Origin: Chelatococcus sp. HY11
GTDB lineage: Bacteria; Pseudomonadota; Alphaproteobacteria; Rhizobiales; Beijerinckiaceae
Direction of reading: 5' to 3'
DNA length: 64,000 nt
NCBI RefSeq assembly: GCF_018398335.1
Contig: NZ_JAHBRX010000001.1
Coordinates: forward strand, 2,410,001 to 2,474,000
In this document: positions 1-64,000 of the stretch, one piece after another
Numbering within the stretch: position 1 is the first letter of the stretch
Layout: every line of letters starts with the position of its first letter
Position numbers and translations under genes: made by a program
Notes under the pieces: model-generated
The model's input: the letters and a program-made list of their open reading frames with translations, nothing else
What the model was told of the DNA's origin: nothing
The model's database searches: none

Positions 1-493
1 ATCCACCGATCAGATCGACACAATAAGGCACCGCGGCGAAAACTGCGTTGAGGCAGGTATCGATGGCCGCGGGCTTGCCCGGGAGCAGGATAATAAGGCT
101 TTTGCCACGTGTGCCAGCGAGTTGACGGGACAGGATCGCGGTCGGCACCTCCTTGAGGCTTGCCGTGCGCATGGCTTCGCCGAAGCCGTCCAGGATGCGC
201 TCGCACACATCCTCGGTTGCCTCGGGCGTCACGTCGCGCGGCGCGGGCCCGGTACCGCCGGTCACCAGGATCAAGCTGCAGTGGTGAACGTCCGCGAGCT
301 CGCGTAGCGTAGCGGCGATCGTCCCGCGATCATCCGGCACAAGCCTCGCCTCACGCCGCCAAGGGCTCGCCAGTACATGGTCGAGATAGGCCGAGATCGC
401 AGGCCCGCCCCTGTCCTCATAGAGGCCCTGGCTTGCCCGGTCCGACACTGTCACGACACCGATTACCGCCTCGTCCGCCATTTCCGCATCCAT
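1..493 (-). CDS. mogA: Molybdopterin adenylyltransferase (MogA/MoaB family), 3' end outside window
   Basis: The protein begins MDAEMADEAVIGVVTVSDRA and runs off the left edge of the window with about 164 codons visible. The family adenylylates molybdopterin before molybdenum insertion. Visible hallmarks are the N-terminal VVTVSDRAS strand, the LVTGGTGPAPRDVTPEAT nucleotide/MPT loop, and a C-terminal LLPGKPAAIDTCL segment followed by VPYCVDLIGG. That C-terminal pattern is typical of MogA rather than the MoeA-like domain. I chose the ATG at 493; an in-frame ATG at 481 is possible. It is transcribed away from the neighbouring peptidase gene. The product name is fairly secure; only the last residues are missing. 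Confidence 0.85.
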   Translation of the reverse strand, partial: MDAEMADEAVIGVVTVSDRASQGLYEDRGGPAISAYLDHVLASPWRREARLVPDDRGTIAATLRELADVHHCSLILVTGGTGPAPRDVTPEATEDVCERILDGFGEAMRTASLKEVPTAILSRQLAGTRGKSLIILLPGKPAAIDTCLNAVFAAVPYCVDLIGG

Positions 494-830
494 TCCGCCG
501 CTCGCGCCGCGCCAGCGGGCGTTGGCCGCCAGCGCGCATCAAAGATTGGATCAAGGCTAGAGCAGATGGGGGCGAGATGGAATCATGGCCAGAAGGAAAC
601 CATGGCCAGAAAGAACACGGCCTGACGGAAGCCTCGCCTGACGGAAGCCTGGGGCTTGGAAGGCGCCAAACGGCAGGGCAAGCGCAGGAAAGCCGCCCCT
701 GTTGGCATAGGGCGCGCATCGCCTTCATTCAAAAAGCCGCACACATTTTCTGCTCGATGCTCTATTCCTGTTTTGAAATCCAGTCCTGGGCAACGACTGC
801 CCACAGGGTGGAACAGAAGGAAAAGCCCCC
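494..830. other. Intergenic region between divergent mogA and M20 peptidase genes
   Basis: No gene is supported here. The region must carry both divergent promoters. It contains the short tandem repeat array described separately at 584-650 and a purine-rich ribosome binding site (AAGGA near 817) for the downstream GTG start. Confidence 0.6.
584..650. repeat. Four consecutive degenerate 17-bp units
   Basis: Units start at 584, 601, 618 and 635. The first two are CATGGCCAGAAGGAAAC and CATGGCCAGAAAGAACA. The last two are CGGCCTGACGGAAGCCT and CGCCTGACGGAAGCCT (16 bp). The pairs are nearly identical within themselves and share a GGCC/GCC...GA.GGAA core with each other. The period of 16-17 bp matches the array at 16462-16521. 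Function is unknown. Confidence 0.65.
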
Positions 831-2228
831 GTGAATGCTCAGACCTCTTCCGTTCTCGCGCGTATCGATGCTGATCTCGACCAGAGCCTGGAACGGCTGT
901 TCGCTCTTCTGCGCATTCCGAGCATTTCGACAGACCCGGCCTACAAGGGCGACTGTGCCAGTGCCGCAGCCTGGTTGAAGGCGGATCTCGAGGCACTCGG
1001 CTTCGATGCCACGGTCCGCCCCACACCCGGGCATCCCATGGTGGTCGCCCATCAGAAGGAGGCGGGCAACGGCCCACATGTTCTCTTCTATGGCCATTAC
1101 GACGTCCAGCCGGTCGACCCCCTCGAGCTTTGGTCCGCGCCGCCGTTCGAGCCGGCCCTGCGTGAAGATGAGACAGGCGCCAGGATCATCACCGGGCGTG
1201 GTTCATCTGACGACAAAGGGCAGTTGATGACCTTCATCGAGGCCTGCAGGGCCTGGAAAGCCGTGACCGGCGCTCTGCCCATCAAGGTCAGCATCCTGCT
1301 CGAGGGCGAAGAGGAATCGGGAAGCCCCAGCTTGAGGCCATTCCTCGACGCCAATCGCGATGAGTTGAAAGCCGATGTCGCGATGATCTGCGACACCGGC
1401 ATGTGGGATCGCGACACACCGGCGATCACCACAATGCTGCGCGGCCTCGTCGGTGAGGAGGTGGAGATCACCTGCGCCTCGCGAGACCTCCATTCCGGCT
1501 TCTATGGCGGTGCGGCGCGCAATCCCATCCATGTGTTGTCCACGATTGTCGCCGGCCTGCACGATGCGGATGGACGCGTGACGCTGCCGGGATTCTACGA
1601 CGGCGTACCCGAACTGCCCGCTGAGGTTCAGGAGCAGTGGCGCAACCTGCCCTTCGAGGAGAGCGCCTTTCTCGGGGAGATCGGCCTGGCTGATCCGGCC
1701 GGCGAGCGCGGGCGCAGCGTTCTCGAACAGGTCTGGTCACGCCCGACCTGCGAAGCCAATGGCATAACGGGCGGCTACACCGGCGAAGGGTTCAAGACCG
1801 TCATCGCCTCCAAGGCATCCTCCAAGATCTCGTTCCGCCTCGTCGGGCAGCAGGATCCGGACAAGATCCGAGCGGCCTTCCGCGCCTATGTCCGCAGCAA
1901 GGTGCCAGCGGATTGCAGCGTCACCTTCAAGGAGCATGGCGGCAGCCCGGCCATCAGCCTGCCTGTGGACGGCGAATGGCTCGGCCTGGCCCGTCAGGCA
2001 CTCGGTGCGGAGTTCGGGCGCGATACCGCGCTGATCGGCTGCGGGGGCTCGATCCCGATCGCAGGCGATTTCAAGCGCATGCTCGCCATGGATTCCCTGA
2101 TGATCGGCTTTGGCCTGAGCGACGACCGCATTCACTCGCCCAACGAGAAATATGATCTCGCCAGCTTCCATCACGGCATCCGCTCATGGGCGCGCATCAT
2201 CGGGGCCTTCGCGGCCGCGCGCGGATAA
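831..2228 (+). CDS. M20 family dipeptidase/metallopeptidase
   Basis: This 465-aa cytosolic enzyme is of the M20 (ArgE/DapE/CPG2-like dipeptidase) type and should hydrolyse a peptide or acyl-amino acid with a two-metal centre. Visible motifs are GHYDVQP at 88-94 (His89, Asp91), RGSSDDKG with the bridging Asp near 127, EGEEESGS with the catalytic Glu pair near 160-162, Asp188, and the C-terminal metal His435 in HSPNEKY. The dimerisation (lid) domain lies between about residues 200 and 320. The start is GTG at 831, preceded by AAGGA at suitable spacing. Length fits the family. It is followed at 7 bp by the nagA-like gene, so the two are probably co-transcribed. The substrate cannot be read from sequence. 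Confidence 0.88.
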   Translation: MNAQTSSVLARIDADLDQSLERLFALLRIPSISTDPAYKGDCASAAAWLKADLEALGFDATVRPTPGHPMVVAHQKEAGNGPHVLFYGHYDVQPVDPLELWSAPPFEPALREDETGARIITGRGSSDDKGQLMTFIEACRAWKAVTGALPIKVSILLEGEEESGSPSLRPFLDANRDELKADVAMICDTGMWDRDTPAITTMLRGLVGEEVEITCASRDLHSGFYGGAARNPIHVLSTIVAGLHDADGRVTLPGFYDGVPELPAEVQEQWRNLPFEESAFLGEIGLADPAGERGRSVLEQVWSRPTCEANGITGGYTGEGFKTVIASKASSKISFRLVGQQDPDKIRAAFRAYVRSKVPADCSVTFKEHGGSPAISLPVDGEWLGLARQALGAEFGRDTALIGCGGSIPIAGDFKRMLAMDSLMIGFGLSDDRIHSPNEKYDLASFHHGIRSWARIIGAFAAARG

Positions 2229-2235
2229 GCCAGCC

Positions 2236-3381
2236 ATGAGCCAGTCCTTGACGATCACGGGCAGAGATCCCGCGACAGGCCGCTCGCTCGCCATTGACAT
2301 CGCAGACGGGCTGATCGCGTCGATCACGGCGGGGCCGAGGGACGAGGGCGCGTGGCTCGCGCCCGGCCTCGTCGACCTGCAGGTCAACGGCTTCAACGGC
2401 CATGACATCAACGGCGGCGGACTGACCATCGCGACGGTCGAGGCGCTGGTGAACGCCATGCTGCGGGTTGGCGTCACGACCTTTTTGCCGACGATCATCA
2501 CGGCGTCGGAGGAGGCCATCGTCACGGCGCTCGGCGTGATCGCGGCGGCGCGCGCCGGCGATGCTCGCATTGCCCACGCGATCCCCAGCGTCCATGTCGA
2601 AGGCCCCCACCTGTCGCCGGAGGACGGCCCCCGTGGGGCGCACCCGCGTACTCACGTGCGGCCGCCAGATATCGACGAATTTCAACGCTGGCAGGCGGCA
2701 AGCGGCGGTCTGGTCGGGCTGGTGACACTCTCACCCCATTACCCGGAGGCGCCGGCCTATGTCCGCGCGCTGGCACGCCAGGGCGTCCATGTCGCGATCG
2801 GCCATACCAGCGCCGCCCCGGCCGAGATCACGGCCGCCGTGGACGCTGGGGCGACGCTTTCCACCCATCTTGGCAACGGAGCGGCGGCCACCCTCCCCCG
2901 CCATCCCAATTTCATCTGGACGCAGCTGGCCGAGGATCGCCTCGCCGCCACCTTCATCGCCGATGGCCATCATCTCCCCGCAGATACATTTCGTGCCATG
3001 CTGCGCGCCAAAGGCCTGGAGCGCGCGGTGCTGGTCTCGGATGCGGTCGCGCTCGGCGGCCTGCCGCCCGGTCTTTACGATCAGCCAATCGGCGGCCGTG
3101 TCGAGTTGACCAAGGATGGCCGGCTAGGCGTCGCCGGTACGCCATTCCTTGCCGGAGCGGTGCGCCCACTGGCCGATTGCGTCGCGCAGGCGACGATCAT
3201 GGGGGGCCTCACACTCACTGATGCCCTGCGGCTCGCCACGGTCAATCCCGGCCGCTTCACCGGCAACCGCGGCGTCATCCGGGTGGGAGCGTCGGCTGAT
3301 CTCATTCGCTTCCATTGGGCGCCCGGCGATCCGACCTTGTCGATCGAAGCCGTCTTCTCCCGCGGAGAACGGCGCGTCTGA
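2236..3381 (+). CDS. nagA: N-acetylglucosamine-6-phosphate deacetylase-like amidohydrolase
   Basis: This 381-aa protein has NagA architecture. APGLVDLQVNGFNGHD closes the small beta domain at 42-57, HVEGPHLSPEDGPRGAH carries metal-ligand Glu122, GHTSA holds His190, STHLGNG holds His211, and LVSDAVALGG holds catalytic Asp269. These are the ligands expected for deacetylation of GlcNAc-6-P to GlcN-6-P in the cytosol. The usual HLFNAM segment is replaced by HLGNGAA, a variant seen in some NagA-like deacetylases, so the exact substrate could differ. The start is the ATG just after the M20 stop. The nagB-type deaminase at 5220-5990 and the LacI system nearby support an amino-sugar role. No LacI-type palindrome is seen directly upstream. 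Confidence 0.82.
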   Translation: MSQSLTITGRDPATGRSLAIDIADGLIASITAGPRDEGAWLAPGLVDLQVNGFNGHDINGGGLTIATVEALVNAMLRVGVTTFLPTIITASEEAIVTALGVIAAARAGDARIAHAIPSVHVEGPHLSPEDGPRGAHPRTHVRPPDIDEFQRWQAASGGLVGLVTLSPHYPEAPAYVRALARQGVHVAIGHTSAAPAEITAAVDAGATLSTHLGNGAAATLPRHPNFIWTQLAEDRLAATFIADGHHLPADTFRAMLRAKGLERAVLVSDAVALGGLPPGLYDQPIGGRVELTKDGRLGVAGTPFLAGAVRPLADCVAQATIMGGLTLTDALRLATVNPGRFTGNRGVIRVGASADLIRFHWAPGDPTLSIEAVFSRGERRV

Positions 3382-3591
3382 CGGCTACTCGCCATCTACT
3401 GGCGCGCCGAATGTGCAACCTTTCATCTCCGGCAACGTTGAAGCTCTGTGGTACAACGCGGAGAAACATCAATGCTGCCATTGGAGGCGCGACCCTGGGA
3501 GATCGTAACGTTTGCCACGACCTCGCCACCCGACCTGATTTCCCCCCCGACCGAGGTAACACCTCTTACAGGGCGGAAGATTGCACGGCGC

Positions 3592-3963
3592 ATGCCGGCT
3601 CCGGCCATGCGGCTCGCATCCATCAGCTGCGCGGCGATGCTGGCGATCGGCGCTACGCTTGGCCCGATCTTCTACCCCGAGCCCGCAATGGCTCAAGAGC
3701 CTGTCGAGGCGGCGGCATGCCGGAAGGCTTCCATCGAGACACTGAGGCAAGCCGGCGGCAACTCGCCCTTGAAGGATGTCAAGCTCGATCTCGATAGTCT
3801 CACCATCGCGAAGGCCAATGCCGAGGTCGGCGGCGTCAAGATCCATACCGTGCTTATCGGTCAAGCAGCCATCCAGCGCGAAAACTCCGATGAGCCCCAT
3901 ACTTTTCTGTGTCTGCTTGGCGAGAAGGAGAAAGTGCTGATGACTTTCTTCACGAAGCGTTGA
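3592..3963 (+). CDS. Small secreted protein of unknown function
   Basis: This 123-aa protein is not recognised. It starts at the ATG at 3592 behind a GGGCGGAAGA element. The N-terminus has a hydrophobic stretch (LASISCAAMLAIGATLG) followed by an AMA signal-peptidase site about 34 residues in, so export to the periplasm is likely. The mature part is about 90 residues with two cysteines (in AAACRKAS and TFLCLLG) that could form a disulfide. It ends in a beta-rich segment (KEKVLMTFFTKR). An in-frame extension upstream to 3448 exists but reads poorly. Neighbours give no functional hint. Confidence 0.6.
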   Translation: MPAPAMRLASISCAAMLAIGATLGPIFYPEPAMAQEPVEAAACRKASIETLRQAGGNSPLKDVKLDLDSLTIAKANAEVGGVKIHTVLIGQAAIQRENSDEPHTFLCLLGEKEKVLMTFFTKR

Positions 3964-4392
3964 AGCAAGCACCAATACTGATAAGGGGTGCGGGGAACCA
4001 TCAGCGGCTCTCATCCCGTCCATGGGCCTTGGCGCCAGCCGATACAAATGGGAAAATTATTGAAAATCAATATATTATTACATCAAGCGACTGATGATCC
4101 GAGAGAATCCCACGCCACATCTGTCAGATGCAGGTGCAACTAAAACTCCACCATCCCGCTAACGTTACTTCAAGCTCGATGACGCAGACCATGCGCTGGC
4201 CGGTATCCGGCTGAACAAGTTTGAGCTAGACTATAACCTGCGCACCATTTCCGCCCGTCCGCTTCAACTGCGGACCTGCGATATGAAGCGCGGCTTTTGA
4301 AACCGGCTTGCGTTCAAACGACTGAAGTGCATCGCCTCATATAACTTCGAGACCCTAGACTGCGAACAGTGCGTTGGGAGTGCGATAAGTCC
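3964..4392. other. Intergenic region with an orphan coding-like fragment
   Basis: About 430 bases separate the small secreted protein from the L,D-transpeptidase. The middle is unusually A/T-rich around 4050-4090. The only structured content I see is the 45-codon open stretch listed at 4166-4300. Confidence 0.5.
4166..4300 (+). pseudogene. Possible gene relic (45-codon open stretch without a start)
   Basis: Reading from TAC at 4166 to TGA at 4300 gives a coding-like peptide containing LDDADHALAGIRLNKFELDY and ending CDMKRGF. An in-frame TAA lies 6 bases upstream and there is no start codon, so this may be the 3' remnant of a decayed gene. I do not recognise the family, and chance is possible given the short length. 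Confidence 0.25.
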
Positions 4393-5145
4393 ATGATCGA
4401 GTTGAAACGCCGCAGCTTCGTCTCCGGTCTTGCGGCCGGCATCACCGGCCTTGGCCTCAGCGGCTGCGTGAGCCCGAATCCGGAACAGGCAGGCCCAGGT
4501 CCCGGTGCCGGGCGACGCATCGCCGATCGCGAGATCCCGCCTCCGGCGGACCTGCCGGCGTCCGATGGGCAGGTCGCCTCGTACTACGGCCCTGTGGATG
4601 GAGAGCGTTTCCCCATCCATGCCGTCAATCTCTCCGAGATCAACCCCGCGTACCTGCGTCGCTCGGTGGCCTATTCCACGACCGAACAGCCGGGCACGAT
4701 CGTGGTCGATCCGCGCCAGCGCTACCTCTATCTCGTCCAGGAGAACGGGCGGGCGATGCGCTACGGCGTCGGCGTCGGTCGCGAGGGTTTCGGCTGGTCC
4801 GGCGCGGCGACCATCAATTCCAAGCAGGAATGGCCGGACTGGTATCCGCCGAAGGAGATGATCCAGCGCCAGCCCGAGCTGAAGAAAGTCGCGAGCCAGC
4901 TGCAGAGCGGCCTCGGTGTGGCCGGCGGACCGCGCAATCCACTCGGCGCCCGCGCCATGTATCTGTGGCAAGGCAACAAGGACACGCTCTATCGCATCCA
5001 CGGCACTTTGGAGCCATGGACAATCGGCAAGAACGTATCGTCAGGTTGCATCCGCATGATCAACCAGGACGCGATCGATCTTTATCAGCGTGTGCCTGTC
5101 GGCACCAAGGTCGTGGTCCTGCCTGCCGGGGGCTCACACGCCTAA
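4393..5145 (+). CDS. L,D-transpeptidase (YkuD domain) lipoprotein
   Basis: This 250-aa protein cross-links or anchors peptidoglycan stem peptides (meso-DAP linkages or lipoprotein attachment) in the periplasm. The N-terminus has KRRSFVSGLAAG and a lipobox LSGC with Cys25, so it is probably exported, possibly by the Tat route, and lipidated. The YkuD domain covers about residues 100-248. Catalytic residues are visible as IHGT (His203) and SSGCIRM (Cys219, Arg221), separated by the usual spacing. The ATG at 4393 was chosen because it directly precedes the signal sequence; an ATG 24 bases upstream is possible. It appears monocistronic and converges on nagB. Confidence 0.9.
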   Translation: MIELKRRSFVSGLAAGITGLGLSGCVSPNPEQAGPGPGAGRRIADREIPPPADLPASDGQVASYYGPVDGERFPIHAVNLSEINPAYLRRSVAYSTTEQPGTIVVDPRQRYLYLVQENGRAMRYGVGVGREGFGWSGAATINSKQEWPDWYPPKEMIQRQPELKKVASQLQSGLGVAGGPRNPLGARAMYLWQGNKDTLYRIHGTLEPWTIGKNVSSGCIRMINQDAIDLYQRVPVGTKVVVLPAGGSHA

Positions 5146-5172
5146 GATCATGGCGCGGGTCCGTCATCGATG

Positions 5173-5192
5173 TGACCGGGACGAGCCCGGCC
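5173..5192. repeat. Extragenic palindrome, GGCCGGG family (partial copy)
   Basis: GACCGGGACGAGCCCGGCC contains a CCGGG/CCCGG stem around ACGAG, between the convergent L,D-transpeptidase and nagB genes. It resembles the palindromes at 15648-15667 and 56534-56610 and could also help terminate transcription. Confidence 0.5.
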
Positions 5193-5219
5193 AAGAAAGC
5201 TTCGGGTGGTGAAGCGCGA

Positions 5220-5990
5220 TCAATCTTGGCGGCGCGGGTCCGATTCCGCGTCCAGATAAAGCCGGCAATCCGGATGCAGGCGCAATGCGCTCGCCGGGCA
5301 CGCCGTATCCAAAGGGCCCTCAAGAGCGCGTTCGACAGCCTCGCGTTTGGCCGCGCCAGGCACCACGCAAAACAGGCGGCCGGCATCGAGGAGGCGCGGG
5401 ACCGTGAGGGTCACGGCGCGCCGGGGCACATCCGCAATCGTCGCGAAGGCGCCATCATCGACCTGCTGCTGGCGGCACACATCGTCGAGCGTGACGATCT
5501 TGACCGCTTGCGGGTCCGCGAAATCAGCAACCGGCGGATCGTTGAACGCAAGATGTCCGTTGACGCCTATGCCGAGGCAGACAATGTCGATCGGTGCCGC
5601 CGCGAGGCTTGCCGCGTAAGCCGCCACCGCCGCGTCGGCGTCCGTACCGGGGTCGATCAGGTGGACGGCGGCAAAGGGCAACCGATCGAAAATCGCGCGA
5701 CGCAACCAGCTCCCGAAACGCTGGGGCGCGTCTGCGGGCAGGTCGAGATATTCGTCCATATGGAAAGCCGTGACCCGTCGCCAGTCGATGCCCGGCTCCG
5801 CGATCAGGGACTGCAACATGTCGCTCTGGCTGACGGCGGCGGCAAAGACCATGCGCACACCGGCCTGCCTTGCCAATCGCGAACGGAGCTCGGTGGCAAC
5901 GTCAGCCGCGGCGGCGCGTCCCATCTCCGGCCGCGTGTCAAAGGACAGAACGACCGGCCGCACAGCTTGCTGTCCTGCAACTGATTCCAT
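5220..5990 (-). CDS. nagB: Glucosamine-6-phosphate deaminase/isomerase family protein
   Basis: This 256-aa protein of the NagB/6-phosphogluconolactonase superfamily is expected to convert an amino-sugar phosphate to a keto-sugar phosphate plus ammonia. Visible are FHMDEYLDL with Asp79 and the signature GIGVNGHLAFNDP at 140-152. Compared with E. coli NagB (Asp141-His143-Glu148), the triad here reads Asn144-His146-Asp151, placing it in a divergent subfamily. The start at 5990 has a strong GAGAGGGAAGG ribosome binding site; in-frame starts further upstream do not. It is divergent from the LacI gene, with a palindromic operator between them. Family is secure; exact substrate less so. Confidence 0.82.
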   Translation of the reverse strand: MESVAGQQAVRPVVLSFDTRPEMGRAAAADVATELRSRLARQAGVRMVFAAAVSQSDMLQSLIAEPGIDWRRVTAFHMDEYLDLPADAPQRFGSWLRRAIFDRLPFAAVHLIDPGTDADAAVAAYAASLAAAPIDIVCLGIGVNGHLAFNDPPVADFADPQAVKIVTLDDVCRQQQVDDGAFATIADVPRRAVTLTVPRLLDAGRLFCVVPGAAKREAVERALEGPLDTACPASALRLHPDCRLYLDAESDPRRQD

Positions 5991-6100
5991 CAGGCCTTCC
6001 CTCTCGACCTCATCATTCACCCGCCGCCGCCAAGGGTGACGGCATGCCGGTTCGCGTGCCCCGGGAGGTCGCGCATCCACCGCCGGCTTATGAAACTCCT

Positions 6101-6116
6101 ATGCAACCGATTGCAT
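6101..6116. promoter_or_regulatory. LacI-family operator, site 1
   Basis: ATGCAACCGATTGCAT has perfect 6-bp arms (ATGCAA/TTGCAT) around a central CG, the classic LacI/GalR operator form. It lies between the divergent nagB and lacI-family genes and matches the sites at 7283, 15311 and 15468. Confidence 0.75.
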
Positions 6117-6236
6117 GTCAAGCCACCGAAGTTCACCCCCTCGCCCCTATGCCGCGTTCGTCAGCAAGGCGATTTTCCGCTAGTCTCTTCGTATGATCAG
6201 ATATTTCGAGAACAGTCGGGTGCGGGAAAAGGCTTG

Positions 6237-7244
6237 ATGGACGACGAAACATCCCGGCGGCGCGTACCCACCATCGATCAAGTGGCAGCCTTGGCGGGCG
6301 TTTCGCGCGCCACCGTTTCACGCGCCTTCACCCGGCCGGAAATGTTGAGCGAAGCCACTGTCCAGCGGGTCAAGGCCATTGCCCGGGACGTCGGCTATGT
6401 CCCGAATCAGGTTGCGCGCGCGCTGAGCACCGGCCGGCACGGCAATCTGGCGCTCATCGTTCCCGATGTCGCCAATCCCTTCTTCCCCCCGCTGATCAGG
6501 GCCGCGCAATTGCGCGCCGACGAAGCCGGCTTCTGCGTTTTCCTCGGCAATTCCGACGAACTGGCGGCGCGTGAGGACGTCCTTGTCGGCCGTTTCACCA
6601 GTCAGGTCGAGGGAATGATCCTCGTGTCCTCGCGTCTCGATGAAGAGCGTATCCGGCTCTACGCCGAACGACGGCCGATCGTGCTCGTCAATCGCGACGT
6701 CGCCGGCATTCCGAGGGTACTCATCGACAGCGCGACGGGCATCACGGCCGCGCTCGCACACCTCATCGACCATGGCCATCGCCGCATCGTCTATGTCAGC
6801 GGACCATCGGCCTCGTGGTCCAACCAGCAGCGCCGCCTCGCTTTGCGCCGGGAGGCGGCCAAGCGTGGAGTCGAGATCATCGCCATCCCGGCGCGCCCTC
6901 CGACACATGAGACCGGCTACGCGGCAACGGGGCAGATTCTGGCCTCCAAGGCCACGGCCGCGCTAGCCTTTGACGATCTCGTCGCGCAGGGGCTTCTCGC
7001 GGGCCTGGCCGAACGCGGCATCGACGTGCCCGGCCAGTTCAGCGTCGTCGGCTGCGATGACGTGCTCGGAGCGACCACCTATCCCCCGCTCACGACCGTC
7101 TCCGCGCGTTGCAAGGAGGCGGGCCAGGTCGCGGCCGACCTGCTCATGGATCTTTTGAAGGTCAAAGCCATGCGCGACGTCCGCTATGTGCTTGAGTCCC
7201 ATCTCGTCGTGCGCGGAACGACAGGGCCGGTCGCCGTCTCCTGA
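6237..7244 (+). CDS. LacI-family transcriptional regulator
   Basis: This 335-aa regulator has an N-terminal helix-turn-helix (PTIDQVAALAGVSRATVSRA, about residues 10-30) with the hinge helix motif NQVARALS. A periplasmic-binding-protein-like sensor domain follows (LALIVPDVANPFFPPLIRAA onward, about 60-330). The ATG at 6237 is preceded by GGGAAAAGG. The gene is divergent from nagB and immediately upstream of the sugar ABC operon. Palindromes of the type this family binds flank it on both sides, so it probably represses nagB, the transporter operon and the aminotransferase operon, and may autoregulate. The inducer is unknown, probably a sugar or sugar phosphate. Confidence 0.93.
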   Translation: MDDETSRRRVPTIDQVAALAGVSRATVSRAFTRPEMLSEATVQRVKAIARDVGYVPNQVARALSTGRHGNLALIVPDVANPFFPPLIRAAQLRADEAGFCVFLGNSDELAAREDVLVGRFTSQVEGMILVSSRLDEERIRLYAERRPIVLVNRDVAGIPRVLIDSATGITAALAHLIDHGHRRIVYVSGPSASWSNQQRRLALRREAAKRGVEIIAIPARPPTHETGYAATGQILASKATAALAFDDLVAQGLLAGLAERGIDVPGQFSVVGCDDVLGATTYPPLTTVSARCKEAGQVAADLLMDLLKVKAMRDVRYVLESHLVVRGTTGPVAVS

Positions 7245-7277
7245 TCGGTCTTCGTGCCGGCGATCGACGAACGCCGC

Positions 7278-7306
7278 TTGACACGCAACCGGTTGCACGA
7301 CACTTT
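7278..7306 (+). promoter_or_regulatory. Candidate sigma-70 promoter of the sugar ABC operon
   Basis: TTGACA at 7278-7283 is a consensus -35 box. With a 17-bp spacer the -10 would be CACTTT at 7301-7306, which is weak. The LacI-type palindrome fills the spacer, an ideal position for repression. Confidence 0.5.
7283..7298. promoter_or_regulatory. LacI-family operator, site 2
   Basis: ACGCAACCGGTTGCAC contains the perfect 12-bp palindrome GCAACCGGTTGC. It lies 55 bases before the binding-protein start and overlaps the putative promoter. Confidence 0.78.
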
Positions 7307-7352
7307 TTCAGGAGAGGCGATCCAGAGCGCCAGCGTCAGAGGGGATCCGATC

Positions 7353-8654
7353 ATGACATTCGCAGGTTCGACATCCGGTAAGCCCGCACGGAAGCGGCCC
7401 ATCCTTGCCATCACAGCGGCGGCGTTCTTTGCGTCCATGCTGCCCGCCCAGGCCGAGAAGCTCACGATCTGGGGCGGCTGGCCCGAGATGGAACCGTTCT
7501 ACAAGCGCGTCGGCGAACAGCTGAAGAAGAAATATCCGGATCTGGAAGTCAGCGTCGAACTGATCGCACTGCGCGAACATGAAAAGCGCAATGCACTCGC
7601 GCTGCCTTCAGGGGCGGCTGCCGACGTGATCGAGATGGAGGTCGAGGCGACCCGCTATCTGGAAGGCGGCCTTGTTCCCGCAGCGCCGGACAATGTCGTG
7701 AAGTTCGTCAAGGACGGCAAGCATTTCGACAAGTTCTTCCAGGACAGCGTCACCTTCGAGGACAAGATCTACGGTGTGCCGCTGTTCCGCGGACAGACCG
7801 CGCTCTACTACAACACCGACATGTACGCGAAAGCGGGCCTCTCCGGCGCGCCGAAGACCATGGAAGACTACACCCCTTACGCCGAAAAGCTGACGCAGCG
7901 CGATGCGCAGGGCAAGCCGACGGTCAGCGGCTGGAGCCTGCGCCTGTCGGGCGGCGGCCAGGGCGTGGCCGAGAAGTTCTGGATCAACCTGTTCCAGTTC
8001 GGCGGCAATCTGCTCGAGGAGAAAGACGGCAAATGGAAGGCCGCCTTCGCCAACGAGGCCGGTCGCAAGGCTTTCAAGCAGTATGTCGAGAATGTTCAGG
8101 TCCTGAAGACCGTATCGCCGGAGATGAAGGCGGATGCGGAAGCTTTCGAGCTTGAGCAGACGGCCATGTTCATCCGCGAATCCTGGGTGATCGGCGACAT
8201 CGCCAAGAAGTCGCCCAATCTGAAATATGCCACCGCGCCGCTGCCGCGCGGCTCCATCGTCATCCCGGTCAATCTCTATGTGCCGACGAAGCCGGGCAAG
8301 AAGGCCGACCTCGCTTGGGAATACGTCCTCCAGGCGAACGAGCCGGAAAACCTGCAGTGGCTTCTCGACAACATCGGCTGGTTGCCGAACCGGAAGGATG
8401 TCGATTACTCCGCCATCATCGCAAAGACGCCCGCCTTCGGCGCCTTCGTCAATTTCCCCAGTGACTACAAGTTCTTCTCCCTGCCCGCCATCGCACCGGC
8501 CAGCGAGATCCTGACCCGCGTCGCGGCGCGCCTCGTGGACGGCTATACCAATCCGAAGCTCCAGAGCGACGCGGCCATCGACGCCTTCCTCAAGGAAGCG
8601 GCGGCGGAGGTCGATACCATCTTGAAGCGCGAAGGCCTGCTCGCCACGCCGTAA
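7353..8654 (+). CDS. Sugar ABC transporter substrate-binding protein
   Basis: This 433-aa periplasmic binding protein belongs to the extracellular solute-binding family 1 (UgpB/MalE type, carbohydrate uptake). The signal peptide ends at AQA before EKLTIWGGW, about residue 34. The mature N-terminus with alternating hydrophobic strands (LTIWGGW, VSVELIALREHEKRNALAL) and ADVIEMEVEATRYLEGG is typical of CUT1 binding proteins. The ATG at 7353 has AGAGGGG upstream; an in-frame start at 7254 would spoil the signal peptide and read through the operator. It is the first gene of the LacI-controlled operon. The ligand is not readable; context suggests an amino sugar or acylated amino-polyol. Confidence 0.9.
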   Translation: MTFAGSTSGKPARKRPILAITAAAFFASMLPAQAEKLTIWGGWPEMEPFYKRVGEQLKKKYPDLEVSVELIALREHEKRNALALPSGAAADVIEMEVEATRYLEGGLVPAAPDNVVKFVKDGKHFDKFFQDSVTFEDKIYGVPLFRGQTALYYNTDMYAKAGLSGAPKTMEDYTPYAEKLTQRDAQGKPTVSGWSLRLSGGGQGVAEKFWINLFQFGGNLLEEKDGKWKAAFANEAGRKAFKQYVENVQVLKTVSPEMKADAEAFELEQTAMFIRESWVIGDIAKKSPNLKYATAPLPRGSIVIPVNLYVPTKPGKKADLAWEYVLQANEPENLQWLLDNIGWLPNRKDVDYSAIIAKTPAFGAFVNFPSDYKFFSLPAIAPASEILTRVAARLVDGYTNPKLQSDAAIDAFLKEAAAEVDTILKREGLLATP

Positions 8655-8686
8655 TCCGGCGTCGCGCAACACGTGCCTTCAGCGCA

Positions 8687-8725
8687 TCGCCGGTGTGTTT
8701 CTTCTCCCCCGGAACACACCGGCGA
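8687..8725 (+). promoter_or_regulatory. Intra-operon hairpin between binding protein and permease
   Basis: TCGCCGGTGTGTT at 8687-8699 pairs perfectly with AACACACCGGCGA at 8713-8725 (13 bp, 13-nt loop) and is followed by ATTTTCTT. It has the form of an attenuating terminator or RNase-stalling structure that favours binding-protein expression over permease expression. Confidence 0.75.
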
Positions 8726-8741
8726 ATTTTCTTGGTCCCGA

Positions 8742-9662
8742 ATGCGGAGAGAAGGCGTGCGGGAACTGGCCGGTACCTGGCATCGCAAGGGCTTTACTTT
8801 CGCCATCCTGGCGCTCCTGCCCGCGCTCATCATCTATACGCTCGTCCGTTTCATCCCCATTATCGAGACGTTGCGTCTCAGCCTGTTCCAGTGGAACCTG
8901 ATCTCACGCCGCAAGCCCTTCATCGGGCTAGACAACTTCCGGGAACTCTTCACGGACTCCCTCTTTCTCGAGGCGTTGCGCAACACCACGATCATCGCCT
9001 TCGGCGTGCTGGCCATCACGGTGCCGCTTGGCCTTGTCCTTGCCGCGCTCATCCACCACCGCACACGGTCGCGTTTCGCGGGCTTTTACGAGACGTCGAT
9101 CTTCATTCCGCACGTCGTCTCGCTCGTGCCCGCGGCCATGGCCTGGAAATGGATATTCGACGCGCGTCTTGGCCCTCTCAATACCCTCCTCGGCTTTTTC
9201 GGGCTGCCGCCGCAGGCCTGGCTTTTCGACCCCGTGCTCGCCATCATCTGCGTCATCGTTCTGTGCTCATGGCAAGCGCTGGGTTATGCCGTCCTCATCT
9301 TCCTCGTCGGCTTCAAGAACATTCCCCAGTCGCTCTACGAGGCGGCGCGGCTTGACGGCGCCTCGGCGCTGCAATGCTTTCGGCACATTTCCATACCGCA
9401 GCTCAAGCCGGTCCTTCTCTATGTTTCGGTGATCACGCTGATCGCGGCCTTCAACATCTACGCGCAGGTTTTCGTTCTGGCATCGGATTCGCAAGGCGCG
9501 CCGGGCCGGTTGGTCCGCGTGCTGGTGCTCGACATGCTAGAGAACAGCTTCCGCAACTATCGCGTGGGCTATGCCGCCGCCGAGGCGGTCATCCTGCTCG
9601 CCATCGTGCTCGCCCTCACCGCCATCCAGTTCAGAGTCTTCCGCGAAAAGGGCCGCCCATGA
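8742..9662 (+). CDS. Sugar ABC transporter permease (CUT1, UgpA/MalF type)
   Basis: This 306-aa inner-membrane permease has six predicted hydrophobic segments, beginning with FTFAILALLPALIIYTLV. The cytoplasmic EAA loop reads EAARLDGASALQCFRHISIP and contacts an ATPase subunit. The start is uncertain. ATG 8742 lies just after the intergenic hairpin and gives a normal length, whereas GTG 8673 would place the hairpin inside the coding region. It overlaps the next permease by ATGA. No ATP-binding subunit is encoded in this operon or elsewhere in region 1. Confidence 0.88.
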   Translation: MRREGVRELAGTWHRKGFTFAILALLPALIIYTLVRFIPIIETLRLSLFQWNLISRRKPFIGLDNFRELFTDSLFLEALRNTTIIAFGVLAITVPLGLVLAALIHHRTRSRFAGFYETSIFIPHVVSLVPAAMAWKWIFDARLGPLNTLLGFFGLPPQAWLFDPVLAIICVIVLCSWQALGYAVLIFLVGFKNIPQSLYEAARLDGASALQCFRHISIPQLKPVLLYVSVITLIAAFNIYAQVFVLASDSQGAPGRLVRVLVLDMLENSFRNYRVGYAAAEAVILLAIVLALTAIQFRVFREKGRP

Positions 9663-10531
9663 GCGACAGGTCCCTCCCCGCCGCCGAGGCCGGCCCAAGC
9701 GCGACGACAGGCGAGCGCGTCCTGAACGGCGTGATCGACGTCATCCTGATCGTCTTCTGCATCCTGATGCTGCTGCCGCTGGTGTTCCTGGTGTCGAACG
9801 CCTTCAAATCGCCGCAGGAACTGCTGCAGTGGCCACCCACCATCATTCCGCGTCAAGCGACACTGGAGAACATCACATCGGTTCTTGCCGAAACGCCTCT
9901 TCTGCGCTGGATCGGCAATACCTTCCTCTTCGCGGTCCTGTCGACCGTAGCCATCGTCACGACCTCGGCGGTGTCGGGCTATGTGCTCGGCAAATTCCGG
10001 TTTCCCGGTGTGCACATCATCTTCGGCATGATCCTCGCGACGGCCATCATCCCGTTCGAGGTCTATATGATCCCGCTCTACCTCGGGGTGCAGCAGCTCG
10101 GCCTTCTGAATTCGCTGTGGGGTTTGCTCATCGGCTATCTCGTGATGAGCTTCGGCATCTTCCTCATCCGCCAGTATGTCATCGCGTCAATTCCGGACGA
10201 ACTGATCGAGGCAGCCCGCATCGACGGGGCGAGCGAGGGCTGGATCTTCCTGAGAATCGTCGTGCCGCTCATGCGTGGCCCGCTGGGGACGCTCGCGGTG
10301 CTCGCCTTCTTCCAGTCCTGGACGGCGTTCACCTGGCCGATGATCATCACAGCCACCAAGGAAAGTTACACGCTGGAAGTCGGGCTCGCGCTGTTCCAGA
10401 CGGGCTTCACCGTCGATCTCGGCCGGCTCAGCGCCGCTGCGGCGCTTGCTCTCCTGCCCAGCATCCTGTTCTTCGCCTTCATGCGCCGCAATTTCGTGCA
10501 GGGCGTGGCATCGAGCGGGCTGAAGGAATAG
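9659..10531 (+). CDS. Sugar ABC transporter permease (CUT1, UgpE/MalG type)
   Basis: This 290-aa partner permease starts at the ATG overlapping the stop of the first permease (ATGA), which implies translational coupling. Hydrophobic segments include VIDVILIVFCILMLLPLVFL near the N-terminus. The EAA loop is EAARIDGASEGWIFLRIVVP. It ends 13 bp before the ceramidase-like gene, so that hydrolase is part of the transport operon. Confidence 0.9.
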   Translation: MSDRSLPAAEAGPSATTGERVLNGVIDVILIVFCILMLLPLVFLVSNAFKSPQELLQWPPTIIPRQATLENITSVLAETPLLRWIGNTFLFAVLSTVAIVTTSAVSGYVLGKFRFPGVHIIFGMILATAIIPFEVYMIPLYLGVQQLGLLNSLWGLLIGYLVMSFGIFLIRQYVIASIPDELIEAARIDGASEGWIFLRIVVPLMRGPLGTLAVLAFFQSWTAFTWPMIITATKESYTLEVGLALFQTGFTVDLGRLSAAAALALLPSILFFAFMRRNFVQGVASSGLKE

Positions 10532-10544
10532 CGGAGGGTTTGCC

Positions 10545-11783
10545 ATGCGTTTTGCCTTTGCCAGGCGAGAGATTACGCCCGCGGCACCTACCGAACTCTC
10601 AGGGTTCGCAAGTCGCGCGGGGCTTGCCACCGGCACGCTCGATCCGCTGACGGCCCGGCTCCTTCTTGTGGAAGTGGCCGGGAGGCGCGTCGCCATCCTC
10701 GCCTTTGACCTCATCGGCGTGCCGGAAGATTTCCGAGCCCGGCTCGCTTCACATCTCCCTGCCGATCTCGATCTCGTGCCTTGCGCCACCCACACCCACG
10801 CCGGCCCGCCTGTGCTCGCCCGCTCCATGCTCGGCCATGCCGATCCGGCCTATGCGGACCGCCTCGTCGCGACGACCGTCGACCTCCTGCGAGAGGCCAC
10901 CGCCGCGCTGCAGCCGGGCCGCATTGACGCAATCAAAGTGCCTGTGCCCGGCATCGCCCATAACCGCCGCCTCGACGATGGCCCCGTCGATCACAACGCC
11001 GATGCGGTGGCCTTCTGCACGGAGGATGGCGCGCTCGGCGCAGTCTGGATGAACTTCGCCTGCCATCCCGTCGTGCTCGGGCCGGACAATCTTCGCTACA
11101 GCGCGGATTTTCCCGGCGCCGCACGCCGCCGGCTGGAGGATCTTCTGTCCGCACCGGTGTTGTACACGACAGGCTGCTGTGGACAGATCAATACCGGCCA
11201 CAAGACGATGGATTCGATCCGCCAGAGCGGGATGTCCAAACGTACGCCCGAAGAAGCTGAGCGGATCGGGACCCTGCTGGCAGATACGGTCGCGCCCGGT
11301 TTGCACGGGTTGAAGGGCCGGCCCGTGGAGACGCTCGCCTATGGCGAGACGTCACAGACCGCCGCTTTCACCGCCGTCGAGACCTCCATGCGTGTCCGGA
11401 TCGCCCATGATGCGTCCCAGGTCTTGGCGAACCCCGCCGCGAGCTTTGGCGAGAAAGCCATGGCGCAGATCGACCGCGACTGGCTGACACATGAACACGC
11501 CGGCACCACCCTGACTGTGGGCGCGCTCCGGCTGGGCGATTTCACGGCCTTTTTCCTGCCCGGCGAGGTCTTCGTCGATCAGGCGCTGGCCTTGCAGGAG
11601 AAGGTCCCGGGAGCGTTGGTCGTCGGCTATGCCTATACCAATCCAGGCTATATCCCTCCCCTCACCGCCATCCCCGATGGCGGCTATGAAGTCGATATCG
11701 CCTGGCGTCCCTATGGTACGCCCGGTCCTTTCGCGCCCGGCACCGCGGAAGCTCTGGCAGAGGCTGCGCTGACGCTGGTCTGA
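10545..11783 (+). CDS. Neutral/alkaline ceramidase-fold amidohydrolase, cytosolic
   Basis: This 412-aa protein matches the catalytic domain of the neutral/alkaline non-lysosomal ceramidase family, a zinc N-acyl amide hydrolase. Visible are ATHTHAGP at 81-88 (His83, His85), NFACHPVV with His174, the TTGCCGQIN loop, FLPGEVF (Glu ligand) and YAYTNPGYIPP (Tyr). Unlike true ceramidases it has no signal peptide and lacks the C-terminal immunoglobulin-like domain, so it should act in the cytosol on an imported compound. It is the fourth gene of the LacI-controlled ABC operon. I infer removal of an N-acyl group from an imported acylated amino sugar or amino-polyol; the substrate is unproven. Confidence 0.8.
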   Translation: MRFAFARREITPAAPTELSGFASRAGLATGTLDPLTARLLLVEVAGRRVAILAFDLIGVPEDFRARLASHLPADLDLVPCATHTHAGPPVLARSMLGHADPAYADRLVATTVDLLREATAALQPGRIDAIKVPVPGIAHNRRLDDGPVDHNADAVAFCTEDGALGAVWMNFACHPVVLGPDNLRYSADFPGAARRRLEDLLSAPVLYTTGCCGQINTGHKTMDSIRQSGMSKRTPEEAERIGTLLADTVAPGLHGLKGRPVETLAYGETSQTAAFTAVETSMRVRIAHDASQVLANPAASFGEKAMAQIDRDWLTHEHAGTTLTVGALRLGDFTAFFLPGEVFVDQALALQEKVPGALVVGYAYTNPGYIPPLTAIPDGGYEVDIAWRPYGTPGPFAPGTAEALAEAALTLV

Positions 11784-11812
11784 CGGATGCGCGTCAACAT
11801 GACGGTCGCTCT

Positions 11813-11854
11813 GGATCCTCTTTCCCGGCGCTACACGCCGCCGGGAAGGGATCC
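11813..11854. terminator. Bidirectional hairpin between convergent operons
   Basis: TTCCCGGCG pairs with CGCCGGGAA around CTACACGC, and GGATCC flanks both ends, giving an extended inverted repeat. It lies between the ceramidase-like gene and the convergent dehydrogenase gene. There is no strong U-tract on either side. Confidence 0.55.
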
Positions 11855-11935
11855 ATGAACATCGCCGGCCTAACTGCGTCCGATCAAGGCCGAGGCCTCA
11901 TGGATGACGCAGTGAAACCGCGCTGACAGCCGCAT

Positions 11936-12952
11936 TCACGCCCACTCCAGCGCCTTGCCCCCGGCGGCCGCGCTCTCCTGCGCGAGGATGGCGATGCGCG
12001 TCGCGCGCAACGCGTCGGCCGTCGGCACGGCGAGCGGCTCGCCCTTGGTCAGATGGTCGAGCGCGAAACGCGCCGGCGGTTCACCGGGTGGCAACGGCCA
12101 CTCGCGCAAGGGCGTATCATGGGTTTCGACCAGGAGCTTGTCCTCGGCGAAGAGCACATCCGCCCGGCCACGGGTGCCGGTGATGCGCATGGCGTAATCC
12201 CCATGACGGGGCGAGGCCTCCGGCTGCAACCAGTCGACCTCGATGGCGATCTGAGGTCCTCCCTTGACGGTGAGGACCGCGCGTCCAGCGCCGGCAAAGT
12301 GCCGCTCGCCCGGCAGGGCCCCGACACCCGGCGCGTCGATGGCCGACACCCAGCCCGAGACCTTGCCCCGCGTGCCGCCGACGAGCCACAAGGCGAGATC
12401 GATATCGTGCACGGTGAGATCGGCGAGGATGCCGCCATATTGTCCGGCGTCGAACATCCAGTCCGGACGCCGCGCGGCATGGAACTTGTGCGGGCCGGTG
12501 GCATGGATCGTGACGATCTCGCCGATAACGCCATCGGCGATGAGGCCGCGCAGCGCCAGCGTGACCGGATAGAAGCGCTTCTCCAGCATCAACGCGACAA
12601 GCGGCCGCCCGGCAAGAGCTGCCTCCAGCGCATCAAGCCCGGCACGCGTGACCGCAAGCGGCTTGTCGACGATGGCGAAGATCCCGCGTTGGGCGAGTGT
12701 CGCGACGATGCCGGCGCGCGCGCCGAATTCCGTCACCACGGAAGCCGCATCGACGCGGTGCCGCTCGAGCATCGCCTCCACATCGGCGTAGCCGGGCGCC
12801 CCGGTGCGCTGCTCAAGGGTCGCACGGCGCGCCGGATCATGTTCGACGACGGCAGCGATGCCGACGTCTTCGCGGCGGGCGACCTCATCGAGCACATAGT
12901 CCACATGCTGGTGCGCCGCGCCGATGACCGCGATTTCAATACGCCTTGCCAT
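11936..12952 (-). CDS. Gfo/Idh/MocA family NAD(P)-dependent oxidoreductase (1)
   Basis: This 338-aa enzyme has an N-terminal Rossmann domain (EIAVIGAAHQH, a degenerate GxGxxG) and the family's KP motif as DKPLAV (Asp96-Lys97-Pro98). The C-terminal sheet domain includes DLTVHDIDLALWLVGG. Such enzymes oxidise or reduce sugars, inositols and amino-sugar derivatives at a ring hydroxyl. It is the last gene of a three-gene minus-strand operon behind a second MocA-type gene and an aminotransferase. The first glycine pattern (GAAHQH) differs from its neighbour's GPGAIGQ, so the cofactor pocket may differ. The substrate is unknown. Confidence 0.87.
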   Translation of the reverse strand: MARRIEIAVIGAAHQHVDYVLDEVARREDVGIAAVVEHDPARRATLEQRTGAPGYADVEAMLERHRVDAASVVTEFGARAGIVATLAQRGIFAIVDKPLAVTRAGLDALEAALAGRPLVALMLEKRFYPVTLALRGLIADGVIGEIVTIHATGPHKFHAARRPDWMFDAGQYGGILADLTVHDIDLALWLVGGTRGKVSGWVSAIDAPGVGALPGERHFAGAGRAVLTVKGGPQIAIEVDWLQPEASPRHGDYAMRITGTRGRADVLFAEDKLLVETHDTPLREWPLPPGEPPARFALDHLTKGEPLAVPTADALRATRIAILAQESAAAGGKALEWA

Positions 12953-12955
12953 GGC

Positions 12956-13996
12956 TTATCCCTCCGCGCCGACGGGAAATTCATCGGTCGAAACCGCGCG
13001 TCCTTCCTCCGACGAACGGTAGATGGCGCTTGCCACCCGAACGGCCTCGAAACCGTCGCGGAAACTCACGGCCGGCGCGCGCCGCTCGTGGATGGCGGCG
13101 ATGAAATCCTGCCATTGCTGCACATGGCCGGCGATGCCGATATCACCCGGATTGGCGGCACCGCTCGCAATGCCGGAGCTTGCGCCCGGCGCCGGCACAT
13201 CCGTGAAATCCCAGCGCACGACGCTTGCGTGCTCCACCGTGAAGGCCCCACGATCCGTAAACATGCGCAGACCGGCGGGGTGGCCCGGCGGCGTCGCCGT
13301 CGTGGTGACGAGCGTGCCGATGGCGCCGCTGGCGAAGGTCAGGATCGCCGCCGTCGTGTCCTCGATGGGCAGGTCGTGGCCCAGTGTCGTCGCGAGCCCT
13401 TGCACGCGCACCACCGGGCCGAACAGCCAGAGCATCAGGTCAAGGCTGTGAACGCCCTGGTTGAACAGCGAGCCACCGCCATGGCCGATCTCGGCGCGCC
13501 ACGACTTCTCGCGATAGTACTCCGGCGAGCGCCACCAATGCACATCCGCCTCGATCAGCCGGGGCGCGCCGAGCCGCCCCGCGCGCAGGGCATCATGGAT
13601 ATAGACATGCTGCGGCTCGAGCCGCCGCTGCGAGACGACGCCACAGGTGAGCCCGGCCTGTTCGCCCTGCACGACGAGCCGGGCCGCTTCCTCCCAGTCC
13701 ACGCACAACGGCTTCTCGACGAGCACATGCCGCCCGGTCGCGATAGCCTGGGCCGCCGGCGCGTAATGCGCGCCGCTCGGTGTCGCGATGACGACGATAT
13801 CGAGATCGGCACCATCGATCATCGCCTCCGCTGTCGCGAACCATTGCGCTGCCTCGCCGCCAGCAAGCGCGGCAGCGTCCTCGGGCGCACCGCCGGCCAC
13901 AGCCGCAAGCCGCAGGCTTTCGATCTCCGCAATGGCGCGCGCATGTGTCTGGCCAATCGCACCCGGGCCGATCAATCCAACCTTGAGATCCGGCAT
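12956..13996 (-). CDS. Gfo/Idh/MocA family NAD(P)-dependent oxidoreductase (2)
   Basis: This 346-aa paralogue starts MPDLKVGLIGPGAIGQTHAR, giving a canonical GxGxxG at residues 10-15, with VEKPLCV (Glu94-Lys95-Pro96) and HGGGSLFNQGVHSLDL in the substrate-binding region. The start at 13996 has GGGCGAGGGG upstream and lies 16 bp after the aminotransferase stop; longer in-frame starts would overlap that gene. With the first MocA protein it could form a two-step dehydrogenation, or oxidation and re-reduction around a keto-sugar transamination, as in NtdC/NtdA-type amino-sugar chemistry. Confidence 0.88.
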   Translation of the reverse strand: MPDLKVGLIGPGAIGQTHARAIAEIESLRLAAVAGGAPEDAAALAGGEAAQWFATAEAMIDGADLDIVVIATPSGAHYAPAAQAIATGRHVLVEKPLCVDWEEAARLVVQGEQAGLTCGVVSQRRLEPQHVYIHDALRAGRLGAPRLIEADVHWWRSPEYYREKSWRAEIGHGGGSLFNQGVHSLDLMLWLFGPVVRVQGLATTLGHDLPIEDTTAAILTFASGAIGTLVTTTATPPGHPAGLRMFTDRGAFTVEHASVVRWDFTDVPAPGASSGIASGAANPGDIGIAGHVQQWQDFIAAIHERRAPAVSFRDGFEAVRVASAIYRSSEEGRAVSTDEFPVGAEG

Positions 13997-14012
13997 CCCC
14001 TCGCCCTTCCCT

Positions 14013-15197
14013 TTAACCCAACGCCTTCGCCATGGCCGCGATGACCGCCGCATGCACCACTTCATCGGCGAGCAGGACGTTCTGCGGCAGCCACCAGCTT
14101 TGCGCGGCGGTTTCTTCCGTGACGGGCAGATCATCCACCGGCCGGCCGCCGAGCGCGGCGACCTCGGCTCGGATGGCTGGCATGCGATTGATCGGCGGGT
14201 AACCGGCGCTTGCCGGAATGCCGGCCTCCTGCAGCGCGGCCACGACGGCATCGCGCAACGTCTTGTCGCGGCGGGCCGTCGCGAGCTGCCAGGGCATCAG
14301 ATGACGCGCATGCCGGGTGGTACGCGCGGGATCCACGACCTGGACCGGCAGGCCCTCGGCTTGCGCCAAGCCGGCGAGGCTCTTCCAGCCCGCAGCACGC
14401 GCCGCATCCATCTCGTTGAGCGTGTCGAGCATCGCATCGGCTAGCACGCCCTGCATCTCGGTCATGCGCAGGTTCCAGCCGACGCGGTCGTGCTGATACC
14501 AGCCACCGCCACGGCTGCGGCCGGCGTTGTGCAGTGACCAGATGATATCGCCGAGCTCGGCGTTATCTGTGAGTACGGCTCCGCCCTCGCCCGCCGCGAC
14601 ATTCTTGCTGGTCTGGAAGCTTAGCGTCGCCATGTCGCCGAGCGTGCCGACGCGGCCGTCAACATGCGTGGCGTCGATCGCCTGGGCGGCGTCCTCGATC
14701 ACGACGATGCCCGATCCGGCAAGCTGTTGCCTGATGGCATGAGCCTCCGCCACCGCGCCTGCGAGATGCACGGGAATGACGGCACGCGTCCTGGCGCCGA
14801 CCTTCCGCCGCACGTCGTCCGGATCGATCATCAGCGTGGCGGGATCGATCTCGGCAAAGACGGGGATGGCGCCGAGAAGCAACGGGGCGCTCGCCGTCGC
14901 AAGGAAGGTATAGGCGGGCACGATGACTTCGTCGCCGGCGCGCACGCCCGCTGCCTTCAACGCAAGTGCGATGGCGATCGTGCCATTGGTGCAGCAGGTG
15001 GCCGCGCGCACGCCGTGCAAGGCCGCGAGCCGTCTGCCGAGCGCTTCCACGACATGCCCTTGCGTGCTGCCCCACAGGCCCGAACGCACGACTTCAAGCA
15101 TGCGGCCCTCGACCTCCGCCGACGGCTTTGGCGGCCATGGAGGTATCAGACGCGCAAGTTCCGGTTGTGCCACGCCGGCTTTCAATACCTCTGCCAT
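14013..15197 (-). CDS. DegT/DnrJ/EryC1/StrS family PLP aminotransferase
   Basis: This 394-aa sugar aminotransferase family protein shows the N-terminal cofactor loop CCTNGTIAIALALKA, Asp169 in VIEDAAQAI (pairs with the pyridine nitrogen) and Lys198 in SFQTSKNVAAGEGG as the PLP Schiff-base lysine. The start at 15197 has CAGGACG directly upstream; upstream in-frame codons read poorly. The family usually transaminates keto-sugars, either to build or, by reversal, to degrade amino sugars. It is first in the operon with two MocA dehydrogenases, downstream of two LacI-type palindromes, which argues for a catabolic or inducible role rather than cell-surface biosynthesis. Confidence 0.9.
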   Translation of the reverse strand: MAEVLKAGVAQPELARLIPPWPPKPSAEVEGRMLEVVRSGLWGSTQGHVVEALGRRLAALHGVRAATCCTNGTIAIALALKAAGVRAGDEVIVPAYTFLATASAPLLLGAIPVFAEIDPATLMIDPDDVRRKVGARTRAVIPVHLAGAVAEAHAIRQQLAGSGIVVIEDAAQAIDATHVDGRVGTLGDMATLSFQTSKNVAAGEGGAVLTDNAELGDIIWSLHNAGRSRGGGWYQHDRVGWNLRMTEMQGVLADAMLDTLNEMDAARAAGWKSLAGLAQAEGLPVQVVDPARTTRHARHLMPWQLATARRDKTLRDAVVAALQEAGIPASAGYPPINRMPAIRAEVAALGGRPVDDLPVTEETAAQSWWLPQNVLLADEVVHAAVIAAMAKALG

Positions 15198-15310
15198 CGT
15201 CCTGAACCTCCACCTGTGCGCCCCTCGAACGCCGCCCGCGGCCGCTCTTCGATGAGCCCTGCACATTCGGGTTGGCCATGCTATTTCGCTCTATTCCGCG
15301 GCAAAGGTCA

Positions 15311-15326
15311 ATGAAACCGATTGCAT
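15311..15326. promoter_or_regulatory. LacI-family operator, site 3
   Basis: ATGAAACCGATTGCAT differs from site 1 by one base. It lies 114 bp upstream of the aminotransferase start. Confidence 0.7.
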
Positions 15327-15467
15327 AAAATGAACCAAGGCCAAAACGCTACGGTGGCGCCACATTTTCTCCAGCAAATAAAGTGGTTTCCGTGAGGGAG
15401 TCCGCCCCCTGCGATAGCGCTTCGTTTCATGGAAAGACGCCATCTTGTCATGCCATCCAGGCACTTC

Positions 15468-15483
15468 ATGCAACCGATCGCAT
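15468..15483. promoter_or_regulatory. LacI-family operator, site 4
   Basis: ATGCAACCGATCGCAT differs from site 1 by one base. It lies 157 bp from site 3, close to 15 helical turns, which would suit a repression loop. Confidence 0.68.
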
Positions 15484-15647
15484 GGCAGGAGCGGAAGGCG
15501 TGCGAGGGCTATGACGAATCATCGCCCCGCCGAAGGCGTCACCCCTGCGCGGCGGCTCACACGCCGAGCTATTCAGGGGTAGGCCCTGTTCAAATCCTAT
15601 CCGCTGGTAGGGGCCTGGGCCTTGCCTGATATGGCCTTCCCCACCAT

Positions 15648-15667
15648 GGCCGGGTTTCGTCCCGGCC
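15648..15667. repeat. Extragenic palindrome, GGCCGGG family
   Basis: GGCCGGGTTTCGTCCCGGCC has perfect 7-bp arms around TTTCGT and is preceded by CAT. It shares its core with the copy at 56534-56552. Confidence 0.6.
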
Positions 15668-15821
15668 CTCCCGACACGCAATGCCGGCGCGCTTCCGATC
15701 AGGGGCCGGCACAAGGCGGAGACAGCCGCGCGTCATGCGGGCACGGCTGTCATCGGCCAATCGCGCGGTCCAGATGCCTTGAGACGAAACCGTCCAGAAA
15801 GCCGTGAGGGCGAGACAGGCG

Positions 15822-16274
15822 TCAGGGAAGGACGGCGGTCGCCTCGATCTCGACCAGCGCTTCGGGCTCCACCAGCCGGACAACCTGCACGGTCGCCATG
15901 GCGGGGAAATTGCGGCCAAAGAACTCCCGATAAGCCGCCCCAAGGGCGCGGCCGTCGGCGAGATACGCGTCGATGTCGGTCACATACCAAGTGAGGCGCA
16001 CCAGATGCTCGGGGCCGGCCCCCGCTTCCGCGAGGATCGCCGCGATATTGGCGAAGGTCTGACGGGCCTGCGCAACAAAGCCTTCCGGAAAGCGCCCTTC
16101 GGCGTCCCAACCGACGATGCCACCCGTCACCACGACGCGCCCTTCGGCCATCATGCCGTTGGCATAGCCCTTCGGGCGCGGCCAGCCAGCGGGCTGAAGA
16201 ACGGTGTGCACGGGGCCGCTTTCGACAGGCGCCGTCGCTACCCCATCGGAATGTCCGTTGATCTTGTCCGTCAT
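15822..16274 (-). CDS. RidA/YjgF/YER057c/UK114 family protein (non-canonical)
   Basis: This 150-aa protein has the single-domain RidA fold, with TGGIVGWDAEG, TFANIAAILAEAGAGPEHLVR and the C-terminal VEIEATAV. Canonical RidA hydrolyses reactive 2-aminoacrylate/imines using an Arg (Arg105 in E. coli). The aligned stretch here reads PAMATVQVVRL, so that position is Met126 and the usual Cys is Thr128, while the C-terminal Glu is kept. It is therefore probably a divergent Rid subfamily with another substrate. It starts at 16274 behind AGGGAGCGG. It lies beyond the aminotransferase operon, on the same strand but separated by about 620 bp. Confidence 0.85.
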   Translation of the reverse strand: MTDKINGHSDGVATAPVESGPVHTVLQPAGWPRPKGYANGMMAEGRVVVTGGIVGWDAEGRFPEGFVAQARQTFANIAAILAEAGAGPEHLVRLTWYVTDIDAYLADGRALGAAYREFFGRNFPAMATVQVVRLVEPEALVEIEATAVLP

Positions 16275-16652
16275 CGCGCTCTTGCCGCTCCCTCGATACC
16301 CCTGCCGGCCGCGATATACGCCGACCAGTTCACGCCCGCAGGTCTAATGACCTCCCGTGCCGACTTGATAATTTAAACTTGAAATATTTTCTGCGCAACC
16401 CGAGCCAAGCGGGACCTTCATGGTGCGTTGACAGGCACGACTGGAAGGCGCAAGAGGCCTTTGGAAAAGTACGATTCTTGGAAAAGCTAGGCTCCTGGAA
16501 AAGCCAAGGCTCCTGGAAAAGTCTTGTGAGACAGTCTTGCGAGAGCGCAAGCTGCCACTGATGGCCCACTTGCAGCTTTAATTCGCCCTTGCTTAAAGCA
16601 GGCAATCAGAGGCGCAGTGCCACAGACAATCACGCAACCGAGGTCTTAGCGC
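16275..16652. other. Intergenic region between divergent ridA-like and IMPase-like genes
   Basis: About 380 bases with no supported gene. The most obvious content is the 17-bp tandem array at 16462-16521; there is an A/T-rich patch near 16360-16390. Confidence 0.55.
16462..16521. repeat. Four-copy 17-bp tandem repeat (TGGAAAAG core)
   Basis: TGGAAAAG occurs at 16462, 16479, 16496 and 16514, giving spacings of 17, 17 and 18 bp. The connecting sequence is partly conserved (GGCTCC before the last two copies). It is too short and regular for CRISPR and shows no coding bias. Confidence 0.8.
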
Positions 16653-17483
16653 ATGTTTTCACTTCAAAATCTGCTCTCGGTCGCAGAGGTCTTGCGGGAC
16701 GTATCGCAGTCTCTCATCCTGCCGCGTTTTCAGAATCTGGACGACGGCGCCATCCGTGCGAAATCCTCGATCCACGACCTCGTGACAGATGTGGATGAGG
16801 CTGCGGAACGCGCCATCACGCCCGCGCTCAATAAACTTTTCCCAACGGCCGTAATCGTTGGAGAAGAGAGCACGGCGGCGGATCCGAGCTTGCTTGATCG
16901 CATCGGCGGCGCTGAGCTCGCCTTCGTGCTTGATCCGATCGACGGCACCAAGAACTTCGCCTCAGGCCTCCCGCTTTTCGGCGTCATGGTCGCGGCGATC
17001 GAACGGGGCGAAGTCGTCGGCGCCATCATCCACGATCCCGTGATGAATGACTTTGCCTGTGCCCTGCGTGGCGAGGGGGCCTGGGTGGAACATCGCGATG
17101 GTCGGCGCGTCGATCTGCGTGTCGCCGCGCCTGTGCCGATCGACGATATGAACGGGCTCGTCTCCTGGGCCTATCTTCCCGAGCCGGAGCGCTCGCGGGC
17201 AACCGCCAATCTGCCGCGCTTCGCCGTGACGAGCAGCTACCGTTGTGCGGCCCACGAATATCGGCTGCTGGCCGGCGGCCATTGTGATTTCGCGGTCTAT
17301 GCGAAACTGATGCCCTGGGATCACGCGCCCGGCTGGCTCCTGCATCGCGAGGCAGGGGGATATTCCGCGCGGTTCGACGGCTCCGCCTATCGCCCGACGC
17401 TGCACGGCGGTGGGCTGATCTGCGCGTCCGACGCCGCAAGCTGGAACGCCATCAAGGACGCACTTTTTAGCGACTGCCGCTGA
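16653..17483 (+). CDS. Inositol monophosphatase family protein
   Basis: This 276-aa magnesium-dependent phosphatase has the family's metal motifs: GEES (70-73), DPIDGTKNF (94-102) and PWDHAPGWLL (Asp223). The family dephosphorylates inositol-1-phosphate, histidinol phosphate, sugar bisphosphates or 3'-phosphoadenosine compounds, and the substrate cannot be resolved here. The start is the ATG at 16653. It stands alone between the ridA-like gene and tRNA-Gly. Confidence 0.9.
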   Translation: MFSLQNLLSVAEVLRDVSQSLILPRFQNLDDGAIRAKSSIHDLVTDVDEAAERAITPALNKLFPTAVIVGEESTAADPSLLDRIGGAELAFVLDPIDGTKNFASGLPLFGVMVAAIERGEVVGAIIHDPVMNDFACALRGEGAWVEHRDGRRVDLRVAAPVPIDDMNGLVSWAYLPEPERSRATANLPRFAVTSSYRCAAHEYRLLAGGHCDFAVYAKLMPWDHAPGWLLHREAGGYSARFDGSAYRPTLHGGGLICASDAASWNAIKDALFSDCR

Positions 17484-17628
17484 ATTTCTCGCCCTCGACG
17501 CCTCTTCGCAAGGCTTCCCTGGGGACAAATCACCATCTTCAGAAATCTCTGCGATAGCCTCTTGCATTCCGTCCAGCTTTACGGCATGAAGCACCCATCG
17601 GCGCCGCAGCAGCGGTCGCCAGATGGAT

Positions 17629-17703
17629 GCGGGTGTAGCTCAGGGGTAGAGCACAACCTTGCCAAGGTTGGGGTCGAGGGTTCGAATCCCTTCGCCCGCT
17701 CCA
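17629..17703 (+). tRNA. tRNA-Gly (anticodon GCC)
   Basis: The sequence folds as a full cloverleaf. The acceptor stem GCGGGTG pairs with CGCCCGC, the D arm is GCTC..GAGC, the anticodon stem CAACC/GGTTG encloses TTGCCAA with anticodon GCC at 17661-17663, and the T arm is GAGGG-TTCGAAT-CCCTT. CCA is encoded at 17701-17703. It lies at the left edge of the accessory block, a typical integration site. Confidence 0.97.
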
Positions 17704-17735
17704 GTTTTTTCAAGAACATCGGTAAGTTAGAGTAG

Positions 17736-17755
17736 GCCCGCCTAGGCGGGCTTTT
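17736..17755 (+). terminator. Rho-independent terminator after tRNA-Gly
   Basis: GCCCGCCTAGGCGGGCTTTT forms a GC-rich stem followed by a T-run, 33 bp past the tRNA end. Confidence 0.85.
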
Positions 17756-17794
17756 CTCTTTTCAGCGCTCCGGAAACGCGCGGAAACGGAGCTC

Positions 17795-18169
17795 TTAGCT
17801 CACCACTTCGCCGAGGAAGCGTCGGACGCCCTCGTATTCGCCGGGGCTATCGTCGTTTGCGCTCCTCTCGCGATTGCTGATACGCATAGCGGCAGCGGCG
17901 AAAGTCACGGCGCGTCGCTCCCTGGCTTCAGGATAGCATGGCATCCACTCACCGTCCGTACCGCTGAGGGCGCGATACGCGGCTTGCGCCGATCTCACCC
18001 ACTCCTGTCGCAATCGCTCGTCCGTGAAGGTGATGCTCCGTCGCGTGCTCTCCGGCCCGTCGACCTTTGGTAGCCATACCGTGAGGCCGTGACGCGGGGC
18101 GCGGACAAACGCGCATTCCTGGAGCAAGAAACCATTCGTCCGGCAATCGAAGAGACTGCGGACTGACAT
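17795..18169 (-). CDS. Hypothetical protein, possibly truncated by the island junction
   Basis: This 124-aa protein is not recognised. It is charged, with a central ITFTDERLRQEWVRSAQAAY segment and AVTFAAAAMRISNRERS near the C-terminus. Codon use is GC-rich like the core genome. Its predicted ATG at 18169 coincides with the point where the opposite strand begins to read as an ABC ATPase fragment, so the true N-terminus may have been lost or created by a rearrangement. Confidence 0.45.
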   Translation of the reverse strand: MSVRSLFDCRTNGFLLQECAFVRAPRHGLTVWLPKVDGPESTRRSITFTDERLRQEWVRSAQAAYRALSGTDGEWMPCYPEARERRAVTFAAAAMRISNRERSANDDSPGEYEGVRRFLGEVVS

Positions 18170-18245
18170 GGCAACCCGCTTTCCGCATGAATTCTCAGGT
18201 GGCCAAAGTCAGCGCATCTGCGTTGTCCGAACGCTTAAATTTGCC
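18168..18245 (+). pseudogene. Fragment of an oligopeptide-type ABC ATPase
   Basis: From ATG 18168 the frame reads MATRFPHEFSGGQSQRICVV then RTLK. This closely follows the ABC signature region of Dpp/Opp ATPases ([18 protein letters not shown] in the intact gene at 28752-30437). Similarity ends after about 25 codons and there is no Walker A or B, so this is a relic at the left boundary of the accessory block. Confidence 0.6.
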
Positions 18246-18292
18246 GTAGATCAATCTGTCGGACCAATGCTGTTGCCTGCATTTATTGAGTG

Positions 18293-19198
18293 TCAGGAGG
18301 GCCGCGCGACAAGTTCCGCATATTCCACAAATGGCAATATTCCTGGCATGGGATTGTCCGCCCGCCAGGCGATACCTATGGAGATTTCCTGGCCTAAATC
18401 TTCCACGGGCCGCAGAACAACGTCGCTGCCGACAATGCCCTCGATCCATTCGGGGAGGAAGGTGATCCCGAGACCCGCGGCCGCCAACGCCAGTGCAGCT
18501 GTCGTATTCGATACCCTGATTCCGGGATCCGGCACTATGCCCGTTTCGATGATCTGGTCGTGAAGCGACTTGAAACTCGATAGGTCAAACCGGTCAAGAG
18601 TGAAGACGTCATGCCCGACAAAATCGGAAAGCATGAGAGTGGACCGGCTCGCCAGAGGCGAATGTTTTGGGATGACGGCGACAAATCTGTCCGACACGAG
18701 CGGCCTGTAGCGAATAACATTGCCATTGCTCGGTGGCCTCATGATTCCGACGTCGTACTCGCCACGCTCGAGAGCGCGTAGTATCTCGGATGAATCAAAT
18801 ATCCTGACATCAAGCCGCGTCTTTGGGAAACGTTTACGGAAACGCCGCAGAATAAGGGGAAGCAATCGGTGCACCGCCGGGTTGATTGCGCCTATCTTGA
18901 GTTGCTCTCCACCCGGATACATATCGCCAGCGGCCAGCTTCGAAAGAAGCACCGCTTCATCGAGCTTGGTCAGAGCTTCGCGAGCAAGCGGCAGAAACAC
19001 CTCACCGGAAGGCGTGAGCTCCACGCTTCGGGTTGAGCGAATGAACAGTTGAACGCCAAAATGGGCTTCAAGCTTCCTGATTTGCTGACTAAGCGTGGGC
19101 TGCGTCATGTTCAGGCGCTTCGCACCGCGACCGAAATGCAACTCTTCGGCCAGCACGATAAAACACTTCATGCTCCACAGTTCAAGTGACTGGCTCAT
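18293..19198 (-). CDS. LysR-family transcriptional regulator (1)
   Basis: This 301-aa regulator has an N-terminal winged helix (LHFGRGAKRLNMTQPTLSQQ, about 19-38) and a periplasmic-binding-like effector domain from about residue 90. MSQSLELWSMKCF places the start a few residues before the helix bundle, as usual; ATG at 19219 is an alternative. It lies downstream of hyuB on the same strand and probably controls the hydantoinase/transporter genes. A 278-bp gap separates the two, so it may have its own promoter. Confidence 0.88.
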   Translation of the reverse strand: MSQSLELWSMKCFIVLAEELHFGRGAKRLNMTQPTLSQQIRKLEAHFGVQLFIRSTRSVELTPSGEVFLPLAREALTKLDEAVLLSKLAAGDMYPGGEQLKIGAINPAVHRLLPLILRRFRKRFPKTRLDVRIFDSSEILRALERGEYDVGIMRPPSNGNVIRYRPLVSDRFVAVIPKHSPLASRSTLMLSDFVGHDVFTLDRFDLSSFKSLHDQIIETGIVPDPGIRVSNTTAALALAAAGLGITFLPEWIEGIVGSDVVLRPVEDLGQEISIGIAWRADNPMPGILPFVEYAELVARPS

Positions 19199-19476
19199 AT
19201 CCGGATGATCGTACTCCATACTTTCGTGACTTCTGCGAAGACGCGCTGTCACCGACCGCACTGACATTTCAAAACAAAGGCCGCCCTCACCACCTCCACG
19301 AGACAGCGTCTCATCATAGCCGTCAAAGTCGAAGTTTTGGAAGGCATATTCGCCAGAGTTATGGGTTTTCGACAGGCGGGACGTTCACCGGGTGTTAAAT
19401 GTAGGTGGGAACAGAAGGGGTTCGCAGTCAGCCTGTGAACCCCCTCGCCATGCAGCGCGTATTGGCGCGCTCCACA

Positions 19477-21474
19477 TCAACTCCGGGCGGAATGATCAGA
19501 AGCGAGAACTCGATTTCCCCCGAGCCGTATGGCTTCTTCCCGAACCGCGTTCTGCAATATGTCGTCATTCACCGGGGTGCCGGCCTTCATCATCCTTTTA
19601 TGAACATTACCGACAAGCTGACTACGTATCCGAAGTTCGAACGAAAGCGCCATCGAAGCAAGTCTGCGCCGCGCCGCCATGGGCCAGACGTAATCCTGGC
19701 GTTCACGTTCCGCGCAAAAATTGAAGTCGGGCAAATCGGGCTCGCCTCGCTCTTTCCTATTTGCCTCGGTTTTTGTTTTATCGATCTGTCCTTCGGCATC
19801 GAAAGCGACCGCGTAGACTTCGGCCGCTCGTTCGCGCGACAACATGCCATTCTCGATCTCCGTCGATATCGCACCAAGATCGCGTTCCATGGGATTTCCG
19901 AAGCCGCCCCCGGTCGGGCTCGTTATCCTGACCACGTCGTCCCGTCCCATCTCCAGGACAGAGATTTTACCGATCGATCGCTCGTCAGCGCGCCCCGGAT
20001 TGACGACTGTCCTTCCGAGAAGCCCCTGTTCGCCACCCCGAAAGCCCCAAGGCGCAAAAACGAAGCGGTTCATGTTGCGAACGGTCATAACCGCGCGGTT
20101 GGCGGTGTTTTCCATCTCCATTTCAAGCGCTGCTCCGCTTGCGAAGCGACCGGCGCGCCTGCTGTCGGGAACAATACGGATCGCCCGCATGATCATCGGC
20201 GTCTCGACTTCGATCACTTCAGACGGAACCATCCGTTGCGAGTAGCGCACCTCGGTTCCATCAACGCCATCGCTGATCCGCCGACCACCGCCGCCGCCAT
20301 GAATTGTATTGATAACATTGACCCGGTCACGACCGGTCCTTGGGTCAGGAGCGGAAACCACGATGACACCTGCCATACCGGCGCCTGCGGCTCCCACCCC
20401 TCCAGGGAGTGCCTGATTGAGGCACCCCATGATGATGTCGTAGGCTCGTGTTGCCGATGCTGCACGCGAACCGCCTGACGCGGGGAAAACTGCGTTTAGA
20501 ACTGTACCGCGCGGCGCATGGGCGTGGATTGCACGCAGAATCCCGGAATTGCGAGGAGTGAGGGGATCCATCGTAAGGATGAAGGTGATCAGGCACTGCA
20601 CCACATAGGGATGTGTCGTGGCGCCGGTGACAAGATTGTAGGCCGCGGCAAGTTGGGGATCAGTTCCGGTGAAATCCACATCCAGCTCACCATCCCGAAC
20701 CGTCAGCGTAACGCTGAAGTAAGCGAGCTGTCCCTCGTTGATACCTTCCAGGTAGTCAGCAAAACTATAGACACCTTTTGGAATTTTCTGGATCACGGCG
20801 CGGGCTTTTGTCTCGGAGTAGCCGATGACGTCACGCATGCCTTCTTCGACCATATCACGACCATAGCGGTCGCAGAGCTCGTTTATACGTCGATCCATGC
20901 TCTTCAGGCCTGAGATCATAGCCTGGATGTCGCCCCAAAGCTCCGCCGGAATGCGGCTGTTGTCCTCGAAGATGGATTTGATCGTCTTATTGAGCACCCC
21001 TCCCTCGTAAAGCTTTGTCGGCCTCACCCGGAGACCTTCCTGAAAAACCTCCGTGAATGCAGGAGAAATACTACCAGGTACAGCGCCCCCGATGTCCGAC
21101 GCGTGAACAAAGGACCAGCCGACTGCAATAAGTTTGTCTTCGCGAAAAATCGGATACAGCAACGTGACGTCCATCAGGTGCGTCACAAGGCCATCCGTAC
21201 TGAACGGATCATTGGTGATGACGATATCGCCGGGCTTCAGGTTTTCGCGACCGATCGCGTCAAGGGTGGGACGAAGAGGAGAGCCTATGAAAACATTCAC
21301 CCCCGACATCATCGGATAGGCGAACATGTCCCCATCCGGAGTGGCGAGAGCGCATTGATAGTCCTGAACCAGCTTCACAAAAGTCGTGTGAGCGGTGCGG
21401 TAGACCGCAGCCGAGGCCTCTTCGACAATTGCATTGAAACGATTGCTCATAATGGCAGTTCGAACAGCGTCCAT
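19477..21474 (-). CDS. hyuB: Hydantoinase B/oxoprolinase family protein (HyuB)
   Basis: This 665-aa HyuB subunit of the ATP-dependent N-methylhydantoinase/5-oxoprolinase/acetone carboxylase superfamily shows NDPFSTDGLVTHLMDVTLLYP, PASGGSRAASATRAYDI and the C-terminal TSPTGGGFGNPMERD. It is longer than typical HyuB through a roughly 110-residue C-terminal extension with several Arg/Glu-rich helices. It follows hyuA by 6 bp. Together they should cleave a cyclic amide (hydantoin-, lactam- or oxoproline-like ring) with ATP hydrolysis. The natural substrate is unknown. Confidence 0.88.
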   Translation of the reverse strand: MDAVRTAIMSNRFNAIVEEASAAVYRTAHTTFVKLVQDYQCALATPDGDMFAYPMMSGVNVFIGSPLRPTLDAIGRENLKPGDIVITNDPFSTDGLVTHLMDVTLLYPIFREDKLIAVGWSFVHASDIGGAVPGSISPAFTEVFQEGLRVRPTKLYEGGVLNKTIKSIFEDNSRIPAELWGDIQAMISGLKSMDRRINELCDRYGRDMVEEGMRDVIGYSETKARAVIQKIPKGVYSFADYLEGINEGQLAYFSVTLTVRDGELDVDFTGTDPQLAAAYNLVTGATTHPYVVQCLITFILTMDPLTPRNSGILRAIHAHAPRGTVLNAVFPASGGSRAASATRAYDIIMGCLNQALPGGVGAAGAGMAGVIVVSAPDPRTGRDRVNVINTIHGGGGGRRISDGVDGTEVRYSQRMVPSEVIEVETPMIMRAIRIVPDSRRAGRFASGAALEMEMENTANRAVMTVRNMNRFVFAPWGFRGGEQGLLGRTVVNPGRADERSIGKISVLEMGRDDVVRITSPTGGGFGNPMERDLGAISTEIENGMLSRERAAEVYAVAFDAEGQIDKTKTEANRKERGEPDLPDFNFCAERERQDYVWPMAARRRLASMALSFELRIRSQLVGNVHKRMMKAGTPVNDDILQNAVREEAIRLGGNRVLASDHSARS

Positions 21475-21480
21475 TATAGC

Positions 21481-23517
21481 TTAGCTCCGGGTCATGAAGA
21501 TCGCGCCATAGGCGCCTGTACGTGCGATGAAGTCCGGCGGGACGACGATCGTGGCTTCGGACTGCTCGATGACGGCGGGGCCGTGCACCGTCTCGTTGAG
21601 GCCGAGATCGGCCCTGTCGTAGACGCGAACCTCCGGGTACACACGCCCCTGGAACCGCATCGGCCGCGCGCCCTTCACCGGTTCTCCGGCTACCACGGAC
21701 TTCGGCGATGCAGGTTCGGGAATGGACATTGCTCCACGCACTCGCATGCGCAGGTCGACAAACTCGACCGGCGACGCCGGATCGGCGTGGCTGTAGATCC
21801 GCTCGTGTTCCCTGTGGAATGCATCATGCATCGCCTTCATATCCTTGTTCTCCACCGCGAGATCCGGAAGGCGCACGTCAACCTGGAACGACTGTCCCAC
21901 ATAGCGCATCTCAGCCCAGCATTCGAAGTTCTCGGATACGAGGCGATCAGCCGACGCCTGACGGCGTAGCCACTCTGCCGCCTTCTGCTTCAGAACCGCA
22001 AACTTCTGCGCGATGACCTCGCCATCCACGTCAAAGCCGTGAACAGTCTCCATGGTATCGTTGCTCAGCTCGGAGACGAGGCCTCCCAGCGCGCAGAATA
22101 CCGAGGGCGTGCTTGGAACCAGGACGCGGTTGACGCCGATTTCAGCGGCGAGTAGAGGGCCCTGAATGGCTCCGGCTCCACCGTAGACCAGCAAGGTGAG
22201 TTCTTCCGGATCAACGCCCTGCCTTGCGAGATACGGCAATACTCCTGCAACCATGTTCGAGCTGGCAACCGTGACACACATTTCCGCGGCCGTTGTTACG
22301 TCGGTACCAAGACCTTCGGCGATCGACGCCATGGCTTTAGCGGCCGCCGTTCGATCCAGTTGCATGGCTCCTCCGAGGAGCGCTTCCGGCAGGTAGCCAG
22401 CCAGAAGATAGGCATCCGTCAGTGTCGGCGCGGTCCCCCCGCGTCCAAAACATGCCGGGCCGGGGAATGAGCCCGCACTCTGCGGCCCGACGCGCAAGAC
22501 ACCCCCGTCGATGGATGCAATGGAACCACCTCCGGCGCCGATCGCCTCGATACCTGTGACTGGCATGACGACGGGGAAATCGCCGACTTCCGCAGCCGTT
22601 GACGTGTGGGCTTCTCCATCGCGCACAAGCGAGATATCCGTGCTCGTCCCACCCATGTCCATGGTGAGAACATTCTGCTCGCCGATCGACCGACCGAGAT
22701 ACTGTACGGCTGTGACCCCCGAGGCCGGGCCGGACAGGAGGGTATGCACAGGGAATGTCCGCGCTTCAGCGGCTGCCATTGCTCCGCCATTCGACCGTGT
22801 GACGAAGAGCTGCGATCCCGGAAGCCTGTCCGCAACATAGTTTTCGACTGCGCCAATGTATTCATTCATGCGTCGCCGGACGAAAGCATTGAGGACGCTG
22901 ACGATCGCACGCTCGTATTCGCCGATACGCGGCCAGATTTCGCTCGAGAGACTAACTTCGGCGTCTTCACCGACGATGCGTCGGATCACACGCCCAACGG
23001 CTTTTTCATGATCAGCATTGGCGTAACTATGGAGGAGTGCCACAGCGAAGCCCGCAGCGCCCGCATTCGCCGCCTGACGTGCAAGGACCTCGACCGCCGC
23101 CTCATCGACCGGCGTTTCAACAGCACCGCCCCGCTGTAGCCGCTCATCGACTTCGAAAACCATAGCGCGATCAACCAGCGACTTTGTGCGGTTCTCAAAT
23201 ATGTTGAGAGGGTTACGAACGCCCATACGCTGAAGTTCGAGCAGGTCGCGGTAGCCCTTGGTCACGAAGAATGCGATCTTCGGACCCTTGCGTTCGATCA
23301 CGGCATTGGTGCTGACGGTCGTCCCATGCATGACAAGCGCCGGCTCACCCTTTTCTGGAACGAGGCGTTCAAGCAGACGCTCGAAACCCTGTTTGAACCC
23401 GTTTTCGAAGTTCGGGGGCGTTGATGGAACTTTCAGGCTGATGATGTCCTGTTCCCCTTCGCGCCATCCGCAAAAGTCAGTAAATGTGCCACCGATATCG
23501 ACGCCGATCCTAAGCAT
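21481..23517 (-). CDS. hyuA: Hydantoinase A/oxoprolinase family protein (HyuA)
   Basis: This 678-aa HyuA subunit carries the N-terminal ASKHA-type nucleotide motif GVDIGGTFTDF (5-15), the central MDMGGTSTDISLVRDGE phosphate motif and YGGAGAIQGPLLA near the adenosine site. The ATG at 23517 has AGGAGAA nine bases upstream. It partners HyuB in ATP-dependent ring opening. A 371-bp gap separates it from the upstream MmgE/PrpD gene, so it may have its own promoter within the gene run. Confidence 0.9.
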   Translation of the reverse strand: MLRIGVDIGGTFTDFCGWREGEQDIISLKVPSTPPNFENGFKQGFERLLERLVPEKGEPALVMHGTTVSTNAVIERKGPKIAFFVTKGYRDLLELQRMGVRNPLNIFENRTKSLVDRAMVFEVDERLQRGGAVETPVDEAAVEVLARQAANAGAAGFAVALLHSYANADHEKAVGRVIRRIVGEDAEVSLSSEIWPRIGEYERAIVSVLNAFVRRRMNEYIGAVENYVADRLPGSQLFVTRSNGGAMAAAEARTFPVHTLLSGPASGVTAVQYLGRSIGEQNVLTMDMGGTSTDISLVRDGEAHTSTAAEVGDFPVVMPVTGIEAIGAGGGSIASIDGGVLRVGPQSAGSFPGPACFGRGGTAPTLTDAYLLAGYLPEALLGGAMQLDRTAAAKAMASIAEGLGTDVTTAAEMCVTVASSNMVAGVLPYLARQGVDPEELTLLVYGGAGAIQGPLLAAEIGVNRVLVPSTPSVFCALGGLVSELSNDTMETVHGFDVDGEVIAQKFAVLKQKAAEWLRRQASADRLVSENFECWAEMRYVGQSFQVDVRLPDLAVENKDMKAMHDAFHREHERIYSHADPASPVEFVDLRMRVRGAMSIPEPASPKSVVAGEPVKGARPMRFQGRVYPEVRVYDRADLGLNETVHGPAVIEQSEATIVVPPDFIARTGAYGAIFMTRS

Positions 23518-23888
23518 ATCCGCTACTTCTCCTGATTGGACGCGCCTTACTGGCGTTGGAGAAACATTAGCTTTTCCTCTTTTGACGAGAGAAGTTGCAA
23601 TTCGCCAGCATTGATTTGCTGTTCGAATAAATCCGCATATCAAAATCAAACCTGATCAGCTGACTACCAACATAGTCTTTGATCGAGATGTCCAACGCAT
23701 TTCAGATCAGTCGGTCCCTGAAGAGCGCAAACGCCAAACGACTATCGCAGCGGCACATTCGGATGCGCCGACATAAGCGAGGAATTTCGCGGAATGAGAT
23801 TGGGCTCAGTTTCTGGACGACCTGGCGTTAGATACGATCTCCGAAAAGCGACAGCAGGGCGGGTGCTGAGGGCAGCAACTAAAGCGGA
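23518..23888. other. Intergenic region upstream of hyuA
   Basis: About 370 bases with moderately low GC and no supported gene. It is long for an operon gap, which suggests a separate hyuAB promoter or a deletion scar. I see no clear operator. Confidence 0.5.
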
Positions 23889-25226
23889 CTAACCAAATGC
23901 TTTGTCCGTGCCTGCAAGAGCGATCGACTGGCGGACAGCTTGATACAGTTCCACTGCCCCTCGGTGACTTTCTGCGAGAGCTGAAGCCAATGCCGAGCGA
24001 GTTTGCGGATCAGTCAGGCGTTCGTGTTTGGCGACCACACCGCTTTCATCCAGGCCGAGGTCCGCCAGATCATAAGGATCGCTTACTGCTACTTCAGTCA
24101 TCACCACCCGACCTCTCGTCGTTTCCAGCTTTATCGATTTCTCTTCAGAAAGGCGGAAAGCGAATCTCGCTTTGTAACGAAGTTCAGGAGAATCGTTTGC
24201 GACCTCGTCCCAGCGCGGGCCCGGCTCGACATTTGAAATCAAGAGACTGAAGGTTGCCGGTAAACTGAAGGCGACGTCGGCTGAAGCGAGTATCTCTTGC
24301 TGGCAGAATTTCTCGACGTCGACTGGACCTGCTACTGTGATCGTCAAGATCTCCTCGTCCTCGGCTAATTCTGGCAAGACCAAAGAAAGAGCCTTCAGAT
24401 ATTCCTGAAGATGCCAGCATGCAGGGAAGTGCTTGAAGCCAACCCGCGAAACCGCAGGCAGATTCTTGCGCGTCTTTGTCAGATCCAGTTGATCGGAGCC
24501 AGCCATTCGCCACATTCCCGTGGGTCCGTCGAGTGCGTTCGAAACACCAGTCTGGCCTGCCTGAACAAGATCGAGGGACATGACGGCGCCAGCCGCAGCC
24601 CAGCCAAGATTATTCTTCAGGGCTGGGACGGGGCGTTCGTACCATTTTCCGGTATATGGGAGCAGAGAATGAGATACAGCCACCCCGACGAGGGTCTCCA
24701 GAAATTCGGGACCTTTCCCTAGCGCCACCGCGGCTCCTATGCTCGCTGCGACGGTGTCCCAGACACCGACGGAGCGCACGACAGCTGCCCTTTCCCGCGA
24801 TGGAGTCGCAGCGGCGGCGAGTACCCAATGCGCCTCATAGCCAACTGCAACACCTTGCAGCAGCCGATCCATGGAGAGATTTTCCCTTGCACCTATGGCC
24901 AGGATGGCTCCGATGATTGGCGCACCGGGGTGACCCAGTAGGGTGTCATCGTAATCGAGGGCATTTGCAGCTTGCCCGTAGAGATACGCCGTGTGAATCG
25001 TCGAGGGAGTGAGGCTTGCTGCTCCGGTAGCATTTTCATTGCCAAACAACGACGACGCGACGACCGCGCTTGGCTTGAAATGCTTGAGTCCAAGACCGGC
25101 CGAGAAGCAGGTGATACTGTCAATGAGACACAGTTCGGCGCGTCGGCGTACCGTGGAATCCCAGTCAGCACTCAGAAACATCCCGATCCGGTTCAGTAGC
25201 TCGGCCATAACGGTCGGCTCGTTCAC
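23889..25226 (-). CDS. MmgE/PrpD family protein
   Basis: This 445-aa protein belongs to the family of 2-methylcitrate dehydratase and cis-aconitate decarboxylase-like enzymes. Family features include AYLYGQAANALDYDDTLLGHPGAPIIGAILAIG (about 79-111), the substrate-lid region with GYEAHWVLAAAATPSRE, and FKHFPACWHLQEYLKAL. The GTG start at 25226 follows a perfect AGGAGG at 25233-25238. MmgE/PrpD proteins often sit in hydantoinase or opine clusters without an established reaction. It lies 48 bp downstream of the permease gene in the same operon. Confidence 0.88.
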   Translation of the reverse strand: MNEPTVMAELLNRIGMFLSADWDSTVRRRAELCLIDSITCFSAGLGLKHFKPSAVVASSLFGNENATGAASLTPSTIHTAYLYGQAANALDYDDTLLGHPGAPIIGAILAIGARENLSMDRLLQGVAVGYEAHWVLAAAATPSRERAAVVRSVGVWDTVAASIGAAVALGKGPEFLETLVGVAVSHSLLPYTGKWYERPVPALKNNLGWAAAGAVMSLDLVQAGQTGVSNALDGPTGMWRMAGSDQLDLTKTRKNLPAVSRVGFKHFPACWHLQEYLKALSLVLPELAEDEEILTITVAGPVDVEKFCQQEILASADVAFSLPATFSLLISNVEPGPRWDEVANDSPELRYKARFAFRLSEEKSIKLETTRGRVVMTEVAVSDPYDLADLGLDESGVVAKHERLTDPQTRSALASALAESHRGAVELYQAVRQSIALAGTDKAFG

Positions 25227-25274
25227 GATAGTCCTCCTTCAAGATCCTGTTGCGGGCGGCTTCAAGCGATAGCA

Positions 25275-26171
25275 CTACGCACTTCTGCTCGCGTCGAGCC
25301 GCGGATCCAGACGGTCACGCAATTGTTCACCGAGAACGTTGACAAGCGCGACCGTCACCACGAGCGCGGCCCCGGGTAGAGTAGCGATCCACCAGGCCGT
25401 ACTGATCAAGGCGCGGCCTCCTGCAGCCATGCCTCCCCATGAAGGCTCTGGCGGTTGAACGCCCAGCCCGAGGAAAGACAACGATCCCTCGGTCAGCATC
25501 ATCAAACCGAGGTCGAGGCTGGCAAAAACAATGACCGAGGGGAGAATATTGGGAAGCAGGTGCTTGATGAGGATGCGAATGTGCGAAGCGCCAAGCAGTT
25601 GTGCGCTGGCGATGTATTCCTGCCGCCGCACAACGATGACCTGACTGACGACCAGTCGCGCGTACAACACCCACCCGGTGATCGCCAAAACAAGGATGAC
25701 GTTGGCCGTACTGGGCCCGAGCGCAGCAATCACGCCGATGGCGAGAACGAGTGTCGGCAGAGCCAGCTGAATGTCACCGAGCCGCATGAAAAACGTGAGA
25801 ATCGGCCCGCCGAAATAACCGGCCACGAGGCCGATAATGACACCGGACACCATGCGGCAGATGACAGCGATAGCGCCGATGCTGAGAGATACCCGGGCGC
25901 CATACATGATCCTCGTCAGTATATCTCTTCCGAGATCGTCAGTCCCAAGCAGATGCCTGGTGGACCCTCCGGCTTGCCAGAACGGAGGCAACAGACGGGC
26001 GGACAGATCCTGAGAGTTGGGACCATACGGGGAAATCCAGGGAGCCAGGCAGGCAACGACCACGATCACTCCCAGCAGGCAAGCCGGAACGAGGAGCCGC
26101 AGATTGATCGGTCGAGCCGTCTTTGCAGACTGAGGATTTGGACCTTGGGGCAAAGAGGTAATGTCCGCCAT
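25275..26171 (-). CDS. Peptide/opine-type ABC transporter permease (DppC family)
   Basis: This 298-aa inner-membrane permease has hydrophobic segments starting at LRLLVPACLLGVIVVVACLA. DppC hallmarks are HLLGTDDLGRDILTRIMYGAR and GSLSFLGLGVQPPEPSWGGM. Its start overlaps the stop of the DppB-type gene (TAATG), implying translational coupling. Confidence 0.92.
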   Translation of the reverse strand: MADITSLPQGPNPQSAKTARPINLRLLVPACLLGVIVVVACLAPWISPYGPNSQDLSARLLPPFWQAGGSTRHLLGTDDLGRDILTRIMYGARVSLSIGAIAVICRMVSGVIIGLVAGYFGGPILTFFMRLGDIQLALPTLVLAIGVIAALGPSTANVILVLAITGWVLYARLVVSQVIVVRRQEYIASAQLLGASHIRILIKHLLPNILPSVIVFASLDLGLMMLTEGSLSFLGLGVQPPEPSWGGMAAGGRALISTAWWIATLPGAALVVTVALVNVLGEQLRDRLDPRLDASRSA

Positions 26172-27091
26172 TATCTCACCCCCCTCGTACGAGGATCAAG
26201 AACTGCATAGAGCATGTCGATCAGGAGATTGGTGATCACCACCAAGATGCCGACGACGAGCACAAAAGCCTGAATGACCGGCATATCGCGGGAGGTAATC
26301 GCTGACAGCGCCAGCGTGTTAACACCCGGCCAGCCGAAAACGGTTTCCGTAACGACAGCTCCGCCGTACAGCCCGCCAAGTTCAAGTCCTATGACGGTGA
26401 TAATCGGCAGCGCCGCATTCGGAAGCGCATGGCCAAAGACGACGGACGCGGCCGATGCTCCTTTCGCGCGAGCGGTGCGCACAAAATCGGAATCGAGCAC
26501 TTCAAGCATGGAGGACCGCACTATTCGAGCGAAGGTTCCAACTTGAAACGTGGCAAGCGTCACTGCGGGCAGGATGAGGTATATCGGGCCACGAAATCCG
26601 GATGTCGGAAGAAGCCGAAGCGTCGCACTGAATATCAGGATCATGACGATGCCGAGCCAGAACGACGGCAAGGACTGGACAAAGACAGATCCCATGATAA
26701 CGGAACGGTCAAATCTGCTGCCGCGAAACGTTGCCGCCAGCACGCCAACGATCACGCCGATCGAGGCAGACAACGCCAATGCGCTGAAGATCAACAACAG
26801 CGTGTTCGGCAGTGCATGGAATATCAGTTCCAACGCAGGGCGTTGGCTTTGGTAGGAGACGCCCAGGTCTCCGCGAACGGCGTGCCATAACCAGTCCAGG
26901 TACTGAACGACAATCGGTCGATCGAACCCGTGAGCTTGCCGGATCTGTTCGATTTCTGCCGCGGTTGCATCTTCAGACGCGAGGAGAGCGGCAGGATCGC
27001 CCGCCAGGAACATCAACAGAAACGTGATGGCCGAAACTCCCAGCATCACGAGGATGCTGAAGATGAGACGGTTCATAAATCGCCTGCGCAT
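26171..27091 (-). CDS. Peptide/opine-type ABC transporter permease (DppB family)
   Basis: This 306-aa inner-membrane permease shows the family's N-terminal GVSAITFLLMFLAGDPA, RTARAKGASAASVVFGHALP as the EAA-type loop, and the C-terminal DMLYAVLDPRTR. It lies 24 bp after the binding-protein gene and overlaps the DppC-type gene by one base. An ATG six codons into the frame is an alternative start. Confidence 0.92.
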   Translation of the reverse strand: MRRRFMNRLIFSILVMLGVSAITFLLMFLAGDPAALLASEDATAAEIEQIRQAHGFDRPIVVQYLDWLWHAVRGDLGVSYQSQRPALELIFHALPNTLLLIFSALALSASIGVIVGVLAATFRGSRFDRSVIMGSVFVQSLPSFWLGIVMILIFSATLRLLPTSGFRGPIYLILPAVTLATFQVGTFARIVRSSMLEVLDSDFVRTARAKGASAASVVFGHALPNAALPIITVIGLELGGLYGGAVVTETVFGWPGVNTLALSAITSRDMPVIQAFVLVVGILVVITNLLIDMLYAVLDPRTRGVR

Positions 27092-27115
27092 ACTACTCGC
27101 TCCCCTTTATTCATT

Positions 27116-28663
27116 TCATGGTTTCTTGGTGACGTTGGCGAGGTAGATGGCGCCATCAGGCCTGGGCTTCCAATCGACCTGTTTGCTTACGCCGTAGATC
27201 GCATCGGTGCTATAGAGGAAGGTGACGGGAGCAAGATCATAAAGGGTCTTGTTAAGATCGTCGTAGGCAGCCTGTCGCGAATTGGAATCGGCTTCACCAC
27301 GGGCTTTGGTAATCTTCGCGTCCGTTTCAGGTGAGCTGAAATACATTCCACGACGGGCACCATCGAGCTCAAGCCCAAGCGCGAAATCAGCATCCATCAA
27401 GAGATTGTTGTTCGATCTAATGATCAGCTGGTTCCTGCCCATTTTTCCCGGCTGCCAGGTATCGACGAAGTAATTGGGATTAAACCGCGTCGTTATGCTG
27501 ATACCTACATCCGCGAGGAAAGACGCGATGCTCTGCTGGACAGGATTGAGTTCAGCGCGGAAATTATAAAATTCCAGCTTCAGAGGTTTTGCGCTGCCAT
27601 ATCCCGCCTCAGCAAGAAGACGCTTCGCCTTTTCCGGATCGAACGGATACGGAGAAACCGCCTTCGTGTAGCCAAAGACACCTTTCGAATAGACCTGACC
27701 GACAGGTGTCGCAAAGCCGCCGAGAAGTTGTTCAGCAATCGCAGTCTTGTCGATCGCGTAGTTCAGCGCCCGGCGGACTTTCGGATCGGCGAGCGGACCT
27801 TCTTTCGCATTCATGCTCAGCCAGAATGTCTGGTTGCCATCGATGGACTGCACGGCCACGTCGTTTGAAGATTTCAACGCTGCGGTCAGATCGGATGTAA
27901 CCTGTGTCGCAATGTCGATTTCGCCACTCTGAAGCGAGCTGATCTGTGTTGCCGGCTCCGAGATGAAGCGGAACTCGACCTTACTCGGTATCGGCTTGTC
28001 ACCACGATAGTCGCAGTTTGCCGCGAGAACGACGCTGTCTCCGACATTCCAGCTCTCGAACTTGAACGGCCCGGTGCCGACCGGCTTCTTGCCGAACTCG
28101 ACGTTCCCGACTTTCTCGATCGCGGATTCTGGAGTGATGTAAATGATTGTCGCCAGCGTCTTGAGAAACGAACTGTCCGGCTGTTTCAGGGCAAATTTGA
28201 CCGTATGGTCGCCTTGTGCCGTTACAGATTTCACGTTGCTTACATAGCTGCGCTGCTTGGAGGCAAGCTTCTGATCGTTCACGATGCGGTCGAATGTTGC
28301 GACGACATCTGCTGATGTGAACGCAGATCCATCGTGAAACATAACGTCTTTCCGCAATTCAATCTCATAGGTCAGGCTGTCAGGCTGCTTGTAGCTCACC
28401 GCCAGATCCGGCTGGAGCTGCATGTTATCGTCGAGCCGAAAAAGCCCGTCGAACATGTTTCGGCTGATCTGCGCGAACATGACAAGAGTTTCGACATTGG
28501 GATCCAGCGTGTTCGGCTGCGTCGGCCAGAGAAGATTTACGCTGACGGGCTGCCCTGATCCGCATGCCGCACCCGACGTCGTATCCTGAGCGTGAGTTTG
28601 GGTTGCGGTACCTCCCGCAAGAAGCACAATACCGGCCGCCGCGAGCCATGTTTGTCTTGGCAT
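27116..28663 (-). CDS. ABC transporter substrate-binding protein, family 5 (1)
   Basis: This 515-aa periplasmic binding protein is of the DppA/OppA/NikA type. The signal peptide ends near HAQDT (about residue 26). The mature protein shows LLWPTQPNTLDP, YEIELRKDVMFHDGSAFTSADV and GTGPFKFESW, all typical of SBP_bac_5. The ligand may be a peptide, opine or hydantoin-like compound given the neighbours. It lies 88 bp downstream of the fused ATPase gene. Confidence 0.93.
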   Translation of the reverse strand: MPRQTWLAAAGIVLLAGGTATQTHAQDTTSGAACGSGQPVSVNLLWPTQPNTLDPNVETLVMFAQISRNMFDGLFRLDDNMQLQPDLAVSYKQPDSLTYEIELRKDVMFHDGSAFTSADVVATFDRIVNDQKLASKQRSYVSNVKSVTAQGDHTVKFALKQPDSSFLKTLATIIYITPESAIEKVGNVEFGKKPVGTGPFKFESWNVGDSVVLAANCDYRGDKPIPSKVEFRFISEPATQISSLQSGEIDIATQVTSDLTAALKSSNDVAVQSIDGNQTFWLSMNAKEGPLADPKVRRALNYAIDKTAIAEQLLGGFATPVGQVYSKGVFGYTKAVSPYPFDPEKAKRLLAEAGYGSAKPLKLEFYNFRAELNPVQQSIASFLADVGISITTRFNPNYFVDTWQPGKMGRNQLIIRSNNNLLMDADFALGLELDGARRGMYFSSPETDAKITKARGEADSNSRQAAYDDLNKTLYDLAPVTFLYSTDAIYGVSKQVDWKPRPDGAIYLANVTKKP

Positions 28664-28751
28664 GATCTGCTACCCCTTTTCTTAAATGTTGAAACGCTGC
28701 CTTTGAAGGTCCCGTAGATCTCCCTAAGCGAGTTGATGGATGCCTGTATCG

Positions 28752-30437
28752 CTATTGCAATTTGAAATCCGCCGGCATTTCCGGCACTGCGGCTAGTAGC
28801 GCCTTGGTATAATCCTGGGTCGGTCGATCGATGACGGCGGTGGCCTCGCCCGCCTCCACCACGCGTCCTTGCGTCATCACCACGACGCGGTCTCCGATCT
28901 GCCGCGCCAAGGCGATATCATGGGTGATAAACAGGTAGGTAAGCCCCTCGCGATCCTGGATATCCATCAGCAACTGGACGATCTGCGCCCTTACCGAGAC
29001 ATCAAGAGAGGTGACAGGTTCGTCGCAAATGAGGAGCTTCGGTCGAAGCGCGAGCGCCCGGGCGATCGCGATACGTTGCCGTTGACCACCCGAGAACTGG
29101 TGTGGGTAGCGATCGCCGTGAGAGGCTTTCAAGCCAACCATTTCAAGAAGCTCGCTCGCACGTCGACGCAGGTCGGTCTTCGACGTCGTAATGCCGTTGA
29201 TCAGGAGGCCCTCAGCAACCAGCTCCGAGACCTTCATTCGAGGATTGAGTGACGCGTAGGGATCCTGGAAGACCATCTGGATGTCCCGGCGAACAGCGCG
29301 CCACGCTTTTGCATCGGCGCCTACGAGTTCGTGACCATTGAACCGTATGCTCCCGCTCTGCGGTGCAATGAGGCCCGCCACGCAGCGCGCCAAAGTGGAT
29401 TTTCCACTGCCGGATTCTCCGACCACACACACGGTTTCTCCTTCGCGTGCGGATAGTGAGGCGTCATCAAGCGCAAGCGGAGCGGTTTTCCCGCCATTGC
29501 CCCAAAAGAAGGAATGCTTGACTCCGCTCACGATGAGAAGGTCACCGCTGACTGAGATAGACTCAGGCCGCCGCGTGCTGAGGGCCGTCCGCGAGGGCGC
29601 CCTCAGGGTCGGGGTGGCTTTCCAGAGCTGCTGGGTGTAAGGATCGACCGGATCTTTCGTGACCTGTTCCGTCACGCCATGCTCGACGACCTTGCCATGG
29701 CGCATGACGACGATCTCATCTGCCAGACTTGAGACAAGTGCGAGATCGTGGCTGATAAAAAGCAGCGATGTATCGAACTCGCGCACGGCCTCGCGAAGGA
29801 GATCGACGATCTGCTTCTGAACGATCACGTCCAGCGCGGTGGTCGGCTCGTCCGCCACCAAGAGGGCTGGCTTGCAGGCCAGAGCCATCGCAATCATGAC
29901 GCGCTGGCGCATACCTCCGGACAGTTCGTGCGGATATTTGTCGAATATCCCCCGGCTCCGCGGCAGCCCGAGTCGTTCGAAGAGTTGCTCGACCCGGCCG
30001 CGCACATGATCGCGGTTAATCCTACCCTCGTGTATCCGGATGGCTTCCGCGACCTGATCGCCACATCGGCGCACCGGGTTCAACGCGGAGAGAGGATCCT
30101 GAAACACGTAAGAGATGCCGGCGCCGCGTATCGAACGCAGATCGGTTTCCGGCATGGTGATGAGGTCGCGGCCACGAAACTCGATTGCGCCACCGATGAC
30201 GGCTTTGGCGGACTTGGGGAACAGGCGCGTAATCGCGAGCGAGGTCACCGATTTGCCTGAACCGCTTTCTCCGACCACGCCCACGGTCGAAGAACGCGCG
30301 ACATCAAACGATACGTCGGAAACAGCTTCCACCTGCTCGCTGCTTTCGCCAAAACGCACAGAGAGATTGCGCAAGGATAACAGCGGAAGCGTCAGATCTG
30401 GCTTTGCCACCCTTGTCTCAGCCATTCTTATATCCAT
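28752..30437 (-). CDS. Fused double ABC ATPase of peptide/opine transporter (DppD-DppF fusion)
   Basis: This 561-aa protein holds two complete nucleotide-binding domains. The first has Walker A GESGSGKS (56-63), LSGGMRQR and [10 protein letters not shown]. The second has [24 protein letters not shown] and CDEPVTSLD. Each carries the oligopeptide-type C-terminal extension ([26 protein letters not shown]). It powers the adjacent DppBC permeases and, by inference, may also serve the second permease set at 37590-39406, which has no ATPase of its own. I chose ATG 30437 because AGGGG lies upstream; 30467 and 30425 are possible. It is the first gene of the minus-strand operon. Confidence 0.92.
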
Positions 30438-31090
30438 TATTCTGTTCGCCCCTGCTTCATCCAGCAATGGTTGTGTGACGATAGTCGGAGTGGCTTTCGG
30501 TGCGCCCGTAAGATGAAGAGAAGGTCGCCAGGCTTACTCTAGGTTCGCCAAAATCGTAGGGACTTATGCTGACGTGCTAGCGTCAACAGACCGGCCAGGA
30601 GTAATAAAACGCCTATTTGTGACACGCGGGTCGCATGCATAAGTCCACCTCTCATCCTTGTTTTATTAAGAAAACCATACAGAACAGGGCGCCACGGCAA
30701 CCAATTGGAATTCAGCCGCATTGATTGACAGCGCTTATCAATAGGTGATCGCTGCCCGCATCAATCGGCTAACGTTCGATTAAATATCTGATAGAATGAT
30801 ATTTTATGAATTTTTTGCTAAGCGGTCGGCATCCGCCTATCAGACTGACCGAGGCGTTGAAGCGCGATGGCTCTACGCCACACTTCTTTACCTAGCTCGC
30901 GAAACACAGCATGTGCAGACGCTCAGGTGGCCGTCCGGATCCGCTTGCCTGGGCGACAGGCGTGCATGATCACCGGCTAGAAAAGGCACTCTGACTATAA
31001 CCCAGAAGAATACAGGCCTCAAAATATCGACTTTGACACTTATAGAAAACTCCAATTAATTCGCTCGGGAAATAAACAATGGAGTGGGAC
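30438..31090. other. Divergent intergenic region between the two island operons
   Basis: About 650 bases, A/T-rich especially at 30740-30820, carrying the divergent promoters. A 60-codon minus-strand frame at 30539-30721 with one hydrophobic stretch is probably spurious. Confidence 0.5.
31033..31061 (+). promoter_or_regulatory. Candidate promoter for the right-hand island operon
   Basis: TTGACA at 31033-31038, a 17-bp spacer and TTAATT at 31056-31061, about 30 bp before the binding-protein start. The -35 is consensus and the -10 is weak. Confidence 0.4.
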
Positions 31091-32650
31091 ATGCATTACA
31101 GAATCGGGAAAAATATACGCGCGGCACTTGCGACATCGGCACTGATCAGTCTCGCGTTGCCGGGAGTGGCTGGCGCGGCATCGCTTCGAGTGGGGGTCAA
31201 CGCGGCTGAGATTGCCACCCTCGACCCTGCCAGGGCGAGCAATACTCAGGATGTATCAATAGTGTCTTGGGTATTCAATGGCCTTGTGCGCTTCCCTCCC
31301 GGTAGCGCCGATCCGGCCAAGATCGAGCCCGATCTTGCGGAAAGCTGGACAAGCTCCGAGGACGGTCTGGTCTGGACATTCAAGCTTCGGAAGGACGTCA
31401 GGTTTCATGGTGACTACGGAACCCTTACGGCTGACGACGTCGTCTTCTCGCTGCAACGTGCCAAGAACCCGGACACATCTTCCTACTCAAGCGATTATGC
31501 AGCTTTCAATTCAATCGAAGCCGTTGACCCATTGACCGTCCGCATCACGCTAAGCCAGCCTGTCGCTGGCTTTCTGGGATTGGTTGCAAACTACCACGGC
31601 GGCAACATCGTCAGCAGAAAAGCCGTGGAGGCGCTTGGCGCCAAATTCAAGGCGAACCCGATCGGGACCGGTCCGTTCATGTTTGACAAAGCTGTCACGC
31701 AGCAGTCGGTCTATCTCAAGGCATTCCCTGGCTACTTCCGCGGGGCACCGAAAATTGGCGATATCCGTGTGGATCTCATCCCTTCTGATTCGAGCCGGGA
31801 ACTCGCGTTCCGATCCGGTGAGCTTGATCTTATCAACGGCAAGCGGGAACAGCGCTGGGTCGATCAAGCGAAAGCCTGGGAAAATTCTACCGTCGATATT
31901 TTCTCTCCGGGCGAATATCGCACCGTCTTCATCAACATGGCCCACAAACCGCTCGACAACGTCAAAGTTCGTGAGGCCATCGCTCAAGCGATCAATGTGG
32001 ATCAAATTATCCAGTTCGTTGGAGCGGGGGTGGCTTTGAAAGGCTGCTCGGTCGTTCCAAACAACTATCTGGGCGAAGACTGCAGCTGGACCTATAAATA
32101 TGATCCGGAAGCTTCGAAGAAGCTACTGGCCGAAGCTGGTTTCAAGGATGGCCTCAACCTTTCGGCAGTGGTCTCATCCAACTCCGCTCAGCAACCGATC
32201 ATGGAAGTTATTCAGGCACAGCTTGCTGAAGCGGGAATCAACCTTCAGATGCGGATAGTTGATCATCCGACCTATCAAGAGCAGATCCGCAAGGATCTCA
32301 GTGACGTTGTCTTCTATGGTGCCGCGCGCTACCCGGTTGCCGACAGCTACCTCAGCCAGTTCTACCATTCTGACGCATCTGTCGGAAAGCCGACCGCGGT
32401 CACCAACTTCGCCCACTGCAATGCTGGCGACGCTGATATTACAGCTGCTCGAAAAGCTACGACGGACGAGGAGCGGTTGAAGTTCTGGTCCTCAGCTCAG
32501 AAGAAGATTTTCGAACAGGTATGTGGCGTGCCCCTCTTCAGCCTTATGCAGGTCTGGGTCCACAGCAAGGCGCTGAACTACGGTTACGAACTCGAGGGCT
32601 CCTTGAATCTGGCGCCACCGATTACCGAACTGACAACGATCAGACGCTGA
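31091..32650 (+). CDS. ABC transporter substrate-binding protein, family 5 (2)
   Basis: This 519-aa periplasmic binding protein of SBP family 5 has a signal peptide ending at AGAAS (about residue 30), then VGVNAAEIATLDPARASN, FKLRKDVRFHGDYGTLTADD and GTGPFMFDKA. The ATG at 31091 is favoured because GGAGTGGGAC precedes it at ideal spacing, better than the ATG at 31079. It is only distantly similar to the binding protein at 27116 and probably feeds the permeases at 37590-39406. An oppositely oriented lysR gene separates it from the dehydrogenase operon. Confidence 0.92.
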   Translation: MHYRIGKNIRAALATSALISLALPGVAGAASLRVGVNAAEIATLDPARASNTQDVSIVSWVFNGLVRFPPGSADPAKIEPDLAESWTSSEDGLVWTFKLRKDVRFHGDYGTLTADDVVFSLQRAKNPDTSSYSSDYAAFNSIEAVDPLTVRITLSQPVAGFLGLVANYHGGNIVSRKAVEALGAKFKANPIGTGPFMFDKAVTQQSVYLKAFPGYFRGAPKIGDIRVDLIPSDSSRELAFRSGELDLINGKREQRWVDQAKAWENSTVDIFSPGEYRTVFINMAHKPLDNVKVREAIAQAINVDQIIQFVGAGVALKGCSVVPNNYLGEDCSWTYKYDPEASKKLLAEAGFKDGLNLSAVVSSNSAQQPIMEVIQAQLAEAGINLQMRIVDHPTYQEQIRKDLSDVVFYGAARYPVADSYLSQFYHSDASVGKPTAVTNFAHCNAGDADITAARKATTDEERLKFWSSAQKKIFEQVCGVPLFSLMQVWVHSKALNYGYELEGSLNLAPPITELTTIRR

Positions 32651-32713
32651 TCAGCTTTTCCCGACTTGCTCCGATCGACAGCGAGTAAGTGTTGCCGCGG
32701 TCGGGGTGTTTTT

Positions 32714-33616
32714 CTATGGCGTGAGTTTCGGGGTTCTGGCCGCGGCATGAACTTCTTCGACGAAGTCGGCAACCAGGTTGCTGTTTCTCGCACGGACCGG
32801 ACGGATGAGCACATAGTCGAAGTCAATGACCGGCGTGAAGGGCCGCGATGCAATCCGTCCGGCGACATGCTCCAGAGCCAGAGGATCGGCGACGGTCACT
32901 CCCAGACCGGCTGCGACCATTTCTGCGACATTCGGAGCGGTCGTTGCTTCGATGACGATGTTCGGTTTCAACCCGAACCTCTCGAAGGCGGCGTCAACTT
33001 TTCTGCGCATCGTTCCTGGGGGCGCGTACGCAATGAACGGCTCCTCCTTCAGGTCCACCGGAGACAGCTCTGCCTTTTTGGAAAGGTTATGCCCCTGGGG
33101 CAGAGCCACCACTGCCGACGGACTGGTCACGCGATCGACCTGGACAGATGAATGTTCAAGACCGCTGATCGCGAGGGCCAAATCAAGACGACGAAGCAGG
33201 ACAGCATCTGTCAAAAACTGTGAGCTGCGAGCCTCAATGGAAATGAAGACTTCTGGATGCCGCCTTCTGAAACCTGCTATGACACGGGTAATGAACGGGC
33301 CGGATAGTGCAGGCATGGCGCCAATGAGCAAATGGCCATGTTCCTCGCGACGGATCGCGTCCACGGCGCGAGCAAGCTGGTGGACGCCGCCGAAGACGCG
33401 CTCAACCTCTTCATATAAACGCATGCCGCGCCCCGTTGGCACGAGTCGCCCGCTCTCACGCTCAAACAATTGCAGTCCGGTATCTGCCTCCAGATCCTGG
33501 ATGAGTTTGCTCGCGGCCGGTTGGGAAATCCGGAGGATCTCGGCGGCTCGACTGACGGTTCCGGCTTCGATGACAGCCATAAGCGCCTCAAGCTGTCTAA
33601 GGCTGGGATCTCTCAT
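32714..33616 (-). CDS. LysR-family transcriptional regulator (2)
   Basis: This 300-aa regulator has a helix-turn-helix at RAAEILRISQPAASKLIQDL (about 23-42) and an effector-binding domain from about residue 90 (HLLIGAMPALSGPFITRVIA). The start at 33616 (MRDPSLRQLEAL) has AAAGG upstream. It is divergent from the FAD dehydrogenase operon across 81 bp, the classic arrangement for a LysR activator of that operon. In opine catabolism, LysR regulators of this kind (OccR/NocR) respond to the opine itself. Confidence 0.9.
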   Translation of the reverse strand: MRDPSLRQLEALMAVIEAGTVSRAAEILRISQPAASKLIQDLEADTGLQLFERESGRLVPTGRGMRLYEEVERVFGGVHQLARAVDAIRREEHGHLLIGAMPALSGPFITRVIAGFRRRHPEVFISIEARSSQFLTDAVLLRRLDLALAISGLEHSSVQVDRVTSPSAVVALPQGHNLSKKAELSPVDLKEEPFIAYAPPGTMRRKVDAAFERFGLKPNIVIEATTAPNVAEMVAAGLGVTVADPLALEHVAGRIASRPFTPVIDFDYVLIRPVRARNSNLVADFVEEVHAAARTPKLTP

Positions 33617-33697
33617 GCGCCATAACCTTTGCGAATACACTACCGAATTAAACGACTTTGACTTTCTACCTCTGTTTCCTAAGCTCGGCAATAATCA

Positions 33698-34819
33698 ATG
33701 GAGATGAAGGTGGACGCAGACGTTATCGTTATTGGGGGAGCTGTCGTTGGGACCGCACTCGCCTATGGTTTTGCCAAGAAAGGACAGAGTGTCATTGTCC
33801 TTGATGGAGAAGATCAGGACATGCGCGCGGCGCGTGCCAATTTTGGTCTTGTCTGGGTCCAGGGCAAGGGTCCCAATGCACCTGCGTATCATCAACTAAG
33901 CCGCTATAGCGCTGACCTGTGGCCCGAGTTCCTTCGCGAATTGACAGAAATGATCGGGATGCAGGTAGATTACTCCCGACCTGGCGGCATGAACTACTGT
34001 TTGAGCGATGCTGAATACGAAGCGCGCATGGCGGTTATCAGGCGGACCCATAATCATGTGCCGCAGAACGACACGAGGATGGTCGATCGCCGCGAGCTCG
34101 AACGCATGATGCCAGCGGTCACATTCGGCCCCGAGGTAGTAGGCGCGAGTTATTGTGAAGCCGATGGCCACGTAAATCCATTGCAGCTTCTTGCTGCCCT
34201 GCAGCGGGGCACTATCGCGTTGGGCGGAAAAATCATTTTCCGCAGCAGCGCGGAAGCCATCAGACCCGGAACAAGCGGATTTGCAGTAAAGGCTGCTCTT
34301 GGCACTTATACAGCGCCGCGCGTCGTGGTTGCCGCCGGTCTCGCAACGCCTTCCCTCACCGAGCCACTCGGCTTCAAAATTCCCTTGAGATCCGAACGCG
34401 GTCAACTCCTCGTCACCGAGCGGCTTCAGCCACTCCTGCCCTTCCCCGGCAGTGGACTGAGACAAACTGCCGATAGCACCATCATGATCGGCGCAACGAA
34501 AGAAAATGCCACCGATCGTGGCGTGTCTGTGGACTCGGCCACGAAGCTTGCGCTTCGGGCTACACGAATAATTCCCGCACTGGCAGCGGCTCGATTGGTC
34601 CGTCAATGGAGCGGCTTTCGGGTCATGCCTCCTGACGGTTCTCCGATCTATGCGGAATCCGCAGACTACCCCGGTCTTTTTGCGGCGACGTGCCATTCAG
34701 GTGTCACATTAGCGGCCGCGCACGCCGCTGTTGTCGCCCCGGCAATGCTTGACGGGAGGCTCTCGACCGACCTTCCCGCGTTCTCAAATGGAAGATTCAA
34801 TGTTCAAAAGTCTGCTTGA
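33698..34819 (+). CDS. FAD-dependent oxidoreductase, beta-type subunit (DAO fold)
   Basis: This protein of about 373 aa has the DadA/glycine-oxidase fold, with an N-terminal FAD motif VIVIGGAVVGTALAYGFAKK, a GSGLRQTADSTIMIGATKEN segment and the C-terminal VRQWSGFRVMPPDGSPIYA. It is equivalent to the beta subunit of opine oxidases (OoxB/NoxB) or HcnC and should carry out C-N bond oxidation of an amino acid or opine. The start may be ATG 33698 or GTG 33710; the latter has GGAG at better spacing. It overlaps the small [2Fe-2S] gene by 20 bp. Confidence 0.87.
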   Translation: MEMKVDADVIVIGGAVVGTALAYGFAKKGQSVIVLDGEDQDMRAARANFGLVWVQGKGPNAPAYHQLSRYSADLWPEFLRELTEMIGMQVDYSRPGGMNYCLSDAEYEARMAVIRRTHNHVPQNDTRMVDRRELERMMPAVTFGPEVVGASYCEADGHVNPLQLLAALQRGTIALGGKIIFRSSAEAIRPGTSGFAVKAALGTYTAPRVVVAAGLATPSLTEPLGFKIPLRSERGQLLVTERLQPLLPFPGSGLRQTADSTIMIGATKENATDRGVSVDSATKLALRATRIIPALAAARLVRQWSGFRVMPPDGSPIYAESADYPGLFAATCHSGVTLAAAHAAVVAPAMLDGRLSTDLPAFSNGRFNVQKSA

Positions 34820-35099
34820 GCGGCACGGCGCGCCGTCTGACATGACCGTGCTCGTCAACGGAGTCGAGACGCCGGCCTGGGATGGAGAGACAGTCGCCAG
34901 CGTGCTCCTGCGTGTTCCAAATGCGGGCCGCAGATCACCGGTCAGCGGAAAACCCAGGCTTCCCTATTGCCAGATGGGCGTGTGTTTCGAATGTCTGGCG
35001 ATTGTCGATGACGTCTCCTCGACGCAGGGATGTCTGGTTCCTGTTCGTCAAGGCATGCGCATCGAGAGTCAGCGCGGTCCCCGGGATATCTCACGATGA
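34800..35099 (+). CDS. Small (2Fe-2S)-binding subunit (HcnA/OoxA N-terminal type)
   Basis: This 99-aa ferredoxin-like subunit has Cys57, Cys62, Cys65 and Cys78 in PYCQMGVCFECLAIVDD and STQGCLVPVRQG, the C-x4-C-x2-C-x12-C pattern. The ATG at 34800 has GGAAG at good spacing; it overlaps the previous gene and is coupled by ATGA to the next. It relays electrons within the alpha-beta-gamma dehydrogenase, as in hydrogen cyanide synthase and proline/opine dehydrogenases. Confidence 0.88.
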   Translation: MFKSLLERHGAPSDMTVLVNGVETPAWDGETVASVLLRVPNAGRRSPVSGKPRLPYCQMGVCFECLAIVDDVSSTQGCLVPVRQGMRIESQRGPRDISR

Positions 35100-36475
35100 G
35101 CTACGATGTCGCAATCGTCGGCGCGGGTCCGGCCGGCATGAGTGCCGCCGTTCGTCTGCGCGAACTCGGTGCTTCAGTGGTCGTTATCGACGAACAACCA
35201 TCGCCGGGCGGGCAGGTATTCAGAGGGACCGAGCGAAACGTCAAAAGCCCGGTATTCTCCGCACTTGGCAAAGACTACCAAAAGGGACAGGCGCTTGCGG
35301 CTGCTTTCAGGGCCTCTGGCGCTGAATATCTCCACTCGACGCAGGTCTGGCAGATCGAGGAAGGCTGGAATGTTTTCCTGACTTCCGAGGGCAAAGCGCG
35401 GCGCCTTACTGCCCGCTCCGTATTGCTCGCCAACGGCGCACAAGAACGTCCCGTGCCGTTTTCAGGTTGGACGCTGCCCGGCGTTATGACCGTGGGGGCC
35501 GCACAAATCCTTCTCAAATCCGGGGGAATGTTGCCCGAAGGCAAGGTCTGGATTGCTGGAGCAGGCCCGCTACCGCTTCTCTATGCAACCCAGCTTCTGA
35601 ACCTGGGGGGGCGTATTGCCGGATATCTCGATACCTCGACGCCCCCAACACTGTCGGCCTTGAGCCGGTTACCGCGGGCCTGGCGTGACTTCGGAGGCCT
35701 GCTGAAAGGACTGGGATGGCTTCGCGACGTCAAACGCAGCGGCATGATGGTCCGGCATTTCTCAGACCTGCGGGCGGAAGGCGATGAGCGTCTTGACCAT
35801 CTCACCTGGGAAGCGGATGGAAGGCGCCATCGTGTCAAAGCTGATGTCTTGCTTGTTCATGAGGGCGTCGTACCGCGCATCCATGAGACACTGGCGCTGG
35901 ACTGCACGCACCGATGGAACGAGGAACAGGGATATCTGGCTGCCAAGCTGGACCGATGGGGAGAGACAAGTCGCGAAGGCCTGTTTGTCGCCGGCGATGC
36001 CGGAGGCATCGGCGGGTGGCTGGCCGCCACCATATCCGGAGAGATCGCAGCTCTCGGTATCGCTAGCAGGCTCGGCATTTCTTCCGAGATAGAACGACTC
36101 CGCCAAGTTGCGCATCTCGACCGGCGTCGTGATCGGGCTCTCGCGCTAAGGCCATTTCTGGATGCCATGTATCCCCCTCCACGCAATCGGCTTGCCGATG
36201 CGGTTATCGCGTGCCGCTGTGAAGAAGTCACTGCCGGCGCCATCCGTGCCGCCGCGCGCAACAGCCCCGCAGATCCCAGTGCGGTCAAGGCCGCGACACG
36301 ATGCGGGATGGGGCCATGCCAGGGCCGCCAGTGCGGTTACACGGTGCAAGCGCTTCTCGCGGAAGTTCACGATCTCCCAATCGAGAGTGTCAATTTTTTC
36401 CACATACGTCCGCCGTTGAAGCCGATCACACTTGGGGAAATCGCGTCGCTGGAAACTGCGGAGGCCGCGAAATGA
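35096..36475 (+). CDS. FAD/NAD(P)-binding oxidoreductase, alpha-type subunit with C-terminal [2Fe-2S] domain
   Basis: This 459-aa subunit begins MSYDVAIVGAGPAGMSAAVR (FAD Rossmann motif). It has a second dinucleotide fold near GKVWIAGAGPLPLLYATQLL and LFVAGDAGGIGGWLAA near the C-terminus. The final 90 residues hold Cys373, Cys375, Cys403, Cys408 and Cys413 (CRCEE, CGMGPCQGRQCG), a BFD-like [2Fe-2S] domain. This is the arrangement of HcnB and opine oxidase OoxA. Its start overlaps the small subunit and its end overlaps the next gene, each by ATGA. Confidence 0.9.
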   Translation: MSYDVAIVGAGPAGMSAAVRLRELGASVVVIDEQPSPGGQVFRGTERNVKSPVFSALGKDYQKGQALAAAFRASGAEYLHSTQVWQIEEGWNVFLTSEGKARRLTARSVLLANGAQERPVPFSGWTLPGVMTVGAAQILLKSGGMLPEGKVWIAGAGPLPLLYATQLLNLGGRIAGYLDTSTPPTLSALSRLPRAWRDFGGLLKGLGWLRDVKRSGMMVRHFSDLRAEGDERLDHLTWEADGRRHRVKADVLLVHEGVVPRIHETLALDCTHRWNEEQGYLAAKLDRWGETSREGLFVAGDAGGIGGWLAATISGEIAALGIASRLGISSEIERLRQVAHLDRRRDRALALRPFLDAMYPPPRNRLADAVIACRCEEVTAGAIRAAARNSPADPSAVKAATRCGMGPCQGRQCGYTVQALLAEVHDLPIESVNFFHIRPPLKPITLGEIASLETAEAAK

Positions 36476-37593
36476 ACCCGGATGTCCTGATCATAGGCGG
36501 TGGTCTGCACGGGCTTTCGGCCGCCCTGCAGGCGGCCCGTCAGGGCGCAAGAGTGCAACTCGTCGAGCGGCACTTTCTCGGACGCCATGCTTCAGGAGCA
36601 ACAGCTGCCGGCGTTCGCACGCTCGGTCGAGACGTCGCGGAATTACCTCTCAGCTTAGAGGCTGCCAAAACTTGGCGCGACATGAAAGGACTTGTCGGCG
36701 ACGACTGCGGGTTCGTTGCCTGTGGACAACTGCAGGTTGCCGAGGACGAACAGGCTCTGGCGAAGATCAAGAACCGCATCGATCGGCTCAAGACCATGGG
36801 CTATCATCACGAGCAGCTTGTCAGCCCAGAGGAGATGCGCAGCCTTTTACCCGGCCTATCCCCGCATTGTGTTGGCGGAGCGTGGGTTTCCAGTGACGGT
36901 TCGGCCGACCCGCATCAGGCCATCCGTGCCTTTCGGGACGCTGCAGTTCAAGCTGGGGTTACGATTACCGAAGAGTGCCTGGTAACGGCGCTGCTCCGAT
37001 CACCAACCGGCTGGCGCGTGGAGACAACGCGCGGCGTTTTCGAGGCGAAGCTCATCGTCAATGCGGCTGGGGCCTGGGCCGATCACGTTTCAGCTCTTGC
37101 CGGCGATCCGCTGAAACACGCGATCCGCACCTCCATGATGGTCGTGACGGAACGCTCCGTTCCGAAAATCCGGCCAGTTGTAGGATCGCTCGGAAAGAAG
37201 CTTTCGTTGAAACAGACCCCTCAAGGAACCCTCCTCATCGGGGGTGGATCGCAGGGAAGACTTGCAGCTGACAGACAATCCGCCACCGTTGATGTCATGG
37301 CGCTCGCAGCGTCGGCACGGGCGGCGGTGCGGGTCTTTCCCGAACTGCGTGGGATACGGATCGTCCGAACGTGGGTGGGCATGGAGGCGATGACTTCCGA
37401 CCATCGCCCCGTGATCGGCTTTTCCACCCAGGTCGAGGGCCTGATCCATGTCTTCGGCTTTTCCGGACACGGATTTCAACTTGTACCCTCCGTCGGGCGC
37501 GTTGTCGCTGACCTGATCTGTCAGGGTCGCACAAATCACAATCTGGACGCCTTCTGCGCAAGCCGCGTCTCCATAGAAAGGATTGCCGCATGA
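36472..37593 (+). CDS. FAD-dependent oxidoreductase, second DAO-type protein
   Basis: This 373-aa DAO-fold protein starts MNPDVLIIGGGLHGLSAALQ and shows GVRTLGRDVAELPLSLEAAK, LIVNAAGAWADHVSALAGD and RTWVGMEAMTSDHRPVIGFS. It is a paralogue of the beta subunit in the same operon, coupled by ATGA on both sides. It may be an alternative beta subunit for a second substrate, or a separate oxidase for the first product. Confidence 0.87.
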   Translation: MNPDVLIIGGGLHGLSAALQAARQGARVQLVERHFLGRHASGATAAGVRTLGRDVAELPLSLEAAKTWRDMKGLVGDDCGFVACGQLQVAEDEQALAKIKNRIDRLKTMGYHHEQLVSPEEMRSLLPGLSPHCVGGAWVSSDGSADPHQAIRAFRDAAVQAGVTITEECLVTALLRSPTGWRVETTRGVFEAKLIVNAAGAWADHVSALAGDPLKHAIRTSMMVVTERSVPKIRPVVGSLGKKLSLKQTPQGTLLIGGGSQGRLAADRQSATVDVMALAASARAAVRVFPELRGIRIVRTWVGMEAMTSDHRPVIGFSTQVEGLIHVFGFSGHGFQLVPSVGRVVADLICQGRTNHNLDAFCASRVSIERIAA

Positions 37594-38531
37594 TAGGTTA
37601 TGCGATCCGAAGACTTCTGCTGGCGATCCCGACATTGCTCGCCATGCTCACTCTTGTGTTTGTTCTGGTTCGACTGGTTCCCGGGGACGCTGCCGTTGCC
37701 ATGCTCGGTGATCGGGCAAGCGACGCCGCCCTTCAGGCGCTACGCATTCAACTCGGCCTCGATCAACCAATTGCTGTCCAATACTTACATTTTATGTCGG
37801 ATATGCTGACTGGTAATTTCGGCCGGTCAATGGTGAGCGGCCGTACAGTGCTCGAAGAGGTGGCGCTGGTTCTCCCCTACACACTCGAACTCGCCGCTGC
37901 GGCAATGCTGGTAGGAACATTGCTCGGCGTTCCGCTGGGCGTTATCGCCGCCGTACGTCGTGACCAGTGGCTGGATTATCTCAGCCGTATCCTGTCTCTC
38001 GTGGGCCTGTCTTTCCCCGGTTTCGTTTCCGCCATTTTGATGCTTCTCGCATTTGCGGTTTGGTTACAGTGGCTGCCGGTGATGAGCCGCGCCACCAGCG
38101 ACCCGGTCGACCATTTCCTTAATCTATTGCTCCCGGCGCTGAACCTCGGCCTGATCATGACGGCTTACCTCGCGCGCGTCACACGCTCTTCCATGCTCGA
38201 TGTCATGGGTGAGGACTATATCCGTACTGCCCGTGCGAAGGGTGTTCACTCCCGCAGCCTCATCTTGCGCCACGCGCTCGGCAACGCCCTTATTCCCATC
38301 GTCACGGTGGTGGGTCTGTATTTTGGTACGCTCATCGGCAATTCCGTTCTCACTGAGATCGTCTTTACTCGTCCAGGGCTCGGCAAGCTCATCCTGGGCG
38401 CTCTGCAGTCCCGTGATTACACGATGCTTCAAGGACTGATGGTCGTCTTCGCAACCTTCGTCATCATCGTGAACACCACCACAGATCTTATTTACGCCCT
38501 CGTCGATCCCAGAGTGAGTCTTGCCCGATGA
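37590..38531 (+). CDS. Peptide/opine-type ABC transporter permease (DppB family), second set
   Basis: This 313-aa inner-membrane permease shows the N-terminal MIGYAIRRLLLAIPTLLAML, VRLVPGDAAVAMLG, RTARAKGVHSRSLILRHALG and the C-terminal DLIYALVDPRVSLAR. ATGA overlaps couple it to the oxidoreductase upstream and to DppC downstream. It presumably works with the binding protein at 31091. Confidence 0.93.
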   Translation: MIGYAIRRLLLAIPTLLAMLTLVFVLVRLVPGDAAVAMLGDRASDAALQALRIQLGLDQPIAVQYLHFMSDMLTGNFGRSMVSGRTVLEEVALVLPYTLELAAAAMLVGTLLGVPLGVIAAVRRDQWLDYLSRILSLVGLSFPGFVSAILMLLAFAVWLQWLPVMSRATSDPVDHFLNLLLPALNLGLIMTAYLARVTRSSMLDVMGEDYIRTARAKGVHSRSLILRHALGNALIPIVTVVGLYFGTLIGNSVLTEIVFTRPGLGKLILGALQSRDYTMLQGLMVVFATFVIIVNTTTDLIYALVDPRVSLAR

Positions 38532-39406
38532 CCGACGTCACCATTTCCCAAACCTTTCCCGCGCGGCAGCCCAACCCGGTTCTGAAGGCTTTGCGTCGCA
38601 ATCGCTTTTCGTGGATCGGCATTGGGCTTCTGGCGCTGATCATCCTGCTTGCGGTTCTCGCACCGATTATCGCGCCATACGATCCATTGAAGCAGAATAT
38701 TCTCCACCGGCTGAGCCCGCCCTCGCTCCAGTTCTGGCTGGGAACGGACAGCTATGGGCGCGATGTTCTTTCACGCCTTCTCTACGGCGCCCGCGTGTCA
38801 CTATCGATCGGCTTTCTTTCCGTGTTGATAGCCATGGTCGTCGGATCGGCACTTGGAATTCTGGCAGGCTATATCGGCGGCGTGTTCGACCAGATCGTGA
38901 TGGGTATCGTCGACGTGATGCTGTCCTTTCCGACGCTGCTGTTGGGATTGATGGTTGCTGCCATGCTCGGGGCAAGCTTCGAAAATCTGATCATCGCAAT
39001 CGCCATCACGGAAACCGCTCCGTTCGCTCGCGTCGCGCGGGCGCCGACGATCGCCATGAAACGGCGTGACTTTGTTGAGGCAGGCCGGTCGCTCGGTTTC
39101 TCGCCATTCCGGATCATGAGAGTGCATATCCTCCCGAACATCCTCTCCGACATTGTTGTTGTCGCTTCGCTATGGATGGCGTCCGCCATCCGAACGGAGG
39201 CATCACTGGCATTTATCGGCCTTGGCGTTCTGCCGCCGACCGCAACCTGGGGCGGGATGATCCGCGAAGGCTTTGAAAACATCCTGAGTGCCTGGTGGCT
39301 GGTTGTCTTTCCCTCGCTTGCCATCCTCCTGACCGTACTCGCCCTGAACATACTTGGAGACGCGCTTCGCGACGCGATCGATCCGAAAACAAGGAGCGCG
39401 CAATGA
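38528..39406 (+). CDS. Peptide/opine-type ABC transporter permease (DppC family), second set
   Basis: This 292-aa inner-membrane permease shows FSWIGIGLLALIILLAVLAP, WLGTDSYGRDVLSRLLYGAR, VEAGRSLGFSPFRIMRVHIL and EASLAFIGLGVLPPTATWGG. It is the last intact gene of the operon. Its stop overlaps the ATG of a following gene that survives for only 13 codons. Confidence 0.93.
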   Translation: MTDVTISQTFPARQPNPVLKALRRNRFSWIGIGLLALIILLAVLAPIIAPYDPLKQNILHRLSPPSLQFWLGTDSYGRDVLSRLLYGARVSLSIGFLSVLIAMVVGSALGILAGYIGGVFDQIVMGIVDVMLSFPTLLLGLMVAAMLGASFENLIIAIAITETAPFARVARAPTIAMKRRDFVEAGRSLGFSPFRIMRVHILPNILSDIVVVASLWMASAIRTEASLAFIGLGVLPPTATWGGMIREGFENILSAWWLVVFPSLAILLTVLALNILGDALRDAIDPKTRSAQ

Positions 39407-39444
39407 CGTTGCCGATTCAAGAAGCCGTCACCGAGCGAGTATAG
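39403..39444 (+). pseudogene. Truncated gene start at end of operon
   Basis: An ATGA overlap identical to the operon's other junctions begins a frame reading MTLPIQEAVTERV and then a stop at 39442. The continuation is replaced by integrase-like sequence on the other strand. Gene order in such operons predicts an ABC ATPase gene here. That is inference, since only about 10 codons are native. Confidence 0.55.
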
Positions 39445-39637
39445 CCCCAGCGTTTTGGCACTGGATGATGAAGGTCTTGACACCGGCCTTGGTCACACGG
39501 ACGCCGAAGCCCCTCAATCTCCATCCCACAGAGATGCTTACCCCGTAGCTGGTGCTTCCAACGCCTCAACGGCCTTCTTCCAGGCGTTGTTGTCCGCAAG
39601 GATGGCGGCGCGCCGGCCGGCCCTCAACGGCGGCTAA
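39428..39637 (-). pseudogene. Tyrosine integrase remnant
   Basis: The minus-strand frame gives LRGFGVRVTKAGVKTFIIQC then QNAGA and a stop at 39428. This matches the N-terminal DNA-binding domain (DUF4102-like) of phage/island tyrosine recombinases. Immediately upstream on the same strand is another open scrap containing ILADNNAWKKAVEALEAPAT, unrecognised. No catalytic domain remains. It marks the right junction of the accessory block. Confidence 0.55.
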
Positions 39638-40626
39638 GGCGACAAGATACCAGCCCTTCGTAGCAGCCAGTAAACCAGAACGCTCGCGCAGATACATAAC
39701 CCGCCAGCGATCCAGGCCCCGCCATCGGTATCGAGAAGGGGCAGATCCTTCGTGTTCATGCCAAAAAAGCCGGTTACGAGCGTAGGCGGCAACATCATGG
39801 CGGTAATGATGGACAGCGCGTGCAGATGGCGGTTCGTCTCACTGTTGATCTTGGTGTCCATCTCGTCCTGAAGGAGGCGCGCCCGGGCGAGAAGCAGCCC
39901 GGCATCGTCGTCCAGCATATCGAGCTGCACGGCGAGGCGCTCGGCAACGGCTCCGAACCCCTGCGGAAGCTTCCGGTCGTGCAAGCGATCTAGCCTCCGA
40001 AACAGCCCACCGAGCGGGAGGAGTTGGCGATGGACCTGCGCGGTCATGCGGCGCACCGGTATGAGCTTGCGACGCTCGTCACGCGATGTTTCGCTCAGTA
40101 TCTGATCCTCGATCAGATCCAGCTCGTCAGACAATTCCAAGAGTATATCGTTGATGGCGCCGCCAAACTGCGCGACAATCGCTTCGAGCAGCGTCGCCGG
40201 CCCGTCATAGGACTGACCCGACTCGACGATCCGGTGTATGACTTCGACGGACCGCAGCGGATGGCGCCGGAAACTCACGAAGAGGCGATCGCCGCAGGCA
40301 AAGCGCCAGCGCGCAAGTTCCTTGGTGTCTCCCGCGAATTCGCGCTGCAGATCGGCGAAAATGCCATGGATGACGCCATCGTCAACCCGCAGACAAAGGC
40401 GCTCATCCGGCTGGTAGAAGGTGGCCTTCACTGCGTCCGGCAAGTGCAAGTTGGCGATGAAGTTGCTCGCGCGCACGTCGCTTTGCGCCAGATGCAGCCA
40501 GAACCAGCCCTCATCAGAGCCGAGCGTGGCCGCATCGACGGGTAGGGTCAAACGCTCCGCAGAACCATTCCTCCGGAACCAATAGGCCCAAAGCAGACCA
40601 GAACGGTCTTCCGATTCGTCTTGCAT
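39634..40626 (-). CDS. zntB: CorA-family divalent metal transporter (ZntB-like)
   Basis: This 330-aa protein has a large N-terminal cytosolic domain, a long helix region (about 170-265) and two C-terminal membrane segments. The pore signature GMN is at residue 289 in TGFFGMNTKDLPL, followed by a final TM helix (WIAGGLCICASVLVYWLL). The soluble domain and the DGG after GMN resemble the zinc transporter ZntB more than Mg-specific CorA. It is monocistronic and core-genome-like in composition. Confidence 0.88.
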   Translation of the reverse strand: MQDESEDRSGLLWAYWFRRNGSAERLTLPVDAATLGSDEGWFWLHLAQSDVRASNFIANLHLPDAVKATFYQPDERLCLRVDDGVIHGIFADLQREFAGDTKELARWRFACGDRLFVSFRRHPLRSVEVIHRIVESGQSYDGPATLLEAIVAQFGGAINDILLELSDELDLIEDQILSETSRDERRKLIPVRRMTAQVHRQLLPLGGLFRRLDRLHDRKLPQGFGAVAERLAVQLDMLDDDAGLLLARARLLQDEMDTKINSETNRHLHALSIITAMMLPPTLVTGFFGMNTKDLPLLDTDGGAWIAGGLCICASVLVYWLLRRAGILSP

Positions 40627-41084
40627 GGCGCGCCCACTTCAGATGCTCACGGGGCGTGTATCCCGCAGATACCGTATATTTGCTAGAGAATATTCCGCAA
40701 TAAGACGTAAAGAACAGCCGGCAAAATGATAGAGCAAGGCAACGACGGCGCCTAGGCCAAGAGAAGGTTTCGAAACCTCGACATCTGCAAGCCGGATATG
40801 TTGTCCGCTATTGTCCGGTTACATCAAACGAGAGCACGTGCGTTATGGACACCGGAAGGCCGCAAGCATCGGCCGCGAAAACTGTTCCGGCCGGGACAAG
40901 CTCGGCGGACGCATCTTGCGCGTGGGTGGATCGGAGTTGCCGATATCTCGCCGACGGGAACCACGATACGCTTTTGGCCACCATGGCGCCGAGCCAAGCG
41001 CGATGACGACGGCGGCTTTCGGGTCGCCGCCTTTGTTCCAGGCCCCGTATATTGAAGCACGATGCTCCGCTACCGCCGCATGCC
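40627..41084. other. Intergenic region between zntB-like and MFS genes
   Basis: About 460 bases with no supported gene. A perfect 14-bp palindrome is present at 40765-40778. Confidence 0.5.
40765..40778. promoter_or_regulatory. Perfect 14-bp palindrome, possible operator
   Basis: AGGTTTCGAAACCT is fully self-complementary and lies about 140 bp upstream of the zntB-like start. No cognate regulator is adjacent. Confidence 0.35.
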
Positions 41085-42323
41085 TCATTCGGACGGCTTC
41101 GCGGGGCTGGAACGATGCGCCGCATAGGTTCCGGCTAAAGCAAGGACCGCGAGCAGAAGCGGGAGGAACGACAGCCATAGCACTGTATCCCATCCATAGA
41201 CGGCGAGCAGCCCACCGGACAGGAAGGAGCCGATCGCCATGGTTCCAAACACCACGAAGTCGTTGAGCGACTGCACCCTGGCCTTTTCGTTCGACCGGTG
41301 ACACTCCAGCACGAGCGCCGAGGCCCCCACGAAGCCGAAGTTCCAGCCGATGCCGAGCAGGATGAGCGTCAGCCAGAAATGCGCGACATCCACACCCAGC
41401 AAACCGACCGCCGCCGACACCCCGATCAGCGCCAGCCCAGCCGAGACCACGCTCGGCGCGCCAAAGCGCGTGATCAGACGCCCCGTCAAGAAGCTGGGAG
41501 CATACATGGCGATCACGTGCCATTGCAGGCCAAGGTTAGACGCTTCCTGCGGAAGACCGCACATACGCATGGCAAGAGGGGCCGCGGTCATGAGAAAGTT
41601 CATGAGCAGATATGACACGACCCCGCAGATCACCGCCGCGATGAACCGAGGCTGCCGCGCGATCTCGCCAAGCGGCCGCCCACCGGACATGTCAGCGGCT
41701 GTCGGCTTAGGAAGCCGGACGCCATACAGAATGACAGCGGAAAGGGCAGCCACCCCGCCCTGCGCCAGGAAGGATGCCGCAAACATATAGGGCATCCAGA
41801 GATACATGGTATGGGTGACAAGCTGCGGCCCGATCACCCCCGCAAATATCCCGCCGGCCATGACGAGAGACAAGGCGCGCGGGCGCCGCTCGGGCGGCAC
41901 ACAATCCGCCGCCGCGAAACGAAAAGTCAGGACGACGGCGGCATAGACTCCTCCGAAGAACGTCGCCGTGCAGAAAAGCCAGAAGGAACTCAGCATCACC
42001 GCCAGGAACGCGAGCAAACCGGCCAGCACACCGCACCCCGTTCCGGTCATGAATGCAGTGCGGCGGCCGTGCCGCTGGGCGATGGCACCGGCGGGCAAGG
42101 TGCTGGCTGCCATGCCGACCACGAAGATCGAGATCGGAAGGGTCGCCAGCGCCGGCGTAGGCGCCAGCATGTCGCCCACGATCGCCCCGGTCGCATAGAC
42201 AACCACGGCGTTCGCCCCCGCAAGCGCCTGCGCGACGGTCAGCCTTGCGACGTTGCTCCGCGCGTAAGGGTAAACGGGCGCTCGAGATGGTTGGCCTGGT
42301 ATGCGTGCGGAAGCGTGCGACAT
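41085..42323 (-). CDS. Major facilitator superfamily transporter
   Basis: This 412-aa protein has about twelve hydrophobic segments in two six-helix halves. The loop motif after TM2 reads GAIAQRHGRRTAFMTGTG, the MFS motif A (G-x-x-x-x-R-x-G-R-R). The N-terminal 25 residues are hydrophilic. The substrate cannot be inferred. It is probably monocistronic. Confidence 0.87.
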   Translation of the reverse strand: MSHASARIPGQPSRAPVYPYARSNVARLTVAQALAGANAVVVYATGAIVGDMLAPTPALATLPISIFVVGMAASTLPAGAIAQRHGRRTAFMTGTGCGVLAGLLAFLAVMLSSFWLFCTATFFGGVYAAVVLTFRFAAADCVPPERRPRALSLVMAGGIFAGVIGPQLVTHTMYLWMPYMFAASFLAQGGVAALSAVILYGVRLPKPTAADMSGGRPLGEIARQPRFIAAVICGVVSYLLMNFLMTAAPLAMRMCGLPQEASNLGLQWHVIAMYAPSFLTGRLITRFGAPSVVSAGLALIGVSAAVGLLGVDVAHFWLTLILLGIGWNFGFVGASALVLECHRSNEKARVQSLNDFVVFGTMAIGSFLSGGLLAVYGWDTVLWLSFLPLLLAVLALAGTYAAHRSSPAKPSE

Positions 42324-42958
42324 TGGGTACTTCAGAGGTTGGGTGATGGATCGAGCAGGGCACGCTGGTGTAATCGGCTTTTCCGCCCCGCGTCAAAAAT
42401 CCGCCCTGACTCGCGCATTCGGCGCTGCGCCATCTGTGTCGACGATCCTTTTGTCAGGCCTGTGCCCCGACACCGGGACCATCTCAAGCGCCCTCCGCAC
42501 GTCATCTTCTCTTTGGCTGATCTTCATGGCTCCGTTATGTGGGATGTGGATATTGCAACGCGACGCGGGGATGTATGGCTTCCACGGCCTATTCCTGCCA
42601 GTACATCATCGACGAGCTTGTCGAGATTGCGCCATTCCACCCGCAGTCCCGGCTACCTCCGCCATCTGGTGCCGGTCGATATGTACGTGCCGGAATTGTA
42701 CTGAGGGCTAGGACGACACGGTCACGAGAATAACGTCATGTCATCCTGGGCCCGTCGTTGCGCAACGTCCCGGGATGACAGGCGGTGGTTGAGTGATCGC
42801 GCTCGGCGGATCACAGCGGACGAAGGCCTTTGGGCCAACGGCAACGGCACATCCCCACACTGTCGTCGAACTGTCGCACAAGCGTCATAGAAGCGGTCCC
42901 GAGAACGCGCTGCGGTCCAGTCGGGCGTGGGCATCCGTCATTCTGACAACTGCGATTT
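42324..42958. other. Intergenic region upstream of the iron-type ABC operon
   Basis: About 635 bases with no gene I can support. Several short frames read in both directions but none shows family features. An extragenic palindrome lies at 42739-42780. Confidence 0.5.
42739..42780. repeat. Extragenic imperfect palindrome
   Basis: TGTCATCCTGGGCCCG at the left and TCCCGGGATGACA at the right form an imperfect stem. The TCATCC...GGGATGA form is common in alphaproteobacterial intergenic repeats and is related to the copy at 56534-56610. Confidence 0.5.
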
Positions 42959-44089
42959 GTGACCGTGTTTCAAGCTCCACCGAGGACAACAGCCCTTCCT
43001 GCTCTCGAAGCAGATGGCATCGCCTTTTCGTATGGGCCCACAGCGATCCTCGAACGCCTTGACGTAAGCGTCGGCGCCTCGGAAATCCTGGCGTTGCTCG
43101 GCCCGTCCGGCTGCGGCAAGACCACGCTGCTCAAGCTCATCGCCGGACTGCTCGCGCCGACGGGAGGGCGCATCCGCATCGGAGGGGAGATCGTCGCCGA
43201 TGCCCGCAAGGTGCTGCCGCCGGAGAAGCGCGGGCTCGGCATGGTGTTTCAGGACTATGCGCTCTGGCCGCATCTCAGCGTGGCCCGGAACGTCAGCTTT
43301 CCCCTGGAAATGCGCGGCGTTGGACGGGCGGAGCGTGACAGCCGGGCGCGCGAGGCCCTGCGCCGCGTCGGCCTGGCGGCCTTTGCCGACCGCTCGCCGG
43401 GATCGCTGTCCGGAGGACAGCAACAGCGCGTGTCGATCGCACGGGCGATCGTCTCCGAACCGCGTCTGGTCCTCTTCGACGAGCCCCTTTCCAATCTCGA
43501 CCGCGACCTGAAGGAAACGCTCGTCGGCGAGATCTCGTCACTGATCCGCGAACTCGGCCTGAGTGGGGTCTACGTGACGCATGACCACGCCGAGGCCTTC
43601 GGGCTGGCGGATCGCGTCGCGGTGATGCGTGCCGGCAAGATCATTCAGCTTGATCCGCCGGAACGCCTCGTCAGTGACCCCGCCTCGCCGGATGTCTGCG
43701 AATTCCTCCACCTCGGAACGATGGCCGATGTCGAGATCCGGGAGGGGGACATCTACGTCCCCGCGGCCCGGATGGTCATTGGCCGACTTCCGGTCGGCGG
43801 CGACGGCGCGCGCCACGGCCGGCTGCTGCTGCGCCGCGATTCGCTGGTGCCCTGCCTGTCCGGGCCGCAGACACTGCCCGGCACCGTCACACGCGCGTTG
43901 TTCCGCGGCGATCATTATCTCTTGACCGTGCGCCTCGGCGAGGACGGCGCGCCCGGCCTGTCCGTCATCGTGATCGCTCCGAGCCGGGCGGCGATCGGCG
44001 AAACCATAGCCCTGAAAATTTCCATGGACCGACTGCGCTTCTTTCCGAGCGAGGCAGCCCGTCCAGCTGCACTGGAGACCACACCATGA
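42959..44089 (+). CDS. ABC transporter ATP-binding protein (FbpC/PotA type)
   Basis: This 376-aa ATPase has Walker A GPSGCGKTT (48-56), signature LSGGQQQR (151-158), Walker B LVLFDEP with Asp175-Glu176, and a C-terminal TOBE-type regulatory domain (about 250-376). It energises import by the following binding protein and fused permease. The GTG start at 42959 lacks a clear ribosome binding site; GTG 42965 is an alternative. It overlaps the next gene by ATGA. Confidence 0.9.
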   Translation: MTVFQAPPRTTALPALEADGIAFSYGPTAILERLDVSVGASEILALLGPSGCGKTTLLKLIAGLLAPTGGRIRIGGEIVADARKVLPPEKRGLGMVFQDYALWPHLSVARNVSFPLEMRGVGRAERDSRAREALRRVGLAAFADRSPGSLSGGQQQRVSIARAIVSEPRLVLFDEPLSNLDRDLKETLVGEISSLIRELGLSGVYVTHDHAEAFGLADRVAVMRAGKIIQLDPPERLVSDPASPDVCEFLHLGTMADVEIREGDIYVPAARMVIGRLPVGGDGARHGRLLLRRDSLVPCLSGPQTLPGTVTRALFRGDHYLLTVRLGEDGAPGLSVIVIAPSRAAIGETIALKISMDRLRFFPSEAARPAALETTP

Positions 44090-45054
44090 TGCGTAGAGCA
44101 TTTCTGGCCAAAGGACTTATCGTCGGCGCGATCACGCTCGGCCTCGCCACGGCGGCCACCGCCCAGGAGAAGATCACGGTCTATTCCGCTGGCCCCGCCA
44201 ATCTCATCGAAACCTTGGCGAAGGGCTTCACGGCGAAGACCAAGATCCCCGTGTCGGTGTTCCAGGGCACGACCGGCAAGGTCATGGCGCGCATCGAGGC
44301 CGAGGCCAGCAACCCGGTCGTCGACGTGCTGATCTCCGCCTCCTGGGATACGGCGACGGACTTCAGCAAGCGCGGCTGGCTCCTGCCCTACACCAGCCCG
44401 AATGCGGCGAAGGTGCCGGACTTCCTGAAGACCAAGGATGCCGTGGCGCAGGGCGTGTCCGCGCTCGCCATCGCCTGGAACCCGAAGAGCGGCACGCCGC
44501 GCCCGACCGACTGGGCCGATCTCGCCAAGCCGCCCTTCAAGGACCTCGTGACCATGCCGGATCCGGCTGAATCCGGCGCGACCTTCGAGCTGGTCGCCGC
44601 GCTCCAGGGCGAGAACTTCCAGCTGTTCAAGAACCTGAACGCCAATGGCATGGTCGTGGCCGGTGCCAATGCCGCCGCGCTGACGCCGGTGCTGCAGGGC
44701 GCCAAGGCCGCCGTGTTCGGCGCGGTCGACTACATCTCGCTCGGCGGGGCCGCGAAGGGCGAGAGCATCGAGGTTATCTTCCCCACGTCCGGAACGGTGA
44801 TCGCGCCGCGGCCGATGCTGATCCTCAACTGGTCCAAGCAGCCCGACAGCGCCAAGGCCTTCATCGACTACGTGCTGTCCGACGAAGGACAGGCCGCGGT
44901 CGCCAAGGTCTACCTCATGCCGGCGCGTACCGACGTGAAGGCCGACCGTCCGCTGATCGGCGACCTCAAGATCATCTCCGTGGACACGGACAAGGTCTAT
45001 GCGGCCCGCAAGGAAATCCTGTCCGGCTTCAACGCCGCGACCGGCGGAAAGTAA
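44086..45054 (+). CDS. ABC transporter substrate-binding protein (iron/2-aminoethylphosphonate type)
   Basis: This 322-aa periplasmic binding protein has a signal peptide ending ATAQEK (about residue 27), then ITVYSAGPANLIETLAKGFT, VFQGTTGKVMARIEAEASNP and VLISASWDTATDFSKRGWL. The fold matches FbpA/AfuA-like proteins. The paired iron-binding tyrosines of FbpA are not evident (AVDYISLGG has only one), so a non-iron ligand such as a phosphonate or other small anion is possible. Confidence 0.87.
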   Translation: MMRRAFLAKGLIVGAITLGLATAATAQEKITVYSAGPANLIETLAKGFTAKTKIPVSVFQGTTGKVMARIEAEASNPVVDVLISASWDTATDFSKRGWLLPYTSPNAAKVPDFLKTKDAVAQGVSALAIAWNPKSGTPRPTDWADLAKPPFKDLVTMPDPAESGATFELVAALQGENFQLFKNLNANGMVVAGANAAALTPVLQGAKAAVFGAVDYISLGGAAKGESIEVIFPTSGTVIAPRPMLILNWSKQPDSAKAFIDYVLSDEGQAAVAKVYLMPARTDVKADRPLIGDLKIISVDTDKVYAARKEILSGFNAATGGK

Positions 45055-45060
45055 GCAGCC

Positions 45061-46734
45061 GTGATCAGTGGGGGACGCGCCGATCAGGGATTTGTTCTCA
45101 CGACAGTGGCGGGTCTCCTCGTCGTGGTGGCGCTCCCTCTCGCTTTCGTACTGCTGCAAGCCATCTTTCCCAACTTCGGATCAGGCTCGCTGGCCGCGCC
45201 GTTCAGCGCGCTCGTCGAAGCCTTTTCCGACAGCAAGCTGCTGGGGCTGACGCTGAACACCATCACGCTCGGCGTGGTGGTGGTCGCCCTGTCCTCACTC
45301 ATCGCCATTCCGCTCGGCGTCATCCGCGCCCTGTTCCGCGTGCCGCTCGCGTCGCTGTGGGATGTGCTGCTGCTCGTGCCCTTCATGATCCCGCCCTATA
45401 TCGCGGCGCTCGCCTGGATCATGACGCTGCAGCCGCGCGGCTATCTTTTCCAGATCGCGGGGTTCGATCTCGGCAAGCTCCTGTTTTCCTTCTGGGGCGT
45501 CGCGATCGTCATGACGCTGAACGTGTTCCCGGCGATCTATTTCGCGGTATCGCGGACGGTGGGAGCCATAGGCAACCGGCTGACCGACGCGGCACGCGTC
45601 GCCGGCGCCACGCCCTGGCGCGCCTTTCTGCGCGTCACCCTGCCTTTGTCAGCGCCCGGCATCGTGGCAAGCCTGCTCATCGTCTTCGCGATGACGATCG
45701 AGGAATACGGCACGCCGGCGGCGCTTGGCGCGCGCGCCGGCTTCGACGTCCTCGTCACCGCCATCGACACGCGCGTGTCCGACTGGCCGATCGACCTGTC
45801 GGGCGCATCGGCGCTCTCGCTCGTGCTGGTCGCGCTCTCCCTGTCCGCCTTCGGTCTGCAGCTCTGGCTCCTGTCCTCGCGGTCCTACGAGACCGTGGGC
45901 GGCCGCTCGGCGGACACGACGCGGCACGCGCTCGGCGCGTGGACCCTGCCGGTTATCCTGCTCTTCGCGGTTGTCACCTTGCTGTCGACGATCGCGCCGT
46001 TGTTCGCGATCCTGGCGACGGCCTTCTCGCGTACGATCTCGGGCGGCCTCGCCCTGTCCAATCTCGGCGTCGACAACTTTCTGGCGATGGCCGAGGGTGC
46101 CTCCGGCGGCGTCGAGGCGCTGCGCAACAGCCTCCTGCTCGGCCTCGCCACAGCTCTCGCGACCGGCGTTCTCGGCGCGACATCCGCCTATTTCGTGGTG
46201 CGCACGAAACTCAAGGGCAGGCAGGTCCTCGATGCCCTGACGGTGCTGCCCAATGCCATTCCCGGTGTCGTCGTCGCCGTGGGGCTGATCCTCGCCTGGA
46301 ACCAGCCCTGGTGGCCGGCGAGCCCCTACAACACGCCACTGATCCTGCTGCTGGCCTATTGCTGCATCCTGCTGCCCTACCCCGTGCGCTATGCCAATGC
46401 CGCCTTCCGCCAGGTCGGCGAAAGCCTCGAGATGGCCGCGCGCGTCTCTGGCGCCAAGCCGATCGTCACCTTCACGCGGGTCCTGCTGCCGCTCATCGCG
46501 CCAAGCCTGATCGCCGCCATGCTGATCGTCTTCGCGATCGCGTCGCGGGAGCTGGTGGCCTCGCTCCTGCTCGCGCCGGTCGGCATGCAGACCATCGCCA
46601 CCTTCATCTGGCGCCAGTTCGACCAGGGCTCCGTGCAGCTCGGCATGGCCATGAGCGCCGTCACCATCGGCGTCACCACCCTGATCTCGCTTGCCTTCGC
46701 GCTGCTCTCCCGCAAGGTCGATCGCACCGCCTGA
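45061..46734 (+). CDS. ABC transporter permease with two fused membrane domains (FbpB-like)
   Basis: This 557-aa protein contains two BPD-type permease domains in tandem. Each has an EAA-like loop (TDAARVAGATPWRAFLRVTL and LEMAARVSGAKPIVTFTRVL), so a single chain forms the whole pore. It begins with GTG at 45061, six bases after the binding-protein stop. This two-domain layout is usual for Fe(III) and 2-aminoethylphosphonate importers. Confidence 0.92.
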   Translation: MISGGRADQGFVLTTVAGLLVVVALPLAFVLLQAIFPNFGSGSLAAPFSALVEAFSDSKLLGLTLNTITLGVVVVALSSLIAIPLGVIRALFRVPLASLWDVLLLVPFMIPPYIAALAWIMTLQPRGYLFQIAGFDLGKLLFSFWGVAIVMTLNVFPAIYFAVSRTVGAIGNRLTDAARVAGATPWRAFLRVTLPLSAPGIVASLLIVFAMTIEEYGTPAALGARAGFDVLVTAIDTRVSDWPIDLSGASALSLVLVALSLSAFGLQLWLLSSRSYETVGGRSADTTRHALGAWTLPVILLFAVVTLLSTIAPLFAILATAFSRTISGGLALSNLGVDNFLAMAEGASGGVEALRNSLLLGLATALATGVLGATSAYFVVRTKLKGRQVLDALTVLPNAIPGVVVAVGLILAWNQPWWPASPYNTPLILLLAYCCILLPYPVRYANAAFRQVGESLEMAARVSGAKPIVTFTRVLLPLIAPSLIAAMLIVFAIASRELVASLLLAPVGMQTIATFIWRQFDQGSVQLGMAMSAVTIGVTTLISLAFALLSRKVDRTA

Positions 46735-46735
46735 C

Positions 46736-46790
46736 TTGGACCCTCGGCTTGGGGCTCTCCACTTGGGGCTCTCCGCTTCTGGCTCTCGCC
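46736..46790. repeat. Short tandem repeat, 14-bp period, four units
   Basis: TTGGACCCTCGGC, TTGGGGCTCTCCAC, TTGGGGCTCTCCGC and TTCTGGCTCTCGCC follow one another directly after the permease stop. The central two differ by one base. Confidence 0.7.
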
Positions 46791-46834
46791 CAAACATCTT
46801 GCAGATCGGCGCGCCGAGTTCAGGTAGAAGGACA

Positions 46835-47791
46835 ATGGTCCGGACATCTGCGGCGAGACGGAAATCGGTGGAAGTCAAGCAATTACGTACCTTCGTGCAT
46901 GTCGCGGAACTCGGAAGCATCAGCCTCGCCGCTGAACGACTGCACATCGCCCAGTCCGCGCTGACACGCCAGATCCAGGCCCTTGAAGCCGAAGTCGACG
47001 CGCAGCTGTTTCGCCGGCACGGCCGGGGCGTGGAGCTGACCGACCAGGGCGCGGCGCTGTTTGCGCGCGCCACGGTGATCCTGCGCGAGATCGAGCAGGC
47101 GCGCGCGGAGATCAAGTCCGAACAGGCGGTCCTCACGGGCGAGGTATCCTTCGGCATGCCGCCGACAGTCGCCGATGTGCTCTCCGGTGTGCTCATCGAG
47201 AAATTCTCACGGCTGCATCCGCGTGTGAAACTGCGTGTGGTTTCCGGCTACAGCGGACATGTGCTGGACTGGCTGCAGCGCGGCGTGATCGACCTCGGCG
47301 TTCTCTACGAGAACAAGCTGCCATCGACGATCCGGTCTCAGCCCCTGCTGCTCGAGCAGTTGTTCCTCATCGAACAGGCCGGACAGCGGCCAAGCGCGGC
47401 GCCTGTGGCGGCGCTCGCCGAAATTGCGGACCTGCGGCTCGTGCTGCCGAGCCGCAGGCACGGCCTGCGGCTCTTGATCGACAGCGTCGCCGCCCAGGCC
47501 GGCTATGCCTTCGAGCCGGTCGTCGAGGCGGATTCCCTGCCGGTGCAGATCGACCTCGTCCGTCGCGGCCTCGGCGCGACGATCCTGCCGTTCCTGTCCG
47601 TCTTCGCGGATGTCGAGGCCGGGACCCTCTCGGCGCGGCCCATCGTCGAGCCCGAGATCACACGCCGCCTCGTATTGGCCAGCGTCATCGACCGCCCGCC
47701 GACACCCGCCATTCGGCAATTCGCGGCCATGGCGGTGTCCGAGGTCGCCGCGCTGGTGAAGACGGGACGTTGGAAAGCCATCCTTGAGTAG
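46835..47791 (+). CDS. LysR-family transcriptional regulator (3)
   Basis: This 318-aa regulator has a helix-turn-helix LAAERLHIAQSALTRQIQAL (about 31-50) and an effector domain from about 95. ATG 46835 has GAAGGA close upstream; GTG 46868 would give the more usual MEVKQLRTF beginning. It is on the same strand as, and 117 bp before, the acyl-CoA dehydrogenase operon. Inverted repeats lie in that gap, so it may control that operon and itself. Confidence 0.9.
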   Translation: MVRTSAARRKSVEVKQLRTFVHVAELGSISLAAERLHIAQSALTRQIQALEAEVDAQLFRRHGRGVELTDQGAALFARATVILREIEQARAEIKSEQAVLTGEVSFGMPPTVADVLSGVLIEKFSRLHPRVKLRVVSGYSGHVLDWLQRGVIDLGVLYENKLPSTIRSQPLLLEQLFLIEQAGQRPSAAPVAALAEIADLRLVLPSRRHGLRLLIDSVAAQAGYAFEPVVEADSLPVQIDLVRRGLGATILPFLSVFADVEAGTLSARPIVEPEITRRLVLASVIDRPPTPAIRQFAAMAVSEVAALVKTGRWKAILE

Positions 47792-47808
47792 CATCGGCAA
47801 TCACAAAA

Positions 47809-47850
47809 ATATGCCGGATCAGCATATCTGAAATAGCGAAACGGCGTTTC
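47809..47850. promoter_or_regulatory. Two inverted repeats upstream of the acyl-CoA operon
   Basis: ATATGC and GCATAT at 47809-47827 are separated by 7 bp, and GAAACGGCGTTTC (47838-47850) is a second near-perfect palindrome. The first has the spacing of a LysR-type site. They lie between the lysR gene and the dehydrogenase start. Confidence 0.5.
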
Positions 47851-47908
47851 ACGCTCGCGCCGCCCCTTGCTATCCAAAAGAGGCAAATAACGCCGTGGGT
47901 GGGATAGC

Positions 47909-49081
47909 ATGACCTTCGAGATGTCTGGCGAGACGGATGATATCCGCGAGATTCGTGGCGCGGTGCGCAAGCTTTGCGAGCAGTTCCCCGGCGAATACTG
48001 GCGCAAGCTCGACCGGGAGGACGCCTATCCCCAGGCGTTCGTGCAGGAGCTGGCGGAGGCTGGCTATCTCTCGGTGCTGATACCGGAGGCCTACGGCGGC
48101 GCGGGCCTGCCACTCTCGGCGGCGGCGGCCATTCTTGAGGAGATCCAGCGGGCGGGTTGCAACGGCGCGGCCTGCCATGCGCAGATGTACATCATGGGCG
48201 CCCTGGTGCGGCATGGCAGCGATGCCCAGAAGAGCGCCTATCTGCCGAAGATCGCCTCCGGCGAACTGCGCCTGCAGGCCTTCGGCGTGACGGAGCCGAC
48301 CAGCGGCACGGATACTACCTCCATCAAGACCTTCGCCGAGCGCCGGGGCGACCACTATGTCGTGAACGGCCAGAAGGTCTGGACATCGCGGGCCGCCTAC
48401 TCCGATCTCATGCTGCTGCTCGCCCGCACAACGCCACGGGACGAGGTCGCCAAACGCACGGACGGCCTGTCGGTCTTCATCCTCGACATGCGTGAGGCGA
48501 AGAACAACGGCCTGACCATCCAGCCGATCCGCGCGATGATGAATCATTCGACGACGGAAGTGTTCTTCGACAATGTGCGCATTCCCACTGAGAATCTCGT
48601 CGGCGAGGAAGGCAAGGGGTTCCGCTACATCCTCTCGGGGATGAATGCCGAGCGCATCCTCATCGCCTCGGAATGTATTGGTGATGCCAAGTGGTTCCTC
48701 GAGAAAGCCACGGCCTATGCCAACCAGCGGGTGGTGTTCGGACGGCCGATCGGCCAGAATCAGGGCATCCAGTTTCCGCTCGCCAAGGCCTACGCTCAGA
48801 TGCGGGCGGCCGAACTGATGGTGCACCGGGCGGCCGAACTCTTCGAGGCCGGCAAGGATTGTGGCGCCGAGGCCAATATGGCCAAGATGCTGGCGGCGGA
48901 TGCGTCCTGGGCCGCGGCGGAAGCCTGTGTGCAGACCCACGGCGGCTTCGCCTTTGCCGAGGAATACGACGTCGAGCGCAAATTCCGGGAAACGCGGCTC
49001 TATCAGGTGGCGCCAATCTCGACCAATCTCATCCTCAGCTACATCGCCGAGCACGTGCTCGGCATGCCGCGCTCTTATTGA
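47909..49081 (+). CDS. Acyl-CoA dehydrogenase
   Basis: This 390-aa flavoenzyme introduces an alpha-beta double bond into an acyl-CoA and passes electrons to ETF. It shows the N-terminal helical domain, FGVTEPTSGTDTTSIKT as the substrate/FAD loop and ACVQTHGGFAFAEEYDVERK. The usual C-terminal catalytic Glu of the YEGT motif is absent (the aligned stretch reads YQVAPIST). Glu248 in GMNAERILIA sits where isovaleryl-CoA dehydrogenase keeps its base, suggesting branched-chain acyl-CoA specificity. Start ATG 47909 follows GGTGGGATAGC. It overlaps the CoA-transferase gene. Confidence 0.92.
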   Translation: MTFEMSGETDDIREIRGAVRKLCEQFPGEYWRKLDREDAYPQAFVQELAEAGYLSVLIPEAYGGAGLPLSAAAAILEEIQRAGCNGAACHAQMYIMGALVRHGSDAQKSAYLPKIASGELRLQAFGVTEPTSGTDTTSIKTFAERRGDHYVVNGQKVWTSRAAYSDLMLLLARTTPRDEVAKRTDGLSVFILDMREAKNNGLTIQPIRAMMNHSTTEVFFDNVRIPTENLVGEEGKGFRYILSGMNAERILIASECIGDAKWFLEKATAYANQRVVFGRPIGQNQGIQFPLAKAYAQMRAAELMVHRAAELFEAGKDCGAEANMAKMLAADASWAAAEACVQTHGGFAFAEEYDVERKFRETRLYQVAPISTNLILSYIAEHVLGMPRSY

Positions 49082-50226
49082 TGATGGCCATGGCCTCACC
49101 CAAGGAACCGGTGCTCCCGCTGAAGGATCTGCTTGTCGTCGCCATCGAACAGGCGGTGGCGGCGCCGACATGCACCGTGCGGCTCGCGGATGCGGGTGCG
49201 CGCGTCATCAAGATCGAACGCGCCGGCGGCGAGACCGCGCGGCACTACGACCGGGCCGTCAAGGGCACGAGCGCCTATTTCGCCTGGCTCAATCGCGGCA
49301 AGGAAAGCACGGTCCTCGACATCAAGGATCAGGCGGACCGCGCCCTTGTCGAGCGGCTCGTCGCGCAGGCTGACGTCTTCGTGCAGAACCTCGCCCCGGG
49401 CGCCACCGAACGGCTCGGCCTCGGCTCGGCGGCGCTCGTCGCGCGGTATCCCCGGCTGATTGCCGTCGACATCGTCGGCTACGCCCAGGACACCAGCTTC
49501 CGCGACATGCGCGCCTATGACATGCTGATCCAGGCGGAAAGCGGCCTGTGCGCCGTCACCGGCACGCCTGACGCCCCCGTCAAAGTCGGTGTGTCCATCG
49601 CCGACGTGGCGACGGGCATGACCGCCCATGCCGCCATTCTCGAGGCGCTGATCGAGCGGGCCGCAACCGGCCGGGGCCGGGCCATCGAGATCGCCATGTT
49701 CGACGTGATGGCGGACCTGATGAGCGTGCCGCTGCTGCATCATGACTATGCGGAAAAGCCGACGCCACGCGCCGGCCTGAGCCACGCCGCCATCTATCCC
49801 TATGGCGCCTTTGCCTGCCGTGACGGCGAGATCGTCGCGGTGGTGCAGAACCCGCAGGAATGGGCGCGGTTCTGCGCGGGCGTGCTGGGCCGGTCGGACC
49901 TCACCGGGGACAGCCGTTTTGCCGACAACCCGTCGCGGGTCGCCAACCGCGAAGCCCTCGACGCAATCATCAAGCCGATCTTCGCCGCCGAAACAAAGGC
50001 GCGGATGATTGAGAAACTCGAACGTCATCAGCTCGCCTGGTCCAATGTCTCGCAGGTGGCGGATCTCTCCAGCCACCCGGCCCTCAGACGCATCGACGTC
50101 GCCATTCCCGACGGCCTATTCCGCAGCGTCGGCTCGCCGTCGCGGCGGGATCTCCAACCCGGACCCGTGCCGGCGCTGGGGCAGCACACGGACGCGATCC
50201 GCGCCGAATTCGCCGGAAAGCCATGA
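49081..50226 (+). CDS. Class III CoA-transferase (CaiB/BaiF family)
   Basis: This 381-aa enzyme transfers CoA between carboxylic acids via an aspartyl anhydride. The catalytic Asp147 is in RAYDMLIQAESG, and the nucleotide-like N-terminal fold shows AAPTCTVRLADAGARVIKIE. The start is ATG 49081, overlapping the dehydrogenase stop by one base, with ATG 49084 also possible. It probably activates the pathway's acid or exchanges CoA between substrate and product. Confidence 0.9.
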   Translation: MMAMASPKEPVLPLKDLLVVAIEQAVAAPTCTVRLADAGARVIKIERAGGETARHYDRAVKGTSAYFAWLNRGKESTVLDIKDQADRALVERLVAQADVFVQNLAPGATERLGLGSAALVARYPRLIAVDIVGYAQDTSFRDMRAYDMLIQAESGLCAVTGTPDAPVKVGVSIADVATGMTAHAAILEALIERAATGRGRAIEIAMFDVMADLMSVPLLHHDYAEKPTPRAGLSHAAIYPYGAFACRDGEIVAVVQNPQEWARFCAGVLGRSDLTGDSRFADNPSRVANREALDAIIKPIFAAETKARMIEKLERHQLAWSNVSQVADLSSHPALRRIDVAIPDGLFRSVGSPSRRDLQPGPVPALGQHTDAIRAEFAGKP

Positions 50227-50289
50227 TTGACAGGGCAAGACAGTGACGGGGCAGACCGCGCGGACAGATCAGTACGAGGACAAGACGAG

Positions 50290-51171
50290 ATGACCGAGGC
50301 ATCGCAACTCGACATCGAGCATCTGCGCGGCTGGATTGGCCGCTCCGAGGAGGCGAGTGACGTGCTGACGGATCGCCTCGTTCGCGGATTGCTTGCGACG
50401 ATAGCAGGTGACGCGCAGAAGCCATGGGATAGCGCGGATGTCCCGCTCACGATGCATTGGTGCCTCGCGCCACCCATCGCACCGATGGCGGCGCTGGGGC
50501 CGGATGGACATCCCGCGCGCGGCGGCTTCCTGCCGCCGACACCCCTGCCCCGCCGCATGTGGGCCGGCGGGCGGCTCGAATTTCATGACAGGCTCAAGCG
50601 CGGCGACAGTGTCGCACGTCGTTCCGTGATCCGCGACGTGACAGCGAAACAGGGCCGATCGGGCACCCTGTGCTTCGTCACGGTCGACCATGACATCACC
50701 ACGGCGCGAGGATTGGCGATCCGTGAGCGGCAAGACATCGTCTATCGCGAAGCCGAGCCTCCCCGCAGCGGCGCGGCACCGGCCGGCGGCGCGGCAACGC
50801 CCTCGCCCCCGGCGACGCCGGCCGCCCAATGGCAGCGCGTTATCCCGTGCAGCCCGGTACTGCTGTTCCGCTATTCGGCGCTGACCTTCAACGGGCATCG
50901 CATCCACTACGATCGGTCCTACTGCCGTGATGAGGAGAATTATCCGGGCCTCGTCGTCCATGGCCCGCTGCAGGCGACGCTGCTCGTGGAATTCGCGGCC
51001 TCGCTCAGGGGCGGACGCACACCCACGGCGTTCGACTTCCGGGGAGTAAGCCCGCTGTTCGATGGTGCCGATTTCACGCTGAACGCCAGCGATGCGGACG
51101 ACGGCAGCCTGCGCCTGTGGACCGCCGACGCACATGGGTGGACAACCATGGAGGCGAAGGCCGTTTGGTAG
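50290..51171 (+). CDS. HTD2/MaoC-like acyl-CoA hydratase (mesaconyl-C4-CoA hydratase-like)
   Basis: This 293-aa double-hotdog protein is of the COG3777 type. It shows MHWCLAPPIAPMAALGPDGH near the N-terminus and FRYSALTFNGHRIHYDRSYC with the catalytic-region Asn/His in the C-terminal half, then YPGLVVHGPLQATLLVEFAA. Relatives hydrate mesaconyl-C4-CoA or act as 3-hydroxyacyl dehydratases. The ATG at 50290 has GAGGACAAGACGAG upstream. A proline/alanine-rich linker (about 176-198) separates the halves. Confidence 0.85.
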   Translation: MTEASQLDIEHLRGWIGRSEEASDVLTDRLVRGLLATIAGDAQKPWDSADVPLTMHWCLAPPIAPMAALGPDGHPARGGFLPPTPLPRRMWAGGRLEFHDRLKRGDSVARRSVIRDVTAKQGRSGTLCFVTVDHDITTARGLAIRERQDIVYREAEPPRSGAAPAGGAATPSPPATPAAQWQRVIPCSPVLLFRYSALTFNGHRIHYDRSYCRDEENYPGLVVHGPLQATLLVEFAASLRGGRTPTAFDFRGVSPLFDGADFTLNASDADDGSLRLWTADAHGWTTMEAKAVW

Positions 51172-51408
51172 CGGCCGCTGACGGCGGTTTCGGGGAGGGC
51201 ACAGCCACTGCGCCGACATGCGCAAGACGCGCCGCGTATCGATAAGATTATGAAACGCGTGCAGTTCGGCAATAAAATTGCCCGTGATGACGGCGGGCGC
51301 GAAACAATCGTAATCGAGATTATTGGTTGTTCTCAAACACACAAGCTTGTCTATGATGTGTAATCAAGCGCGATCAGAAGAATATTGGGCGGAACAAGGC
51401 TAAACGAC

Positions 51409-53016
51409 ATGACGCAGCATAATCCTCCCGCCGCCTTGACCGATAGCGTGGCCACCGCCAATCGCGCCGCCTGGGCGGACCTCACGCGGGACCTCCTGAA
51501 CAAGCGTGAAGTCGTGGCGACAGGCGGACCGCCGAAGGCCCGCGAGCGCCATATCGCGCGCGGCAAGCTGCTGCCGCGTGAAAGGGTCATGCGCCTCATC
51601 GATCCCGGCACACCCTTCCTGGAGCTCGGAGCGCTCGCGGCCCACGGTCTCTACGACGACGCCATCCATGGCGCGGGCATCATCACCGGCATCGGTCGCG
51701 TCGCGGGACGCGAGGTCATGATCGTCTGCAACGATTCGACGATCAAGGGTGGCACCTACTACCCCATGACCATCAAGAAGCACCTGCGCGCCCAGGATAT
51801 CGCCCGCGAAAACAATCTGCCCTGCATCTACCTCGTCGATTCCGGCGGCGCCAACCTGCCGCATCAGACCGAGGTCTTCCCGGATCGCGATCACTTCGGG
51901 CGGATCTTCTACAACCAGGCCACCATGTCGGCCCGAGGCATTCCGCAGATCGCCTGCGTGATGGGCTCTTGCACGGCCGGCGGCGCCTATGTGCCGGCCA
52001 TGTCCGATGAAACGGTGATCGTGCGCCACCAGGGAACCATCTTCCTTGGCGGCCCTCCCTTGGTGAAGGCTGCGACCGGGGAAGTGGTCACCGCTGAAGA
52101 TCTCGGCGGCGCCGATGTCCACGCCCGCCAGTCGGGCGTTGCCGACCACTACGCGACCGACGACGTGCATGCCCTCGCGATCGTCCGCCGGATCGTCGCC
52201 AATCTCAACAGCCGGAAACGTCCGGAGATCGACATCGCCCCGCCGCGGGAGCCGCGTTATGCGATCAGCGATCTCGACGCCATCGTGCCGACGGACCTGA
52301 AGAAGCAGTATGACATCCGCGACGTCATCACGCGGCTCGTCGATGGCTCGAACTTCGACGAGTTCAAGCGGCTTTACGGCACCACGCTGGTGACGGGCTT
52401 TGCCCGGATCTGGGGCATTCCCGTCGGCATAATCGCCAACAACGGCATCCTCTTCGCCGAAAGCGCGCTGAAGGGCGCGCATTTCATCGAGCTCTGCTGC
52501 CAGCGCCGCATTCCGCTGCTTTTCCTGCAGAACATAGCCGGCTTCATGGTGGGGCGGCAGTACGAGGCCGGCGGCATCGCCAAGGATGGCGCGAAACTCG
52601 TGGCGGCGGTCGCCTGCGCCGAGGTTCCGAAGATCACGGTCATCGTCGGCGGCTCTTTCGGCGCGGGTAACTATGGCATGTGCGGCCGCGCCTATTCACC
52701 ACGTTTCCTGTTCATGTGGCCGAATGCCCGCATCTCCGTCATGGGCGGCGAGCAGGCGGCGAGCGTCCTCGCCACCGTGCGGCGCGACAATATCGAGGCG
52801 GACGGCAAGACCTGGAGCGCCACGGAGGAAGAAGCCTTCAAGGCGCCCATCCGCGACCGCTACGAAGAGGAAGGCAACCCCTATTATGCGACGGCGCGGC
52901 TATGGGATGACGGCATCATCCTGCCGTCGGAAACGCGGCGGGTGCTTGGGCTTGCCTTCTCCGCGACGCTGAACGCGCCCATTCCGGCCACCCAGTTCGG
53001 CGTTTTGAGGATGTAG
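51409..53016 (+). CDS. Acyl-CoA carboxylase, carboxyltransferase (beta) subunit
   Basis: This 535-aa subunit resembles methylcrotonyl/geranyl-CoA carboxylase beta. [20 protein letters not shown] is at the N-terminus, [16 protein letters not shown] forms the acyl-CoA oxyanion region, and [30 protein letters not shown] forms the carboxybiotin site. It transfers CO2 from biotin to an acyl-CoA. ATG 51409 is preceded by AAGG. A 237-bp gap upstream could hold a separate promoter. It is followed at 2 bp by the alpha subunit. Confidence 0.93.
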
Positions 53017-53018
53017 CC

Positions 53019-55043
53019 TTGACGAGCCCCATGATGACGAGCCCCACTATCATGACAAATGCCGCCGTCCTCATCGCCAATCGCGGCGAGATCGCCTGCC
53101 GCATCATCCGCACCGCGAGGTGCATGGGCCTGCGCACCATCGCCGTCTATTCGGAGGCCGATGCCGGGTCTCTGTTCGTGCGGATGGCGGACGAGGCCCA
53201 TTGCATCGGCCCGGCGCCCGCCCGCGAGAGCTATCTCAATATCAGCGCCATCATCGACGTCGCGCGGCGCACCGGCGCGGCCTTCGTCCACCCCGGCTAC
53301 GGCTTCCTGTCGGAGCGGGCAGAATTCGCCGAGGCCTGCGCGGCAGCGGGCGTCACCTTCGTCGGACCGCCGGCCTCCGCCATCCGCGCCATGGGCCTGA
53401 AGGACGCGGCCAAGGCCCTCGTCGCGGCGGCGGGCGTGCCGGTCGTGCCCGGCTATCACGGCGAGCGCCAGGAGCCAGACTTTCTCGGCGAGAAGGCGGC
53501 CGAAATCGGCTATCCCGTGCTCATCAAGGCTGTCGCCGGCGGCGGCGGCAAGGGCATGAAGCGCGTCGATGCGCCGGCCGATTTCGCGGGCGCGCTGGAA
53601 AGCGCCCAGCGCGAGGCAGCCGGCGCCTTCGGCGATCCCCGGGTGCTGATCGAGAAATACGTCCTCGCCCCGCGCCATATTGAGATCCAGGTGTTCGCCG
53701 ATACCCACGGCCATGTGGTGCATCTGTTCGAGCGTGACTGCTCGCTCCAGCGGCGCCACCAGAAGGTCATCGAAGAGGCGCCGGCGCCCGGCATGCCCCC
53801 GGAGACGCGCCAGGCCATGGGAGACGCGGCGGTGCAGGCGGCGCGCGCCGTGGGCTATGTCGGCGCCGGCACGGTCGAGTTCATCGTCGACGCCAGCGAG
53901 GGCCTGAAGCCTGACCGCTTCTACTTCATGGAAATGAACACGCGCCTCCAGGTGGAACATCCCGTCACCGAGGCGATCACCGGGCTCGATCTCGTCGAAC
54001 TCCAGCTCCGCGTGGCGGCGGGCGAGGCGCTGCCGTTCGATCAGGGTGGCGTGGCGATCAACGGCCACGCGGTGGAAGCGCGGGTCTATGCGGAGGATCC
54101 CGAAAAGGGCTTCCTCCCATCGACCGGGCATCTCTGGGCGCTCCGCCTCCCCACCGACGACGGCCTCAGGGTGGACACCGGTGTCGAGGCCGGCGACGAG
54201 GTCTCGCCGTTCTACGATCCGATGATCGCGAAGGTCATCGCCCACGGCGCGACGCGTGACGAGGCGCTCGATCGCCTCGCCGGTGCGCTTGGCCGCTCGG
54301 TCATCGCGGGCCCGCGGACCAATCTCGCCTTCCTGAAAAAGCTCTGCGAGGCCCCCGCCTTTCGAGCCGGCCATTTCGACACCGGCTTCATCGAGCGCAA
54401 CCTGGACAGTCTCGGCGCCGTACCCCAACCTGTGGACGCGGAAGCTGTCCGTCGCGGCGTGCTTGCCCTCCTCGCGGATCACCATGACGACACGGCGCGC
54501 AAGCCCGGCTCAGAAGCGCCGTCTCCTTGGGACGCGCGCGACGCCTTCCAGCTGATGGGGCCACGCCGTCAGGGATTGTCCATCACGGTCGACGGGGAGC
54601 GCATCGATGACATCGGTATCGAATGGCTGCCCGCAGCGGATCAAACGTCGGCCATCGCGGTGCACTGGGCGGGCGGCACCACGCGGCCAGCTGAAACCGG
54701 CACGGACGGGACAGCGCTGGCAGCGACCCCCGACGGCGTTCTCGTCATCCGGGACGCGCGGCAGACGCGTGTCGGCCTTCACGATCCCTTCTCCGTGGAC
54801 CTTGATCACCTCACGGGCGGAAGCGGCATTGCCGCACCCATGCATGGCAAGCTTGTGGCGATGCTCGTCGTGCCCGGCGATACGGTGAAGAAGGGCCAAA
54901 GGCTGGCCGTCGTTGAGGCGATGAAGATGGAACATGTCCTGACATCGTCTTTCGACGGAACGGTCACCGCGATCCACGCAGCGCCCGGCGAGCAGGTGGC
55001 TGAAGGCGCGAGCCTGATCCTGCTCGAGCCTCTTGAGACGTGA
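53019..55043 (+). CDS. Acyl-CoA carboxylase, biotin carboxylase/BCCP (alpha) subunit
   Basis: This protein of about 674 aa contains a biotin carboxylase (IANRGEIACRIIRTARCMGL, HPGYGFLSERAEFA, glycine-rich AVAGGGGKGMK, MEMNTRLQVEHPVTE). A BT linker domain follows, then a C-terminal biotinyl domain with biotin Lys636 in EAMKMEH. Length matches methylcrotonyl- or propionyl-type alpha subunits. The start may be TTG 53019 (GAGG upstream) or ATG 53031/53052. Nearby is a short direct repeat ACGAGCCCC. It forms the holoenzyme with the preceding beta subunit. Confidence 0.93.
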   Translation: MTSPMMTSPTIMTNAAVLIANRGEIACRIIRTARCMGLRTIAVYSEADAGSLFVRMADEAHCIGPAPARESYLNISAIIDVARRTGAAFVHPGYGFLSERAEFAEACAAAGVTFVGPPASAIRAMGLKDAAKALVAAAGVPVVPGYHGERQEPDFLGEKAAEIGYPVLIKAVAGGGGKGMKRVDAPADFAGALESAQREAAGAFGDPRVLIEKYVLAPRHIEIQVFADTHGHVVHLFERDCSLQRRHQKVIEEAPAPGMPPETRQAMGDAAVQAARAVGYVGAGTVEFIVDASEGLKPDRFYFMEMNTRLQVEHPVTEAITGLDLVELQLRVAAGEALPFDQGGVAINGHAVEARVYAEDPEKGFLPSTGHLWALRLPTDDGLRVDTGVEAGDEVSPFYDPMIAKVIAHGATRDEALDRLAGALGRSVIAGPRTNLAFLKKLCEAPAFRAGHFDTGFIERNLDSLGAVPQPVDAEAVRRGVLALLADHHDDTARKPGSEAPSPWDARDAFQLMGPRRQGLSITVDGERIDDIGIEWLPAADQTSAIAVHWAGGTTRPAETGTDGTALAATPDGVLVIRDARQTRVGLHDPFSVDLDHLTGGSGIAAPMHGKLVAMLVVPGDTVKKGQRLAVVEAMKMEHVLTSSFDGTVTAIHAAPGEQVAEGASLILLEPLET

Positions 55044-55076
55044 TGCCGATGAGACCCGCCTCCCTGGAGAATGCCC

Positions 55077-55577
55077 ATGCCTGACACGCAGCCGGAACAC
55101 CGCCAGCCGCATCCGCGTGGAGGGCTCTATTTCGAGGACTTCACCGTGGGTGCCGTTATCAGCCACCGCCTGACGCGGACGGTAACACAGATGGACAACA
55201 TGTTATTCTCCAACATGACGCTCAACCCGCAGCCGCTCCATATCGACGCGCATTTCTGCGCGACGGAGACGGAATGGGGCCGCCCGCTGATGAATTCGCT
55301 CTTCACGCTCGGCCTCATGATCGGCATTTCCGTCAACGACACGACGATGGGCACCCTCATCGCCAATCTCGGCATGACGGACATCAAGTTCCCGGCGCCC
55401 CTCTTCGAGGGAGAGACCGTCAATGTGACGACCGAGATCGCCTCCAAGCGCGAATCACGCTCGCGACCAGACGCCGGCATCGTCGAATTCATCCATCGCG
55501 CCTACAAGCAGGACGGCACGCTCGTCGCCCAATGCGTGAGGCAGGCTTTCATGCTGAAGCGCAGCACAACGGTTTAG
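55077..55577 (+). CDS. MaoC-family acyl-CoA hydratase
   Basis: This 166-aa single-hotdog enzyme resembles mesaconyl/methylmalyl-CoA dehydratase-type MaoC proteins. It shows GGLYFEDFTVGAVISHRLTR, the hydratase region NPQPLHIDAHFCATETEWG (His/Asp) and RPLMNSLFTLGLMIGISVND. ATG 55077 is preceded by GGAGA at better spacing than ATG 55071. It lies 9 bp before the lyase gene. It should hydrate the unsaturated carboxylated CoA ester before lyase cleavage. Confidence 0.87.
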   Translation: MPDTQPEHRQPHPRGGLYFEDFTVGAVISHRLTRTVTQMDNMLFSNMTLNPQPLHIDAHFCATETEWGRPLMNSLFTLGLMIGISVNDTTMGTLIANLGMTDIKFPAPLFEGETVNVTTEIASKRESRSRPDAGIVEFIHRAYKQDGTLVAQCVRQAFMLKRSTTV

Positions 55578-55585
55578 GGTGCCCC

Positions 55586-56491
55586 ATGAAATCCCTTGGT
55601 CCCATGAGATCTCTGCTTTTCATCCCCGGCGATTCCCCGCGCAAGCTCGAGAAGGGCCTGACTTCGGGCGCCGATGCGCTCCTTCTGGACCTCGAGGACG
55701 CGGTCGCGCCGGGGGCGAAGGCGGAGGCGCGGCGGATTACGGCCGATTTCATTGCGGCAACCAAGGAGAAGGCGGACCGGCCCCTTCTCTACGTCAGGGT
55801 GAATGGCTTCGACACCGGCATGGTCGATGACGATCTCGCAGGCGTCATGCTGGCCGGCCCCGACGGCATCGTGCTGCCTAAGGCCTGTGGCGGGCCGGAT
55901 GTGGCACGGCTCGGCACCAAGCTCGCCGTGTGGGAGGCGAAGGCCGGCACCGGTGACGGCGCGACGCGCGTGCTCGCCCTTGCCGCGGAGAGCGCCCGCG
56001 GGATCTTCGCGCTCGGAACCTTTGCCGACGCGAGCGAGCGCCTGATGGGGCTGACATGGGGTGGCGAGGACCTGTCCGCCGACGTCGGCGCCGAGACCAA
56101 CCGTGACGCCAGCGGCGCTTATACGGAGCCCTACCGGCTGACGCGCTCGCTCACCTTGCTTGCAGCCGCCGCCGCATCGGTCATGGCTGTCGATGCGGTC
56201 TACACCAATTTCCGGGATCTCGATGGCCTCGCTGCCGAATGCCGGGAGGGACGCCGTGACGGGTTCGTCGCCAAGATGGCGATCCACCCGGCCCAGGTCC
56301 CGGTGATCAATGCAGCCTTCACGCCATCCGAAGAGGCGGTCACCCGCGCGCGGGCGGTTATCGCGGCATTCCGTGCCAATCCTGACGCGGGGGTCGTCGG
56401 CGTCGACGGCGAGATGCTCGATCGCCCCCATCTCCTGCGCGCCGAGCGCGTGCTGGCCCGGCTTGGACCGTCAGACCGCGAAGGCGCGTAG
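55586..56491 (+). CDS. HpcH/HpaI aldolase-citrate lyase family CoA ester lyase
   Basis: This 301-aa TIM-barrel CoA ester lyase (CitE/malyl-CoA/citramalyl-CoA lyase type) shows RSLLFIPGDSPRKLEKGL, ALLLDLEDAVAPGAKAEAR (metal Asp/Glu), RVNGFDTG, AESARGIF with the metal Glu, and GEDLSADVGAETNRD. The C-terminal KMAIHPAQVPVINAAF carries the conserved His. Such enzymes cleave 3-hydroxy or malyl-type CoA esters to acetyl- or propionyl-CoA plus a keto acid. The start is ATG 55586 with AGGGTG upstream. It is last in the operon, followed by a palindromic repeat. Confidence 0.9.
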   Translation: MKSLGPMRSLLFIPGDSPRKLEKGLTSGADALLLDLEDAVAPGAKAEARRITADFIAATKEKADRPLLYVRVNGFDTGMVDDDLAGVMLAGPDGIVLPKACGGPDVARLGTKLAVWEAKAGTGDGATRVLALAAESARGIFALGTFADASERLMGLTWGGEDLSADVGAETNRDASGAYTEPYRLTRSLTLLAAAAASVMAVDAVYTNFRDLDGLAAECREGRRDGFVAKMAIHPAQVPVINAAFTPSEEAVTRARAVIAAFRANPDAGVVGVDGEMLDRPHLLRAERVLARLGPSDREGA

Positions 56492-56533
56492 AACGCTTAG
56501 GTTCAATCGACATCCAGCATTCTCAGCTGTCAT

Positions 56534-56610
56534 GGCCGGGCTCGTCCCGGCCATCCCGATTTATGGAGGCGCCCTTCCTATCGGGATCACCGGGACAAGC
56601 CCGGTGATGA
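56534..56610. repeat. Extragenic palindromic element, double copy
   Basis: GGCCGGGCTCGTCCCGGCC at 56534-56552 and ATCACCGGGACAAGCCCGGTGATGA at 56586-56610 are two hairpins facing each other, with CCCGAT and ATCGGGAT inside them as complementary arms. It lies between convergent operons and could terminate both. It is the most complete copy of the GGCCGGG family seen here. Confidence 0.65.
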
Positions 56611-56696
56611 CGCTGGTATCTCTCGGCAATACTTGAATGTCGATTGCCCCTAGAGCGTGCTGTGCTTGGATGGAATGACACGGCGGCGAGGCGCGC

Positions 56697-57635
56697 TTAT
56701 TTCGTGCGGCTCTCCTCGAATGTGGCGGTCTCCAGAACGACCCGCGACCGGAGCTTCATGTCCCCGAACTGGTCATGGGCGGAGATGATGAAGGAACGGG
56801 GCTCCGGCCCCGGTTCGCCGGCGACGATCGACAGGCTGATGATATCGCCAAGCCGCGTCATCCCTGTGAAGCGCGTGGTAAAATGCACGATGCGGCGCCC
56901 CGGGAACCATCGGCCGGCGGCGCCTCCCGCATAGGCGGCAATCAGCATGCCATGGGCGATGACATCATCGAGCCCGGCCGCGTGGGCGGCGGCGCTGTCG
57001 AGATGGATGGGGTTGTGATCCCCGGAAGCCGCCGCGAAACGCGCAAGCGTTTCCGGCGTGACCGGCGGCATGGCGATGGCCGGCTTGATGGTAAGTGGCA
57101 TCGCCGGGTGACCAGCAGGGCGCGGCGCATTTCCAGCCGCCTCCTGCCTGACGGCAATGGTTGTGCCGAGTTCGGCTACCCTCTGGCCCGTCTCGTCGGC
57201 AACAGCGGTCGTCGTTGTCACGAAGACCAGCGCGCCGTCCCGCTTTTCGCTAGCGCCCGTGAGCCGGGGTGTGAAGGTCAGGCGTTGGCCCGCGACGATC
57301 GGCGCCCAGAAGGAGAAGGATTGTTCAGCGTGCAGAATGCGCGCCTGATCGATGTGAAGCGCCTCATAAACATCGAAGGGGCTTGGCTTGGCGATGCTCA
57401 GGGTGAAGAGGAATGTCGGCGGCGCCGGCAGGGCCATGTCCGCGAATGGCCGCGCTTGTCCTCGACGCTCAAGGACCGCCTCGGTATCGCCGATCGCCTC
57501 GGCATAGGCCGCGATGGCCTCGGCCGTCACCGCGATCGCATGCGCCGGAAAGACGCGCCCGATCTGCCGCTCGATACGCCGCGCGAGCGAAGGCCCCGCT
57601 GGATTGGCCGACGCGTCCCCGCCCTGTTCGTTCAT
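56697..57635 (-). CDS. Two-domain MaoC-like (R)-hydratase/dehydratase
   Basis: This 312-aa double-hotdog protein has an N-terminal FAS1-type dehydratase-like domain (about 20-165) and a C-terminal MaoC domain. The hydratase-2 motif is FAAASGDHNPIHLDSAAAHA (Asp206, His211), followed by DVIAHGMLIAAYAGG. It should hydrate 2-enoyl-CoA to (R)-3-hydroxyacyl-CoA. Its start overlaps the TetR gene stop (ATGA), so regulator and hydratase are translated together. Confidence 0.88.
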   Translation of the reverse strand: MNEQGGDASANPAGPSLARRIERQIGRVFPAHAIAVTAEAIAAYAEAIGDTEAVLERRGQARPFADMALPAPPTFLFTLSIAKPSPFDVYEALHIDQARILHAEQSFSFWAPIVAGQRLTFTPRLTGASEKRDGALVFVTTTTAVADETGQRVAELGTTIAVRQEAAGNAPRPAGHPAMPLTIKPAIAMPPVTPETLARFAAASGDHNPIHLDSAAAHAAGLDDVIAHGMLIAAYAGGAAGRWFPGRRIVHFTTRFTGMTRLGDIISLSIVAGEPGPEPRSFIISAHDQFGDMKLRSRVVLETATFEESRTK

Positions 57636-58291
57636 GCCGTGGCGACGGCCTTGCTGCGCTTCTTTCGCGCCGGCTTTTCCGTCGCCTTGGCCGTATTATC
57701 CGGCGTGGCGCCGACACCATTCAGGAAGAAGGCGGTCGCGTGATCCACCACTTCTTCCATGCTGTTGGGCCCATTCTTGCGAAACCAGCCGGACATGCCT
57801 TCCGCCATGCCGAACAACGTAAGGCTCGCGAGCCGTGTATCCTGCGGCGGCAAGATCTCCGCTTCGACCGCTTCCACCAGCACATTGCGCACCATGGTCT
57901 CGAAACGGTCGCGCCGCTCGATCACGGCGTTACGCGCACGAGGCTTCAGGGAGCGGATCATGTCCGCCATGAGACGCCAGGCGTTGCGCCGCACGATCGA
58001 CCGGTCGAACACGTAGCGCACCGTTGCCGTCAACCGCTCGCGCGCATCCTGCCCGGGCGCTTCGATGACCGCGCCGAGCCCGTCGAGCATGGCCTTCATC
58101 TCACGCTCTTCGATCGCGAGCACGACGGCTTCTTTCGACGGAAAGTAATTGTAGATCGCCGAATGGACGAGGCCGACCTCGGCACAGATATCGCGCGTCG
58201 ACGTGCCCGTGTAACCAAACTTGGCGAACCGGTTGAGCGCAGCCGTGAGAAACTCTTCCCGGCGTGGCATCTCGGATTTGTTGCGCGTCAT
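57632..58291 (-). CDS. TetR-family transcriptional regulator
   Basis: This 219-aa regulator has an N-terminal HTH (FGYTGTSTRDICAEVGLVHS and AIYNYFPSKEAVVLA, about 25-60) and a helical ligand domain with WRLMADMIRSLKPRARNAV. The C-terminus is Lys/Arg-rich (ATEKPARKKRSKAVATA). It is divergent from the amidohydrolase operon, with a duplicated palindrome in the promoter region. FadR- or KstR2-like regulators of this type usually sense an acyl-CoA ester. Confidence 0.92.
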   Translation of the reverse strand: MTRNKSEMPRREEFLTAALNRFAKFGYTGTSTRDICAEVGLVHSAIYNYFPSKEAVVLAIEEREMKAMLDGLGAVIEAPGQDARERLTATVRYVFDRSIVRRNAWRLMADMIRSLKPRARNAVIERRDRFETMVRNVLVEAVEAEILPPQDTRLASLTLFGMAEGMSGWFRKNGPNSMEEVVDHATAFFLNGVGATPDNTAKATEKPARKKRSKAVATA

Positions 58292-58340
58292 GAAAACCTC
58301 ATATCTGCAATGCTCAGTATATGAAAACGAGGGCCTTGAC

Positions 58341-58389
58341 CAGAGCGACCGCTCTGTGCGACATCATTCCAGACAGAGCGACCGCTCTC
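58341..58389. promoter_or_regulatory. Duplicated TetR-type operator
   Basis: AGAGCGACCGCTCT occurs identically at 58342-58355 and 58375-58388, 33 bp apart (about three helical turns). Each copy has AGAGCG/CGCTCT arms with a 2-bp centre. They lie between the divergent TetR gene and the amidohydrolase start at 58432. Confidence 0.8.
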
Positions 58390-58431
58390 TCTGTGATGTT
58401 CAAGGTCGCCAAACTCAAGCAGGAGGAGCTG

Positions 58432-59289
58432 ATGCCAAGGACGCCAGCAATCGACGTCAGCGTGCGGCCGATGCCACGGGAGATCGCGCATCGCTACGGC
58501 AGGCTTCCCGAGTATCGCCACATCTTCGAGCATATCTTCAAGCGCCCCGAGGTCATCAATGATGGCATCCCGCTGGAAGAGATGGCCGCGGAGATGGACC
58601 GGCACAACATCGAGCAGATCCTCGTCAGCGGCTACGACGCGCGCAAGACCCGTGACCTCCATGTCGAGAACGACTGGGTGGTCGGACTGACCAAGGCGAT
58701 GCCCGGGCGCGTCATTCCCGGCGTCGGCATCGACCCGACGCGCGACATCATGGAATCGCTCGAGGAGATCGATCGCTGCGCCAGGGACCACGGCTTCCGC
58801 TTCCTGCGGATGCTGCCCTACGCGGCCGATCTCAATCCGGATGACCGGCGCTTTTATCCGATCTATGCCAAATGCTGCGAGCTCGACATGGCGGTCTGGC
58901 TGCAGGTGGGTCACACCGCCGGCCTGATGCCCTCCGAGCCCGGCCGCCCTATCCATCTCGACCGCATCGCGCTTGATTTTCCCCGGCTGAAGATCATCGG
59001 CGGCCATATCGGCTGGCCGTGGGAGACCGAGATGATCGCTATGGCGCTGAAGCATCCCAACGTCTATCTCAGCACCTGCGCCCATGCGCCCGACCACTGG
59101 CCCGACAGTGTCGTGCAGTTCCTCAAGACACGCGGCAAGCGCAAGGTGATCTTCGGTACGAACTGGCCTTACATCGGCTATGATCGTTACTTCGAGAAGT
59201 TCGACCAATTGGGCCTCGACGAAGCAACCGAGCGCCTTTTCCTACGTGACAACCTCCTGCGCGTTCTCGGTCTTCCACAGGAATCCTGA
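58432..59289 (+). CDS. Amidohydrolase-2 family TIM-barrel protein lacking the HxH metal motif
   Basis: This 285-aa protein of the PF04909 type retains VGHTAG and GGHIGWPWETEM with their histidines and NVYLSTCAHAP. The N-terminal HxH metal pair is replaced by Ser10-x-Arg12 (AIDVSVRPMP), and the terminal Asp motif reads FGTNWP. It may be metal-independent, bind metal differently, or be non-hydrolytic. ATG 58432 has AGGAGG five bases upstream; a start at 58321 would place the operators inside the coding region. It is first gene of the TetR-controlled operon. Confidence 0.8.
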   Translation: MPRTPAIDVSVRPMPREIAHRYGRLPEYRHIFEHIFKRPEVINDGIPLEEMAAEMDRHNIEQILVSGYDARKTRDLHVENDWVVGLTKAMPGRVIPGVGIDPTRDIMESLEEIDRCARDHGFRFLRMLPYAADLNPDDRRFYPIYAKCCELDMAVWLQVGHTAGLMPSEPGRPIHLDRIALDFPRLKIIGGHIGWPWETEMIAMALKHPNVYLSTCAHAPDHWPDSVVQFLKTRGKRKVIFGTNWPYIGYDRYFEKFDQLGLDEATERLFLRDNLLRVLGLPQES

Positions 59290-59292
59290 GCC

Positions 59293-60837
59293 ATGCTGCT
59301 GATCGACCACTTCGAAAAGGTCGCTCGCGGGGCACCCGATCGCGTCTTCATCCACTTCGTCGGCGACGAGGCGGCTGGGGACCGTACGGTCACCTACGCC
59401 GCCGCGGCGGAACGCGCCGCCCATCTGGCGGCGCATCTGCGCACCTGCGGGGTCAAGCGCGGCGATCCCGTCGCGATCCTGATGCCCAATTCGATCGAAT
59501 GGCTCATCATCTATTTCGCCTGCCAGAAGATCGGCGCGATTGCTGCCGGATTGAGCGCGGATCTCCTTCCCGGCGAGCTCCAGTCCTACATGGATACGCT
59601 CGCGCCGCGCGTGCTGGTGACCGCCGCGGCGCAGAATGCGCTGGCGCTTGAACTTGCCGCGACCAACCCCGGCCTCGCGCATGTCCTCAGCGACGCGCCC
59701 GTCGGTGGCATGATGGACGCCTGGAGCCCGGCGGACGAGCCGGTGTGGGCGCGAGACCCGGAGATCCCCGACGACGCGCTCCTCAGCATCGTCTTCACAT
59801 CCGGCACGACCGGCGCCAAGCCCAAGGCCGCCCTGCAGCGCTCAAGCAGCATCATCAATGGCATCGCCGGCTATCAGGAAAATCTCCGGCTGACCTCGCA
59901 GGACAGGGTCATGCTGGTGACCCCGCTGCTCCATGGCATGGCGCTGAACTGGGGCACGACGATGTGCGTGCTGTCGGGCTGCACGATGGTGCTGGCGCGC
60001 CGTTTTAGCGCGTCCCGCTTCTGGGACCAGGCGGACCGCAGCGGTGCCTCGGTGCTCTGGACCATGGGCGCCGTGGTCGCCATCCTGCTGACGCTCCCAC
60101 CGTCGGACGTCGAGCGCCATGCCGTCAAGAAGCTGCGCATCCTGTTCGCCAACGGCGCGGCCGGGCGGTGGCGGCAGATCCGTGAACGGTGGGGCTGCGA
60201 CGTGCTCGACGGCTATGGCATGACGGAGACGCCGGGCACGCTGGCCGGCGCGGACTGCTATGACCTGCCGGATGCCTATCCCTGCGTTGGCAGGCCCGTG
60301 CCTGGCGTGGATCTACGGATCGTCAATCCCGACACCGGCGTGGAGGTCGGCGTACGCGAGGTTGGGGAGATTACGGCTCGCTTCGGCCAGGGCTTTGCCG
60401 GCTATTTCAACAACGAGGCGGCCTTCCAGGAAGTCGTTCGCGACGGCTGGTTCCACACCGGCGATCTCGCTTATCGCGACGAGGACAATCGCTTCTTCTT
60501 TGTGGATCGCCTGAAGTCCATCATCCGCCGCGGCGGCGAGAATATCGCCAGCCTCGAAATCGAGAACTGCATCGTCCAGCACCCCGAAATCCGTGAAGTC
60601 ATCGCGCTGCCGCAGCCGCACGACGTGCTCGGCGAGACGGTCCTCGTGGTCCTCATTCCGATGGAAGAGGGCCGTGAATTCTCGCTGGAGGAGATCCGGC
60701 GCTTCTGTGAAGGCAAGCTCGCGCCTTTCAAATGGCCGGAATCCGTCCGGCCCAGCGACGGCGCCGATGTGCCGCGCACGGAAACGGGCCGCGTGAAAAA
60801 AGTGCTGTACCGCAAGGCATTGGGACTGATTCGATGA
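59293..60837 (+). CDS. AMP-dependent acyl-CoA synthetase/ligase
   Basis: This 514-aa adenylate-forming ligase has P-loop FTSGTTGAKPKA (168-179), DGYGMTETPGT, GWFHTGDLAYRD and the C-terminal PRTETGRVKKVLYRKALG with the catalytic Lys region. It activates a carboxylic acid to its CoA thioester with ATP. It lies 3 bp after the amidohydrolase-like gene and overlaps the CoA-transferase by ATGA. Substrate specificity cannot be read; neighbours suggest a cyclic or branched acid. Confidence 0.92.
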   Translation: MLLIDHFEKVARGAPDRVFIHFVGDEAAGDRTVTYAAAAERAAHLAAHLRTCGVKRGDPVAILMPNSIEWLIIYFACQKIGAIAAGLSADLLPGELQSYMDTLAPRVLVTAAAQNALALELAATNPGLAHVLSDAPVGGMMDAWSPADEPVWARDPEIPDDALLSIVFTSGTTGAKPKAALQRSSSIINGIAGYQENLRLTSQDRVMLVTPLLHGMALNWGTTMCVLSGCTMVLARRFSASRFWDQADRSGASVLWTMGAVVAILLTLPPSDVERHAVKKLRILFANGAAGRWRQIRERWGCDVLDGYGMTETPGTLAGADCYDLPDAYPCVGRPVPGVDLRIVNPDTGVEVGVREVGEITARFGQGFAGYFNNEAAFQEVVRDGWFHTGDLAYRDEDNRFFFVDRLKSIIRRGGENIASLEIENCIVQHPEIREVIALPQPHDVLGETVLVVLIPMEEGREFSLEEIRRFCEGKLAPFKWPESVRPSDGADVPRTETGRVKKVLYRKALGLIR

Positions 60838-62627
60838 CGGTTGATCCCGCGACATTTGCCGATACTGACGCGATTGCCGCCCGTTGGGCCTCTTTCAAGG
60901 CACAACCCGCCGGCATCGATCGGGTCGCCACCCTCAAGGATGCGGTGGCGCGTCACGTGCAGGCGGGCGACACGCTTTACTTCGGCGGCTCCATGGCCCG
61001 GCCCAATGCGGCGATGTTCGAGGTCGCGCGGCAGTTCTGGTCGCGCGACCCGGGGTTTACGCTCGCGGCGCCGGCCATCGCCAACCAGCACGCCCCGCTC
61101 ATCCGCGCCGGGCTCGTGAAAAAGGTGATCGCCTCGATCCACGCGCTGACCTTTCCGACGCCCGCGCCGCATCCCCTTTACGTGCAGGCCGCCCGCGACG
61201 GATCGGTTACCTTCGAGAGCTGGTCGCTGCTCACTCTCAAGCAGCGCCTGATGGCGGCGTCGCTCGGCTTGCCCTTCATGCCGACGGGCTCTCTCGCCGG
61301 CAGCGACATGGCGAGGGAACTCGCCGCGACCGGGCAGGTCGCGACGCTCGACAACCCCTTTGGTGATGGGGCAGCCACGGTGGTGGCACCCTTCGCGCCA
61401 GACGTCACATTCGTGCATGCGCTCGCGGCCGACCGCTTCGGCAATGCCATCATCTGCCCACCTTTCTACGACGGCGCCTGGGCGGCCTTCGCGGCAAGCC
61501 GGGCTGTGATCATCACCGCCGAGCGCATCGTGGGGGATGATTTCATCAGCCGCTATTCGCACCAGGTGCAGATACCCGGTCATTGCGTCGCGGCGGTCTG
61601 TGAGGTACCGCTCGGCGGCCATCCGAATTCCCTTCCGGGCGACGCCGTGCCCGAAGTGCCGGGCTATCCGGACGACTACGCCTTTCTCGAAGACTTGCGG
61701 AATGCTGGGAAGAGCCCGGAAGCGCTCGATCGCTGGTCGCGGGAATGGATCCTCGACTGCGACAGCCACGAAGCCTATCTCGCCAAGCTCGGCGCGGATC
61801 GTCTTCACGCCTTGCGCGGGCGCAGGGCGAAGGACGGATGGCGTCTCGAATGGCCGGAACTCGCCGGCCCGGCCGCGGCGCGCGCGTCATCGGATAACGA
61901 ACGCCATGCGGTCCTCGCCGCGCGCATCCTGCGCGAGCGGCTGCGCAGCGGCGACCTGTCGTGCATCCTTGCCGGCCTCGGCATCTCGTCGCTCGCCGCC
62001 TGGATGGCATCGCTGCTTGAACGGCGGGACGGACACAACGTGCCGTTGATGGTCGAAGCCGGCATGTTCGGATATGTGCCCTCCCCTGCCGATCCCTTCC
62101 TGTTCAACTATCGCAACATGTCGGGCGGCCTCATGGAAACCGATGCCCTGACGACGCTCGGCGTGCTGACAGGGGGGCCGCGCAATCGGGCGGTGGGCGT
62201 GCTCGGCGCCGCCCAGGTCGACCGGGCCGGTAACCTCAACACGTCGAAGCTTCCGGACTTCATGCTCACCGGCTCCGGTGGCGCCAATGACATCGGCAGC
62301 GCCGCCTCGGAAGTGCTCGTCACCATGGCGCATTCGCCAAAGCGGCTCGTCGAGGCGGTGCATTTCATCACGACCCCTGGCCGGGCCGTGCGAACCATCG
62401 TGACCGAGCTCGGCGTGCTGGAACGCCGCGCCGGCAACGAAGAGTTCGTGCTGTCGCGGGTGCTTGCGCGCGATGGCCATTCCAAGGCCGACCTCGTCGC
62501 CATGGCCATTGCCAAGACGGGCTGGGCATTGGCCGTGGCGGACGATGTCCAGCTGGAACCGGCGCCGGACGCGGAGGAGATCAGCCTTGCGCGCCAGCTC
62601 GACCCGAAAGGACTGTTCCTTGGCTGA
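60834..62627 (+). CDS. Class I CoA-transferase family protein, fused alpha and beta subunits (IpdAB/GctAB-like)
   Basis: This 597-aa fusion has an alpha half (about 1-330) with GDTLYFGGSMARPNAAMFEV, WSLLTLKQRLMAASLGLPFM and TGSLAGSDM. The beta half (about 350-597) has ILAGLGISSLAAWMASLL, MVEAGMFGYVPSP and TGSGGANDIGSAASEVLVTM. The alpha half resembles IpdA-type and glutaconate CoA-transferase subunits. In steroid catabolism IpdAB opens a ring rather than moving CoA. Glu408 in VEAGMFG is at the position of the CoA-transferase catalytic Glu, so either activity is possible. It overlaps its neighbours on both sides. Confidence 0.87.
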   Translation: MTVDPATFADTDAIAARWASFKAQPAGIDRVATLKDAVARHVQAGDTLYFGGSMARPNAAMFEVARQFWSRDPGFTLAAPAIANQHAPLIRAGLVKKVIASIHALTFPTPAPHPLYVQAARDGSVTFESWSLLTLKQRLMAASLGLPFMPTGSLAGSDMARELAATGQVATLDNPFGDGAATVVAPFAPDVTFVHALAADRFGNAIICPPFYDGAWAAFAASRAVIITAERIVGDDFISRYSHQVQIPGHCVAAVCEVPLGGHPNSLPGDAVPEVPGYPDDYAFLEDLRNAGKSPEALDRWSREWILDCDSHEAYLAKLGADRLHALRGRRAKDGWRLEWPELAGPAAARASSDNERHAVLAARILRERLRSGDLSCILAGLGISSLAAWMASLLERRDGHNVPLMVEAGMFGYVPSPADPFLFNYRNMSGGLMETDALTTLGVLTGGPRNRAVGVLGAAQVDRAGNLNTSKLPDFMLTGSGGANDIGSAASEVLVTMAHSPKRLVEAVHFITTPGRAVRTIVTELGVLERRAGNEEFVLSRVLARDGHSKADLVAMAIAKTGWALAVADDVQLEPAPDAEEISLARQLDPKGLFLG

Positions 62628-63462
62628 CGACGATGATCCTTTCAGCGCACCGCTGAGCTTTCGCACGGATGTGCTCGCCGGCCAGGTCGCCCTCATTACC
62701 GGCGGCGGCACCGGCCTTGGGCGCGCCATCGCCATTGCCATGGCGCGGCTTGGAGCGACCGTCGTGCTATGCGGGCGCCGACCCGAACCGCTGGCGGAAA
62801 CGGCCGAGCTGATCCGCAGCCACGGCGGGGCGGCGCATCCGCATGCCTGCTCGATCCGCGCGCCCGATGAGATCGCTGCCATGCTCGACGAGGTGTTCGC
62901 GACCTTCGGCCGGGTCGATATTCTCGTGAACAACGGCGGCGGGCAGTTCGTCCAGCCGGCGATCGACCTGTCGCCCAAGGGGTGGCACGCGGTCATCGAC
63001 ACCAATCTCACCGGCACATGGAACATGATGCAGGCCACCGCCCAGCGCTGGCGCGGCCGGGCCGAGGAAGGACGTATCGTGAATGTCGTCCTCGATATAT
63101 GGCGGGGCATTCCCGGCATGGCGCATTCCGTCGCCGCGCGTGCCGGGGTCATCTATCTCTCCAAGACCCTCGCGGTCGAATGGGCGCCGCTCGGCATCCG
63201 CGTCAACTGCCTCGCGCCGGGCATCGTCGATACCGGCGCGCTGGAGCAATACCCCCCGGATGTGCAGGCGAGGATCCGCACGGACGCCAATGTCCAGCGT
63301 CGTCCCGCCAGTTCCCTCGAAGTCGTTGAGGGCTGCATCTATCTGGCGTTGCCATCAGCCCGCTTCGTGACCGGCGAGGTCTTGACCGTCGATGGCGGTC
63401 AGCAGTTGTGGGGCGACGTTTGGGCCGTTTCGAAGCCAGATTACTTTCGCTTTTCATCATGA
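62620..63462 (+). CDS. Short-chain dehydrogenase/reductase, PECR/DECR-like
   Basis: This 280-aa SDR has the nucleotide motif TGGGTGLG (27-34) and NNGGG. The catalytic YxxxK is absent: the aligned segment reads HSVAARAGVIYLSKTLAVEW, with Ser170 and Arg174 at those positions. That pattern matches peroxisomal trans-2-enoyl-CoA reductase (PECR) and 2,4-dienoyl-CoA reductases, so I expect an enoyl- or dienoyl-CoA reductase. The start is TTG 62620, overlapping the transferase by 8 bp, with AAAGGA upstream. The next gene begins 12 bp after it. Confidence 0.87.
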   Translation: MADDDDPFSAPLSFRTDVLAGQVALITGGGTGLGRAIAIAMARLGATVVLCGRRPEPLAETAELIRSHGGAAHPHACSIRAPDEIAAMLDEVFATFGRVDILVNNGGGQFVQPAIDLSPKGWHAVIDTNLTGTWNMMQATAQRWRGRAEEGRIVNVVLDIWRGIPGMAHSVAARAGVIYLSKTLAVEWAPLGIRVNCLAPGIVDTGALEQYPPDVQARIRTDANVQRRPASSLEVVEGCIYLALPSARFVTGEVLTVDGGQQLWGDVWAVSKPDYFRFSS

Positions 63463-63474
63463 CAGGACATGACG

Positions 63475-64000
63475 ATGCCCGAGACCTTCACCAGCATTGA
63501 TCTTGTCGTCGAGAACGGCGTCGCGCGGCTGACGCTGAACCGCCCTGAGGTTCTGAATTCCCTGACGCGCGCCATGATCGGAGAACTCCTGCAGGCGCTC
63601 GCGCAGCTGCGGGACGATCCTGAGGCGCGCGTGCTCGTCCTCACCGGAGCGGGGCGCGGCTTCTGCGCCGGCATGGATCTGGGCGATCCCCTGACCGGCC
63701 TCGGCACGAGCCGTGAAGAACGCTCCGCCGTGACGCGCGAGGTCATGGACAGGGAGACCAACGCGCTGATCCGCGCGCTCTACACGCTGCCGAAGCCCAA
63801 GGTGATCGCCGTCAACGGCGTGGCGGCGGGCGGTGGCGTCGGCGTCGCGCTGGCCGGGGACATCGTCATCGCGTCCCACTCCGCGTCCTTCGTCCAGGTC
63901 TTCACGCCGAAGCTCGGGCTGATCCCGGATTGCGGCTGCACATGGATGCTGCCGCGCCTCGTCGGGCGCGCCCGCGCCATCGGGCTCACCATGCTCGGCG
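63475..64000 (+). CDS. Enoyl-CoA hydratase/isomerase (crotonase) family protein, 3' truncated by window
   Basis: 175 codons are visible. The N-terminus MPETFTSIDLVVENGVARLT leads into LNRPEVLNSL, then GRGFCAGMDLGDP, GVAAGGGVGVALAGDIVIAS (oxyanion-hole glycines) and FTPKLGLIPDCGCTWMLPRL. The last is the crotonase region where the second catalytic Glu is often found; here Asp replaces it (IPDCG), as in several PaaG- and isomerase-type members. ATG 63475 has AGGA seven bases upstream. It continues the TetR-controlled operon. Confidence 0.9.
   Translation, partial: MPETFTSIDLVVENGVARLTLNRPEVLNSLTRAMIGELLQALAQLRDDPEARVLVLTGAGRGFCAGMDLGDPLTGLGTSREERSAVTREVMDRETNALIRALYTLPKPKVIAVNGVAAGGGVGVALAGDIVIASHSASFVQVFTPKLGLIPDCGCTWMLPRLVGRARAIGLTMLG

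Follow-up and report, generated by a model that had tools for sequence, protein, structure and literature searches.

The Chelatococcus sp. HY11 sequence analysed here, a window of 64,000 nucleotides, very probably carries a local regulon for amino-sugar use, in which a LacI-family regulator would act on predicted operators in front of its own gene and of the neighbouring operons. This reading, drawn from sequence, supports the regulon proposed in an earlier note on this DNA. The size given there (three transcription units with eight genes or more) is slightly exceeded, since nine genes probably served by four promoters were counted (nagB; lacI; SBP-permease-permease-ceramidase-like; aminotransferase-Gfo-Gfo). 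By gene context, a nagA-like gene is considered a partner of this amino-sugar regulon. The genes and putative operators are the following, in order of position:

2152-3381, + strand: NagA-like deacetylase, probably starting near 2236; considered a functional partner from its context
5220-5990, - strand: variant NagB-type deaminase (Pfam Glucosamine_iso, 75.3 bits), in which NDPP replaces the NEPG of the deaminase 2bkv
6101-6116: putative operator 1, ATGCAACCGATTGCAT, between the divergent nagB and lacI; TTGAC adjoins it on the nagB side
6237-7244, + strand: LacI-family regulator, above the cut-off for Pfam LacI (PF00356) and Peripla_BP_3 (PF13377), reaching no NCBIfam cut-off
7283-7298: putative operator 2, ACGCAACCGGTTGCAC, 54 bp upstream of the SBP start; TTGAC adjoins it
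7353-8654, + strand: solute-binding protein (SBP) of a sugar ABC importer (Pfam SBP_bac_8), with distant trehalose/maltose-binding relatives in the PDB
8742-9662, + strand: ABC permease 1 (Pfam BPD_transp_1)
9659-10531, + strand: ABC permease 2 (Pfam BPD_transp_1)
10545-11783, + strand: ceramidase-fold hydrolase of 412 aa, fourth gene of the ABC operon
11936-12952, - strand: Gfo/Idh/MocA oxidoreductase 2
12956-13996, - strand: Gfo/Idh/MocA oxidoreductase 1
14013-15197, - strand: DegT/DnrJ/EryC1-family sugar aminotransferase (Pfam, 284.5 bits), with AHBA synthase, perosamine synthetase and WbpE as PDB relatives
15311-15326: putative operator 3, ATGAAACCGATTGCAT, 113 bp upstream of the aminotransferase start; TTGACC starts at its last base, on the - strand
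15468-15483: putative operator 4, ATGCAACCGATCGCAT, 157 bp past operator 3 in the same intergenic region

The positions of the four 16-bp sites, which the earlier note had placed before the nagB/lacI, ABC and aminotransferase units, were confirmed, and the palindromes were found to be imperfect. Each site is of even length with a central CG; operator 1 and its reverse complement disagree at two of the 16 positions, and the symmetry of operator 2 is limited to the inner 12 positions. Mismatch counts bore out that operators 3 and 4 each differ from operator 1 by one base, and that operator 2, with three mismatches, shares the GCAACCGGTTGC core. The four sites are above chance expectation: a 16-mer search of the window with up to three mismatches gave nine strand-wise matches against 0.61 expected, eight of them being the four sites counted on both strands, and in 100 shuffles the maximum was three matches, nine never being reached. 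The ninth match (5975-5990), which has three mismatches and extends into the start of nagB, was rejected as a probable chance occurrence. The loose 12-mer GCAANCNNTTGC, with one mismatch allowed, was not enriched in the window (25 matches vs 21.9 expected), which indicated that the signal resides in the full 16 bp, and a 16-mer matrix was therefore chosen.

The weight-matrix scan of orthologous loci that had been suggested as a test was carried out with a matrix built from the four window sites, a score of at least 18 being taken as a strong match. From 47 loci at the outset (40 plus 7), 35 were kept for counts, after dropping L070-L079, whose LacI identity was at most 36%, and L082 and L085, duplicates of L040 and L068, respectively; two of the excluded loci, L070 and L071, gave no match above 11.0. 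The 35 retained LacI-orthologue loci (45-98% identity) came from several proteobacterial genera and from Micromonospora, and in these loci, which do not form an independent sample (16 Bradyrhizobium-like, three sister Chelatococcus), 66 strong matches were found. Upstream windows of cluster genes, which make up 79,449 of the 686,973 bases (11.6%), contained 64 of these 66, and of 12 permuted-column matrices, eleven gave no match and one gave a single match. A site scoring at least 18 was present in the lacI upstream window of 31/35 loci, in the SBP window of 22 of the 23 SBP-bearing loci, and in the aminotransferase window of all four aminotransferase-bearing loci, three of which are the sister Chelatococcus genomes. 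Altogether, 33 of the 35 loci held at least one such upstream-window site, and L059 and L067 had no strong site in any upstream window. Relatives thus retain the sites in front of the corresponding units. Moreover, when the window LacI was aligned with those from 16 of the 35 loci (17 sequences in all), the recognition stretch VSRATVSRAF proved to be kept or nearly so.

Further sites were sought in the Chelatococcus genome itself by scoring all candidates from two pattern searches, 37 one-mismatch core matches and 15 degenerate-pattern sites. Beyond the locus, four of these candidates reached at least 18 (19.4-23.2), all inside ORFs, and two of them outscored operator 2 (21.4), so that score alone does not single out the four operators. 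The degenerate pattern RYGMRAYCGRTYKCRY gave 4 to 38 matches in each of 8 genomes, against 0 to 3 for a reversed control, and was discarded as regulon evidence since it also picks up many ATCGAT-type palindromes. A LacI paralogue of 39% (C2:594399) has its own upstream site, GCAAGCGATTGC.

It may be asked whether LacI control stops at nagB and the ABC operon, in which case the two sites before the aminotransferase/MocA operon would be coincidental and that operon would serve a different pathway. The aminotransferase is found in just 4/35 LacI loci, and no match to it at E<=1e-110 was obtained among 296 further genomes from the order and 397 further ones from the phylum, which are sparse samples from which the sister genomes are evidently absent. 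However, operator 3 is fully kept in the four Chelatococcus genomes, and operator 4, in which all but one of the 16 bases are invariant among them, forms an island of identity within diverged DNA; in G025, a site of 20.1 bits lies 53 bp upstream of the aminotransferase; and Gfo genes belong to the nagB-nagA operon in Bradyrhizobium, while in Micromonospora they are preceded by a site. Against this evidence, such a separation of the two operons is highly improbable. As for the remaining sites, operator 1 lies inside a block invariant across the four Chelatococcus genomes, and operator 2 recurs as the same site in the sister loci L080, L081 and L040.

The -35-like box TTGAC adjoins 49 of the 73 sites scoring at least 15, window included, and was met at 1092 of 200,000 random positions (0.5%), a control that consists mostly of coding DNA rather than of matched promoters. 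A strict scan for sigma-70 promoters yielded no complete one, the -10 being weak or absent. The position of the box beside the sites fits repression by occlusion and makes it very unlikely that LacI acts as an activator or that DNA looping between operators 3 and 4 is required. Their spacing of 157 bp, about 15 helical turns, would suit looping, but many loci have one site per promoter region. Rigid looping was set aside, because the spacing is 157, 156 and 160 bp in the other three Chelatococcus genomes.

In the proposed repression model, when the sugar is absent, LacI dimers would occupy the 16-bp operators overlapping or adjoining the -35/-10 region, so that RNA polymerase would be blocked at the promoters of nagB, lacI, the ABC operon and the aminotransferase operon, and an amino sugar or its phosphorylated derivative would release the repressor. 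The sugar would then be taken up by the ABC importer and reshaped by the ceramidase-fold hydrolase, the Gfo/Idh enzymes and the aminotransferase, before NagA/NagB-like enzymes deacetylate and deaminate it, leading to central metabolism. The nine genes and nagA include no kinase and no ABC ATPase, and both must come from elsewhere.

The nagA-like gene sits 1.8 kb from the cluster, just beyond the stretch considered in the earlier note, and carries no operator, the best matrix score within the gene and 1500 bases on either side (L110) being 4.1. In Bradyrhizobium, nagA follows nagB behind a site, whereas in the window genome nagB has a site and nagA does not. Since the regulator is most constantly accompanied by nagA and nagB (nagA in 32/35 LacI loci, NagB in 33/35), it is possible, although we do not favour it, that the system is a plain regulon for N-acetylglucosamine (GlcNAc), the chitin sugar, and a LacI counterpart of NagR and NagI. 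However, both Nag proteins of the regulon fall below curated cut-offs: the NagA-like protein reached 183.4 bits (TIGR00221 cut-off 225.65), and the nagB product, called no more than NagB-like for this reason, 99 bits (NCBIfam nagB, TIGR00502, 236.9). A second nagA in the genome exceeds the same cut-off with 307.1 bits (canonical NagA), and adjacent NagK- and NagB-II-like genes elsewhere are the best matches yet below cut-off (221/370 and 322/430 bits); no matrix match above 13.1 bits was found around these three genes. These results suggest that the substrate may not be plain GlcNAc. In addition, GlcNAc use is not known to require an aminotransferase, a Gfo/Idh pair or a ceramidase-fold hydrolase.

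LacI-type regulation of nagA and nagB is itself known from NagI of Stenotrophomonas maltophilia, a repressor that responds to GlcNAc-6P (PMC13055268), and from NagR of Shewanella and gammaproteobacteria (PMC2996990, PMC5343134). The likeness considered here is one of regulator family and target genes; permeases accompany both regulators, and the parts of these sources available to us mention no aminotransferase, Gfo/Idh or ceramidase-fold gene. In the same bacterial class as Chelatococcus, GlcNAc genes are controlled by NagQ of alpha- and betaproteobacteria, a GntR regulator; its family is unrelated to that of the Chelatococcus LacI, and its sites are described as tandem rather than palindromic (PMC5343134).

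The fourth gene of the ABC operon resembles neutral ceramidases (2zws, 4wgk) in fold and, distantly, in sequence. Its product scored 22.6 bits against Pfam Ceramidase_alk (PF04734), under the cut-off of 32.1, and a profile from six homologues matched neutral ceramidase with an E of 1.9e-17. An AlphaFold2 model (pLDDT 69.8, pTM 0.78) gave, in Foldseek, four PDB chains with E <= 0.001, all ceramidases (best E 2.8e-15; query TM 0.66-0.71; rmsd 7.2-8.6). Neutral ceramidases have 630-672 aa, against 412 aa here, and no obvious signal peptide was seen by eye. Given the sugar-operon context, ceramide is an unlikely substrate.

Within the preferred reading of a LacI regulon for amino-sugar use, a narrower and distinctly tentative proposal, rather doubtful as a whole, is that the regulon encodes a pathway not yet described, acting on some uncommon amino sugar, e.g., a 3-amino sugar or a 2,3-diamino sugar that is N-acylated. 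On this view, the ceramidase-fold hydrolase would act in the cytoplasm as an N-deacylase, the Gfo/Idh enzymes and the aminotransferase would run degradatively, and the last steps would fall to a NagA/NagB pair other than the GlcNAc enzymes, all under one LacI repressor that would have spread across phyla while exchanging its transporter. The aminotransferase and Gfo/Idh proteins are relatives of enzymes building 3-amino sugars. Among the matches listed, the literature sought on kanosamine did not mention this sugar, and the letters of the operator motif led to a single, unrelated paper. The repressor and its 16-bp operator offer a sequence handle connecting several enzymes whose function is uncertain (the ceramidase-fold hydrolase, both Gfo/Idh proteins, the DegT aminotransferase and the variant NagA/NagB) with a single substrate, by which an amino-sugar pathway in Chelatococcus, many Bradyrhizobium and other bacteria becomes directly testable.

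The type of switch is ordinary and of a well-known kind. In the part of Ravcheev et al. 2014 (PMC4052901) available to us, local regulons of the LacI family have, as in Chelatococcus, an even 16-bp palindrome with a central CG, and sites before the regulator and neighbouring operons. In the main text of that source as available, no word starts with nagB, glucosamine or aminotransferase, and N-acetylglucosamine is named once, as an effector; its supplement or RegPrecise may already list the regulator. The transporter differs among loci, being of the ABC type, a Na+ symporter in Inquilinus or an MFS protein in Pluralibacter, and the importer seems to have been exchanged between them. In Inquilinus, tandem sites lie 22 bp apart, matching a known spacing peak of tandem LacI sites given in the available part of PMC4052901.

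The four near-identical 16-bp sites lie ahead of the three proposed transcription units, and both their positions and their mutual base differences were as stated in the earlier note. Gene families were assigned with Pfam and NCBIfam, and the start codons were chosen by us from the reading frames.

2152-3381: nagA, no site; preceded by an ORF resembling, by eye, an M20-type peptidase
5220-5990, minus strand: NagB-type deaminase
6101-6116: operator 1, between the divergent nagB and lacI
6237-7244, plus strand: LacI regulator
7283-7298: operator 2, before the ABC operon
7353-11783, plus strand: sugar SBP, two permeases and a ceramidase-like hydrolase
15197-11936, minus strand: DegT aminotransferase with two Gfo/Idh/MocA oxidoreductases
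15311-15326 and 15468-15483: operators 3 and 4, before the aminotransferase operon

The regulon had been put at no fewer than eight genes and the count here is nine, and neither these nine genes nor nagA gave a Pfam/NCBIfam match to a kinase or an ABC ATPase. At up to three mismatches, 9 strand-wise matches were found in the window versus 0.61 expected, a number reached by 0 of 100 shuffles; the loose 12-base core by itself was not enriched there. An ORF like a murein L,D-transpeptidase (4369-5145, by eye) lies between nagA and nagB, as it does in three other Chelatococcus genomes.

Eight of the 99 family genomes, the own genome among them, carried a LacI orthologue (E ≤ 1e-60). Of 47 loci, comprising 40 from GTDB genomes and seven larger stretches around family matches, 35 were kept after removal of ten whose LacI match was weak and of two duplicates; as 16 of the 35 are Bradyrhizobium-like, they do not count as independent observations. 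A matrix built from the four sites gave 66 matches scoring 18 bits or more in 686,973 bases, 64 of them inside upstream windows totalling 79,449 bases (for every tblastn match to one of ten cluster genes, the stretch from 320 bases ahead of its start to 30 bases past it), whereas eleven of twelve column-permuted matrices gave 0 matches and one gave 1. Such a site was present in the lacI window of 31/35 loci, in the SBP window of 22 of the 23 loci possessing SBP, and before the aminotransferase in all four loci possessing it. Sites are thus kept ahead of the same units, and the regulon reading of the earlier note is supported. Because the window supplied the training sites for the matrix, little is gained from the three sister Chelatococcus genomes, and the more distant genera carry the weight. 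Both strong matches outside the upstream windows (TGAAATCGATTTCA or one base different) belong to a Pluralibacter record, where they stand ahead of an MFS gene followed by nagB and nagA. Two loci (L059, L067) had no in-window site of 18 or more, L083 reached just 15.7 before lacI, and L084 had just 13.6 before SBP and none before lacI. Across four Chelatococcus genomes, operator 4 kept 15 of 16 bases amid diverged DNA, and operators 1 and 3 lay within longer invariant blocks. A related genome carries a strong site, ATGCAACCGATTGCAC (G079:C1:387193-387208, L095; 24.9 bits), away from the LacI locus.

TTGAC is the core of the sigma-70 -35 box, and it occurred in the six adjoining bases plus the first two of the site in 49 of 73 sites scoring 15 or more, window included, versus 1092 of 200,000 random positions; the latter fall mostly in coding DNA and so do not serve as matched promoter controls. 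At those 49 sites the putative operator would occupy the spacer between -35 and -10, an arrangement consistent with repression through promoter occlusion by LacI. Operator 3 differs, with TTGACC starting at its last base, and in Microvirga TTGACA lies eight bases ahead of the site, which would then cover the -10. No complete promoter was detected when strict criteria were applied. Inquilinus has two tandem sites at 22 bp spacing, in agreement with a spacing peak reported for LacI regulators (PMC4052901).

In the own genome, the matrix was applied to candidates from two pattern searches. Four of those scored outside the locus reached 18 (23.2, 21.6, 20.0 and 19.4), two of them outscoring operator 2 (21.4), and all four lie within ORFs. 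A LacI paralogue (39%; G000:C2:594399-595376, L108) has a GCAAGCGATTGC site that differs from the operator core by a single base; together with neighbours that resemble, by eye, SBP, permease, sugar-isomerase-like and Gfo genes, it makes up a second, parallel LacI sugar locus.

The most constant partners of LacI in the 35 loci, by identity cut-offs that we set, were NagB (33/35) and NagA (32/35), followed by SBP and permeases (23/35), Gfo genes (21/35), the ceramidase-like gene (8/35) and the aminotransferase (4/35); two matches, to NagB in L068 (39%) and to the ceramidase-like gene in L064 (31%), fell just under. In Bradyrhizobium, one site stands ahead of nagB-nagA-gfo1-gfo2. Judged by family scores, the cluster's NagA and NagB are not the standard GlcNAc pair, since NagA scores 183 bits (cut-off 225.65) and NagB 99 bits (cut-off 236.9). 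In all 16 aligned NagB rows (window plus 15 of the 35 loci), NDPP stands in place of the NEPG of the deaminase 2bkv. The own genome encodes a second NagA over the cut-off (307.1 bits) and adjacent NagK- and NagB-II-like genes, best matches yet under their cut-offs; no site over 13.1 bits was found in the stretches around them, and no second copy of the cluster-type deaminase in the genome at E ≤ 1e-5. Three loci have a SIS-domain sugar isomerase-like gene between nagA and nagB (L083:8111-8899, L063:5463-6233, L064:8216-9004), forming one sequence cluster, over the NCBIfam PRK02947 cut-off in both tested and absent from the window's cluster genes.

The fourth ABC-operon gene gave no PDB match at E ≤ 0.1 as a single sequence, and a profile of six homologues matched neutral ceramidases (E 1.9e-17 and 6e-13), limited to the N-terminal half. 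A structure model from the same homologues (pLDDT 69.8, pTM 0.78) matched only neutral ceramidases at E ≤ 0.001. All six homologues share His83, His85, His174 and Glu341, and some of these residues may correspond to the ceramidase zinc ligands. The aminotransferase is closest to AHBA synthase, with lower-ranking matches to perosamine synthetase and WbpE-type enzymes. Gfo 1 is closest to 3q2k/3q2i, which we take to be WlbA, a 3-dehydrogenase of a UDP-GlcNAc acid; these relatives hint at 3-amino-sugar chemistry.

The closest functional parallels are the LacI-type NagR of gammaproteobacteria and the GntR-type NagQ of alpha- and betaproteobacteria (PMC5343134), the NagR of Shewanella (PMC2996990) and NagI of Stenotrophomonas, induced by GlcNAc-6P (PMC13055268). 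Literature searches by motif letters and by gene combination found no description of this regulon, and a prior listing in RegPrecise or in supplements is possible. Systems of this type are already well known.

When 44 LacI proteins were placed in a tree, the window LacI and those of the 35 loci formed one group with moderate support (87/85), the paralogue falling outside. The order of genera departs from species kinship, the gammaproteobacterium Granulosicoccus adjoining two alphaproteobacterial genomes, for example, which suggests transfer of the regulator gene. The LacI genes of L052 (filed as Frankia sp. RB7) and L066 (filed as Mycobacterium sp. KBS0706) fell inside the Bradyrhizobium and Inquilinus groups; mislabelled records or mixed assemblies are the probable explanation.
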